A stretch of 64,000 bases of DNA, taken from positions 78,450,866 through 78,514,865 of the forward strand of contig NC_060252.1 of the NCBI RefSeq assembly GCF_921293095.1. Direction: 5' to 3'. Numbering within the stretch: position 1 is the first letter of the stretch; each line of letters begins with the position of its first letter. Position numbers and translations under genes: made by a program. The notes below the pieces were generated by a model. It saw nothing but the letters and a program-made list of their open reading frames with translations. It searched no databases and was not told the origin of the DNA. This DNA comes from Ischnura elegans (taxonomy: Eukaryota > Arthropoda > Insecta > Odonata > Coenagrionidae). This document shows, in pieces, positions 1-64,000 of this stretch.

Positions 1-420
1 ATATATTGTATTGTTTATTTCGCTAAAATAGCTGTCTTTTATCCCCTCCGCGGGAATATTACCGTTGAAGGTTGTTGATAGTTAATGTTCATAGCGTAAA
101 ACAAATAGCGATCAAATCATGAAATTCATAACTTACCTGCCATTGCTTAAAATCTAATTCGCATGGAATATGCAGAAAGCATTTTTTAAAATCTTAGGTA
201 ACAGTTAAATGTGGAAATTACTAAATTCAAATTTTCCCTTTTTAAAAGTCGTTCTTTCACATTTTTAACTTAATTTATTTAAGAAATTTTTGCGCATAGG
301 CGTAGACGTACCATATCGAAGAATTGCATTAAACATTCGTACCTTACAGCTAAGGATTGAAGCCCGCATTCAACAACTTTTTTGGAGCATTACACAACCC
401 ACATTGCACACAATATCTTC

Positions 421-540
421 TAGATATCTACAGAATGTCTACAACGTCTTGGATATCTTAAATATCTACTAGATTTCTATAAAATGTCTTCAATGTGTTG
501 GATATTTAAAATATCTATTAGATGCCTAGAATATGTCTAT
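421..540. repeat. 49-bp tandem repeat, about 2.4 copies
   Basis: Units at 421-469 and 470-518 and a partial unit from 519 align with scattered mismatches. Each begins TAGAT and ends in AATATCTA followed by C or T. Similar TCTAGA/GATGTCTACA-rich sequence returns at about 1245-1310 and 1553-1665, so the tract looks like one old degenerate minisatellite spread over 1.2 kb. There is no coding potential. Confidence 0.6.
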
Positions 541-1312
541 TCTATGAAAGCATGGCTAATGCTTAGCCTTCAAAAATACCGGAATTTAAGATAGAGAAAG
601 TAATTTAATAAAAAGATTGTTTAAATAAATAATACCTGTATTAAAAAAACAAAAATATTTGTGACAAAAGAGCAGGTATCGACAATTTAAAAAATTTATT
701 ATTATTTAATTAATCAAAATAGATAGGTAAATATGAACTCTATCAGCTTAGTTACCATCAATAAACAAATCCAATTCTGCGGAATAAATGGTAAGTCAAA
801 ATATTCTAGTCTCTTCTTTTTAAATAATTTAAAGCTAAATTCTTTTTTTGATATCTTAAAAAACATAACCCTAACCTTTTAAGTATCACAGTAATGTATT
901 CATATTCATTCATAGCCCTGATGAAGGTGTTTAAATACGTTGGCAAAAACTTGCATTAAAAATTCTTCAACACTTCTAATTCAAGACACTGAATCAATAT
1001 TTATTGATAATGTTGCCAGCTCCTTTGATATAGCTAAAAGGAAATTGTAAGCTGCTTTGGTAACTTCAAATTTGGAATCGGAGGAGGAGCCCCGATTAGA
1101 AAAAAGTATTCAGGGAGAATCCTAGAAGACACCCTATCATCACCTCTAGCTCCAGCAGGCTGTCAGTTGAAAAATAAACTCTTGTTACACCGAAACATAG
1201 TATATTCGAGTCATTTATCCTGACTTTTTGCAGTGGGTCCAATTTTAATCTGAATATCTATAAAATATCTTCTCAATATATCTTGTAGACATTAGAAAAG
1301 CGGACATTCACA

Positions 1313-1552
1313 TCAAGAGCGTACCCAGGATCAAAACTGGGGGGGGGGCAAGCCATGGTTGTTCAAGTTGTAGGTAAGATTAAAGTATGGAAAAGGTGAA
1401 TGAAATTAACATTTTAAGGAAACTGTAACTGCTCTTTATTAGTTTTTAAAATTATTTGCTTGAAAAAATATTATTTTCCTTAAAGACATTTGCGATTTTT
1501 GCTTCTAGGGGGGGCAGCTGCCCCCTCCTGCCCCTCGCTGTGTACGCCCATG
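1313..1552. mobile_element. hAT-like short non-autonomous element
   Basis: The left end carries GCGTACCCAGG followed by a G run. The right end mirrors it with a C-rich stretch and TGTACGCCC. The flanks TTCACATC and TTCAGATG resemble each other at 6 of 8 positions, which would fit a decayed 8-bp target duplication. It lies inside the degenerate minisatellite tract. The exact ends are uncertain by a few bases, and the hAT label rests on likeness to the better-bounded copies elsewhere in the window. Confidence 0.45.
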
Positions 1553-2569
1553 ATTCAGATGTCTACAAAATTAGTGGAAGATTTCTAGAAGATGTTAAAA
1601 GATTTTTTCTTGCTATTATCTGAAGCCGTTCTAGATATTGTGTAGACATCTAGTAGATATTTTGTGCCAAGTAGGAAGTAAGCCCAGACAAAAATTTAAT
1701 TAGTAATAGTTATGAGATTGTTTGTCAAACTATTCTAGTCTATTTCAGGCGAAAAAATGGTCCAATTACGAGCAACATACATGAATATTAGGGAAAGAGT
1801 TCATTCAAAAGTCAATTCAATGTAAGTTAGCGAAACGAAAGTTGGAAGCGTTTGTATTAAAAGACAAAGTATGTAGAGTACCTAAAGGAAATCACTTAAC
1901 TGTTTGGATTATGAAAGTTTGGTGATCAAATAAATGGTGCTTTCAAGGCAGCTAGAGCAGAACACCCAGATTTTCAGGAGTTGTCCATTACAAAAAACGC
2001 GTGTATCGCAGTGCATCCAAAATTCACCGTAGCACAACGAGCCTCTTTCACTTTATATTTGAAACTTAATGTAAACATGCATTTCCGTCCAAAACCGGAA
2101 TTTCCGAAAATAACGAAAAAGCACAGAAAGGACGACATATCATAGCAGGACCCATTTCACCATACCATGCTTTATATATCTGATTGTGAGAGAAATTTGG
2201 TGTCTTTTTTTTATAATGCAACACTCGTGGGGGAAAAATCTGAAATCAGCGTCGAATTGATATGCATATTAATATGCTATGCATTGACGGTATATATCAC
2301 AAGACAGCGAATAAATCAGGTTAAAATAATTTTCAGAGAAACTTTTACCAATATTTTTATGTCTTTATTCAATTCTTGTGCTATATAACATGCATTTTCC
2401 ATCATCCTGGCCAGCAGCCAGCTACGGACTGTGCCGCAAGGTCGAAAAATCTGTCAATTTCGGCGTCGCAGGCGGTCGCAGATCATCTCATCGGATCATA
2501 CTCTAAAGGCATTGTTATATATGTGGTGAATTGTGGTAGAAAGATCGCAGACTTTCCCGGCGAATCGAA

Positions 2570-2746
2570 TCGTGGAAGTTTATTCGGGCATTCCACCGGG
2601 TCAGGTTCTCCAACTCCATCTCGGCCGACGCGAGTTTTCCATCGTCACCATGCCCTGATGCCGATGGAAAACTCGTTCATCGAAACGTGGGCCGAGATGG
2701 AGTTGGAGAACCTGACCCGGTGGAATGCCCGAATAACCCTCCACGA
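2570..2746. repeat. foldback (palindromic) repeat, uninterrupted copy
   Basis: The left arm (about 2570-2629) and the right arm (about 2689-2746) are inverted copies of about 58 bp. They share TTCCACCGGGTCAGG and CATCTCGGCC on opposite strands. The centre (about 2630-2688) holds its own small palindrome, CGAGTTTTCCATCG against CGATGGAAAACTCG. The short open frames across it are by-products of the palindrome. A second copy of the same family is split by the insertion at 15021-18045. Confidence 0.85.
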
Positions 2747-2749
2747 CGT

Positions 2750-5660
2750 CCTTCCATTTTGTATCATATTGGTCACAAATACCACAGCTAAGTCTTGAAA
2801 ATTGATGGGAATGAAGAATAAAAAAATCGATTAATAGCATTGTAAATTTTTGGTTGCATTGAATTACTAAAAAACCGTACCATTAGTTAATAATATTCTT
2901 AATTTTGAAATAAAGTCAATACGGTTAATTTTTTCAGACTTAGTTCTGATTTGAGGCTTTTTTATTTTGTTAAAAGAACCTATGAAATACGGCATGCGTC
3001 AAAACATGCAATAATGTATTGGCAGCAACTGTGAAAAGTTTCAGCTTCCGTACTAAAAAAAAATTTCTAGGTTTTAGCCAGCTTTCATATCGAAAGTAGA
3101 TGCAGACGTAGATAGTGGCACGCTGCTTTAACATTGCTCGATATTTTGAACGATACAAGAGGCTTTCACCAAGTGGAATTAAATTGGGTTTCGCCTTCAA
3201 TGCCCCATTATTATTTCCATCTCCTACACAGGCTTCTCTAGCGGGTAGGTAGATGTATGGATGAATTTATTCCAAAGTATTTATTCGTTTAAAATCTTTC
3301 CCGATTTACTTTGATTCTTGAGACAAAAGGGAATAGCGTTTGATTTTTCTTTTAGATTACAGCAGCACGTAACTAAATCATCTTATTATTTTTTCCTCCT
3401 ATCGTACCTTAGATGCAACGATTTCCAATTTACCATTGATGATTCCCTCCAAACAGCAATGAACATTGAATGAGGTAAACTTCGCTCCGTCACTGATATA
3501 TGTCGAGTAATTTCCTGAACTTTTAAGCACAGTAGAAATTAGATAAAGCGACGAAAAAAAAACTAATAGCTGAAGTACCAAACACATCCACTGCGGCCAC
3601 TCTGAATGCATGACCATAAAAGAATTCAGGCAAGTGGAAAAGTTGCTACTGAAAATACGTGGCATTTAATCAATGATTCTTCTATGTAAAGAAGTAAAAA
3701 ATTAAGTGGCTATAAATCGAGGGCTTCTGCAGGCGAAAAACGGGATGGAGTTAGGTCTGGAGCAATCAAACGAGGTTGCATTTAGCATTTTTCGAAGCCC
3801 CTCTGATTTACGAGTTGCTGTCACCCTCAATAATCCAAAGTTAATTGAATCGCCATGACTCAAATATTTATCGCTGTGAAAACACTTCATTTGCCGCCTT
3901 AAAATTGAGATTCATATGGCCTCAGCATTCAAATTCTTTTATCCAAGCAATGCTCCCTAGATATCAATATTTATGATAAATTATTTGATTTGAGGCTGAG
4001 ATTGGTCAATTAAAGCCATTAATTACAACAAAGCCTATTTTTCCAATTTTTCATGGACGGTTCCATCTCAAATATTCATACGGTAAAAAAATTATTTTTC
4101 AAGGTGAAAAATTTTGTCGTGAAAGTTAGGACTAATAATCAGTTGATTCGACAATTAAAATATAATTCACCAAACAATTGTCTTTTAGGTAAACCAGTCG
4201 CATTAGAAACTTTAAATTTTTTTGTATTTATATCGGTGGGACCAGTTACGAAACCTGAGTAAGCGTAATTTTTTTAAGAATAGTAAGTGTTTCATCGTAG
4301 TGACGACTTAGGCATACCCCGAGTCATTTTCAAATTTTAATTCTCATAATTACGCATGCGTTAAATGCTAAAATTAACAAGGCCTCTTGTAATAACTCAG
4401 GATATATCTGTGCAAACTACGAAGGTTATACACCTATTCTTCCCCGCGTTCTCACATTGATAAGGGCAAAATGTACAGTTGTTGTTAGCAATGAACAGAC
4501 GCAGTGGTGCAGTAGCAAATGAAACACAAGTGCTCACTTCTTGAGCAACTCAGAAGATTTATTCACCTTCACAGCTAGCAAGTATTTCACAATTAGGAAT
4601 GAGAAAATTACGTGCATGAGATAGTTGGAGACATTGCAATACTAATGATACATAGATGAAATATTTCATATGTGGCATTCGAGCAATCAATTCAATTTGG
4701 ACAATTATTCGTCCTCCTTGCTTCCGAGACGAAAGGACAAAAATACGTAATGTATATCTCTAATTATTAGCAGTATTACTGTTGACTAGTAATACAGAGG
4801 CACCGAATTTTCACACAAAATTTTAATTTAGAGTTCATAATATTGCTGTACGTGTTCTATACATATACGACGTATTCTCTGAAAGTAAGGGCCGTTTGCT
4901 TATATTTAAATATTAGCGCTTCGGAACACAGTTTTATTCCTTCAGCGCCATCTACTGATTCATTGAGAAACTATAGAAGCATATCGATGGCTAAGTTTGT
5001 ATCGTATTGTAGCGATAGAATTAAGTATCGTATCACTACTTACTGTTTTTTTAACTTCTTTATTCTTCCTCTTTATCTTTTTAAAGGCACAAAAATTATA
5101 TGAACTTCCGTGTTCTCTCTTTCGTCCCAAACATAAACAACAAACCATTATTGGTTATTTTTCCATGAAAACTTGTAAGAGGGTTTTCTATAACATTTAT
5201 AACATACACGTCAGTTTTAACAACACGTATCTTAAATTCGATCGGTTTGAGACAGGTATCTTAAAAAAAGTATAATAACATTTTAAAAAATAAAATACGA
5301 GCAAAAATCAACTCTTTGTTTGCAAATGAATGCTTCTTTTTCAGTTTTATGAACTTTTGGTTTGTAATTTCAGCGTACAAGTAAGGAAAAAATCTTTTTT
5401 TGCTCTCCTGAAAAGTTGCTATTTTTTAGATACGTGTTGTTAGAACTTAGCCATCGATATTTTTTGTTTCAGAAGTCGTTTGCTTGTCCGTGTATGCGAA
5501 CAATAATGTCTGCAACAATTGTTCATCCCGCCAACTGTGAAGTGGGTTCTGTAATAAGATTCTTGCATGCAAAAGGATTGTCGTTGGGAACTCTTTGACC
5601 AGCCACCGTACAGTCCTAACCTTGCATATAGCGACTATTTCCTCTTCTCCCACTTGAAAC
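2750..5660. other. AT-rich stretch without a recognisable gene
   Basis: Only short frames (under about 95 codons) occur, and they have no domain-like composition. I see no promoter, splice pattern or repeat that I can bound. Confidence 0.5.
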
Positions 5661-5672
5661 AGTGGCTCTGTG

Positions 5673-6197
5673 CAGGGGCGCAGCTAGGAATTAAGTATAG
5701 GAGGGGCTTTAGGTGAAACTAATACTAGGGGTCTGGTAGTATGGAATAACCTCCAGGGTAGCGGGAGGTGCGAGAAAATAAATTGTGGAATTTTAAGATA
5801 GATGGTTCAAAATGGAGAATTTTATAGCTTCCTGAAGGAAATTTTATTAATCCTTACACAATTCTGTAAGTTATATCAATCCAATTAAGTAAAATGAATT
5901 AAACTTTAAAATTTATCTTTAAAACCAAGCACCAAATTCACTAAATAGATAATAGAACCATAATACATTATTAAATTAAAAGCTGTGAATTTCTCACTTT
6001 TAACCGTTTTTTCTTGGGAAATTGCTATTTTTTATTCACATTTATCTAATTTTTTTTAAAGCCATAATAGCGTCAAAATTTATATCCGATAATGCAATGT
6101 CCTAAATATTTCCGGAGAAGGACCTCCGAATATCCGGTTAGGAGGGCCCGATAATGAGCGACAGCCGAGGGCCCCCAATCACCCCAGACCGCCCCTG
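5673..6197 (-). mobile_element. hAT-like element, family B, full copy
   Basis: Both ends start CAGGGGCG when read inwards: CAGGGGCGCAGCTAGG at the left and CAGGGGCGGTCTGGGG on the minus strand at the right. Read on the minus strand, its first 140 bases match the plus strand from 40256, including a TATTCGGAGGTCCT-like stretch. Farther in, a CTATTT-rich part ending in TTTAGTGAATT also matches. No open transposase frame remains. The target duplication is unclear; the flanks share CTCT only. Confidence 0.6.
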
Positions 6198-6199
6198 CT

Positions 6200-7940
6200 C
6201 TCATATTAATTTCTATTCTACGATACCAATCTTTAATGCCAGCTAAATGCTTGACTACTCGCGGACTAAATGAACTCATGAGAGTAGAAAAAAGGAACAT
6301 TAAATAAAGAAATAAACACAATTACCATGCTTTCAAAGTCTTACTTAAATACAATTGACATTCTGTAGTAGGAGAAAATAATCCTTGTCTCAGCATTACG
6401 CAATCCCGTTTTTGTACTGCCGCTAATCTCTTTTCCTCAAACTAAGACTTTTTAACGAAGAAGATTGAAAAAAAAAGGCTTCAAGACAGCGCGATAGCAT
6501 TTTTGTCTCAAGATGAACATACGACCTCCTTAATAATTATGTAACAACTCTTCAAACTGCATAAAATAATATTTTGCACAATTAATTCAAGAAAATTATT
6601 CGTAGCGGCACATTGCAAATGCGAATTTGATAGAGTAAAAATTACAAAAGCATTTTTATCTCCAATATGCATGCAAAAACAGTGCATCTAAATAGAGAAT
6701 AACTGAGACTGGGTATCTTTGGTTTTTTGATTCTGTCGCTTAAAACTTAAGGGAACTATCCTTAAATATTATTCATTTACCAGCCAATCAAGTTTCATAA
6801 CGATAAAAGATAGTTATATCTTGCACCATAGACAACTACATATTTATGCAGCATTGCTGAAGGGTTGATAATATTATTTCCAATTATACAACGATCGAAT
6901 GAAATCAGCCTAATGATGTAATTTCCTGATGTAAAATGGGCCACAAATCTTTTCTTTAAGAAAATTAATCGCTAAATGGATAAATTTAGCAAAGATGAAC
7001 ACTGCATCAGCTCAAAAGTAAATCAGTTTCAATACGTCAATGTTGCACATATGATCGGCAATTTGGAGATCTGGGTTCATATCTTCGTCACGTCTAAGCA
7101 TATTTTCTCAGCAAACCTCCATTTTTATGAATGAACTATTTTAAATTACATCTCGTAGGTTGGAGCCGTACTTCAAGCGCTAAATAATTATATGGGCCTG
7201 AATTTCCCTAGCGTGTGGAAAATCATTCACTATTTCCACTAGATAATAACATTTATGTGCTTATTATTGCATAAATTGCATAATAAGGATCTATATTGAT
7301 GCTGCTGTCATCTACATCATTGCATTTCGCATAATTGGTAGGAAAGAGGTTCTTGATTTAGGCGTCTGGGATTTAGGCTGTTGATTTGAAAGACCATATT
7401 TGCTAAAGGAGGTCTTCATTTTAACAGGAAGTTCTCTCACCGAAATCATTCTCCAATGGCATGGAACTTATTTTTAAAAACCTACCACAAAACTGCAATA
7501 GTTCTTAAGCTAGACTACCAGCAAGTAACCAAAGGTTTGTCCAATTTTCTCCGTCATCGAATAAATAGGTAGTCAAAATCTTAGCTGTTCCTTAATCTTT
7601 CCCATTTTGTTATTCGGATTATTTTACATAATATTACATCAGAAATCACATCAAAAAATTAATGGCCTTTTAAAATATACCATTAGAACTCATTTCAGGC
7701 AATCGAAATATTGTATTTTACTTTAGTTCTCAAAGGAACTAATCTTTTAAAAATCGTTATTAGATATAGGTCATTGGATGTAGGTATGCCAGACTGCGTT
7801 GAGTGTGATTTGATAAAATTGGAAAAACTGGAGTATATGGCCAAACAAACTGCAATTATTTTCATATTATTTTCATACCTGGTGGAAATTAACTCATGGA
7901 AAGACGTAAAATGACAAAAGTCGTTCAAGGAAAGATGCTC
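6200..7940. other. AT-rich stretch without a recognisable gene
   Basis: This lies downstream of the His-rich gene at 8454-9414. I find no protein-like frame, no splice-supported exon and no clear repeat. Confidence 0.5.
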
Positions 7941-7960
7941 CAAAACTTTTTCTTCTTTTG

Positions 7961-7966
7961 TTTATT
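7961..7966 (-). promoter_or_regulatory. candidate poly(A) signal of the first His-rich gene
   Basis: TTTATT on the plus strand is AATAAA on the minus strand, about 490 bases past the stop codon of the gene at 8454-9314. It is the first such hexamer I see below that stop. The match is short, so this is a suggestion only. Confidence 0.4.
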
Positions 7967-8453
7967 TCATGTGATAACAACAAATACAATTAACAACAAT
8001 TCAATGTTTCGTGATTTTTTTCATTTTCATCAACAACACACAATAATTTAAAAAGGAACAACAATGGACTTGATTGGAGACGCAACTCACGAATGTTATA
8101 GTATAGAAAATATCATACAAAGAACTTTCATCGTGCTTTTGCATCCCCATCCGGCCAGATTTTCGGCCGTAAAATTATTCTCAAGATTATGCAAGCCAGG
8201 CTGCCTTAGGGGCGGACTCGCCAATGAGCAAAGTACTGCCACAGACTCCAGACACCAAGGAATCATTAAATGACGTATCAGTGCTAGATAGCCAATCGCC
8301 TGTGACTTCGGATTAGCGGTGCCACAATCTCGATTGCATATTCGTCGTGAAGACGCTCTCGTCAAGATGGTGACTGCGCTTGACAAGTTGGCCGCCATCG
8401 CAACAATGCCGAGAATGTGGCGTCGCCCGCGACCAGGATCTCGACACGTGGAA

Positions 8454-9314
8454 TTAACCGTGGTGCTTGTGCCCACCGCCACCACCGCCGCCACCTCCGC
8501 CGCTGCTGAAACCGTATTTCTTGCCTCCGTGGTGCCCGCCCTTCTTCCCATAATCCTCCTTGTGTCCGTGGTGCTCCTCGTGACCGTGGTGGGCCTTGTG
8601 CCCCTTGTGGTCGTCATAGTAGTGGCCCTTCTTGTGGTGACCCTTCTTGCCGTGGTGGTCGTGGTGGTGCCCTGCCTTGTGGTGACCTCCCTTCTTGTGC
8701 CCTCCCTTCTTGCCCCCGTGGTGCTCGTGGTGATCGCCGTGCTTGTGGTGCTTGCCGTGCTTGTGGTAATCATCGTAGAAGTCGTGCTTCTTGTGGAACT
8801 CGTCCTTGTGGTACTTGTTGTGGTACCCCTTGGTGTGGTGGCCCTTCTTGTGGCCCCCCTTCTCTCCGTAGTGGGCAGCCTTGTGACCTTTGTGCCCCTT
8901 GTGGTGTTCCCCGTACTCTCCGCCTCCCTCGTGGTGACCTTTCTTGTGCCCACCCTCCTCTCCGTAGTGCCCGCTGTGCTCCTCCTTGCCGTGCTTGCCG
9001 TGGTGACCCTTTTTGTGTTCGTGGTGACCCTTGGACCCTTTGTCGGCCTTGTGCCCGTGTTTGCTGTGGTGGTCCTCGTGGTGTTCTTCTCCGCCACCCT
9101 TCTCCCACTTCTTGCCGTGTCCGGACGCCGCCACCTCCAGGTCACTGGCACCCACGGACGTCAGGTCGACCACTCCCCACTGTCTCTCCTCAGTGGCCTC
9201 GGCTAACGCGTCCACCGGTTCGATTCCCCGGGAGTTGACGCTGTAGATCGCCACGCAGAGGACGAGAAGGAACGTGCCGGGGCCCAGGATGGGCCTCCAA
9301 GCAAGAGACACCAT
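8454..9314 (-). CDS. secreted His/Gly/Lys-rich protein (286 residues)
   Basis: This is one open frame without introns. Residues 1-29 form a signal peptide with a hydrophobic core (TFLLVLCVAIYSV). A short acidic or neutral stretch follows to about residue 63. From there on the chain is almost only His, Gly, Lys, Glu and Asp, with repeated GHKKGHH, HYGE and EHHG units. Residues 161-182 read KGYHNKYHKDEF...FYDD, a block I associate with a His-rich family found widely in insects. The tail is a run of ten glycines followed by HKHHG. Such composition suggests metal binding or an extracellular matrix or cuticle role; that is inference. The start at 9312-9314 fits the signal peptide and the promoter just upstream. 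The opposite strand also stays open for about 295 codons, which is a by-product of biased codons. A shorter relative lies on the same strand at 39121-39705. Confidence 0.85.
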   Translation of the reverse strand: MVSLAWRPILGPGTFLLVLCVAIYSVNSRGIEPVDALAEATEERQWGVVDLTSVGASDLEVAASGHGKKWEKGGGEEHHEDHHSKHGHKADKGSKGHHEHKKGHHGKHGKEEHSGHYGEEGGHKKGHHEGGGEYGEHHKGHKGHKAAHYGEKGGHKKGHHTKGYHNKYHKDEFHKKHDFYDDYHKHGKHHKHGDHHEHHGGKKGGHKKGGHHKAGHHHDHHGKKGHHKKGHYYDDHKGHKAHHGHEEHHGHKEDYGKKGGHHGGKKYGFSSGGGGGGGGGGHKHHG

Positions 9315-9414
9315 TTTGCAGCTGGAACAGTCCCTGCAACTGTCCGGGTAGGTATAGCTTCACCTGGACCACTCTCCTCTCCTGTTGTTCTCCGAATTGA
9401 CCCGCTACCACACT
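9315..9414 (-). promoter_or_regulatory. 5' untranslated region and initiator of the His-rich gene
   Basis: On the minus strand TCAGTG, the arthropod initiator consensus, spans 9416-9411. Its A at 9414 is the likely transcription start, about 32 bases from the TATA box. This gives an untranslated leader of about 100 bases with no need for a splice. Confidence 0.7.
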
Positions 9415-9440
9415 GATGCTCCATCTCTAGGCTACCTGCC

Positions 9441-9446
9441 TTTATA
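9441..9446 (-). promoter_or_regulatory. TATA box (TATAAA) of the His-rich gene
   Basis: The minus strand reads CATATAAAGGC here. The first T of TATAAA (9446) is 32 bases upstream of the initiator A at 9414, the standard spacing for a focused promoter. Together with the initiator it supports a strongly expressed, intronless gene. Confidence 0.75.
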
Positions 9447-9459
9447 TGTTGGTCACGAG

Positions 9460-10200
9460 AGATGGAGGGAGCTTGACAGTCACCAGGAGGGGGAGAGAGA
9501 GGGAAGATCTTTTTCGAAAATTCAGCGACCATCCCCTAGATCATCCAGACCGCATCCACTCGACTGAAAACATGCAGGACGGCAGTCGTCGTCAAGCTGG
9601 CCGCGTTCCGCCAGTTACTTTTTTTTGTCTCCATTTGCCCGCTTCCTCCTACCAGTTTCCGCCAGTGTGCCGTAAGAATTCCAGCTAATGCCAGCTTTGT
9701 CGGAGGCGAAGCTATAGTATCCGAACGTTCCGAAAGGGTAAGAACCTCTCAAAAGTTTATTTTTTTATACCTCCTCCTCTTCCAGCTACTCCTGCGAACA
9801 AGGGTGTTTTTACCCGGTCGTTCCTGCCTCCTCCACCTACCGCAGTCGCTTCGAAAAGGGAAGGTGGTACGGTCGCTCTCCGGCCGACAACAGCCAGAGC
9901 AACCCGAGCGTGGTAAAGCCCGTAAGGACGCAAAAAAATGTCACGCTTTCGAAAGTGAATTTTCCAGCGCGCGAAACAGGAAAGATTCCCGACGATTCTC
10001 TCGTCCGCCCTTCCACTGACTCTTTTTACTTCCTGAGAAAACTAGGCTTCCAAACCGGACGCGCGCGAGATTCGCTTTCATCCTCGTTCGTCCGTTTGAC
10101 GAAAGGGGGATAGCTGTACCCGAAAAGAATGGTTTTGGAGGAGGCGATTACGACCGTCAGAGCGGGAAAAGTGTGTTGTTCGGAGGGCGGAAGCGGAATG
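9460..10200. other. GC-richer upstream region of the His-rich gene
   Basis: This stretch is clearly richer in C and G than its surroundings, with CpG-containing runs (CCGGCCGACA, CGCGCGCGAG-like), and it lies directly upstream of the promoter at 9441. No reading frame looks like a protein. It may hold upstream control elements, but I cannot name any site. Confidence 0.35.
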
Positions 10201-10289
10201 GCTCTGAGGAAGTGATTGAAGGGGAATGCGTTGCAAAAAAAAGTGTTATGTGTTCCGAGGGAGCCAAAAAAATTTGAGAGTTTGCTTCG

Positions 10290-10970
10290 GTAATGCCGCG
10301 AGTGCAAATCGCCGACGCAACAAGATTAAGGATTATATAAATTTGCTATCCCTGATAAATAAAAACAATGCAGCATGAATAGAAACCAGCTAAATAATTC
10401 TGAAGTATTTAGTGTATAAGGAATAAAAAAGAGGAAAATAAAGGATATAAATGTAATGTCGGTAATACCAAGTCCAAACCGTTGATGCAACAAGATTAAG
10501 GATTAAATAAATTGACTACTCGTGAAAAATAAAAAGCAATGAAGAATGGATAGGAACCAACAAAATAATCATGGAAGTATTTGGGGTAAATTGGAGGAAA
10601 ATTAAGAATATAGATGTGAAAGCTCCACCTGCTTAATAGATTAAAGAAGCTCCACCAAATACAAGAAACAGAAGTGACTGAAGGGAAATTCGTTGCAAAA
10701 AAATAAGTTTTGACTAGTATATAATATGAAGTAAAACCTGGTTAGGAAGATTAAAAGTTTTTTGTGGAGCATTACTAAGTTAGTTATTTAGCATATTAAA
10801 TATGTGGTTAAACCAAGTGAAGCCTAACCACGTGATATATAAGTGTTATGTGTTCCAAAGGAGCCAAAAGAGTTAGAGAGCAGAAATATTAAGGATTATA
10901 AATTTGCTAGTCATGATAAATAAGCAATAAAGAATGAATAGAAACCAACAATATAATTTTGGACGTAGCG
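10290..10970. repeat. imperfect repeats of a 160-bp non-coding unit
   Basis: Blocks at about 10290-10460, 10461-10625 and 10850-10960 share, in the same order, a CAACAAGATTAAGGATT-like motif, TGATAAATAAAAA-like A-rich sequence, ATAGAAACCA and AAATAATTCTG-like motifs. A fourth piece recurs at about 22725-22800. No open frame runs through the units. This array leads into the block that is duplicated at 23.8 kb. Confidence 0.6.
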
Positions 10971-11109
10971 GCACTAGATACTACAGTAATGGAGCAATAA
11001 GAAGTTAAGTGGATGAGAGTGGGATGCATACTAGATCAATTTGACAGTAAGAAGCCTATTGAAAGAATACATTGTGATGATAACTTAAAAAATCAGCTCT
11101 CCTACTTAT

Positions 11110-11850
11110 GAGATTAAAGAAGCGGCACCAAATACTAGAGTCAGACGATAATACGACGTTAAGCGGATCAGAGAGGATGCATACAGGATAAATTTGACAG
11201 TAAGAAGCGTGTTTAAACTCCAAGACGACTGCGGCAAGAGGGCAGTGCCGGGATGCATTGAGAATATAACACCTCCTCAGAATTCGAGATCACTGGAAAT
11301 ACTCAGCAAACAGCTGCGCCCGCAGAACAAGGAAATCCCTCAAGTACTCTACTAACACCTGACTTTTATAAGAATCACTTTACAGATCTTCGCTAAAGTA
11401 GGGAATAACAGACTACTTTGAGAGGAAGATGATTTTTTTAAAGCTTCAAATTCAATAAAGTTTTTGTTCCATAAGAATAAAAATGAGGCTCGTCTATTGG
11501 GGATGTGGGTTCATCGCTTCGGGAAATATGTGCATTAATTTTTAACACCAAGGACACAGGTAATGTCGCGAGTGCGAAGATTAAGGTTCATAAAAATTCC
11601 AAGAGAGCCTGAGTAGGACGAATCTCCGCTTAAATCCACAAAAAAAATACACAGAATAGATAGATTAGATTCACCTTCAGCAAACAAACGACGCCATTCT
11701 TTCAGAAACTAATCTGCGCTCCATTTATGCTAAAAAAAATTACATCAGCAATTATTTCAGTTTTAATTAATGGCTTTAATTAGGTTTAAAATATCACAAT
11801 GTTAATTTTCAGCCGCGCCAGTTAATTAAATTTTTGAGACATAAAAGTTT
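11110..11850 (+). repeat. non-coding block, copy 1 of a long direct duplication
   Basis: This block aligns collinearly with 23810-24600 over about 750 bases, with frequent mismatches and small gaps. Shared landmarks in order include GATAAATTTGACAGTAAGAA, CGCCCGCAGAACAAGGAA, AAAAATGAGGCTCGTCTATT, ATATGTGCATTAATTT and TTAATTAGGTTTAAAATAT. There is no shared open frame, so it is either a dispersed repeat or a segmental duplication. Confidence 0.75.
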
Positions 11851-12555
11851 TTTTCCGACTCAGTACTCGGAAATGTGGAACTTTTATAGGCACGCGTGGG
11901 ACGTTGTACGAAACTGGAACGCTGCTTCCTACAGAATAGCAGAAGAGGCTCATAATAGTTGGGAAAAAATGAAGTCACTCAAGTAATGAAGTTATGATTA
12001 TCCTGTAAATCGAGCAAACCACAGCTTAATTAAACTCTATAGACCAGGAAATTTTCAAAAATACCATAGAAAATGGATTGGTAGAGTGACAGAGTTGTGG
12101 ACCTGCTAAGAAAGGGCCAATTCATGTAAATAAGCAAATAGAAGCACAAGAAAAACTGCACCTAGTACCCGAAAATCAAAAAAATACAAAGGAGATATTA
12201 ATAATATAAATGTTGTAATTAGCCGTATGTCACCTTGTAGAGTTTTAATAAGTGGACTCTAAGTGTCATTTTGTAAGTCGTGAGATTATGCTTCGCAAGG
12301 CTTAACTCAAAATATTTCCGATCGCGGCAAGCGGTTACAATAAATTATTTATTGAATATAACTGTTCGTTGGTGAGGCATGACGATTTTTTGCCTTCCCC
12401 TAATATTTTCACCGTGTGGTCTGATAATCATATGAAACTCGGTCGATAAACATATACAAAAAAACCATTAACCTTTCAGCTTAATTAAAAGAGAGCTTTG
12501 AGCTAGTATAAACAATACGATTGCGCAATGTCGCCCATTTTGAGGTTAATTGTTT

Positions 12556-12745
12556 CAAACAATTGAGTGGGTGAGAAGCCAAGGGGTACAAGAGATTTCT
12601 TTTTTCTAAACAGAGTTAGGTACAGAAATTAGGTAAATAAAATAAACGAGATCAACTATATGTTTAGTAGTGCATGCTATTTTCCACTCACTGTCAGCAC
12701 AGAACAGAGACTCACTTGTATCCCTTGGCAACCAAGCTTTTGTGT
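12556..12745 (+). repeat. partial copy of a MITE-like repeat (see 48004)
   Basis: It matches 48008-48190 in order: GAGAAGCCAAG, CTAAACA, GTACAGAAATTA, CGAGATCAACTA, TTTAGTAGTGCAT and GTCAGCACAGAACAGAGA. The inverted right end seen in the 48-kb copy is missing here, so this copy is truncated. Confidence 0.65.
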
Positions 12746-13226
12746 ATTTTCTGCACATTTTCGTCCAACCTTAAACATGGGGTCGCAACTCATTAGTTAC
12801 GATGGCAACGCAAACATTTTTTGATGCACTTTACAGTCACCATGGAAATGGTTATTCTTGAGTATCCAGCCTTTTCGAGATTTCATTGAATACTCTAGAT
12901 TTTTAAGGACATTGAATCATTAAGGACGCAATATGCTTCAAATTGTCTACCCTACCACCCCCTGAAGTATTCCCAATTCCTCCTTAAAACTTTGAATATG
13001 ATATTTTTGAGGCTACGCGATATTGGGTGATATTCAGCTCTACTTTCGTCTTGACTTCCTCTCCCTTAAAATTCTCCCGTAATTAATCAACGCCCATTTA
13101 TGGTCGCGAACGCAAGTTGACCAATAGAGAATGGCTATTTTTAGGATATATGCGTAACATTTGTACTACTTTTTTCCAATCGCAAATCGCTTTGATTTTT
13201 GGGACACGACATGATTTTATTTTTAC

Positions 13227-13640
13227 CAGGTATTTTTACAAATTTGGGATTTTTCACGGATGAAATTTCTAAAAAGTCATCGTCATCTGACGGTTTTGCC
13301 TTTCAAAATGAAGCAAGAGCTTCTGCAAAAAAGTACGGTTTCAGTTTCCCTCAGAAAAGGCATTCGATTCCAACATGAGCTCAAACGGAATTGTATGGTC
13401 GCAACTTCGCCATATCTACGACTTCCTCTCAATAATTTCTTGAAAACTCAGGCAAAAAAATATTTGTCATATAGCAATTCACTTACATTACACTCCAGTC
13501 TAAGTCACTGTAAATTCCCTCTTCAATTCATATTTAATGCTCAGTTTGCAATGCTTAATTTGTACCAGGTATTTTCTCAAAATGGGGATTATTCACCGAT
13601 GAAATTTCTTAATAGTCATCGTTACTGAAGGTTTTGGATT
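13227..13640 (+). repeat. direct repeat of about 75 bp spaced 338 bp apart
   Basis: ACCAGGTATTTT followed by a CGGATGAAATTTCT-like stretch, AGTCATCGT and GGTTTTG occurs at 13227 and again at 13565 with similar spacing of the motifs. The 122-codon open frame between them has no protein-like features. Confidence 0.5.
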
Positions 13641-14023
13641 TTTACCGTGTGCTCGACTACGTATTTGAAACTCATCCCAGAAATATTTTGCTGCTTTTGT
13701 ACGTAAACATTTTTATGGAAGGCATATTGTTTGGAGCAGGAATGGCTAGCTAGGCTTTAGCCGTTAGACGTTATTAATGAAACTATTTGATAGGTCAAAC
13801 ACATGAAAAAATTTAGACGAAACTAATGCAGGTAATGAAGTAACGCTGTCTCTCTACTGATAGAATTTATGTCAATTATTGAAATGCTTCATCGTTTAAG
13901 TCACAATTGGGTATTATTTATCTCGTAATATTTAGATGCTTATGAGTATAATACAACGCCCACTGGCCTTTTAAAAAAAGTAAGACAAAATTAACTACAT
14001 TTAACAAAACAGTAGGACCATGG

Positions 14024-14275
14024 CAGCGGCGTAGCCAGGATTTTCGTTCGGGGGGGGGTCCAAAACCAGGGGGAAATTTTTGAAAAACAGGGTACTAAGT
14101 AGAGGGTTTTACACTAATTCTAACACTATTCATAATAAAAAAAACTTCATTTGTCAAAGAAATATTTTGTAAATTCATGATTTTACAATATTTTTTTCTT
14201 TTGTGGAGGAAAATAATTGCGTTTTTATATTTCCGGGGGGTTAGGGCCCCCCGGACCCCTATGGCTACGCCACTG
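14024..14275 (+). mobile_element. hAT-like MITE, family A (252 bp)
   Basis: The ends are CAGCGGCGTAGCCAGG at the left and GGCTACGCCACTG at the right, inverted copies of each other. The inside is A/T-rich with G and C runs near the ends and no coding frame. Flanks GACCATGG and GATTATGT agree at 5 of 8 positions, as expected for an old 8-bp hAT duplication. The reverse complement of 45440-45689 matches it along its whole length. Confidence 0.7.
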
Positions 14276-14921
14276 GATTATGTAATCAAGTAAAACCAAA
14301 CTGCAATCCAATGCAAGAAAATAGGATACATTGTTATACAAATTTAATGCTCTGACCTTTCTTGACCAATATATATTACTTATTAGTGGTAAAATGCGGA
14401 ATAAGTTGTCCTACAAGATTATATTTCTTAAACCCAGCACGTATAGGAATCGGAAGAGGGATGGATAGCTATTCGCACAGTCGTCCAGCACTCACCACAT
14501 GAAAGAAAAGTTTTTTTCTGAATTAAAATCACAACTTACATCATTATCCTTGGCTGTTAAGGAAATATGAAATTATTGATTTCAGAGAAAAAGGGGTGGT
14601 GTTTCAGTTAAAATAATTACTTTTAGGCAATTAAGGGAAGAAAAGGACAATCAAGTCATAAAATCCATTATTTAATTCATCTGACGAAAACATCTCAGCT
14701 CTTTAATTTGAGTAAAAGTACTACATTACATTTCCCTTGACTCCATTCCCACCAGAGAGGGCACTTCACGAACACTGAATACCAGCAATAATAAATTTGA
14801 TAGAATAAAAACCTTCTTACAACTATACATGTTAGTGCCAACTCCATGGCGATCGGGAAAATGGTATAGTATTGCATAATCGACAAACAGAAAGGCATGC
14901 ATTAAAACCGTATGCGGATAT

Positions 14922-15020
14922 GGAATTTATTCGGGTTTCCCACCGGGTGAGGTTCTCCATCTCAGGGCTGGGCAGGGTTCAGGGCTGATGACGATGGACG
15001 ACACGGCCATCGAAACGTCG
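14922..15020 (+). repeat. left part of a foldback repeat split by a transposon
   Basis: It reads ATTCGGGTTTCCCACCGGG, then GAGGTTCTCCATCTC, then a spacer with GATGACGATGG and CATCGAAACGTCG. It has the same order of parts as the left arm and centre of the foldback at 2570-2746. Its partner arm lies on the other side of the insertion at 18046-18095. Confidence 0.75.
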
Positions 15021-15329
15021 CACAGTGGTCCCAAATCGAAAAAAGCTGGCCAAAATTAATAACGTCGTAATTTTAGCTAAAACAGCAACAAAAGTGGGTG
15101 TCTCCTACTGATTTTGATCGTCTGAATCTGATTTTGGCATTATTTTTACGATGTCTCTTCATTTTAGCTTTTTTTGAGCTGTTATTATTTAAACAATTTT
15201 TAGAAAATCTCGATATAGATGTCATTGCGATTGGCGATAACTTGGTGTTCGTGGAGAGCTTAAAATAGTATAATTTTAAGGTAAAAGATGCATAAATTGT
15301 TGTTAAAACCCATTATAGAATTTACACAT

Positions 15330-15362
15330 GAAATTGGTGAGATTCGAACCCGCGACCATCAG
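15330..15362 (-). repeat. tRNA B-box-like sequence
   Basis: The minus strand reads GGTCGCGGGTTCGAATCTC, a good RNA polymerase III B box, inside the Transib-like element. No matching A box or cloverleaf can be drawn around it, so it may be a SINE fragment or chance. Confidence 0.3.
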
Positions 15363-15690
15363 CATAGTCGGTGAAAATCGACTAAAATCCAAAATCGGAA
15401 AAAAATACGCACACTCACTCATTTTTGGCTTCCATGTATTTGATAAGTCACATTAGATGAAATAAATGACTGATATTAAGAACATTGAGGAATATAATGT
15501 TCGAATTGCAATAAAATCGCTTTCTTGTATCACAAAGAACAAATTCTAAAAGAATCGTCGTCCGATGTCACCCCATCGGACTCATTGTCGCTCTGCGAAT
15601 CACTTAAAATTAGCAAATTTTTACCTTACCTGATAGGCTGACATCGTTTTTTGTAACTCCTGATGTAATTAAAATGTATGATTCAGATAT

Positions 15691-16019
15691 TTAAAGGAGT
15701 CTTCGAAAGATATCTTCATAATTTAACATTCTTGGGTTTTTTGTTGTACAATGCTCTCGGAATTTCCTCATGCCTATGTTCCTGATCTCCAATGCTTCCT
15801 CCTTTAAAACTTCAATTGTAAGAAAGGATTCTTTGGAAATTGCTGTTCCATGTATCAGCACTTTATGTACCATGAGCAGAATATAATACCAACTATTATT
15901 GATGCACAGCTCAGCTATTTCAATGCAATACTGGCTGAAGGCTTCATTATTTATCTCATAGCCGCAGGACAGAGATTTTAATATCACTGAAAGTCTATGA
16001 ATAAGTCTTTCATCGATAC
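15691..16019 (-). pseudogene. Transib-type transposase, C-terminal part
   Basis: The frame reads IDERLIHRLSVILKSLSCGY, EINNEAFSQY, then WYYILLMVHKVLIHG, LKEEALEIRN, FREHC and NYEDIFRRLL. This pattern (start near GIDE-LI, then W-Y---VHK-LIHG, then EEA-E-RN--F--REH, then ED---RLL) is one I know from arthropod transposase proteins; I assign it to Transib with some caution. An acceptor-like CACGGCAG precedes 16019, so this is likely one exon. After the stop at 15691 another frame at about 15540-15600 encodes an acidic Ser/Asp-rich tail (SDSQSDNESDG), as if a frame shift separates them. I found no clear match for the catalytic N-terminal region farther up, so the gene is taken as broken. Confidence 0.6.
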
Positions 16020-18045
16020 CTGCCGTGAAAATTACAAATCACATTAATAATTACATTTCATACACATAAAGCATTTATTCGTAGATTTTTCAAAATTATG
16101 GAAACGGGTCCAATATTTCTTACTTGTTGATTATAATTTTATATTTACACGTAATTTTATCTTGTCTGAAATGAAATCCTGAATTAAAACTTCACTTTTA
16201 AAAATATGATGATTGAGATTAATGAGTGATTTTTTTATACACTGCACATATTCGCCGACTGTGCATACACGGTAATCATTTGCACTCACTATATGCGAGA
16301 GGGAGGTATTGATATGCTTCTGGAGGGAATTTCATTTCCTTCTGCAACCAGGTTTTGAACATCTCTTTGAAATGCTCATCTGTCCTCGAGCTTTGATTCC
16401 ACTTTCTCAGGTATTTCGAAAAAACATTCTTATCACAAAACGCGTCATAATATTTTTTGCATGCTTGATTTCATTCGGTCGAAATCTTGTTTTCAAATAT
16501 TCCACGACATATTCCAACTTCTTCGCTTATTAATATTCTTTTCTCTCTGTATTTTTATTGTGCACCGCAAGGTACGAAAAAATTTGCGGCACCCATAATT
16601 CAAATTTAACACGAGTATTTACGGCTGTAACGATGAATGTGATTTCTAAAAGTTGTCTTTTTTTAACCAATAATAAACCGGAAATTATGAGTTGACATTG
16701 AATAAAAGAAATACAAGCTTATATAGACTTGCCTCTGAGTTTCCGGCGTATCCTGAAATTTGAATGCCAAACATTGCCAAACCAAGTGCTTTAGTTATCT
16801 AGACAGGAGAAGTTTCTCGAGTTAGCCGTGTTAACACAGTTCGGATCACAGTACTTTTTCACTAAGAAAATCATTAATTATTACTGAGTGGGAAATATTC
16901 ACCACATCCATGCTATGGCTCTGGTGAGGGAGGCCGTCATACTCATTCCATTATTATTTAAAAAATGCACTTGCAAGATTCACGCTCCATTGGTGGGTTT
17001 AGACGAATGTTTCCCTCCAAATTCAATCCTATCTACGTCTATGGGCTGTAGAAATGATTCTGTGAACAATTCTTGGCATTAGGGAGCATTTATTTCTCTT
17101 AGCGCCAATACCTTATTTCGGAATAACGTGCTGACAACGCTGTACAGCATGTACGGGATCTCTTCTCTATAAAAAATATGAGGAAAGTTTTGCAGAGAAA
17201 AGCACCTTGTGGTTACTGTAAGGTTCTCGTATAACGACTTAAGTAGTCGCTTTTGATCACTCATAATGTTTCTCATTAAGAGCATGAAAACCGGCCCTCA
17301 TTGGTTTCATGAATATTTGAAGGTGAGTGCACAAACGAGAAGTGTGCATACGATAGGCGTGAAGTACTTGATTTATGTAATCGTACAGGATGTGGAATTA
17401 TACTAAGTATACACCATGCAAGCTTGACCACCGATACAGGAATATTTGAGCGATAATGCCACTGTCTCCCGCCGGCCGCCGGCCAGCCGCCCTCAGCGGA
17501 GCGGTGCACCGCTCAACTTAAAACCCTCTAGATGTCGGATAGGCAAGTATAGGCAAGATTTTTTTTCTCCATCTTATTGTACATACTCTTCCTAAGGATT
17601 CAGCATAGGAATCTTCGAGGGGCACGGAGGGGCACAAAACTATATCGACACATTTGACTAAAAATAGGCCCAAAAATAGCTAACATTATAAATAATTAAA
17701 TATTGTTATAATAAATTCTGAAACGAACAAAACATACTATAATATTGTTAACAAATATGCAAACTTACCATATTAAAATTGACCAATTAATCCCATGAAA
17801 TTAAAATAGTCATTTATTAAGTTGAATTACCCTAAAATCGACTATTTCTACGCCTCGGGCGTTTTAGGCTGAACATGCCCATGTTTGACGGGTTACACAG
17901 GTCAGCATAATAATCACACAGACCTATAAGGTACAAAATATTATAGGCCATATTCTGTAGAATCCGAATACATAATTCAAAACTTCCTCGTAAAAAGTCG
18001 AAAAAATGACTTTTGGCCAGCTTTTTTCGATTTGGGACCACTGTG

Positions 18046-18095
18046 CGTCGGCAGAGATGGAGAACCTCACCCGGTGGGAAACCCGAAACAACTTC
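18046..18095 (+). repeat. right arm of the split foldback repeat
   Basis: It starts with the second CGTCG copy and continues GGCAGAGATGGAGAACCTCA and then CCCGGTGGGAAACCCGAA, the reverse complement of the arm at 14930-14964. Without the insertion the repeat would be about 145 bp, close to the 177-bp copy at 2570-2746. Confidence 0.75.
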
Positions 18096-18315
18096 AATAT
18101 CATTATACGCCGGAAAACCTCAGCTCTTTCTTCATATACGGATGATAACTACATATTCTCCGGGTAATATGTCGCGTATTTTAATTTTATTTTCCCTTAA
18201 CATTCTTTCTAATCGTAAATGAATTTCAGCGGCTACTCATAAGCCGTCTTTCGCTACGGCTTACTACTCTTGAATTAGTAGGAATGATATTTACAACCCA
18301 AAGCATACTATTGGG

Positions 18316-18545
18316 TAGTGGCGTATGCTTTGGGGGAAAACAGAGGAGTTGCCTGGAGATTCGACCAGGGGGTCGGGGGAAAATTTTGAAAAATGATATT
18401 CCTAGAAATACATTTTACATCATTTTGGCACTTAAAATTTAGGTTTCATTCGTTATTCTGCGGGAAATCATCACAACATGGAAAACATTAGCGTACTATA
18501 AAAAGCATATCTGAGGTTTTGGGGGGGAATATAGTTACGCCACTG
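18316..18545 (+). mobile_element. hAT-like MITE, family C (230 bp)
   Basis: The ends are TAGTGGCGTATGCTTTGGGG at the left and GTTACGCCACTG at the right. The flanks CTATTGGG (18308-18315) and CTGTTGAG (18546-18553) match at 6 of 8 positions. The inside resembles 34567-34835, including a TGAAAAAT, ACATTTT, CATTTTGGC order. No coding frame is present. Confidence 0.65.
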
Positions 18546-19473
18546 CTGTTGAGTATAATCTCACGATACTTTTGATTTAGATAGGATGCCCCACGGCATT
18601 AATCGCTCCCATTAGCACATTATAGAATCAATTGTTAAATGCACGCTCAAAGTGGCATACAACAGAATTATCTGGGAATTGATATGACACGTTTTTTCTC
18701 CTCCAGAAGTGTCAATAACAGGTTATATTAACAAAGATACACGCATAAATTAACTCTTTCAAACACGGTTTCATTTCATCACTGTGTTGTGCAGCAAACA
18801 TCCGATTGATTTTTCAGGAACATGCCTGCGAATGAAATCGGTATAATTAACGATTAATGTGATGATTAATCTCAAAAGATTGAGCATATCATGTTTTTTC
18901 AAAGCTTCATTGATGCGGTCGAACCTTATTTCCTCATCGTAGACACGTTCTCAAAGATAATTACGGCAGCATGTTAAATTAATGGATAAATCGTAACGAC
19001 CCGAAATATTAATGGCACCGTCTAATGGGGTAAAATTCGCTCCCGCTCGCAACTTTTCCGGCATTCGATTACAAATTTCCCGGAACAACTATCGGATGAC
19101 ACATGGTGACCAATAGTTCATTAATTTAGACTCACAAACGATCGTCCCCGTATTAACTTATCAAATGGCATGTTTGCGATCTGGATGTTTCAGACGGATG
19201 AGTGGATAAAAGTATTGCCCTTAATCACATGATTCACGAAGCAAATGCCAATTTTTCTCATACGGGGTCTCTGTAATAAGCATTGCCTCTATCAGGATAG
19301 GACATCAAAAATATCGTCATCACCCTGGACCATCATCATCAGTCAACAATCCTAAGATTGGTTTGACGTAACTCTCTACTCCTCTCTCCTATTAATAATG
19401 AAAAACACTTTGTTACTTCCACAAAATTCACATTTTCTATTTATAGGCCCTTTGTCTAATGCTGTATCCCAAG

Positions 19474-19733
19474 CAGTGGCGCCGACTCCACGGGGACTGA
19501 GGGGGCCCGGGCCCCCCCAAAAAATCGTTACAGGTGTGAGGAAAAAATGTGTCAGGCTTGTCGATATTCCCCGAAGTGTCCAGATATCGAGATTCGAGTG
19601 ATCAGGGTTCTAATGTTGATCATATGACTCTTCTAAAATGCTTAATAAACTTAAATTCACTACTTATAAAATTTACCGGGGCAAGGTCCCCGGTTTGGGC
19701 CCCCCCAATATTTTTTGTAAGTCGGCACCCCTG
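19474..19733. mobile_element. hAT-like MITE inside the Penelope element (260 bp)
   Basis: It is flanked by a perfect 8-bp duplication, ATCCCAAG, at 19466-19473 and 19734-19741. The ends are CAGTGGCGCCGACT and, on the other strand, CAGGGGTGCCGACT. Runs of G and C lie next to both ends (GGGCCCGGGCCCCCCC). No transposase frame is present. Confidence 0.85.
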
Positions 19734-19743
19734 ATCCCAAGCT

Positions 19744-20172
19744 ATCCCCAAAAACAAATACAAAGTTGCTTTTTATAATAATAACACCTTGGGTAGACTG
19801 TTAAATAATGCTAAAGATGTTATTGAACCAAAATTAAAATCTGGCATTTATAAATTAAAATGTAATAATTGTAATTCAAGCTACATCGGCCAAACGGGAC
19901 GAGACTTCAACACCAGGGTAAAGGAACACAGGGCATGTTGGAAAAACAAGGACGATACGTCAGCTTTCGCCCGGCACCTCCTGAAAATGGGGCACGGAAG
20001 TAATTTCGAACCCGAAATACTCCATTTTACTAGTAAAGGAAGAAGGATGGACGCCTTGGAAATTCGAGAAATAGTCATAAATGGAAACCTTGTTAACGAC
20101 ATAACCTTTCCCAACCCATCCCCTTTATTACTCATCACCCTCCAAAATCCTCCACCCCAACAACCCACCTGA
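19744..20172 (+). pseudogene. GIY-YIG endonuclease domain of a Penelope-like element
   Basis: The open frame runs 142 codons from the border of the hAT insertion to a stop at 20170-20172, with no start codon of its own. It reads KYKVAFYNNNTLGRLLNN, then SGIYKLKCNNCNSSYIGQTG, then RVKEHRACWK, FARHLLKMGH and GRRMDALEIREI. The GIY and YIG motifs, the CNNC pair between them, the following R-KEH and the late LEI-EI glutamate are the hallmarks of the Penelope endonuclease, which sits at the C terminus behind the polymerase. The last 30 residues are Pro-rich. The coding remnant looks recent and open. The upstream polymerase part is missing. Confidence 0.85.
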
Positions 20173-21080
20173 CAAACTGTGTCCCCCCCCCCTATTCTTA
20201 TCCACGCATTACCAATCCCAGCTTGAATCTAAAACTCTTTCCCCCACCTCCACATCAACAACCACAATATATATACCTGCCCCACCATATGTTGTATGTA
20301 TTTGAAAATGGTGTAATAGCCGAAACCGGTAAATAAAATAGAAATTGTGAATTTTGTGGAAGTAACAAAGTGTTTTTCATTATTAATATGGTGCCCTTCC
20401 ACCACGTAAATGCTTCAAGTTTCGATTTAATCCTCTCTCCTATCCGATAACCTTTTCATAGCGATGCATTTCTTCTCTTTTACGTCCTTTATAACCTGTC
20501 CTACGTAACTCATTCGGGGCCGTCCCTTACTATTCTTCCCTTCCACCTGTCCCTCTACGATCGTTTTCATCAGGCCACCATGTCTCGTAATGTGGCCAAC
20601 GAAGTTGTCGCGTCTTCTCCTTAAGGTTTTTAGGAGATTTCTTCTAATTTCTTTTAGGAGCTTTATTTCAAAGTATTTGAAAAAGTTTTTGCAAAATGCA
20701 CATTCTTGGCTTCTCACTAAAGAAAGTGTAGAACAAATATTGCAATAAAATATTGATGTAATTTAATTATAAATACTACTTTAGTTGTTTTTTCATGTAC
20801 GCGCTTAAGCTTTGTTAGTTTAGATTATCAAGGTAACACAAAATGAGCTACACTATATGTAAAGCATAATGTATTATTATTTTGGATGGTAGCCTCAAAC
20901 AGGTTATCCTTCGCGGCTACCTAAAATTACTCAATTTTGCTATTGTCATGTAATTTGTGTGTGGAGAAATAAAATTATTTATAATTATTTATATTATTAC
21001 TTCTCTTTTATCCCACTCTTCTCAGCACTTCCTCACCACTTGCTCGGTCGATCCATTTCATCTTCATCACTCATCGGTAT

Positions 21081-21250
21081 CAGTAGCGTAGCCACGGGGG
21101 AGGGAGGTTTCCAGGTTACAACCTCCCCCCCTTGAGCCCGGGTAACAACACCCTTAGCCCTGGCGTGTTTTCCATACACCCAATACATGTCGGAAGGACC
21201 CCGAAATCTCCGGTAAACCCCCACTTTTTAAAATCCTGGCTAAGCCACTG
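21081..21250. mobile_element. hAT-like MITE (170 bp)
   Basis: The ends are CAGTAGCGTAGCCACG and GGCTAAGCCACTG. The flanks are ATCGGTAT (21073-21080) and ATCGGTAG (21251-21258), an 8-bp duplication with one change. It has a GC-rich core with G and C runs and no frame of interest. Confidence 0.8.
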
Positions 21251-21471
21251 ATCGGTAGCACCACATTTCAAATGCTTCTACTCTTGACTTCTCTCACCAT
21301 GGAGTATCATGGATAATCTCCTTGTGTAATCAGGCTAAAATTTGCAGAGGAAGATCACCCACGCTCAGAGATTCAACCTAAAGTTAGGTTTTGAGGAGTG
21401 AGGGTGGACCTCACCTCCAGACAAAGCTTTAAGGAGTGCACCATGGATGAAGTTATTCATGAAAAAAAATC

Positions 21472-21616
21472 TTTGACTTAGCCGGGATTCGAACCCGGAT
21501 CTCCTAATTGAAATCCCATCCCTAAGTTCGCTCTGTGAAAATGGCTTGGTGGGTAACTGGATAACATATCACACCGGAAATAGGGATATCCGGGTTCGAA
21601 ACCCGGCTAAGTCAAA
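21472..21616. repeat. palindrome with tRNA-like arms
   Basis: TTTGACTTAGCCGGGATTCG and on to 21500 is the reverse complement of 21588-21616 with one mismatch (29 bp). Each arm contains a polymerase III B box (GGGTTCGAAACCC type), facing inwards on opposite strands, so both strands end in a tRNA-like 3' half. Confidence 0.75.
21543..21614 (+). tRNA. tRNA-like sequence or tRNA pseudogene (72 nt)
   Basis: The first seven bases (GGCTTGG) can pair with CTAAGTC near the 3' end if G-T pairs are allowed. The T arm (CCGGG-TTCGAAA-CCCGG) is intact. An A-box-like TGGTGGGTAACTGG is present. The anticodon arm does not form a seven-base loop: the stem ATATC/GATAT encloses about 14 bases. It is therefore better read as a decayed tRNA or the head of a SINE than as a working gene. 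Confidence 0.4.
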
Positions 21617-23308
21617 TATTTTGTGTATTTGTCAAGTATTTAGTGGGATATTAATCATTGATGTAGGTACACAACTTTGCACCCGTGCGCATACGGAGTC
21701 TTTTGTTTCATGTAGTGCGAGAAGGACTGCGTGTGATAATCACACTTTCATGTTTGGAGGTTTCCATAGCTTCCAAGCGCTTCAGCCGAGATTTAAATCC
21801 AAGATCCTTCGCTTAGAAGCAAAGTCCTAGGATACTACGCTCCCCAGAACTATAACTGATAAGTGGACTTTGACCGATGGTAGAGTACGATGACAACAAT
21901 AAAGAATATGTTTCTAATGCACGGAATAATGAACCTTCGATAAAGCATCCTTTCAATCATGACCAGTGCCATTGTAACTCTTCCGTCAACTTCCCATAAT
22001 TAATATTTAAAGCTGACGGCCGTTCATATTTTTAATGCATTTATATTGCACCACAATCGATATGAGACAATTTGGAAATAAGTCTTGAATAAAAACAGGA
22101 CACTTCGTTTACAATATCATATTATTAGGAAAATTAGTAAATTCCGTAGAGGGTCTTTATTTTTTCATATTTTTTGACGAACTAATCATTTCAATTTAGA
22201 TGAAAAACAAATATTTACGTAAGAGCATTAAAAGGGCTATCTCAAAGAACTGCTGATAAAACACCCGTGTGTATATTTTGAATATGTACATTATGCAGGC
22301 CTCGATTGATGCGTATTGGTTAGGTGAGTTAGGAATAATACTGAAAATATTTAGGTAAAATTTATGAATATTAACACTGCAATATAACTGCAAAGAATTT
22401 TATGAAATTTGCAGATGAAATTAAAAATTATGTCTCCAATATCGAGCAGTAACAAAATATCGAGGGTGTAATAAAAATCTCGAGCGAAGCATTATAAGCA
22501 ATAATAAACAATTCATCTTTCGAGGACATGGCACTGCGATAGTAATATCACTTAGCTCACATTTCTTATCACAGTAGACGGAGAGAAAATACTTCGAAAT
22601 TCATTCGAAACCTTTCTAATATAGAATATTGAAAATTAAAATTATAACGGAAATTTTCTTTATTTCCTCAAGGCTCTCTAATAATTAAATGCTACTTGTG
22701 TTTAAAACAACAATTACGCACCAATAAAAACTAACAAAATAATTCTGGATAAATTCAGTGAGTAAGGAGTATAAAGAAGTAAAAGAAGGCACACAGTAAA
22801 ACCTCGATGAGCTGAATAAGTGTGAAACCTCAATAATTGAGACTCATTGCCAGATTCTGTCATTTTTACCCTTGAAAGCTGGTATAAAAACAGAATCTAG
22901 AAGCCTCTATAAGTGAGAGATTTTTGGCCAACTTCTACTGGGGAAATGTGTGCACTCTGTCCGTCTCGGTTGGGAATGATGGGAAACATGTGACGCACTC
23001 AAGCTTTAGACTCGTATATTTTTTAGTTAATGTTGACTTGAAAGTAACACGTTCTTCACGAAATCAACTCACCCATTAATGGCTAACACACACTTTGTTG
23101 GAAGTTGAGAGAGAAATATAGGCAGCGATATTATTTCGAAGAACATTTCAGAAGTTTACATTGTGAACTTCGAATCCAGTGAATCGAGATAAGCTGTTGA
23201 AGTGTCATTTCAAAAAGTTAACAACCTATTTATCATGGAATATTTATATGGAATCGAAAAGCATTAATAATACCACAGGAGAATCGCAAAAGACGTTAAT
23301 AGATTATT

Positions 23309-23426
23309 GCGAAAAATCCACAGAGAAAAAAATTATTCGCCTTGACCAGGATCCCCCGATTTCCGGTCGAGTGCTTTAATCGAATCCTGGCCAAGGCGAA
23401 TTATTTTTTCTCTGTGGATTTTTCGC
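23309..23426. repeat. foldback repeat with 44-bp arms
   Basis: GCGAAAAATCCACAGAG through 23352 is mirrored at 23384-23426. The unpaired middle, about 30 bases, contains CCGATTTCCGGTCGAGTGC. Read on the minus strand this resembles the D-to-anticodon part of a tRNA-derived repeat. Confidence 0.75.
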
Positions 23427-23809
23427 GTAATTTGTGCATTGCGGAGTACTACGTACAGATTTCACCGTGGATAGTCCCGGGTTTCCTGACCTAGTTAATA
23501 GATTTCTTTGAATATACATTGTAAATAATTTTAAGTTTACAGATAATTGCTTGATAATATGTCGATACTTTTAGATTCCTTGCTCTCTCCTCCACCTACT
23601 TCCTTATTTACACCTCCATAAGTGAGATAGGTCTTTTTAGATATTTTGTTTTATAGCACAATGTTACATGTAACATGTTACACGGATTCATAACTTTTTC
23701 GTAAAACATTTTATATGTAACTTGTTTTATGTAACATGTCACAAAGTTTAAACGCACCTTTACTTATCAAGGCTCGAGCGCAGATGTGATGATAACTTAC
23801 ATTTTAAAT

Positions 23810-24600
23810 TTCCCGCTGATAAGATAAAAGAAGGGGTACAAAACACTATATTCCGAGGGTAATACGACATTAAGCCGATAAGAGTAGAATGCATAAAGGA
23901 TAAATTTGACAGTAAGAATCGTGTTTAAACTCAAAAAACTACGGCAGAGGGCAGAGAGGATCAGTGTCGTAAGAGAGAGGATCAGTAAGAGGACAGTGCC
24001 GGGTTGCACAGAAAAGATAACACTTTCTTGGAATTCGAGAAGTACTCAGCTAACGCTTGCGCCCGCAGAACAAGGAAGTCCTTTAAGTACTCTACTAACA
24101 CCTGACTTTTTTGTAAAGTCGCATAAAATATATTCGCTAAAGTAGGGCATAACAGGCTATTTTGAGAGGAAGAAGTTTCGAAGACAGTCGTATCAAATAA
24201 AGTTCTTCTTCCATCAGAATAAAAATGAGGCTCGTCTATTGGGGATCTGAGTTCTTTGATACCTGAAATATGTGCATTAATTTGTAATAACTAGGGCACG
24301 GGTAATGTCGACAGTTGAAATCGTGAACGCACCAAGATTGAAGTTAATATAAACTCCAAGAGAGTCTGAGTACGATGCATCTCCGCTTGAATCCACAAAA
24401 AACATACCTATGTATACGTAGATAGATTAGATTGACCTTCGGTCTACGAACAACACCATTCATTCAGGATCTTAACATGCGTTCCATTCTATGCTAAAAT
24501 TAATTCCATCGGTAATTCTTTCAGTCTTAATTAATGACCTAATTAGGTTTAAAATATTATTTTGTTCATTTTTCAGCCGCTGCTGTTAATTAAGAAATGG
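23810..24600 (+). repeat. non-coding block, copy 2 of a long direct duplication
   Basis: It is collinear with 11110-11850. Here it contains an extra short internal repeat (GAGAGGATCAGT twice at about 23955-23992). Part of it (about 24150-24310) is loosely repeated again at 24640-24800. No open frame is preserved in either copy. Confidence 0.75.
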
Positions 24601-24809
24601 AGAGTCTAAGGGATCTTTTGCAAAGACGGAAATAACAGACTAAATTGAGAGCAAGAGATTTTTTTTTAGTTAAGTTTCAAAAACCGTCAATTTTTTATAC
24701 TCTTGTTCCAAAAAGAAACTAAATGAGCTCGGCCTATTGGAATTGGGGTGCTACATTCTCGGAAAGAGGAGCATAAACGATGTAGCACTTGGGATAGGGA
24801 CATGCTGAA

Positions 24810-27200
24810 AGGTGGAACTGAGCATTGGAATTCATAGAATAAATCCATTGAGTCATTAATACTAATGCGCCACTAGATAATGAAATTCCACGACGACAAT
24901 TTTCAATTTAAACTAAGTTTATAAGGAACAACAACGATTAAAATATTAATACCAAAAGTCAAATGTATGTCTTGCTCAGAAGGATAAACGACTAATTAAT
25001 GGCGAAGAAGCAAGCCATTTGGTCCTCTCATTATTTCTTTCAAACATTAGCGATTTATAAAGAAAATTTATATAATCATTAACAAGGCTGGATATATTAA
25101 GTAACAACGCTGCAGTCACCTCTTTTCAATGTAATTCAATACCGTCCTAATCTCATCAATAAAAATTTAAGATCAGTAAAGGACGAGAATTTTAAACTCA
25201 TCGTTAAAACCCTAAATATTTCATGTACTTCAAAGCTGAATTTCAGGACATCCTAATAATTCCAGAATCGCAGTCAAATGACTTTTATTGGACCTAATCA
25301 CGGAGTTAATTTGAAATACTCTCTGCGGTGGTACAAAATATAGGAAAAGTAATTCTTTTGTCATGGTTTCACATCTAGAATTTTTAAGCTCCAGAAATAA
25401 TTTTTACTTTTATTTTCAAATGCAGCGTTTACGAATGCCTTTATAGCAAGTCAAGTTTAAAATCCTTTACACTTGAAAATACACATTTACAATTTACTTT
25501 CTGGAAACTGGCACAGAGGGAACTCGCAGGACAACGGTGATTTAAATTGTATTTTTTCAGAGCATAATGTTAAATGAAACTATTTTACAGCTTCCCATTC
25601 CATTGCTACGGAACATCCTACATCACCGATTCCCAGTATTCATACTCAATGTGTTGAAATGCGGGGTTGAAAGTATCTACAACAGATTCCAAAAAATTCA
25701 GCGAATAATTAAAAATATACGAATTTAAGTACGAATTATTACATTATAAGCATTAAGGACACTAGCCTGTTCATGAACAGTGTTCTTTAACGAAATTATT
25801 TTGAAAAACGTGCGAGGGCGCAACTTGAACTGTATTTTTGGGTGACTTCGTCTCACCGTTTGGGGAACGGTATTTTGACCGAAATGAAGTGAACTTTTAC
25901 AATGGTTTAATTTAGCATGGTCCACATCATGGTTGTTTAAACATCTACTTGACAATATTATGACTTCTAAATACTAGGTGAAATGATTTATCGAGAATTT
26001 AGGCCTTGATTACATCAGTCAGAAATAATTTTATCTAAACAAGAATATAAACATGAAATATATAAAATAAATTGGAAAATTAAAGTTGGAAACAAGTAAA
26101 ATTATAATAGCCTTATAATTTAAAAAATGTCACATGCAACGTTTCATAGTCTACAATTACGTAAAAGACTTAAATTGCAACAATAAGCGAGACGGGTGGC
26201 GTAAACCTTAAGTGAAACTTTATAAAAGAACTTGCATCAGCTATGCACCGCCGTATCCCTTCCTGAGAATGATTCGGCGGTTTTATTTCTTGCATAACAT
26301 AAGGCATGTTCAGCACATTGAACGCCACCTCTAGGGTGTTTGGCACTTGGCGATGGTGTCAAGCACTTGGCGATGATGATGACATACCGTCTCGTTCAAT
26401 TTCGATCAGCCTGTCGCTCCTTCAGAACGAGTGGGAGGCTTCAGCGAAGAGAGCCACTGAACTTAGCCAGCCGGTTCATCGTCCTGCTCAATAGAAGATG
26501 GATCCGTTGGCGCACGGCGCCTGTAGTCACGTAAGACGTCACTCGCAAAGATGTCGAGTGTCCCTTTAGGTCATCGGCCAGTCTCCTCTCTCGTAGAGTT
26601 CAAAACGATTGAATGACGATTCCCGAGTGAATCCAAGTAATTTAGCATTCGGCCATCTTGTGAAGAGTCTCCGAGGATTGCACTCCTTTGCAACGCATGG
26701 GAAATGCATGAATCTTTGATTTTTTTCACAAGTCATATCATGCGGATTGGATTAGAATATACTGTATCAAATACTGTTACTACTATTAAAAAAAATACTT
26801 GAATATACTGCTGACATTTAACGTGTATGATCTACGTATATACATCACTAACATTCTACGGAAGACAACAGTACCAATCAATTTTCAATTGACTCACTGG
26901 TTTCGAAGTTAGCAGAGGTTTGCGTTGTTTACAACAACTCCGTTAATTTTTGTGGTATAAACAATTTGTTTTCGGCAAACTACTAGTAATAGATGTGGCT
27001 TCTTTATATCAAAATTGCAAGTTATAGGAACGAAAACTACGGGAATGCCAAGCGCTCAAAGTTGGGCACCTTGATTTTACGCGCAAAAAACGGGTACTTT
27101 TTTGAGAAAAAATTAAGTACAGGAAATACTATTTAGCCGAAGAATTTTTAAAGTACATTATATATAAAAAAAATAAAAATATATATATAAAAAAAATATA
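24810..27200. other. stretch without a supported gene
   Basis: It is mostly AT-rich with no repeat I can bound. 26320-26720 is richer in G and C, with two CACTTGGCGATG copies and CGTCACTCGC-like CpG motifs. It could be a regulatory region or an untranslated exon, but nothing decides this. Confidence 0.4.
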
Positions 27201-27206
27201 TATTTT

Positions 27207-28915
27207 TTATTATATATATTAAAAAATTTATTAACACTAGTTTAGAAAATTCCATTGTTCCTGTTGAATTGAAAACAGCTATTGTTCGTCCGGTTTATAA
27301 AAGTGGAAATCACCTTCAAACACAGAACTATAGGCCCATATCTATCTTACCTTGTATGAGTAAAATATTAGAAAAATATGTGGCAGACATGCTGTTAAAT
27401 TTTTTGGACAAAAGTAGAGCAATTTTTGAGCATCAATATGGTTTTCAAAAAAAGAAAGGTACAAAGGATGCCTTAGAATACTTTTCAGAGAATATTCGAA
27501 ATAATTTAGATAGAGGAAAGAATGTTGTAATAACTTACATTGATTATAAAAAGGCTTTCGATATGGTTGATCACACTTTGTTGCTTAAAAAATTATACAA
27601 TATTGGAGTGAGAGGGTTGTTGCTTGATTGGTTTAAAGATTATTTATTTAATAGAAAGATGGTAGTGAAAGTTCAAAATGTTGTTAGTGATATTACCAGC
27701 ATAAAAATGGGAGTGCCCCAAGGATCGATTCTGGGGCCAATTTTGTATTTAATTTATGTTAATGATATGCATGAATGTATTAAAAATTGTAATTTACTTT
27801 TGTATGCTGACGACACAGTCTTGATATCTAGTCATGTCAACTTAAAAAATGCCGTCTATAATATGCAGAATGATATCAATAATATGTTAAAATGGTCCCA
27901 TGACAATAATTTAATTTTAAATGAAAAAAATCTAAAACAATGCACATCACTTATCTTGCTTCTAATATTAAATCAATAAATATTAAATCTCACGGCCATG
28001 AATGTCTACATTCCAACATGATAACTTGTAACTGTAATATTTTGGAACAAGTGAACGAATATAAATATTTGGGTTTGATTGTTGATTGTAATTTCACTTT
28101 TAATTCTCATGTATCAAAATTGAACCAAAAGCTCAGGTTCATTATGTACAAATTTTATTATCTGAAGGACAGCGTCACGAAAAATGTACTCAAAATGATG
28201 TATCACGGTCTTTTTGAGAGCCTTCTCAGATATGGCCTTACTGTGTGGGGATCATGTGGTGTGACTAATATGAAAAGATTGAAGTCCAACCAAAAAAGGA
28301 TTTTAAAAATGATTCATCAAACTAACTTTGAGGAAAATGGTGGATATTCAGGTGACTCGTATTTTAAAGACCTTGGTACATTACCACTTGATAATTTGTA
28401 TCAGTACATATTAATAATTGATAATTATTTTAATAATAGATACAAAAGGAAAAGAAATATTAATAGTAATATCGATTTAAGGGCTTTAGGAATGTATGAG
28501 ATTCCGCGATGTTATACGCATAAGGGTAATAGGCAATTGAAAGTTGTTGTACCTAAACTGTTCAATAATTTGAAGAGTGAATTTAAAGAGTTGAAATCTT
28601 TGAGTGAAGTAAAAAGAAAAATTAAGACATGGATATTGTCTGGTTGTTGATAATGGAATGTAGCAGTATTTTATATATTGATATGCTTAATTGCTATTAA
28701 GAATGTTTTTTTTAATGTATAATTTGTTTGTTAGTGAAATTGTTAATTTAGTAATTTTTACAAGACACAAATTGTAATGCTTAAGTTGGCACCTGCTGAC
28801 AAGCCAATTTCGGCTTAGCGGGACCAGAATGTTTGTTTTCATTTGTAAATTTACACTGTTGTATAAACATTATTTCTTGTTTGTACATAGTTAAATGAAT
28901 AAATAAAAATATTAA
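27207..28915 (+). mobile_element. Jockey/CR1-group LINE, 5'-truncated, about 1.7 kb
   Basis: The element starts inside the polymerase gene, runs through its end at 28650, has a 3' region of about 265 bases with a small hairpin-like AAGCCAATTTCGGCTTAGCG, and ends AATAAATAAAAATATTA. It lies in an AT microsatellite. AAAAAAAATATATAT at about 27188-27202 and 28914-28929 may be the target duplication. Only one frame shift is visible, so it is fairly young. Confidence 0.75.
27269..28650 (+). pseudogene. LINE reverse transcriptase, N-terminally truncated
   Basis: The first frame (27269-27979) reads LKTAIVRPVYKSG, NYRPISILP, YGFQKKKGTKDAL, then TYIDYKKAFDMVDH with the first catalytic Asp, GVPQGSILGPILY and LLLYADDTVLIS with the Asp pair. 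The second frame (27940-28650) continues with EYKYLGLIVD, FESLLRYGLTVWG and KRLKSNQKRILKMI, the thumb and C-terminal part of Jockey- or CR1-type enzymes. The frames join across an A run at about 27923-27929 (GAAAAAAAT), so a one-base change there explains the break. The endonuclease domain and ORF1 are missing. Confidence 0.85.
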
Positions 28916-28934
28916 AAAAAATATATATATAACG

Positions 28935-31570
28935 TAGAACTAAATTGTCTTTCGTATGCTTTTTATTGCATTGAAATCGATTGCTTCGTTTAGACGCTAG
29001 AGCTCCTCAAACTCGAGTATCTTGCTTTTTTTTGCAGACAGTATATGTTTTTTCTTTTGAATTTTGAGTTTGAGTAATATCTAATCGATTACATGCTATT
29101 GTTTTACCTATTCAAATTGCTTACTCCAAATACGGTTTATATTTTTTGCTTCGTGATGGTTCATGAGGAATACACTCGTCATGCGTATGGGTATCTCCGA
29201 CAAAACTGGACATTTTGGTTATTGGTTGGAGTATGATTTAAGTTAATTATTATTTTTCTATTACTACGAAGTACAAATTAAATCTATTGCACGCCCAAAA
29301 GCGGATTACGATCGTCGTTTCGGTGGGAACGGTTCATTACTTTCCGCGACACCTTGGTGGTATGCGATACTTCTGTTCTACAACAATTAGTTTCGACGCA
29401 TTCATGCGCATACGCAGGAATACCCAAATATGACATCTATTATCAGCATCCTTTAAGCATTTATGTAAAATAATTCGTCAGCTGTAAGGTAAAGATAAGT
29501 TACGACGAAAAAGGAATCTTACAAGTCCAGCCATTCTCCTATAACTCTAAAAAAGAAAATGCAAAAGTCGCCCTTACTTTTCATCAGTTAGTGATGTCTT
29601 TAAAGATTCGGCTCCTTTACTCGTCCCGGGAAAACTTCTCATTGGGGGAAGGAATCATTCATATAACTGAAAACAACAAGGAAACGCTTGAGACCGATGC
29701 GCGTGCCGAGGGGTTGCTAAGTCTGACTGACCCGCTCGGCAGGAGTCGGTGACGTCATCAACTTCTCTGAAAAAGGTTTAAGAACGTAGATTTTTTAACC
29801 TCTAGTAGTCTGACGGATCGATATACGGATAAATACAGTTTACTTTATTTCAAAACTCTATCAAAATTTATAATACAATAAAATTGGTGAATGAGCTCTT
29901 ATTGAGTGTGGAATCGCAGCGAAAACAATCAAAATATGATCCTAAATATGCACCACCCTTTTTAAGGATTGGGTACCTCGATTTCTTTTGACAGCTAAAT
30001 AAAATAGCTCAAAGACCCCAGACACCAGAAGATTTGACGTATTTTGCTTTTAAAATGTCGGGGATGTCCCGGCGCTCAGCGGTCGCCATTGCACCGTCTT
30101 AGAGTTCAGTGCCCCCTACTAACCACACACGTAATACACGCCACTCCCTATACCCATAATTCCCTTCTCGCGATCAGCGGTCCGTGAAATCTCCAGCAGC
30201 GTTTCGATTACAAGCCGCCAGGGGGTGCGAACGCTCTCGAGCCATCCACTCCCACGCTGATCGTTCATTAATCTTTACGATCTCATTACCCACCCGCCTG
30301 TGTGCAACAGGATGAATACGCGCGGCAGTCTGTTCCCTCTTGACTTAATTTTTTCCGGCATCGTTCCCCCATGTCGATCCTGTGACGACCGCAGGTGCGC
30401 TTTGAAATTTTCTTTTGTTTTTTTTGTCCCTCAATTTTCGTTTTACTTTAGACATCTTTTTTTATACGTGAGCTGTTCAGTTCTCGATAACTGCAACGGA
30501 CATGGAATTAAAATTGCGCTCCTCTGGGTGATGAAGGTTATTGTGGGAAGATAGATCTAATTTTCAAATATTTCATGTTTCATTATTACGAACGACGTGG
30601 TTTTGTCCAATTTTTTGTTGCGCTTACATGCATGGCGATGTCAGCCAAGCCCTTTTTCTCGATGAGGGAAGCACCGTGAAGTCAAAAATACGAGGAAGTA
30701 CTTTTGTAAATAATGGAAACATGTACTCATCAGAGTGTGACTCTAATAATGATGACATCCACAACTATGAGTAGCGTGTCCACAATCCCAGGGACCGTTA
30801 CAGGATTGCCTTCTGAGAGAGGACCACTTGTGTTCATACGGTCAAAAACAGGTCCAGTCAAAAAAGAATCATTATTATATTTTACCAGTTCAGATAGGTT
30901 AACATATAAAATTACGATGGCCTGTCTCCCCTCCCAATGTGGACTTACCTTTTCAATTCACAGTAGGCCGACTCACTTTCATTCCATCCATCAATCCTAC
31001 ACACTTTTCCATCTAACACGAATATTAACGTTCCCTTATTACTCAGAAGTTTTTCCATCAAAAACCTCAGTTTCCCCTACACCTCATCTTGAAGTTTCAT
31101 CTTCTCGCCCACCATGTCCAGCACTTCGTCGTCTTTCTTCCTCTCTGACAAATCCTCCTTTTCCCATCCCCTTCATAACCACATCTCGAACGCTTTTAAC
31201 TTTCGTCGTCCTCCTTTCTCACCTTAAAGCGCTTCATTCCGGATGAGACTCTTCGCTAGCCATTACTTTAAACTCTTACATCACGATCCATTCGGCTGCT
31301 CTTTCCTCGCCATGCCTCACAAAGCCGCATTACTTCACGTGATTAATTTTCATGCTATTTTCCTCGCACCGTTTACTTAACGCATCAACCAAAGTAAGTA
31401 CCCTTGTAGCTGACGGGGCAATCAATCCAAGCCCTATTTCACCGTCGTATCACATCTATAATTTTCTTCTCTTCGCCCATCATGTGTAACACTTAGCCAC
31501 TTCTTCACCTCTTGGTCCATTCACCTTCTCCATTCTCCTCCTCACCCACTTCTAGAACGCTTCTTCTCTC
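28935..31570. other. stretch without a supported gene
   Basis: 29690-30380 is richer in CpG (for example GGTGACGTCATC at about 29750 and CGCTGATCG at about 30256), but no frame looks like a protein. The 177-codon frame at 30713-31246 is Ser/Thr/Pro/Phe-rich and has no recognisable domain. I call no gene here. Confidence 0.4.
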
Positions 31571-31575
31571 TTTTC

Positions 31576-32165
31576 GTCCTCCTTCCCAAGGGGACTGCAT
31601 ACAGGAGGCCCGATTCCATTCCGTAGAAGGCTGACTTCTGATGCCACTTCGGTCGCATTTTAATTGGTTTTCAAAAATATCCGTGGCGCGATGATGATTG
31701 CAATGCAATCCAAGTTATTCCAATATTTCGCATTAAACTGTTTTTAATTGCGAGTAATAGCATTGAAAAGTTATGAATTCGATAAATAACATCATCGTGT
31801 ATATAATTTTTAGTAAAATTACAAGGCCGGTGGCGGCGGGGTAAAGTCCTCGCCTGCCAAACATGAGGTCGCGGGTTCGAGTCCCACCTGGGTAAGTTAC
31901 CCCTATTCAGAGCATGGTTGTTTGTGTACATTTAATTGTGAACATGTTAATAACCCCGATGTAAAAGGCCGTATACAACTGTTTTCGGTGGTATGGAAAT
32001 AATTAATTAAAATAAATTAAACCCCTAATTATACCTCATTTCCTCGTAAAACTCGGATCATTTTGTCCGTCAGGGACGCGCGTCGCGACTTTTGTAAACA
32101 CATTCAAATGCGCGGTGGGTGAAAATACATTTAAAGGCCAACTAGGATCCTCTTTTGTAATATTC
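31576..32165 (+). repeat. 400-bp repeat, copy 1, holding a SINE
   Basis: It matches 43472-43850 outside the SINE. Shared landmarks are GCCACTTCGGTCGCATTTTA, GCGAGTAATAGCATTGAAA, CGACTTTTGTAAAC and AAATGCGCGGTGGGTGA. The 43-kb copy has no SINE and so shows the empty site. Confidence 0.8.
31824..32021 (+). mobile_element. tRNA-derived SINE, copy 1
   Basis: The head reads GGCCGGTGGCGGCGGGG, then AGTCCTCGCCTGCC and GTCGCGGGTTCGAGTCC, the last being a B box. The body contains AGAGCATGG and CCCGATG, and the tail is AATTAATTAAAATAAATTAA. The same head, body and tail order occurs at 34372-34566. Comparison with the empty copy at 43.6 kb places the insertion between AAAATTAC and CCCCTAAT, with a short TAAAATTA-like duplication. 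Confidence 0.8.
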
Positions 32166-32283
32166 CTGCTCCTCCCCCAGCGGACAGAAATATATCAAGC
32201 AAGATCTTCCCTCAAGAGTAAGGGATAACATCCCCTTCGATCACTTAGCGACGCATGTGCACTAAAGCATTTAAATTTGCAAC

Positions 32284-32594
32284 ACCAACTCAAAAATTTG
32301 TTTCTCCAACATTCTTTACTTGAGGTAAAACGAATGATACAGCTTTATAAAGGGTAGGAGAAACTAGATGTCACATAGCTGAGAATTTTCATTTGAGAAA
32401 TTAGAGAACAGCACACGTGCATAACTTTCATCAACTCAAAAATGTATTTCTTCTACTGCCTACATATTTTTCTCAGCGTGAGGGAAAAACGGAAATTAAA
32501 ACTTCAGAATTATAAGGAAGAACTGGATGTCACATAGCCGAGAATTTTCATTTGACTAATTGGAAAACTGCACATGTGAATAACTTTGATACCA
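32284..32594 (+). repeat. tandem duplication, two units of about 150-160 bp
   Basis: Units start at 32284 and 32430 with CAACTCAAAAAT. They share GATGTCACATAGC, GAGAATTTTCATTTGA and an ATAACTTT end. They differ by many substitutions, so the duplication is old. Confidence 0.6.
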
Positions 32595-33004
32595 GTTCTA
32601 AGAAAAAATAGTAAGACCAAAACGCCCAAATAATACGGCGCATTGAACAAGTTTACAAAGTTCTAATATTCGTGCTCCACGTTCCTATCATTTTTAGCCT
32701 GACCTGTGAAAGGACCGTCCAATATCGGTTGCTCAAACTTGTCCCTTTCTTCCTTTGACACTATAATTCCGCATCGAAAATTTCCTCCCTCTGAGGAATT
32801 TATATTTGATTATTATATTCACGAAACATTTTTATGGTAGCATTTATGGAGTAAACAAATATAAAGTTATGCTGAAATTTTATTCTTAATTAGCAAATTT
32901 GACGAGATGCATTACTTCTGCAGACAAAACAGGATAGTAAGAGAAGAAAAAACTTAGCATAATAAAATTTGAAAATTATCCTCAGTACTCTTTTTATTTT
33001 TCTA

Positions 33005-33235
33005 AAATTAGCTCGAAAAATATTTTTAAAGATTTTTTAGTATTAGGAAAGAAAGTATTATATTTAGGATATTTAATATACTCACGTATTAGAAAAAATA
33101 ATATGTATGCTTTTTTCACAGCTCAGTGAAGCAGTAGCAATAAATATTCCGCGAAAGTTCAGTTTCGAAGAATTAAAAATTAAATTAAGTATGTGAGTAT
33201 ATTAAAGTTGACGCAGCTTGACTTTCCGGGTAAAA
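33005..33235 (+). repeat. dispersed repeat, copy 1 (see 35450)
   Basis: It shares GCTCGAAAAATATTT, AAGAAAGTATTAT, ACAGCTCAGTGAA and TTGACGC with 35450-35660 in the same order. There is no coding frame. Confidence 0.5.
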
Positions 33236-34371
33236 ATGGAGGAATAGCAAATACAACTGAAGGGATTTTTTTATTCAAGTAATGTCTTGGGGAAGAGGAT
33301 TTATCACAAGCCAAAGAAAAAGCTTCGTTTACAAGTCGCAGTCGACTCCTATAGTGCTACTCAAAAATTATACCTTGAAACTATTATCAAAACTGAAATT
33401 TCCCTAGAGTACCAATACGTTGGCTGATGGAAGATGCTCAAAAAAACAAAGGTGATGACGGTGGTCAAAGACCAATTGTCTCCTCTCTTGTGATATGCGA
33501 TAAAAATACGTGCAATTCCGGCTAACCGTTGATCACGCATAAATAATAAAGAATTAAAATCAAGCTGTAACCATTTTATTTGGCTGCTTAGTTAATATTT
33601 GCCTCATTCGATACATCTATAACCATCTATTTCTACTGCGTTCAAATTTGAAGTGCTTTAGCCACGCTGATAGATCGAATGCAGATGGATTTCGTCCGCG
33701 TGATTTCTTCGCACAGCATTGCAGTCACTGTCCACACGTGCGTGTCTATTAACAGTGGAATGCTATTTCAGTCAACTTCGAAGATTAAATTAGGCCTAAG
33801 AACCATTTTCATATACGGTCACCAATATATTTGACATACTTGACAAAACTTGATCAACAAAACCATAAAAATGGATCTAATTTTTCACTGCATCTCTGGC
33901 ATATAATCTGGTTGACAGTTGGCTGAGCATGAAACTACCCCTTTCCGCTAAAATGACTAGCAGGTCATCTGTCACATCCTAAAATATTCCCGACCTGGTA
34001 CATCGAAGAACCTTATGATGAGGTTTTTCTCAATGACAGCAGTGGTAAATTTCTATTTTAACATCCAATCACTAACGTAGGTTCTATGACATTACCCATA
34101 ACAAATCATTCTCTTTCATCATCACAAAAGTAGGATGTTAGGATTACATGAGTCAAGGAGAGGTTCGTTTTAGAAAACACGACATCAGACATGTTTCATG
34201 ACTTGCCAGGTGAGATATCGCTTTAAAAGATTAGAGTCATGAATAAATTACACGCAGGGCCCGAAAAACGCAATTAGACCACGGAAAACAAATCATGCAC
34301 GGAGAGTTAAGAGATGGTACACAGAGAATCCAATAATAGAAGATGAGGATTGAAGAGAAAATAAACATACA

Positions 34372-34566
34372 CCGGTGGCGGCGGGGATAAGTCCTCGCCT
34401 ACCATACCAAGGGTCGCGGGTTCGAGTCCCGCCTGGATATATTACCCCTTCCAGGACATGGCTATGTGTGATCGTCTATAATTGCTTGTTTGAAATCCCG
34501 ATAGAAAGTCCAGGAAAGGAAATTGTGCTGCTTTCGGGGGTAATAGGAATAAATAAATAAATAAAT
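34372..34566 (+). mobile_element. tRNA-derived SINE, copy 2
   Basis: The head CCGGTGGCGGCGGGGATAAG, the B box GTCGCGGGTTCGAGTCCC, the body motif GGACATGGCTATG and the tail (AATA)n match copy 1. The tail runs straight into the hAT-like element at 34567. Confidence 0.8.
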
Positions 34567-34835
34567 CAGTGACGTAACTAGGAATGTGCTTTGGGGGGGA
34601 TGGGATAGCCTGGGGTAGCGACCTCCCCCCCACCAGGCAACTTTTTCGGGAAAATGTTTGAAAAATTACATGCCTGGATATACATTTTTCATTATTTTGG
34701 CGCTAAAAAGTTAACTTTAAGCAGATGAAGCTATTTAAGTTCAAAACTAGACAACAGTTTTTAACAACTTTTTTATTTCTCAGAGGCTTTGAGAGGGATC
34801 TATCCCCTCATCCCCCCCACATAGTTACGCCGCTT
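34567..34835 (+). mobile_element. hAT-like MITE, family C, in a SINE tail
   Basis: The left end is CAGTGACGTAACTAGG and the right end is CCCACATAGTTACGCCGCT. The inside resembles 18316-18545. The target duplication cannot be read because the left flank is the SINE's A-rich tail. Confidence 0.6.
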
Positions 34836-35449
34836 TACACCATAATAATCATAAAAAAACATATCATGATTCCTCTGTATATTTTAAATGCGTCATTTGT
34901 TCTTCAATCGTTGAAATACAATTGTGATAAACCGTTGGATTGTCCCCATGCTATTTCATTTTAAAAGATATCGATAAACAGACACAAATAAGAAGAAATA
35001 CGTGGAACTACAGTGGGTTGTCTAATTGCAATATATTTCACAATGGTTTTCAAAAAACAGATTGCCCCTTGCAATAGTCTCAGCAATCTCCAAAGCTGCA
35101 TACCTGAGTCACCTGAAAAAAGTCCCAAATTGACCACTTTGAAAATACAATTCGGCAAACTAAATTTCCAGCCAAAAGCGGTATTGGGTTTACGATATTG
35201 GCGTTCATTAGAAATAACATAAAAAATGCAGTATAGGCGATCAGTAAGCGTGGACGTTAATAATTTTTTATTCATCCCCACAGAAATTATCCTAGCAACC
35301 ATTGCAGTCAAAATCCATTAAGTATCGGCCATAGCAACACTCTTTGAAAAATTGTAGAAGGTAGAATTAGGGGTTTCCTATTGAATGGAAATTATACAAA
35401 CCCGAAGCGTAAGGTGATAAAAAATAATCATCCCCATATAATGTAAAGG

Positions 35450-35660
35450 TGAACAAAAGTTGGCTCGAAAAATATTTAATGACGATTCTGAGCAAGAACC
35501 AAGAAAGTATTATGCTTAAAAATGCTGTTAAGGTTTCTTTTTTACAGCTCAGTGAAATAGTGGCCACAAATTTTCCACAAATATTAAGTTGGAAAGATTT
35601 TTAAATGAAATGAATAACATGAGTGAATTAATGTTGACGCGGCCAGATTGTGCAGACCAA
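35450..35660 (+). repeat. dispersed repeat, copy 2 (see 33005)
   Basis: It is collinear with 33005-33235 across about 200 bases with many differences. Confidence 0.5.
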
Positions 35661-35669
35661 AATAAAGAC

Positions 35670-38530
35670 ATAGTTAATAGTTTTAATATATTTATAATTA
35701 ATAAAGGAATTTTTCAATAATTGCATACATTATGACCTTCATTTTCGCAGACCGAATGAAGACAAACGTTGACAGCAAATTATAGATTCACATATTCGAA
35801 AGCCGAATACGAATATGGCCGAGCTGCAGAATTCGAATGAGGGTCTTGGATTACAAAATATCGGATGTGAAAAATAAATTTTTATTCCTACGTAAAAGGC
35901 CCCAAGTCGCCTAAATAGGATTATGATGCAATTGTTACGTTACTAGTGAGTAACATTAGATAAATATTATGCATATTTGTTGGGAGCGTTTTGATTACAT
36001 ATCTCAATATTTAACATGGTATTCGTGTCTTTATACTGCTATACGTTACATGTGCAGATTGAGTAAGCTGACAGAAATATCAAAAACAGACTTTCAAAGA
36101 GAATTGATTATTGCGTCAAATTTTAGCCCATAATGCAGTTATTTCGGATTTAAAAGCAATTCGACATCTTTTAAAATATTTTTTCCAGTTTTCCGAGCAA
36201 ATACAAGCTAAACCGTAACGAGTGCTGAGTAGTGTTGAGGTGTACTTGGAAGCAAGATAGAAACAACTGCAGAATATTTGTTTTCATCAGTTCACTCGAT
36301 AATATTTCATGTCTTAACCTTGGAGAATACTAATGTATTAGGTAATGAATTAAATAATTGAATCTCCACCACTACATACATTTACCTAAAGATAATACTA
36401 AATTTATTGAAACCGGTCGTGAAATGAAAGTATCGTGAAAAATTGCCAATAACTGAATTTACTGATAGAGCATATTTACGATTAATTCTACTATCCTTTC
36501 ATTAGACTAGATTTTAAGTAAGATTTTCCACTAAGTAAAGCCGCGGGATATTTATTATGAACTCAGTATTTCTATTATAAGACTAATCAATATCATTGTT
36601 ATCTACTGTTAACCATTGCCTTAATTTTTCTTTCAGTGGAATTAATTACATTCCTCTATTCCCTGCCAATTACACTGTAAGCCAGAGGAATTTTTTTATC
36701 GTATTCCGACAGAAAAATTAAGGGTTAAAACATTAAAATAAATACAAATAGATATTTTTTTAAACTTATCCATTACTGAAAAACTTTTAAAATAATTCCT
36801 TTTGCGGAAGGCATTATAGATTTAAGCTCTTCAATGACTGAAAACCAATTTTCCTAAGTGCAGGGATTTCCCGGACGCCAGGAACCATATCTGAGAGATG
36901 ATAAATCTCCCTTCTAGCGGCATTTAAATAAATTGTTTGCACAAGTATTTATCTGAATTGGAGCCCATAAATTTCCGAGCGTAATTATTTTATTAATTAG
37001 TAAATGCTGGACTCAATATTTTAAACCTTAAGTTCTTTGAAATGTGTACACCGTACTGATTAAAGAATTTTTAACCTGAAACTAAATAATATCTGCAAGT
37101 GTTGTCTGAAAGCTTTCCTTAATCATTATCAATGCATACATTAATCACAATCCAAATGAACTGTAATCAGACGGTTAAATTTTTTATGAGGAAAAAACAT
37201 GTAGGCTTTAGAGAAGCTTCAGCGTAATATAGTGACTAGATTTGCATCACCGATTACCGATTGGTTTTGTCACTCAACTCACCTTCTAACGATACTGTTC
37301 ACTAGTTCGAGCGGATTGCGCGACTGCACACAATAGCAATTATTTTCAATTGATATCGTTCAATAATTCTCGATGCTATAAAAACAATGAAAAGAAAATT
37401 CAGGTAGGCACTTATTTTAACCAATGGCTGATATCTTCACGCACAGCTAAACTTCTACCTATGCCACTTTAAAATCTCCTCATCGTAAATTATGGCGAAA
37501 ATAAGACACTCTTTGAAGTAGCTCTTACTTAGTCTCAGTTGACTGTAATTATCTTTCCAGTAATCGAACACTGTAACTTAGAAAATAATGGGTATGAAGA
37601 ACTGTGTCCAACCCTAACTTGCATCAATCAATCAATCGCGAAGAAAAAATTGCTAAAACTTCCGAAATTACGTAGGAAGTTTTCGAGTTTACAAAATTGG
37701 TCCTTATTTACATTGTTTGGATGGAGATAACATAGTCTGTAAAACCACATTCCCAATAGACCTCACCCTTCTACGTTCCTCATGTCTGTCGAATTTCTAT
37801 GTTTTCTCTCACACATAAACAGAATTACGCCATACGATCGATTATAAACAAGACTAATTCTAAAAATTAAAGAAAAGGAGGTGAACTAAGAATCCTCTCA
37901 TTTTCAAAGGAGCTCATATATGAAATGATGAAATTATTGGGTTTGTTGATCAACTTTTCGATCATTAATAATTAATTTTTTCGCACGCTATGTGGATAAT
38001 AAAGAACATAATCTTAGTACCATAGAAACCCAAAATATCCGACATATCATTTATTTATTCTCAATGACTAAATATATCAATTCAAGCATGAACTGATTCA
38101 AAGAGCGCAGAATTTTCACCTGACTGAATCTGAAATACTTCCTTTAAGATTAAAGATTAAAAATAAATTCAGACAAATTCAAAAGATCAAAGTAAAAATA
38201 TTGTGCAATGTTCGAAAAATTTAAAGAGGGATTGTATACCACTATTTATCCGGCTTTTTCACCTGAACGAAAGGACAGATCAGACCACTCATAAGTACTT
38301 TGCCAAATAATTTCTTCCACGGACTTATACGGAATTATAAATGGCTAACATTTCCAATTGGCGTATGTTTCTGGAATTGGACTTTTAACTTTAAAATTTA
38401 ATCAACAGGATTATCTGACACAGTCGCCATGCTAATTAACTGTTTGAATATGATTTTTAAAATTCTGATTCGTATTGAACTCAATGAAATTAAATAAATG
38501 CACTGAATAGTAGAGGCCTTCACGTTGTAG
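35670..38530. other. AT-rich stretch without a supported gene
   Basis: There are no frames above 63 codons, and no repeat or RNA gene I can bound. Confidence 0.5.
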
Positions 38531-38542
38531 AAATCCATCTTA

Positions 38543-38708
38543 CTGATTTGTGAATGAAAAACCTTGCTGTTTCTACAATTTGGAACTTTATTTTCCTGAC
38601 TAGTTTCGATCCTGCTAGTCCTATGAATATGATACAGTGTATCGAAACTAGTCAGGAAAATAAAGTTCCAAATTGCAGAAACAGCAAAGTTTTTCATTCA
38701 CAAATCAG
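38543..38708. repeat. foldback of a Penelope-like tail, 68-bp arms
   Basis: 38543-38610 is the reverse complement of 38641-38708 with only a few differences, around a 30-base loop. The right arm reads ATCGAAACTAGTCAGG, then AATAAAG and ends GCAAAGTTTTTCATTC. This order (GAAAC, AATAAA, AAAG-GTTTTTCATT) parallels the tail of the Penelope element at 20335-20387. A third partial copy (GATTTG-GAATGAAAAACTTT) follows at 38721-38745. No coding body lies between the arms. Confidence 0.7.
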
Positions 38709-38947
38709 GAAATTTTAATTTCCTGATTTGCGAATGAAAAACTTTATGTTTAAAAACAAGTTAGCATTCCAAGTCCACTTACTCATGATGGATTAATTTC
38801 CAACGGATGGATTAGTTTCACGCTTTCGCCTTTCCAGATTCCTGAAGAAAACTCATCGCAGCATGAAATATCATCGTTACCTAATACTAAGAGAGAGAAA
38901 GACAGAGCTGTCGAAATGAATGTAGTCACAACTATATCAGAATTGCG

Positions 38948-38953
38948 TTTTAT
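38948..38953 (-). promoter_or_regulatory. candidate poly(A) signal of the second His-rich gene
   Basis: It reads AATAAA on the minus strand, about 170 bases past the stop codon at 39121. It is the closest hexamer of that kind downstream of the gene. Confidence 0.4.
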
Positions 38954-39120
38954 TTTATCACTCAACAAAAATAACGAGATTAGTCATGAACAAGGAGAAA
39001 GATTAATAAATAAATTAAATTTGTATTATAGAGTTGCAACATGAAATTTAGGTAGCGACGGTCTAAGCTGCCGGAACCCTGATGAAAAAACAGAAGGAAT
39101 GGTGCCTCATTGGAAGGTGC

Positions 39121-39705
39121 TCAGAAGAACCCGTGGTGCCCACCACCGCCACTGCTGCTGTGGTGCTCGGAATGGTGCCCGCCGTGGTGGTCGGAGGAAT
39201 GTTCGCCGATGCCGTGGTGTTCGTATCCGTGGTGCTCAGCGCCACCTCCTCCTTCGTGGTGCGAGCCGCCGTAATCGTGCTGTCGCCTCCTCCTGTTGTG
39301 GTGGTGTCCTCCGTGGTGGTCATCGCCCTCCTGGTAAGTGGTCTTGTGCTGGTGAGCGGCCGCTTCCTCCCCACCCTTGGCGCTTCCGAAGGCCGAGTGC
39401 TGCTCGTATCCGTACGAGTCTCCGTCCTTCTTGTGGAAGCTGTCGAACGCCTTGTACCCCTTGTCTCCCTTGTGCGATTTGGACTTGAAGAACCCCTGGT
39501 CGCCTCCGCCACCGCCGGAGCTGTGGCCCGTGCCGGCGGCAGAGAGGTCATCCGGAGCGAACACGGAGACCTCCCACAGGTTGGACCCAATGATGGCAGA
39601 GTCTTCCACGCCCGAAACGTCTCTCCAAGCCGGGCTGGCGCCGCCGAGGTTCGCAAACAAGAATACGCCGCCGAGGGCGCACAGTAGTACCTTAGAGGCC
39701 AGCAT
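39121..39705 (-). CDS. secreted His/Gly-rich protein (194 residues)
   Basis: The frame stays open farther upstream, but the start at 39703-39705 is preferred. It begins MLASKVLLCALGGVFLFANL, a clear signal peptide with likely cleavage after GGA (about residue 23), and it lies about 60 bases below a TATA-like box. The mature part has a short hydrophobic block (residues 43-56, LWEVSVFAPDDLSA), then KSHKGDKGYKAFDSFHKKDG, then His/Gly/Ser-rich repeats (HHGGHHH, EHHG, SDHHGGHHSEHH). An Arg run, NRRRR at 137-141, could be a furin-type cleavage site. The Trp-Val...Asp-Leu block and the composition suggest common descent with the protein at 8454-9314. It is probably extracellular or cuticular and metal-binding; that is inference. 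Confidence 0.8.
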   Translation of the reverse strand: MLASKVLLCALGGVFLFANLGGASPAWRDVSGVEDSAIIGSNLWEVSVFAPDDLSAAGTGHSSGGGGGDQGFFKSKSHKGDKGYKAFDSFHKKDGDSYGYEQHSAFGSAKGGEEAAAHQHKTTYQEGDDHHGGHHHNRRRRQHDYGGSHHEGGGGAEHHGYEHHGIGEHSSDHHGGHHSEHHSSSGGGGHHGFF

Positions 39706-39763
39706 GTTCGTCGACGCGTCTGGACAACTGTGTAGACGATGTCCGCGAACGAAATAGACAGGT

Positions 39764-39770
39764 CTATATA
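39764..39770 (-). promoter_or_regulatory. TATA-like box of the second His-rich gene
   Basis: The minus strand reads CCTTATATAGACC. TATATAG starts at 39770, which would place transcription start near 39730-39740. An ACAGTTG initiator-like motif lies at about 39730. The leader would be about 25-35 bases long. Confidence 0.55.
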
Positions 39771-40255
39771 AGGTCCTCCCCACCGCTTTTGCGGATGGCG
39801 CCATGTTGGTAGGAGGGCGATCGGGGCTCAATTCTTTCGGTGCAATCCGCTTCCCCCCCACACCTTTCGTCTTCGCCGGGATTTTTCTTTCGCCTTGAGC
39901 CGTCACGCTCCTCCGATCCCATTGCCTGCTGTTTTTTGTGTCTGCTCCATTCCTCCTCTTTCCCCATAACCTCTTCTCTTCCGGAAATGCCTATGGGGAA
40001 GGTTGGGACTCAATAGATCGTTCGTACGTTGAACCCACTGAATTCAGTACGATGGAATGACGATCGCTACAACCCACCCACATGAGGATTTGAAGCCAGG
40101 CTGAACCCAATCCGGTTCCTCAAAACATGGCCGAATTCCTAAATACGTTTATCAAATAGGGAAGATGCGCTAAATTTAAATGTCATAATAGTGCTTTTTG
40201 AAGAACTTAATTTGTCTTAAGGCGACCAATTGGTCTATAATCCATGCATTTCCAT

Positions 40256-40690
40256 CAGGGGTAGCCGGGGGTGATTGGGGGTCCTCGGCTTGGCCTCATG
40301 ATGGGGGATGACCTCCTTACCGAGGTATTCGGAGGTCCTCCGGAATATTTTAGGAAATTGCATGCCCGGACATGGATTTTGACGCCATTTTGACTCTTAA
40401 AACCTAGATTAAAGATAATAGAAATAGCAATCCGTAAGAAAACATACTATGAAAAGTGAGAATTTTACAGTTTATACAGATAATTTATAATGATTCTATT
40501 TCTTATTTAGTGAATTCGTTCAATGAGGAACTTGCATGGGTCGTAGATTGCTCTAAAAACTATTTTGAATAAGTCAAATGGATACATTAGCTCGCAAAAA
40601 TACCTTCAGTTTCTCCATTCAACATCAAAAGAAATAAAAAAATTGCATTTAAAATCGAGAAAAATTTCTCTGAGCCGACCACTGCGCGAA
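40256..40690 (+). mobile_element. hAT-like element, family B, left part
   Basis: It starts CAGGGGTAGCCGGGGGTGAT and follows the minus strand of 6197-5673 for about 270 bases (TCGGAGGTCCT, TTTTGACGCCATT, TTTAGTGAATT). Its far end cannot be placed, because an inverted-repeat-bounded segment starts near 40700. Confidence 0.55.
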
Positions 40691-40718
40691 GACACCCGAG
40701 CGTTGCCGAGGCCAGGCG

Positions 40719-42426
40719 TGACGTCATAGGTGCCTAAACAACCGTAGGGAGTAGGGAAATACGCTGAGCGCATGGTGTAAAATTTGTTTTGAGGGAGTAT
40801 TTAGCCGCTCATCGTCACTTTATTTTGTTCTGTTATTCTTGGGAAAGTTTTCCTATTGCTATTGTGCCTAGATTATTACTTGGGATATTAATAATGCGGC
40901 ATCGGGATGATGAAGTACAAGCGTTTCACTTCGTATGTTTTAGTGATCAGAAAAATGGATGATAACGTTGCCACTCGTTCGAATAGTACACCTGAAATTC
41001 ATCTACGTCTACATAATACCCCGCAAGCCGCCTAAAAGGCGTGTGGCATGGGGTGTTAGGACACCAGCCTTTTTTTAGGACACCAAAAATTGATGCCACG
41101 ACCCTCATGGAATTTGTTAAGACAAATTATTGCTATACGTCGGCGGCAAATCGAGTTGTAAAAGAAACTTGTAATACTGGAGGATAACGATCGTAAGCTG
41201 TTCTGTTGACATTAGAGTAAGCTGTGCTGTTGAATTTGGCAACGCCGGATTAACGGAGAAGGTAGTCCTATCCGCCCTACGGTACGAATTCACAGCAAAA
41301 CAGTCTGCACACAATCCACATGTGAGATCGCGAATCGGTTCCGCTGCCAACACACACACAAGCTACAACCTATTTCAATAATATACGTAAATCCATAAAC
41401 AATATACTAGCATATACCATAATAATATAGTGGGAAATAGGCAAATACTCTTATCAAAAACTGGATGCCACTATCACATTCTTATATTCATCACGTACAA
41501 CATACAATAACAGAACTCGTTATGATGAATACAACTATTTATTCACTGATTTAAACCCTTAAATTATCCCACACAAGTGACACAGGTGACATTTCTCACT
41601 ACTATTCGTTGAAATAATGGAATAACAAACTTCACACACAGTTTTTATTTCAATAGCGTGATCGTGAAATGTCATATCTACGGTGAACAACGGAGATTAG
41701 CACGCCACTGACAATTTTTACACTACTGTTAGACATTTATCGATAGCGTATAGTAGCACTTTTTACAATTCAATCACGATGGAACACTGATAACTCATGG
41801 CCGATATTTTTCAACCTTGTCAAACTTTGTGCATTACAACCACTGGCACTGTGATTATTAGCAGTAGCTTAACGGGAGATGTCACGTTGGAAATAACACT
41901 ATTTTGGCACAAAAATGTTCCTAGATGTCTCCAATCAGCGAGCAAAAGTTGCATTGACTGGAATTCACCTCATAATACAAGCACAGACAGTCCTAAACGA
42001 CGAATTCTCCGGTACCTACGAATAAACGGATGAAGTTATTGTATATAAAAGCTAAGCGGACATTAGTAAACATCAAAATCGTTCTAATTACATACTTAAA
42101 TGAATGATATGCCGTCGATAACATCAACTTACAATTAACGTATCCCCTTTCCAATGGCCGTGGCTCAGACTCCTACAACGATGTTATTTAGGTATTATCA
42201 AATTTTTGGTTTAACTGCTCCAGTTTTATATTTTATGCCCTTACTCAGATATTAATATTATAAATAATGCAAAACACGAGGGCTTCCTAGCCTCTATCGT
42301 CGGATATTTATCTTTAAATATAAAATATTCAACACGTCTAACAAACGAAGCTCTCACAACTGCTGGCAACTACTACAAACAATCACAACAATAGCTTCGC
42401 GTGATGTTTAGGCACCTTTGACGTCA
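40719..42426. mobile_element. possible DNA transposon, 1.7 kb, 22-bp inverted ends
   Basis: TGACGTCATAGGTGCCTAAA at 40719 is mirrored at 42405-42426 with one mismatch over 22 bases. Weaker inverted likeness (CCGAGGC against CCTCGA) continues outside. No transposase-like frame lies between. The ends are not those of hAT or Transib, and no target duplication is clear, so class and true borders are open. Confidence 0.4.
40995..41070 (+). repeat. short dispersed repeat core
   Basis: It reads CATCTACGTCTACATAATAC, then CCGCAAGCCGCC and GTGTGGCATGGGGTG. This pattern is familiar from dispersed repeats in many insect genomes. Its parent element is not known to me. Confidence 0.4.
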
Positions 42427-42441
42427 TCGAGGCTTCGTCGG

Positions 42442-43105
42442 CAGTGGCTTGGGGGGTGAGGGAGTTTTTCCCGCGCTTTAAAATTCGTAATATTTATCAT
42501 TAAATATCTCGCGAAGGAAAACTCAGATTTACATGCGGTTTTCTTTGTTGTATTCAGAAAATAATTTTCTGTCCGCCTATGAAATAAAAAAAATTCATGC
42601 AAGTTCCCCATTGCACTGAAATCTAAAAAAAACTTAAAAAAACCTTTTCGAATAACCCTTTCAAAAAGCATCAGGTTCTCTTTTTTCTTCTGACTACTTA
42701 GAGTTTTCTCCTGATTTTTAATGAGAATTTCACAGTTTATGAAGTTGAATAATGTATAAGGATTCTATTTTCTATTCAGTGAATTTGTTAAACGGCACTG
42801 AAATCTTTTTTTTTTTTATATTTCAAATAACCCTTTCAAAAAAGCTTTAAGCTCTCTTTTTCTTCTAATACTTTATCTTATTTATTTTCAAGCAATCTTA
42901 CATGACTTACAGTTAGTATGCTTTGAATAAAGCAACTAATGAAAACGTATTATTTTATAATAGAAAAATAACTTTCGTTCAAGTAATCTTAGCCTTTTTT
43001 ATTACACTTTTCATACACGCTTCACAGACGCGAGCGTTGTGGCGGCTCCCTATGCTCGGGGCCCTCGGCGATCGCCGACCATCCAATCTGGCCAGAACGC
43101 CCCTG
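42442..43105 (-). mobile_element. hAT-like element, family B related, decayed
   Basis: Read on the minus strand it starts CAGGGGCGTTCTGGCCAG at 43105, like the left end at 46604. Its inner part repeats a TTCAGTGCAA-preceded A/T-rich segment with GGTTATTCGAAAAGG that also occurs at 46830-46910. At the other end CAGTGGCTTGGGGGG may be the second terminus. The flanks do not match, so this border is unsure. Confidence 0.5.
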
Positions 43106-43134
43106 ATTTCCACGTAGCGGACAAGGGGAAAGAT

Positions 43135-43850
43135 AAAGGAAGCCCGACTCCTTCCCGCAAAAGCTTGATTAATATTTCCACATGGGGAGCATTTTAGCCA
43201 GATTTCAAAAATGTCCGCAGTGCGGCGATGAATAACGAGGGATTTCAATAAACCTGGTATATGAACGCATATTTTTCATTTATTGCAAAATGCATTCAAA
43301 ACATTTTTGCATAAAAATATCTATTTTTTATTTTATTCTCATGTCACTATGTCTATTGTAATGATTTGTAAAGGGACATCAGACCGCATTATAGTTACGT
43401 ATTATTATAATTAAATGCACGTTGGGTGAAAACATACGTAGCCGAATGAAGAACCCTCTTTTATAATATCAAGGAGACTGCAAAGAGGAGGCTCAATTCC
43501 ATCCCGTTAAAGTCTGATTTCTGTTGCCACTTCGGTCGCATTTTAATCGGTTTTCAAAAATGTCCGCGGCGCGGTGATGAGGGCAATGCGATCCACTCTT
43601 TTCCAATATTTTGCAGAAAAATGTTTGCAATTGCGAGTAATAGCATTGAAAGGTTATGAATTTGATAGATTGCACCATCATGTAGGTATATTAAAATCGG
43701 TTTACACCCCTAATCATACTTAATTTCCGCGTAAAGCTCGGACCAATTTAGCCGTCAGCGACGCGAGTGGCGACTTTTGTAAACCTATTTAAATGCGCGG
43801 TGGGTGACAACACATTTAGAGGCACACTTTAGGATCCTTTTTATAATATT
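43135..43850 (+). repeat. two tandem copies of a 350-400-bp repeat
   Basis: Both 43135-43471 and 43472-43850 contain TTTCAAAAATGTCCGC followed by GCGG-GATGA, and an AAATGC-CG-TGGGTGA end. The second unit is the closer match to 31576-32165 and lacks the SINE found there. Confidence 0.65.
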
Positions 43851-44049
43851 CAATAAATTTCATGGGAGCGGAGGTCGTTCCCAAGATGGCCAGATGCGCA
43901 ATTCTTGCCATCACCTCGTGGAGGGGGGGCTCAGAGGGAGGGGGCATAGTTATTTTATCGTATTGAGTTCTGTAGTTGAACAATTCGCACCCACCGCACC
44001 AAGCCTTCTTCCACCGCCAAGTCCTTCCACCGACCGGCCGCCTTCCCAT

Positions 44050-44700
44050 CCTCCGCCCCCGGTGACAGCCGTTGCCGCGATACCACTTCCAAGTTTTCAC
44101 TCGGAGAAATAGGTTTGTCATTGTTGTTTTTTGATCATTATTTCTCTTTCGGCCAACTTTTATTTTGTCGGTTTCCAGACGGCCTGCAATTATTCCTTTG
44201 TCTTCTCCGTGCCTCGAAAATACCGAATTCCCCCTCGCCCATAACAAACCCCACCCGCTCGTAATCGCGTTTCCGGGCGCGGTGGCCGAAATACGAAACT
44301 ATTTCTGCGTTTGGGCGACCAATTCTGTTTTTATTAGTAAACCGCAGAGGGAGAAAAAAATTCTTGGCGTCATCAGAGGCTTTCGTAAGGGAAAAGTCTT
44401 ACGATTTCGGATTAGACGAATTTTCATGCAACACACGATTGGTTGCTCTCTGTTTTTTGTAATCTTCGACGTAGTTTGGCGAAAATTTTGGCCGCGCTAG
44501 GAAACCACGAGTCAAAATTTTACTGGCTGACGGAGAGTCCTTCTTGGCGTTTTTTATGCTGAGAATAGAAACGGGGGAAAAAGTTACCATGCAATTTTGT
44601 GCGAAGTCATTAAGCCGAATGGTTTGTGCAACTCCCTCTTATTTTCTCTCTCTCTCACCCGATGGTGAGCGAGAGAAAAGTGATCAATAATTCACATGCA
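44050..44700. other. GC-richer stretch without a supported gene
   Basis: It contains CpG-rich words (TCGCGTTTCCGGGCGCGGTG) and several open frames on both strands, none with a domain. It may be a former promoter or an untranslated exon. Nothing in the sequence decides this. Confidence 0.3.
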
Positions 44701-44811
44701 ATTGATCTCACCGTACAACTCATCTTAGAATAAATTTTATGGGATTACAATGTTAACCGACGAGGTGTTAGCAAGTTATTTTCAAAAATGTTCGTATTTT
44801 TGCGCAGCATA

Positions 44812-45387
44812 ACCACCATATAAAAGCCACTCTTTAACCATCAAGTGCTTAAAATAATTATTTCTTTCAATGCATTAAATTTCAGTGTATTTATACTTGG
44901 TTGACATAGGATTAAGGATATTTATTTCTATTTAAAAACTGCCGATCATATTTTACCACCATACAAAAGCCACTCTTTAACCATCAAGTGCTTAAAATAA
45001 TTATTTCTTTTAATGCATTAAATTTCAGAGTATTTATACTTGGTTGACATAGGATTAAGGATATTTATTTCTATTTAAAAACTACCGATCATATTTTACC
45101 ACCATATAAAAGCCACTCTTTAACCATCAAGTGCTTAAAATAATTATTTCTTTCAATGCATTAAATTTCAGTGTATTTATACTTGGTTGACATAGGATTA
45201 AGGATATTTATTTCTATTTAAAAACTGCCGATCATATTTTACCACCATACAAAAGCCACTCTTTTACCATCAAGTGCTTAAAATAATTATTTCTTTCAAT
45301 GCATTAAATTTCAGTGTATTTATACTTGGTTGACATAGCTAGGATTAAGGATATTTATTTCTATTTAAAAACTGCCGATCATATTTT
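44812..45387 (+). repeat. satellite: four tandem copies of a 143-bp unit
   Basis: Units start at 44812, 44955, 45098 and 45241, each with ACCACCATA. The first three are exactly 143 bp and differ by only a few bases. The fourth is 147 bp because TAGC is doubled after GACA. The unit is AT-rich and non-coding. The low divergence indicates recent expansion or homogenisation. Confidence 0.9.
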
Positions 45388-45439
45388 ACCCCTAGCAGCT
45401 TTCACACGAAGAGTTTCAAGGCAAAGGGAGAGTGTATGA

Positions 45440-45689
45440 CAGTGGCGTAGCCAGGGGGGTCCGTCCGTCCCCCCAAAATGTAATGACACAATTATTTTTC
45501 TCCATAAAAGATAACAAAATATTGAAAAATCATGAATTTACAAAATATTTTTTAACAAATGAAGTTTTTTCGATTATGAAAAGCATTAAAATTAGTTCAA
45601 AACCTCCTATGTATTTTGTACCCTGTTTTTCAAAAAATTTCCCCCCTGATTTTGGACCCCCCCGAACGAAATTCCTGGCTACGCCACTG
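45440..45689 (-). mobile_element. hAT-like MITE, family A (250 bp)
   Basis: It has ends CAGTGGCGTAGCCAGG and CCTGGCTACGCCACTG, perfect inverted repeats of 16 bp. Read on the minus strand it matches 14024-14275 along its whole length, including TTTCGTTCGGGGGGG and AAATATTTTGTAAATTCATG. The target duplication is unclear. It sits 50 bases past the 143-bp satellite. Confidence 0.75.
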
Positions 45690-46603
45690 CATATGGATGG
45701 CTTCAAATCCCAAAAGTGAGACAAGTTTGAATAGTGTATTTATGTCGAGTGTAGCACTCTCTAGTTTAAAAACGCCCCTCTTTCCTAGGGGAGTAATCCA
45801 TACTCCCTGGACCCAAGTCATGAACCCCCTGTTCCCTTAAAATTTTGATGCTGAATCCACCCCTGACATTAGGTACCTAATTTAAGTTTCCGCAGGACTC
45901 TGAGAGTTGCTGCATGAAATATAAAGGGTAATCAAGATGTGGTGGAATTGAGAGGAAAGGGAAAGCTGAAAGATACAATAATGTGGTCCTTAATTTGTGA
46001 ATTTCATATTCTCCACCGGAGTACCTACTTAATTCGTATTCCGCATACATCATACACCAGCATATTTGAATCCTTCCTAACATATAGATACTCTGTTGTT
46101 TAAAAATTGGTATTCCCAATCACTTGTGATAAAAATTCTGCCATATCAGAATTAAAAAATTTAATCATTATCTTCTTTCGACATGTCCAACCAAAAAGAT
46201 ATATGCCAAGTACTACAATTTGGTTGATGCACATGTAGCTTTCTATCATGCTTTTAAGTTCATGTCCATCCGAATCAAAACTGATGTAGGTAGAGGAATG
46301 AATGGTGCATGTTGAGTGAGAGCTGACCCCTATCTGTGCATGTTGTCATTGTGATAGTGTGTGATAATCGCAGGAAAATATTTCTGCTGGACTAAAATTA
46401 GCATCCAATGCATGTGAGCAGCTTTTTTTTATAAACAGTAACCTGATTAATAGCTTTTTTATGTATTTTGAAAAAAGGAGGATATGAAATGCACCCCTGA
46501 AAACTTAGAAGTGGAGTACAACTCTCTCAATAAGGTAAAAACATTAAAATAATTCTCTGACCGAAAGGAAAATAAAAGATTATCCAGAGTTCAATATCAT
46601 AAC

Positions 46604-46920
46604 CAGGGGCGGTCTGGCCAGGTCAGCTGATCAGCGATCCTCAAGGGCCCTGAGATTAAGGGGCCCCCGCGATGCTGGCGTCTATCTCAAGCATATATGA
46701 ATAGTGTAATGAAAAATAACCCAGATTACTTGAACCAAAGTTTTTATTTTACTATTAAATTCTACTCTTCCGTTGGTTGGTTAATTTACATATGTATAAA
46801 AATAAATAAAATTTGGCTGTCAGAAGATGAAAGAGAACCTAAAGCTTTTTACAAACTGTTATTCGAAAAGGTTATTTAAGAATTTTTTTTAGATTTCAGT
46901 GCAGATTCAAAGAAAAAAAT
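46604..46920 (+). mobile_element. hAT-like element, family B related, left part
   Basis: It starts CAGGGGCGGTCTGGCCAGG, continues with GGGCCC and G-rich words, and shares GTTATTCGAAAAGG and TTTAGATTTCAGTGCA with the reverse complement of 42590-42680. The right end is not found. Confidence 0.5.
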
Positions 46921-46929
46921 TCAAAACAT

Positions 46930-48000
46930 ATAATCATATTTTTTTGTTATTATTAAAGTCAACTGCTTGCAGATATCGAATCTATTTTGAACCTATACAT
47001 GCAATTACACTTTAGTTCACCATGTGGGTGTAGATTGTTTCTTTTTCTTTAATTCCCATATATCAGAGCCATGGCCTTCACAAATGAGTTTTTTGATAAT
47101 TCTCCGAAAGTTTCTAGAAAAAAATTTCGATCAAATTATAAGATGTCACCCGACCCGAGGGACAAAAAAAAGTCCGACCTGGTCCAACCGAAACTTCAAA
47201 ATTTTGACCCGTCCACTCCAAAATAAAACGCCCAAAGTGATATGTGGCCCAGGAAAAGGAACTAGCCCGTTTACCCTGGATGTGTGAAAATTAGCATAGC
47301 TGAGGTTCAGTAAGCGGTAAACTGCCCTCACTTATTCCAACTGTTTCACTACCTTCACGTTAAATTACTGGGTGAAGGGAGCTATATCAAGTGAATTCAT
47401 TCTAATAGTGAGCTTAGTGATTTTAATAAATAATTAAGTGTCTAGGACTCAGGTTCCCTTGTACATTTTACCACCTGAAATTATGTATGGCAAAATTAAC
47501 TATGACTATTTAGCAAACTTGAATATCTGGAAATCACATGCATAGTAAAAAATGGAATGCCATTTTAAAAAGTTAATGGTCAAGAATATTTTACTTTTTT
47601 CCTCCAATCCACAGGAAATATGTAATGTAATAACATGCCATGACTCCAGGCTCAATTGATTACATACTTCTATTTTTTTATTATCAAATCAGCGGCAAGG
47701 CCTTAGCCTTACTGACACACCTATTCCTGTATGAACACTCAAGTTTGTAATGCTGGGTCCGGAGGAAGGTTGGATGGGTGACTTAAATTTTGCAAAACTT
47801 AATACCGTAATTACGATGCTCTTGTAAGCTGAAAAGCCAGGGTAAACATGGTGAGGGGAAAATTAACTAAGAAACACGTTAGATCCAGGACACTTGAAAA
47901 AGTCCCCATCAGCCATACAATCTATCTATCATCTCATTAAATATGTATTTCTATTCAGAGCTCCATGAACTATCAGCCAGACAATAACAATTTTTTCCAT
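46930..48000. other. stretch without a supported gene
   Basis: It is AT-rich and without a recognised repeat or exon. Confidence 0.4.
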
Positions 48001-48003
48001 TTA

Positions 48004-48275
48004 AATCACTTGAGTGCTTGAGAAGCCAAGAGGCACAAGTGATTTTTTTTCTAAACACAGCTAGGTACAGAAATTAAGCAAAGAAAACATACGAGATCAA
48101 CTAGATCTTTAGTAGTGCATTTGATTTTCCACTCGATGTCAGCACAGAACAGAGAACCATTTTTATCCTTTTGCCACCAAGTTTTTTTCGCATTCCTTCT
48201 ATCAATGTCTGTGCCTAACTCTGTTCAGAAAAAAATCACTTTTACCCCTTGGCTTCTCACCCCATCATATGTAAT
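48004..48275. mobile_element. MITE-like element with 60-bp inverted ends
   Basis: The left end (GAGAAGCCAAGAGGCACAAG, then CTAAACACAGCTAGGTAC) is mirrored at 48211-48272 (GCCTAACTCTGTTCAG, then CCCCTTGGCTTCTC). A truncated copy lies at 12556-12745. The target duplication and superfamily are not clear. Confidence 0.65.
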
Positions 48276-48279
48276 TTTC

Positions 48280-51200
48280 ACAAATCTACAAGGCATATCC
48301 AGAAAGTACCATTTTGTTCTATTACCACCGCAATGCTGCTGTTGTTGTTACGACTATATGTACTAGTCTCCTTGGCTCTATGGCTACAAATAAATGCCTT
48401 TTTGGCCATTTTGTCATTTTTTATTTTCTTCACTGACAACGAGTGAAATTAAAATGTTTGAGACAATTCCTGAATCTGCCAGCTGTGAGATTCCTTCTGT
48501 GACTTTTTTTTAATACAAGGATCATAAAAGCTGGCTGAATTCATTGTTTCACATATGAAGCTAAAGGTGGAAATGCTATGAGCACTGGAAAGGTGAAAAC
48601 GTGGGTAGCAAGTTCAATGGAGGACAAACAAATGTCGATGATGAGTGACTGGCCTTCCATTGTCAATGATGATCTCAGAAGGCAAGTCAATGCAAAAATT
48701 TATGCAAGCTTGGTTGATTGTTTCCCTAAATGCTCACAGTGTCCACAAAACCAAGTCAGTCAAAAACTTATTCAGCAGTTCAGTGAGGATCAATTCCATC
48801 AACCAATTTATCAATCACCTCACAGTTCAGAAGGGGAACCATCTGATTACCATTTTCTCTTTAATTTGATGCATGACTAGCCTGTAAATATTTTCAAAAT
48901 GAAGACAAGAAACACTTCTTGCAGCAATGCCTATCATCATTAGTGGTGTTGTTCTTTCAGGAAGGACTGGATAATTAGGATGACTACTATAAAAAATCTC
49001 ATCAAACTTAGTGAAGTGATTTAAGGTATGTCCCTTCAGGAGCCGACAAAATTTCAATCCTAAAAAAAATCTGTCGACTACATTTTTATTCGAAACCTTT
49101 ACTATCTGGATAGGCTGATGGTAGTCTTTTAGAGCTTCATTCTCAATGAAGTACTAAATCAAAATAAAGGATATCCTTGGAGGTATTGCACGCATTTACA
49201 TTTGACCTTATCCAGAAGTAAACTTAAGTCTCCACGTACTTCCCGATGAAGCCAATCAGCTAAACATTATGATGCCATTCATAGTTATGAATAAAAGGAT
49301 AATAAAGGAATACAATATTTGCAATTATCACTCTCATTTTACTCATTCACATACAATAAACACTGCATTCAAAATTCATGGAACACATAAACTGATTGAT
49401 GTCATCCCTTATCACAAATGTATCCCACTCTACATAGCCAATCTAATCTGATTTCAAAGGGGAAACAATATACAAACTTAGAAACAATATTTCATAAATT
49501 TTTTAAATTCAAGGCATATTTTAACCATCAAACACTGCATCTTTGTTTCTGAAAATGTGAAAGCTTAATGCAAACGATTTTCACAACACAATACTTTCCA
49601 TAAACGTAATTCTTTGCTGGATCTACCAAATTAAACTCACTTTCCATTACCATACTATCAATTTTGAAATTTAAAAATAATTATTAAAATCCTTCAACAA
49701 TATTGAACACAATTGTCAGTGTACATTTCTAAAGTATTTTTAATATAAAACATCACACATCATGTTAATTATTTGTACACTATGCTTCAATTATATTTTG
49801 CTATCAAGTCTCCACAACAAAAAAAAAGCCAAATTAACTCATAAATTTGGCAAAATTCATAGATTCATAATTTTATTCCCTTACCCTACATCTACCACTT
49901 TCATTTATAATTGAAGCATTACAATAAAAAATACAATGACCCAAAAAATTATAACGAGATTTATTCCCCTTTGCAATCACTTCTACCCTTGGCTCAAAAA
50001 CCTATTACAATCGCCTTCCCACATTGGAAAGGTATTTAAATTAGAGATGGCCAATGAGATCTTGCAATCCACCCTTTTTCTACCTATTGGTCAGTTTTGG
50101 ACTCAAGGCAAGATGATGATGCTTTCTCTAAATCCTTAAGTCTTTTTAAAGATAAGAGGTGGAATATTCCTTCAACAAGGGCACCTACATGTTCCAACTT
50201 GTGATAGTCACGAGTCTCTTGGTCAACTTGAACCATGTCACCATGGCACAACCCTCGGCAGGGAATTACAAGACACAATCAGTAGTGTGGCAACACACAC
50301 AGGCTCTGAACAATGGTTGCATAGCCTCTGTCTCCCTCATTACCTAAATCAGACCTAAACAAGGGTGGGTGGGTGGGCCGCAAACGCATCGCCCCATCCA
50401 CAAGCAACCACGCAAGCGCAACACAACTCAACTGCTCATGCACACACACACACACACACATTCAGCAGCACATTCGAGGAGAGAGGGAATGCACTTTTCC
50501 AATAAATATGAACTTCTACGTAATCAAACATGCGTTACACCTCACTAAAATATTAAACATTTTTGCAGCTATGGGGGAGGGGGAATCAATTAGTTTAAAT
50601 AAAGGAGCAATGGATGAGGAGCACAAGATGCCCTCTACAAGCACTATGTGGTATGAATTCCCTTGGCAACAACCCTCCACTTCGCTCTCCCGATCAAACA
50701 ACGTTCCGCATCTCAAGATTTCTGCTGTCATTTTCCATCAAGTTCCCCTCCCACTTCCTTCTCCTTATCGGGGATAAATAATATAGATACATACACACAT
50801 ACATATGTGTATATGTGAATATAACCTTATAATTGAATATATATATTTACAATTAATATACAGTAGTAATTAGAAGGAACAAGGGGAGAATTACAACATT
50901 TCCATTTAAAAGCTCTGTCCAATTTCATATTTTAACGACACAGTTTCATCACTTCCCCTAATGCAATAATAATCAACAAGACGACCACAATTTTTTTTCA
51001 GTCACATGAGGGTTAAGCAGGCATAAAAGCTTCAACAAAAAAAGTTCCTATAATTGTATGCTTACAGTCATAAATAAAAAAAACAACGCTGGGGCAAATA
51101 TTCAGACCATAACGTCGGTAATTTCTCCATTAATTTTGCTGCTCAGCACAATGTTAGGCATTGTAGAAAGACAAATTAACTCTCCCCTCAATCGAACAGA

Positions 51201-54200
51201 ATATACAGCAAACGTCTCCCCCAACAAGTCCAACCCAAAGCACTCGTCCGTTAGCCCTACCTCACCCCTAATCTCTCTCTCTCTTTTCCCCACTCTCTCT
51301 TTAAGCCAGCCTCGTCCCTGACATTGTTAACTCATGTGAATTGCCAATATGGGCAACCATCAATGCGGAGAAAGGCACTAGAAAAAACCTGAGGATGGGA
51401 AGAAACTGCTCAATACAATGGCAATGATACGCTCACTTGATAAAACACACACATACACACACTGAAGTGCACCAACCAAGCATTCACACATTTGATCACA
51501 ACGCCTCACTTTGCACTTCCAAACCATCCAAAGCTCCCACCGCCCTAATGCCAAGTCTCGGCCGGCACTTCACGAAACCTCACCAGGACAAGAAATGCAA
51601 AGTACACAATAAGGAATGCTAGGCAATCAACAATCCATACTGTTGGTTTGCCAAAAAAAACTGTTCCCTACTGACCAAAATGCTTAAAATGAAATTTCTA
51701 TGCCATTTTTGGAATAGAAATGAGATCAACATCAACAGCTTTTCTGCCTCAGGATACAATTTGATATCACCATTGATTCTAGAACACAATGACAGCTGGC
51801 CCCCTATAGGTTGAGCCTTCTTTAAATGATTTGAAGGCAAATAATCTCCCCCTCTTCATCTCCTCCTACCTTGTTGTGCACCGTGGAATTCAAGCAGAGA
51901 AAATTCAGAAAATGAAAAACAGCCACTGTTATGTGAGCCATAAGATGAGAAAAGCAAGATTTGGGAAGTGTGATAGCACAAAAAATTTTTTTTTCCAAAT
52001 AACGTTAAATTACAATTATTTAATACACCAACAGATAAAATCTTTTATTCCCTCTCACACTGACGACTGATGACGACATAAGCAACTTCAATGATGCACG
52101 AGAAAGATAGAAGGGCAGCAGTGGAAGGGCTACAAAAAGGTGACTGCCCGACATATACACTAAAATAGATGATAGCAATGGCTGCTAAGGCAGTGAAACG
52201 GAATTATACGGGCTCTACGAGAGAGAAGAAGCCAGAGAGAGTGAGGATGGAGCGAGAGAGATTGAACACAAAGAATATTGCATGCATTCAAGCATGACTA
52301 AATGCACAAACGCTTGAAATGTTGTGAATGCATACAACCTGTGATGGGAAAAACCCTACAGTTCCCTGACTAGCCAGTGAGCAAGGTGCATTTATTTCCG
52401 TTCTCTTTTTTTTTACTAAGAGTGCATCGTACACAGAACAAATAAAAAATTTAGCAATAATGTTTGGCAGTTTCGTATTTGATATTATGGGCAGTGGATG
52501 GCCCACCATCAAGGGGTTAAAGGCATTTCCTTCCTAAAGCCATATTTTCTCTAACATTCCACGAGAGCTCCGGCATCAAAAAGAGCGCATCTACAGGGAA
52601 TTTGCAGACCGAAACGAGAGGAGGGGAATAAGATAAGGAGACACAACCCCGCCATCTCCATAAGCTTACATTCTATATCACTCCAACTTCTAAGACCACG
52701 TATGGGCCCATATGATAAGGAGTCCTCCCCTACAAAATTGGCAGTAAAACACTTTGGCAGTGCGGACGAATTCTAAGTTTGATCAGTCGAGAATCCACAT
52801 CATCATCCTTTTAGCCTTGGTTACTACAACATCAAGAACAATTCACTGGTTCTTCTTCTGAGCCTTCTCTCAAGACAACAAACCATTCTACCTCTGCTAC
52901 TCTTGACATCATCCATAATAATTAATACATTATATTCACTAAAAGCTACAAAACAACAAAATAAAATAAAGTGGAGATCAAGAATTTCCCCTCCCATCCA
53001 AACTACCCTGCTGCCCACTCCCACTTAAAATACAGTGACGAACAAACACGAAGATTCACCAATGCAAATGTCACAGGCTCCCATCATTGACTCAACCAAG
53101 AGGTTGAGCTCACAGGAGTGGAGCCCAGACCTTAGTAGACGCAAGGGCAGCAGGGCAAGGGGAACAACCAGAGTGGGGTGAGCCAATACAAATAAGAAAA
53201 AAAAAAAACAATCAAAAACATTCCCTACAAATTTAGGAGCTCTGGCAATCAAGACAATCATGGCAATGTTAACAGTTCATTGGCAGTGGTTTTGCATATC
53301 ATTTGGGCTAAGTCTGCCTTCTTAGGCAGCAATATGAGTCAGATATTGCTTTGTCTCTCTCACTCAGCACAATCAAGAAAAGGCCATTGATTGCACCGAA
53401 ACACAACAAAAACTGGGAGAAAATCACAAACGACAAATGGCAGGTCGGGATGGCAGTGATTAAATTATTATTAACGTTACATTTTCCTCTATATCCCTCT
53501 TACCTTAAAAGAGGTTATTAAGGACCACATAAAAACCCCCCAATCACATGTCCAGAATTTCATATATAAACATTTTGGCATTGACCCATTGCCAGGATCT
53601 CAGCTCCTAAATAACTCTCAATGTACAATGCAAGTGCTCAGAACAAAAAGGGACATTAGGGTTTGGGAAGGAGTGACTGAGGTTCCGATGGCAAACAAGA
53701 AGTGTCAAGGAAAATATAAAGCTATGAAATAATTTAAGGCAAAACTGAGCACATGAAGTGATTAGGGGCAGAAAAAGGAAATATAACACAAAGACAATGG
53801 CAACTACTACAAATCATCCGGTTTGTCTCTCAAAATTCCAACTTGATTATGTACAAGCGTCTACCTCTTATGCCCGATCCAATAAAACAGATCTCAGGTC
53901 TTTTCTTAGTCCATACACTGGCAGTGTTGATGGCTGGTTGCTACGGGAGCAGTCTCCATTTTCAGCATCTCCAAAGGGTCTTCTCTCCCCTTGATGCACA
54001 AGGCAAGAGACTTCAAGGTTTAGAAAAGGGCATTTCAATGTCTCTCCGGGATAGGAAATTTAGGCTAAGGATAATCCTCCCCTATGTACAGAAGATATCT
54101 TACAAGCCCAGTTGGGGTGTGAGGATAGCCCTCTCTCAAGGCATCGTGGCCCACGAGGTTTCAAAGAGGTAGTTGTGCAGCACACAGTAGGGGCTAGGGA

Positions 54201-54260
54201 CTCATGGGAAGGCATCGTCCCATGCGCACATCACTTCTTCCAACGCTTCTCCTGGTGAGA
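48280..54260. other. 6 kb without a coding exon; possible long 3' UTR
   Basis: This lies directly downstream of the stop codon of the minus-strand gene that ends at 54264. The plus strand is rich in A and C (T and G on the transcript). It has a (CA)n run at about 50441-50460 and AATAAA on the minus strand at, for example, 52042, 52391 and 49967. No frame looks like a protein. Long T-rich 3' regions are common in insect genes, but I cannot tell where the transcript ends. Confidence 0.35.
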
Positions 54261-54263
54261 TTG

Positions 54264-54477
54264 TCACGACAACGATGACGCAGCTGACGACCAAGACAGG
54301 GGGCTGGCCGGGAGTGACGGCTGCTTCGGTGGTGCTTTCGTCTTGCGTCGGTGCTTGGGTGCTGTGGATCCAAACAGGGCGGCACGCAGAGAACAGTGGG
54401 CCGAAGGCGGGAGGGTGCGGATGGGGAAGGTACGTTGGGATGAGACTTCTCCCTCCGATACCCATTCGTCAGGAAGA
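54264..54477 (-). CDS. unrecognised gene, last coding exon
   Basis: A strong acceptor (TCTCTTCTCTTTCAG) precedes 54477. In the phase set by the upstream exon the protein reads LPDEWVSEGEVSSQRTFPIR, then a Ser/Pro/Arg-rich tail ending PLSWSSAASSLS and a stop at 54264. The first base of the exon completes the Ile codon begun in the exon at 58865-58932. The other two frames are also open for 60-100 codons. One of them, behind a stop near the acceptor, holds a hydrophobic stretch (PVLVVSCVIVVVTI) and would be used only with a different start. I do not recognise the family. Confidence 0.55.
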
Positions 54478-57400
54478 CTGAAAGAGAAGAGAAAAACACA
54501 TTCTGTTAGCAATAGCACCCGAAAGAGATCACCTGTCTGCGTAATCCATGTCTGCACTCAACACGCACAACACACAAATATTATCACAATTAAGAGAAAA
54601 AAATAAAAATTTAGTAAAGGTTTTGCATGGATCTCCATCTTAGGATATTAATGCAATGAAAGCATGGCAAAATTGTATGTTGAAGAACAAAAGCATATCA
54701 AGTAAACATTCACACTATGATGTTATGGGAATGACCACTTGAATATCATATTTTGCTAAGAACACTGATGCACGAGAGCTAATAAATGTAAGTGAATTTA
54801 GCCTAGAGATACCTATCAGTACTGTAGAGCTCTATCCAACGAAGTCTTTATACAAAATTCAATATTTTAATGCTTTAGCAACCTATCTTATATCCAAAAC
54901 AAAAAGTTGAAAAAAAAAGAAGTTTTTTATGATCCCTAAACTGAAAAAATTCTTCAAAAATAAAGCCCATCATTTATTCTACCATTGGATTCCCCTGTAT
55001 TTATTGCCACATCATGTTAAGTGTTTCTAAAAAAAGGTAAGAAATTGTAATAATTATATACATGAAATAACGAATGATATGCAATGCTCTTCAACAACGT
55101 GATTTTTTTATAGAATGCTGCTTAACATTTCTTGATAATGGTTACAGATAGTTAACTCAGCCATACAGTACTGATATAAAAGGCAACAATAAGGTTTACA
55201 CAATAATGTCTAATCTACAGAAAAAGACAAATCACCACAAGGTATGAGAAAGATAAAGAAGGAGGTAATGGATGAACAGCTTTCTCTACATATACGTTAC
55301 TCTCATCCTTAAAGAGTTTTCATCATTGTGAAATTGAAACGACCACACACACCCAACACATGCATCCAACTGAATGAGTGCAGACATGGTCACACAGGCA
55401 AGAAAACTTCCTCCATTTCCATATGCTGGCTCATTGATTCTCAAAAAAAAATACATTCTGTTCCTAGTTCTCTCACAATTTCCACTTCCTCTTGATCACT
55501 TATTTGGTAACTTCAATTTTTCCACAGTTTAGTCATAATGGTTGAATCAATTTCTGCTTGGTAGGCATACATTTTAAATCTTCGCAACCAGAGTTTGTGC
55601 ATAGCACATTAAGCTTTGCAAGAATAGAGCCTTAATTTTAAAAACAGCATGAAATTACACAGCACAATATTCTCAAGAAAAAAAGGATGAGTGAATCTCA
55701 TCCTATTCAGGCTCCCAATAAAGATCAATTTTTAAAAAGTATTAGGCTTGGACTAGAAATGTGTTCACCACCATCATTTCATAGGCCAATACCAAAATCA
55801 TTCATTGGAACACACCCAAGAGGAGCCCATAATTTAAAAGTACAGGGCTTCGGGGGCATAAATCCATATTTTCATGAGAAAGGAAATTGTTTAAGACAGA
55901 AATCTCTATAAACTAAGAACTGATCTGAATACAGCCCCTCCTCTCAAATAAAAATACCAGTGCATAAGTATGGGGGGAGGGGTGATTTTTCAGATATTCA
56001 GCCCACACAAATCGAGAGGTGATATGCACTCATAAGGGGGCTATATTCAGATCCAAACAAAACTACATGCAAACCATTAATGGAGAGTATGTCATGTTTT
56101 TCCTGGTTGTAGGAGAAGCATTATTATCAATTTAAAGATACTTCAATAGTTCAGTAAAAATTTGGCTTGATTTAACTCAACTGAATAGTAAATCTACAAT
56201 ATTGCAGACTAAAATTTATACAAAACATTATTAGAGTCTACTATGAATTCCATCCTAAATTATTTTACTTTTAGCACTATTAAGGCATCATTAACTGTTA
56301 AAATGCTATTGCAATAAAATTTAGAATCCATCACACATTTAAATCTCTTGCCAGAGGGTCATGATTTCCCTCGGTTCTAAAAATAAGAACTCCCATAAGA
56401 AAACTGACAATATTTATGAACAAACTGTACTATAAATATTATTTCTACAAATATCTTTAGCCTTGCTAATTATTAGATTCATAAGAGGGACACATGGACA
56501 CAAGTAAGATCTACAAAGGATGGTTATCTTTGAGATTAAGATTTTGGGATGATTTTTGATAAATGGCAGACTAGATAAGGGACCAGGAGGATGTCGATCA
56601 CCAGGATATGAATTATCTTGTCAAAATACACATTACGATACATTCACAACTTGGACGTCTTAGTTCTAGCTGAAAGCTATTTCAGAATAATCGTCAAGGA
56701 GAAAAAAACTATCCGACAAGAAACTTTAGTTGCCTATCAACCCATAGGGTCTGGCTTAAATAATGAAATGATTAAATAACTATCATCAAATATCAAAACT
56801 TTCCCATTATAACTTGATACAAAGAGTGCGAAACAGTTTAATGTAAGACTGCCTGCATTAATAATCATTACAGGATAATAATTTAAGAAGCTAGTTATTT
56901 CTGTATAGATATGCAATTTGTGGGCGCTAATTACAACTTGGTGAAATAATAATTCCTAAAAAAATCCAAAGAATCATAATTTGTAAAATTATATAAGTAT
57001 TGAAGCTCCCCTATCCATGAAATGATCTTTCGAGAAGCAACTTGTTTGACAAAGTAGCGTAATTCTCATAATTCTCTCTCCATGGATCAATTATCTTCTT
57101 CCAAATGCAAGGGTGTAACTGTGACATGTAGAAAAATTTATCTGACAAACTCCCACGCTTATCAACAAATATTTCTGACAGAAAGAAGGGGCAATATTTA
57201 GACCAATTGAAGAAATGCCACAAAATTGACTACCTCTGAAACCCTGCACCAAAGTGAGGAGAAGCAAATGAAATTCATGAAGCCAATGGCAGCTGCGACC
57301 ATTAAGATAATAAACTTCATATTTATGATTCCCCATTAGAAATATTCTTAAGAGGGATGCTAATTAGAGAAAGTAATGCTAGTGTTGTAACAGAAAAAAC

Positions 57401-58864
57401 AGATGGCAAGATAAATGCCTATTTCTAAGCAGCCACAGCTACCATAGGCAACATTTCTGCCTCTCTTCACTAGTGAGTTTTAACGTCTAGTCTATGACAC
57501 TTTTCGAACTGGCACCAAGCTCTATTCTGATAAGCAAATACATGCAGTAAACGTATTTGCTGTTGTCATCATCGCTCGCCAACGTGATTCCTTGGCACCA
57601 CATTCTCCCCCGTTGCGGGCAGGAAGCTGGACTCCTCCCTGACCTTGCCTCTGTCACAGTCCTCCAGATTGCTGGACAAAACACATGCAGGGCATAACAC
57701 TCCCCGTAACTGTGGCCATTGTCCACCTCATCTTATCCCCTTCCTCACTCCCTAACGCTCTAACAAGTGCACGACATGCACAATAAACGATGGCCGACGG
57801 AACAGTTCCACCATAAGTTCCAAAAGGCCTTCCAATCACGGCACACGCCCCAAAGGACCGTTTCCCTTAACCGCCTCTGAGGGAGACAAAGAATGAGGAA
57901 AAACACAAGGCAGAAAAAACTTCCATCCATGGCACATAGGATATTGCACGGTTGTCAATCCCTCCTTGGATTGCCAAAGGGATATGAGCAGCCATACATT
58001 GAGGAATAGGGTTAGGGCATGAAAGACTGTGAAAGGAAGGACATGGATCGGGATGGGTGTGTGAAGGAAGGTTTTTAAAACGTGCACTTCAAATTTCCCA
58101 AGTTTCTCATCAATTTCAACAGTAATTAAGTCTATGAACTGAAGGGAAGTTTTGAACACTAGCAAAAAATCGAAGTCATGGTTAACTTGAAATGGAACAA
58201 GGCTGAATTGCCTTGAAAGATAAGCTGAATGATTAGACTTACAGATTGAATGAGTAAAATGAATGAATTCCCTCTGCTCAATGATATGAACTTTGCAGCT
58301 AATGACCTCATTGAAGTAGGTCAAAAAGTTACTTCCCTTGCATCAAATGGTATTATACTGTTAGATGGTTGGAATACATGGAATTTGGTATGAATATGGT
58401 ACTTCCTCTTCAATTCCCTGATTCAGTTATAATTACCCACCAGTACTTGGGTTTTTTTAACACAAAGGAAGAACAGGCTTTTGAATGCTAAAAACATGTG
58501 TTTAATAGTTTTATATACAGTGAATAATATATCCTCTACTATGAATACATTTAAAGTTGTAATTTTCAACAATCCATGAATCCCATTATCATGCTAATGA
58601 TACAATAACAGGTTAATACCACTCCCTTTATATTCTACCTTCATCAAAACACAGGAGTAATTGAACACATGCACGCATCCACAGGAAGCTAGGTACACAT
58701 CATCACACTGAATCCCATACGTTCCACCCATACAGAGCAAGAGAGTGAATGCAGAGGACTACTATGAATAACTGATCCTCTCAGGACAAAAGGATCATTT
58801 GGAGGCACGTGTTTTTACAACCAGTCTAGAAATGCAAAGAAGGAGACGAACGCCATAGACTCAC

Positions 58865-58932
58865 ATATCTGCCGGATACCATCGCAAGAGGACTTTGGTC
58901 GTTCCATCCAGCTCAGTTCTCCTCGCTAAAAC
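58865..58932 (-). CDS. unrecognised gene, penultimate coding exon (68 nt)
   Basis: It lies between a good acceptor (TTTTTTACATCTACAG) and a consensus donor (GTGAGT). It encodes VLARRTELDGTTKVLLRWYP followed by A, D and the first two bases of a codon (AT). It starts in phase 0 and ends in phase 2. These fit the exon at 60150-60304 (ends on a whole codon) and the exon at 54264-54477 (starts with one base). The dense, charged, protein-like sequence between two good splice sites makes a real exon likely. Confidence 0.75.
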
Positions 58933-59727
58933 CTGTAGATGTAAAAAAGATAGCCTTAACAAATATACATTTTTTCTTCACATGTAGGTCAATAGAGTCA
59001 CAGAAATAGGAACTCACACGACCACAAGATGAAACACAGGATTTAAAGAGTAAGAAGAAAATCTATCAAAAAAATACAATTTGAATTAGGTACATCTTTA
59101 GTGAGAGCAGATTCAAGTTTCATATGTATTGAAAATTATTTGCTATACTAGGGTTTGCAGCTAATCAAATCAGAAAAAATCATGCATAACTCCAGGTTTT
59201 CCAGGATATCTTACGAAATTCCATGTTAATCTTACATGATTACTGTGATAGATAAGAACCTTAAGGCACTCAAAATTACTTCATTAGTATTAAATAGTAT
59301 TTCATTAACGTATTATTTTAGTTAAAACACATTGTATTTAAAATTTATATTTATTCAATGCAAGCCAAGAAGCTGTTTTGATGTGATAAGTAGATGTTGA
59401 CGTCGCCTGACATTCTACTTTTAGTGATTTTAAACCTTACTATAGGGCTAAAAATTTCAATTCTGTTGTCTTGTCTGACATTCCACGTTTCGATGCGGAT
59501 GTAATAATTCTAAAGAGCTACTACACTTAAAATTACGACAAACAGATTTCAGGCCAGAAAATGGCTGTTGAACTGGCAAAATTTTAAGTGAAATGAACTT
59601 GAATTAAAATATTTTGAAATTCCAGATTGAGGCAAAAATTCATGAACAATTCATGCATAATTCCAGGGACTAAAAATTAATTCACGCATAAGTCCAGATT
59701 CTCCCAGTTTTCCTGGTCACTGAACAC

Positions 59728-59821
59728 CAGTGGCCCCATCCTAATTTTTTTCCGACCCCCACTACTGCTGGAATTTTAAACCCTCTTAGCCCCCCTAGTC
59801 CCTATCCTGGATCCACCACTG
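59728..59821. mobile_element. short hAT-like MITE (94 bp)
   Basis: It is flanked by a perfect 8-bp duplication CTGAACAC (59720-59727 and 59822-59829). The ends are CAGTGGCCCC and TGGATCCACCACTG. At 94 bp it is one of the smallest bounded elements in the window. Confidence 0.8.
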
Positions 59822-59839
59822 CTGAACACCATGTATATC

Positions 59840-59960
59840 CAGTGGCGTAGCCAGTAATTTCGTCCAGGGGGGGTTTCCAAAATTTTTTTTTGAGAGAGAT
59901 TGTTCTCAGGGCAATGAGTGAATCTCATAGCCCTGAGAACAATCTCTCAATTTTTCACTT
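59840..59960 (+). mobile_element. hAT-like left end followed by a hairpin
   Basis: CAGTGGCGTAGCCAGTAATT and a G run match the left end of family A. The sequence then changes to a perfect hairpin. GAGATTGTTCTCAGGGC at 59896-59912 is mirrored by GCCCTGAGAACAATCTC at 59930-59946. No right end is found, so this is a broken copy. Confidence 0.6.
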
Positions 59961-60149
59961 TAAGTATAAGCTATGAATTTCAAGAGGTAACTTGAGAAGT
60001 ATCATTTGCTCGAAGATGTGATATTTACACTATTATTCAATATCAAACTTCTGTCATATCTGATAGTCCCAGCAATTTTACAAAAAATCTATAGAGCAAA
60101 TGAAATAAAAAGTACTATTCCCACACAAAGAAAGGAGAGGCATTATTAC

Positions 60150-60304
60150 CTTGCTGGTGAGCAGCACTTCGTCACCTCGGGGGGTGACCTGCCCAGTCAG
60201 CTCCTTCTCCGTGACTGCAACCAATCGATGCTGAAGCTCTTCCATTACACCGGCATCGAAGTAGTCAAACATGCGAGCTATGGAGAGACATTGGCCCACA
60301 TTAA
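60150..60304 (-). CDS. unrecognised gene, internal coding exon (155 nt)
   Basis: It encodes NVGQCLSIARMFDYFDAGVM, then EELQHRLVAVTEKEL, TGQVTPRGDEVLLTSK, and ends at an AAG-GTAATA donor. The acceptor (ATACTGAAAG) is weaker but lies behind a T-rich tract. It begins with two bases of a split codon, so an earlier exon must end with one extra base; I could not find it up to 64000. The helix-rich, charged sequence joined to LARRTEL...RWYPADI looks like part of a soluble intracellular protein, but I know no family for it. Confidence 0.7.
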
Positions 60305-61550
60305 CTTTCAGTATTGCCAGAATTAGGAAAAAAAAGGGGTATGGACTAATTACCAAAGAAACTATCACCAAACATGTTCAGAAAAAGGTCACACCCTCAA
60401 CAGCTCATTACGACAATTCAAATCTTTAAAGAATACATTTGAATGCTTAGGTAAATTAAGCTAACTCTGGTAAGGGTCACGGAATGAAAGACATTTCTTT
60501 AGTTTATAATTCAAGAAAATATCTGACTGCACAAGCGATCTAGTGAGCCTATAGCACAGCACAGAAGCTACCGAATACATTTTTAACTTTAAATAAGATC
60601 AGAATTAATCCAAGCTAAATAGCTGACTCGACAGTCCAGAGGGAACTTCAACCATGGAATTCATACCAATTATTGAAAGAAAACAACGTCAGTCAAGATA
60701 TTTTTCTCTAGCAAAATTACCCAAAAGTGACTTTAGGCCTAAACTCTACCTCATAGGTCACTAAAGGGAATTATAGCAGATAATCAGAGCAAATTAGCAA
60801 ATCTTTTTCACAAAATAGCACACATTTTAAGGCAGCATTGTACCATAACTGAATTCCATTACAAGAGGGCTCTTTTTATCAGACCGTCATATCACGACAC
60901 TGAGACAAGTGGAAATAACTAACCACTGCCATTATTCCAAATTAATTTTCATGACGAGATCAAATCATCTTGCTATTACATTCATGATATCAAAGAAGTG
61001 ATTAGGATAATGCAAAAATATTCATATGTATAGATATAAAAGCAAAACATCAAGGAGTACCAATTCTGAAGACAGGCATATGATCACAAATAACCAAAAT
61101 GTATATTTCAGATTTGCAAAATAGAGATCCAATTCAGTGTACTTAAAAATGAGCAGAAATAGGGGGATAATTTTCATTTAAATTCCTACCTAGAAAATTA
61201 GGGTATTCCTCTTAAAAAGAATTATACCTGTACAAAACAAATATGAATATCTCATGGCCTATGTGCATTAAATATCAATTACAACTAACAACCATTTCCG
61301 AGTTTCAATGCTTTGAAGAGCATTCAGGCCTGATAAAATTATAAGATCAGTTTAGTTGAAATCCATGGGAAACGTGAAAAAATTCAACTCAAAGAATTTT
61401 CAACACAGCAAATTTAAGCTAAATTTAATACAGATTGCCAATGGATGAAAATGTCTCAGTTGAGTTTGCTATTTTCTTCAACTACCTAACATCAGAACAA
61501 ATTTTGCGCAGTGAATTTGAAACATATCTTCTTATTTTATGTTCAACGCC
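60305..61550. other. intron-like stretch upstream of the exon at 60304
   Basis: There is no exon with two good splice sites and a fitting phase, and no repeat that can be bounded. Confidence 0.4.
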
Positions 61551-61559
61551 GAGGTTGGT

Positions 61560-62270
61560 TTGCAGCAATATACCAATCCTCCCTTTGGTCGGCCTTTCTC
61601 TTCATTTCTATGTATGTAGTGCAATTCATATCATTCTACTGCATGAAAGACATTCTCCGTCATCGGTGGTGATTCCTTCCCCGTATAACTCAGGCTATTG
61701 TCCTAATGATGTTGCTGTGTCTTACAATGTGACCCATGAGTTAGTCCCTTCCCCTTTGTTAATGCCTCCACAAGGATTCGGTTTCCTGAACTCTTCACAG
61801 CACCTCTCTTCATTCGTGTCTCTCTTTCCAGATGAGCTTCAACATGCGACAGTACAGACACATCTCCAGGGCTTACATTTTTGTTTTATTATAAACCCAT
61901 GTTTTGCTTTCATATAGTGTCACACCAAACAAATACTTTCATCATCCATTTCCAAACAGGTGTTCTTGCTAATGAGTAGGTTCTTTCAATGCAATTTCAG
62001 TTTGCTGTACTCTCCTCACAATTTCTTTCTAGCTTCTACCAACTCTCGTTATTGTTTCCCAAGCAGGAAAATTCCTCTATTACCCCTAGCTTTTATCCTC
62101 TATCCTAATTCTTGTTACTGGAGGTTCCCTTGTCCTTCATTACAGCAAACTATCACTTTAGCATTGCATTTGTTTATTCCCATGTCTTCCTTCAGCATGT
62201 GGTATATCTCTTTCCAAATAACACTATTGAATGCCTTATCCACATCAATCAAGGCGATTTAAGTAATTTT
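61560..62270 (-). mobile_element. decayed LINE polymerase fragment
   Basis: On the minus strand 62262-62150 reads ALIDVDKAFNSVIWKEIYHM, the A block of a reverse transcriptase with its catalytic Asp. Lower down (about 61930-61790) are ESKTWVYNK and ALEMCLYCRMLKLIWKERHE, which match the C-terminal part of the RTE/CR1-type LINEs common in insects. The region between has lost the frame, including the YADD block. The plus-strand frames here are antisense to it. It probably sits in an intron of the minus-strand gene. Confidence 0.65.
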
Positions 62271-62279
62271 ATTTCTCAT

Positions 62280-64000
62280 AGAAACATATAAATAAAGCAA
62301 ATTTTGCACCGCAAAACTAGCTAGTGGAAAATCAATTTTTGTTAAAATCAAGCAATTTCCATCTTCCCATAACTCAATTAAAGAGTTTAATACAATCATC
62401 TTGAACTGGCAGAGATATGAAAAGAAAGCTTTAGCAGCGATGGATCAGCACCTTTGCCACATTAATGAAGTACAAGAAGTAGTGAGGCGCTATTATGTAT
62501 GTATTTACAAATAATTTCTTCAAGTAGGTAGTTAATCTTGGGAGACAAGAAGTTTGCCAATTCTATGAAATGGAATTATCCTCCACAAATTATACTTTGT
62601 TAACACTAAGTAATTAAATCTAACTACCTTAGCAACCACTATTCAATAAATGAGTAGAAAAGTAGCTAATTTGTTCCGATTTTTCCCTCATCCACATCAT
62701 TTTTTTATTTTTGAGTTAAAAAACCCACATGGGAAAAATTACTGGAGAAAGATTCACTCCTACAGAAAAATTAGCACTCCAACGTTTCAACTAATACTTG
62801 ACTGTAATGGCAAATTTTGAATATAAGTACACTAACTCATAGGTAAAAATACGGAAATAATTTCTCCAGAAAAATAAATTAGCTTCCCTTCGAAGTACCT
62901 GTGAATAAACCACATGAGACCAGCAACACAAGTGGGTGTTTAGGAAATTTTTTCGACTCATTAATTTCTCCTTTTACTCAAATCCCTAAGATGCCATGAC
63001 AATTAATACATTTTAAGATTGGTACTGATACTATAAAAAGTTTATTGTCATTAGGCAATAGAAAGGGATCATAATAAGTGGAAATGAATGACAGAAAAAT
63101 TTCTCTTTCCATTGAAAAAGATGAGCATTGCCAGAAGGTGATGTAGATTTACCACAGGAGAAACTCAATCAGAATTCTGTCGTTTTCAAGATAAAGACTA
63201 ACCAAATTTGCAAGCAATCAGCAAAATGAGCCTTCAATCAGCATCCCATTGCACAAAATTCGCCACTTTCCAGGTTAAAGTATTAATGCGTAAGAACCAA
63301 GGTCAAAGCCAGCACCCAAGACAATGAGTTCAACTTCCGAAAATATCTAAGAGATCCAGTCTGCATACTTTGCAAACTAAGATAGGCAATGCTGCAGCAG
63401 AGGCCCTTTCAACTCTGAAAACAATTTAAGTTTTTAAGAATTTGCTCTCCACAAAAATTTTATGTTCCCACAAAAGTAAGAATGATACTGATAGAGAGTC
63501 TGCTTTTGCTATTTTTCTAATGCAAATCTCTTTGAGTTAGTGTGCTTAATTACTGGGAAAATCTCTCAAAAAAACCTACACATCTATTAATGCACAATAA
63601 TAAAATTAATGATGATAATGAAAATAAATTGCAACATAACTGTTAACACTTATAAATCTAATGGTATAAAAAACTAAGAGGCTTTCATTATCCTCCCCAC
63701 ATGATTCTCGGAGAATAATAAGAGTAAATGTAAGAATCACGGCCATTTGAGCCAATTTAGCATAGTGAACTTCCTGAAACCTCAATTTACTTGATACATA
63801 TTTACCTAATAGAAATGTGACAACTAATATTGAGTATAATAAGTATTCTTAATTGAAGATATCAATACTAAAATTAAACTATCACTTTCACAAATCTTGA
63901 ATATAACACCATACAACAAACCTTCTAGCCACATTTAGGAAATTGGCTGACTACATAAACCACACATTAAGAATAGACCATAAAAATTTTATCTTAATCA
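62280..64000. other. intron-like stretch to the window end
   Basis: It is AT-rich and without a supported exon. A possible small exon at about 63345-63412 on the minus strand (after TGTTTTCAG; VERASAAALPILVCK) was considered, but its phase does not fit the next exon. Confidence 0.4.

Follow-up and report, generated by a model that had tools for sequence, protein, structure and literature searches.

A Transib transposon copy with CACAGTG ends and a paralogous empty site in the damselfly Ischnura elegans

Introduction

Transib transposons are a well-known kind of mobile element related to RAG1, the recombinase of vertebrate antibody genes, and their 5-bp target duplications have been noted for a GC bias (PMC8289069). 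The targets given for individual elements are GCTCG for Hztransib (PMC1852546), CCANTGG for hopper and transib2 of Drosophila (PMC3276498), and CCAGG for the RAG1-RAG2-bearing TransibSU (PMC4411706). As for the architecture of the ends, Subgroup I is described as having asymmetric ends throughout, and Subgroup II as having symmetric or asymmetric ones (PMC9435367). During Hztransib excision, the flank is reported to end in a hairpin and the signal end to be cut blunt (PMC6941560).

The ends of these elements have also been compared with the vertebrate recombination signal, whose consensus heptamer is CACAGTG (PMC8289069) and whose commonest form in immunoglobulin loci is given as CACAAAG (PMC8355894). 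For Hztransib, the comparison is worded as “clear sequence similarity” only (PMC8289069). According to a review, the heptamers and nonamers of some Transib ends are the very ones that RAG recognises (PMC6941560), and a hypothesis paper says that some of the few asymmetric Transibs have heptamers and nonamers that do not differ from those of canonical signals (PMC8355894). The precedent for an identical heptamer rests on the wording of these two texts, neither of which, in the passages concerned, spells out CACAGTG for a Transib.

Here we describe an element found in a 64,000-nucleotide stretch of contig NC_060252.1 (hereafter the window). We conclude that it is almost certainly a cut-and-paste DNA transposon of the Transib superfamily, here in one non-autonomous copy within a eukaryotic genome, with its transposase probably supplied in trans.

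Results

The element occupies positions 15021-18045 (3,025 bp) and is bounded by terminal inverted repeats (TIRs) of 35 bp each, which match each other at all 35 positions and diverge inward of that length (Table 1). A preliminary description of this DNA had claimed identical 35-bp inverted ends that begin with CACAGTG and are flanked by CGTCG on both sides, and its positions prove exact. Given the base composition of the window, a particular 35-bp match is expected by chance with a probability of about 1e-20, and a particular 5-bp match, such as that of the target site duplication (TSD), with a probability of about 0.0013. Allowing up to three mismatches, the 35-bp end is matched twice in the whole window, while 100 shuffles gave 0.00 matches on average; a blastn search of the window (E 0.01) found no part of the element a second time. 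The locus presents, in a single copy, a GC-rich 5-bp TSD and CAC-starting, heptamer-like TIRs. The symmetry of the ends, taken by itself, points to a placement in Subgroup II. CGNCG had been put forward as a known mark of Transib targets; it is not general in the accounts cited above, which give GCTCG, CCANTGG and CCAGG, and the string does not occur among the literature matches listed.

Table 1. Positions of the Transib element's parts and of the host repeat that it interrupts.
Feature	Position	Strand	Basis or remark
Left TIR (begins CACAGTG)	15021-15055	+	pattern match within window
Right TIR (same sequence as left)	18011-18045	-	pattern match within window
TSD, left copy, CGTCG	15016-15020	.	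flanks left TIR
TSD, right copy, CGTCG	18046-18050	.	flanks right TIR
Transib transposase C-terminal remnant	15664-16023	-	PDB protein match; in-frame stop 15691-15693
Element interior, no coding remnant recognised in three minus-strand frames	16024-18010	-	PDB and Pfam
Host repeat, inverted-repeat left arm	14932-14963	-	exact 32-nt match to right arm
Host repeat, inverted-repeat right arm	18054-18085	+	exact 32-nt match to left arm
Host repeat, hammerhead-like letters (CTGATGA, stem, GAAAC, GTC)	14985-15020	+	weak label

The heptamer by itself is an unremarkable word. The window contains CACAGTG five times where 4.04 occurrences are expected, and because this count lies near expectation, the weight of the heptamer rests only on its terminal position. 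The best resemblance to a nonamer reaches 6 of 9 positions, with p values in 5,000 shuffles of the left end of 0.20 at spacings of 12/23 ±1 and of 0.80 at any spacing. The nonamer-like word is accordingly rejected as a true nonamer, being at chance level in these shuffles, and the doubt expressed earlier over this resemblance was well placed. The ends thus carry the heptamer alone, and a vertebrate-type signal of heptamer plus nonamer at 12/23 spacing was not found in them. The same preliminary description had regarded the exact vertebrate heptamer as a departure from the usual Transib variant, a view that finds no support, as identical heptamers are reported in PMC6941560 and PMC8355894; a text search of the literature found no pairing of Transib with either CACGGTG or CACAATG. 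Transib and CACAGTG do occur together in three papers, in one of which (PMC8289069) the word is the vertebrate consensus. Because shared heptamers are already in print in PMC6941560 and PMC8355894, the present ends do not by themselves change the picture of recombination-signal origin.

Evidence for the identity of the element comes from its protein remnant. The 109-residue translation of 15691-16020 (minus strand) matches one distinct PDB sequence at E ≤10, the 6pqn transposase, with an E value of 2.4e-17 and 43% identity over the C-terminal core block. The PDB search names this protein only as a putative DNA-mediated transposase; we take it to be that of Hztransib (Helicoverpa zea Transib). 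When stops are read as X, the 6pqn match spans 120 residues (frame 675-794, corresponding to 15664-16023) at E 1.2e-17, the remaining three rows (E 0.72 to 1.8) going to CurK chains. Because this match covers the longer interval, the homology continues past the in-frame stop; the C-terminal block claimed at the outset is real, and its homology runs slightly wider than the interval given for it, 15691-16019. An H-x4-H motif is present in the block, and Pfam returned no match to it at E ≤1. The open frame of the block measures 115 codons from stop to stop, a length that is in itself no evidence, because 74 of 300 random sequences, generated by a first-order Markov model built on the element, contain in some frame an open stretch of 109 codons or more. 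Homology to a known Transib transposase in the C-terminal part, a GC-rich 5-bp duplication and CAC-starting ends support the assignment of the element to Transib. Membership in another CACTA-like superfamily (EnSpm, Chapaev or Mirage) is exceedingly improbable: these related superfamilies likewise have mostly CA..TG termini, with duplications of 2-5 bp (PMC12730594), but the duplication here is 5 bp and the protein block is Transib-like at the identity given above.

The consensus heptamer at the start of the ends would also be explained if the element were a RAG-like (RAG1L-RAG2L) transposon, nearer to vertebrate RAG than to Transib, and the block can indeed be aligned weakly with RAG1. In a two-sequence profile alignment, a glutamate of the block falls, weakly, in the RAG1 glutamate region, the aligned RAG1 residue being presumably the catalytic E962. 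However, the single-sequence PDB search returned the Transib transposase only, with no RAG1 chain at E ≤10. Only with the two-sequence profile did RAG1 and RAG1-like chains appear, in 16 of 22 rows (E 0.02 to 0.45); unrelated adenylate cyclase rows at E 0.032 are intermixed with them, whereas the Transib transposase scores E 2.7e-61 against that profile, a value inflated by the presence of its own segment in it. Comparison of the block with both families, which the preliminary description had proposed, hence comes out far in favour of the Transib transposase (E 1.2e-17) over RAG1. In addition, the three minus-strand frames of the interior contain no RAG2-like match, and the end consensus given for protostome RAGL elements, CACTWMCAAAC (PMC7204232), does not fit these ends. 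The block is nearer to Transib than to RAG1, the reverse of what a RAG1L would show, and we consider a RAG-like origin extremely unlikely.

Recognisable transposase amounts to about 120 of roughly 500 residues, and neither catalytic aspartate was located. The N-terminal part of the protein and both catalytic aspartates are expected in the 2 kb upstream of the block, where the three minus-strand frames returned no PDB row at E ≤10; as a positive control, the same method recovers the Transib transposase when the block is included. The PDB search was confined to two separate ORFs, these three upstream frames and one whole minus frame. The two separate interior ORFs gave chance-level PDB rows (best E 0.076, a mite allergen, and 0.73). 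Pfam gave nothing at cut-off for the short ORFs 17082-17285 and 16134-16289 or for the three upstream minus frames, in which Phyto_Pns9_10 appeared below threshold at E 0.13. With the remainder of the transposase not found in those three frames and a stop in the C-terminal region, the copy, as read from its sequence, is defective. An autonomous copy, whose missing exons are present but diverged beyond detection, could be imagined, since the letters immediately 5' of the block resemble an AG acceptor and so allow for an intron. Such a copy is nevertheless very improbable, as the block was detected at about 1e-17, yet the frames upstream of it yielded nothing, and the stop lies within the C-terminal region.

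The copy lies within a host repeat, which spans 14921-15020 and 18051-18096 and is split by the element at the end of the hammerhead-like letters. Removal of the element and one TSD restores a long inverted repeat, and the joined flanks fold as one long hairpin. A related, diverged repeat lies uninterrupted in the same window at about 2573-2733 (2570-2746 at its widest). This copy aligns continuously through the insertion point with a score of 122, where 200 letter shuffles reached no more than 33; blastn joins 2655-2733 over the point at 77% identity, and CGTGG stands in place of CGTCG. Because this paralogous empty site aligns straight through, the sequence between the TSDs is an insertion, and we regard the entry of the element into an inverted-repeat element as real.

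The hammerhead label for the host repeat is a weak one. The letter pattern, which lies at the centre of the joined inverted repeat, was counted once; shuffles average 0.27 occurrences, and 25 of 100 contain at least one. Rfam gave nothing at its cut-offs across the window and nothing at E ≤5 in 14900-15100, and its five rows on the related copy, all from microRNA-hairpin models, are below cut-offs; an unpaired hammerhead core is not seen in the lowest-energy fold of the joined flanks. Minimal type I hammerheads are described in Penelope-like elements (PMC7229834). That this one insertion represents a Transib lineage with the exact vertebrate heptamer fixed on both symmetric ends and a transposase that prefers the loops of hairpin-forming, perhaps hammerhead-bearing, repeats is very improbable.

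Scans of viral contigs, bacterial and archaeal genomes, and phages confirmed no close relatives. Because most described Transibs come from eukaryotes and these scans reach close relatives only, this result says little. Bacterial Transib-like proteins do exist, 42 having been reported (PMC9435367).

Several other features are present in the window. An ORF at 19735-20172 (plus strand), which encodes a GIY-YIG domain (Pfam E 1.5e-5), may derive from a Penelope-like retroelement; inverted repeats of 53 nt lie on either side of it, at 19390-19442 and 20336-20388. Two overlapping ORFs lie in 27191-28650 (plus strand): the first, at 27191-27979, encodes a domain of the reverse transcriptase family RVT_1 (E 1.1e-32), and the second (27925-28650) has no Pfam match. 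On the minus strand, a histidine- and glycine-rich ORF at 8457-9359 matches DUF4779 (E 7.1e-41), and another His/Gly-rich ORF at 39124-39990 has no Pfam match. A tandem array with a period of 143 bp occupies 44812-45390, with two further copies 97% and 99% identical to a 241-nt reference copy.

Discussion

The features of the locus suggest how the element may have arrived. A Transib transposase, probably from another copy acting in trans, would have bound both identical CAC-starting ends; excision would have left hairpins on the flanking DNA, by a chemistry that we infer from the Hztransib literature; and the element would then have been inserted at a staggered 5-bp cut in CGTCG, within an inverted-repeat element that was already there. 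Because perfect ends stand beside a mostly unrecognisable gene, a transposase from elsewhere probably moved this copy, and the unchanged ends fit a copy that was already defective when it moved. The element is genuine, but it belongs to a well-known kind and is an ordinary Transib copy; to a well-studied superfamily it adds one clean example of Transib ends accompanied by both a target duplication and an empty site in a paralogous repeat.

Compared with vertebrate RAG1 and its recombination signals, the element shares an identical heptamer and a weakly aligning glutamate region, but its ends are symmetric, with no significant nonamer and no 12/23 arrangement, and its block is much farther from RAG1 than from the Transib transposase. 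ProtoRAG and RAGL transposons likewise have a CAC start and a 5-bp duplication; unlike the present ends, those of ProtoRAG are described as starting CACTATG with 27/31 spacers (PMC8289069), and the minus frames searched here yielded no RAG2L, a component of RAGL transposons. Hztransib differs from the present copy, which is defective, and in its target (GCTCG as opposed to CGTCG), but the two share the C-terminal transposase block at 43% identity, a 5-bp duplication, inverted ends and a comparable length, that of Hztransib being given as 3,518 bp (PMC1852546).
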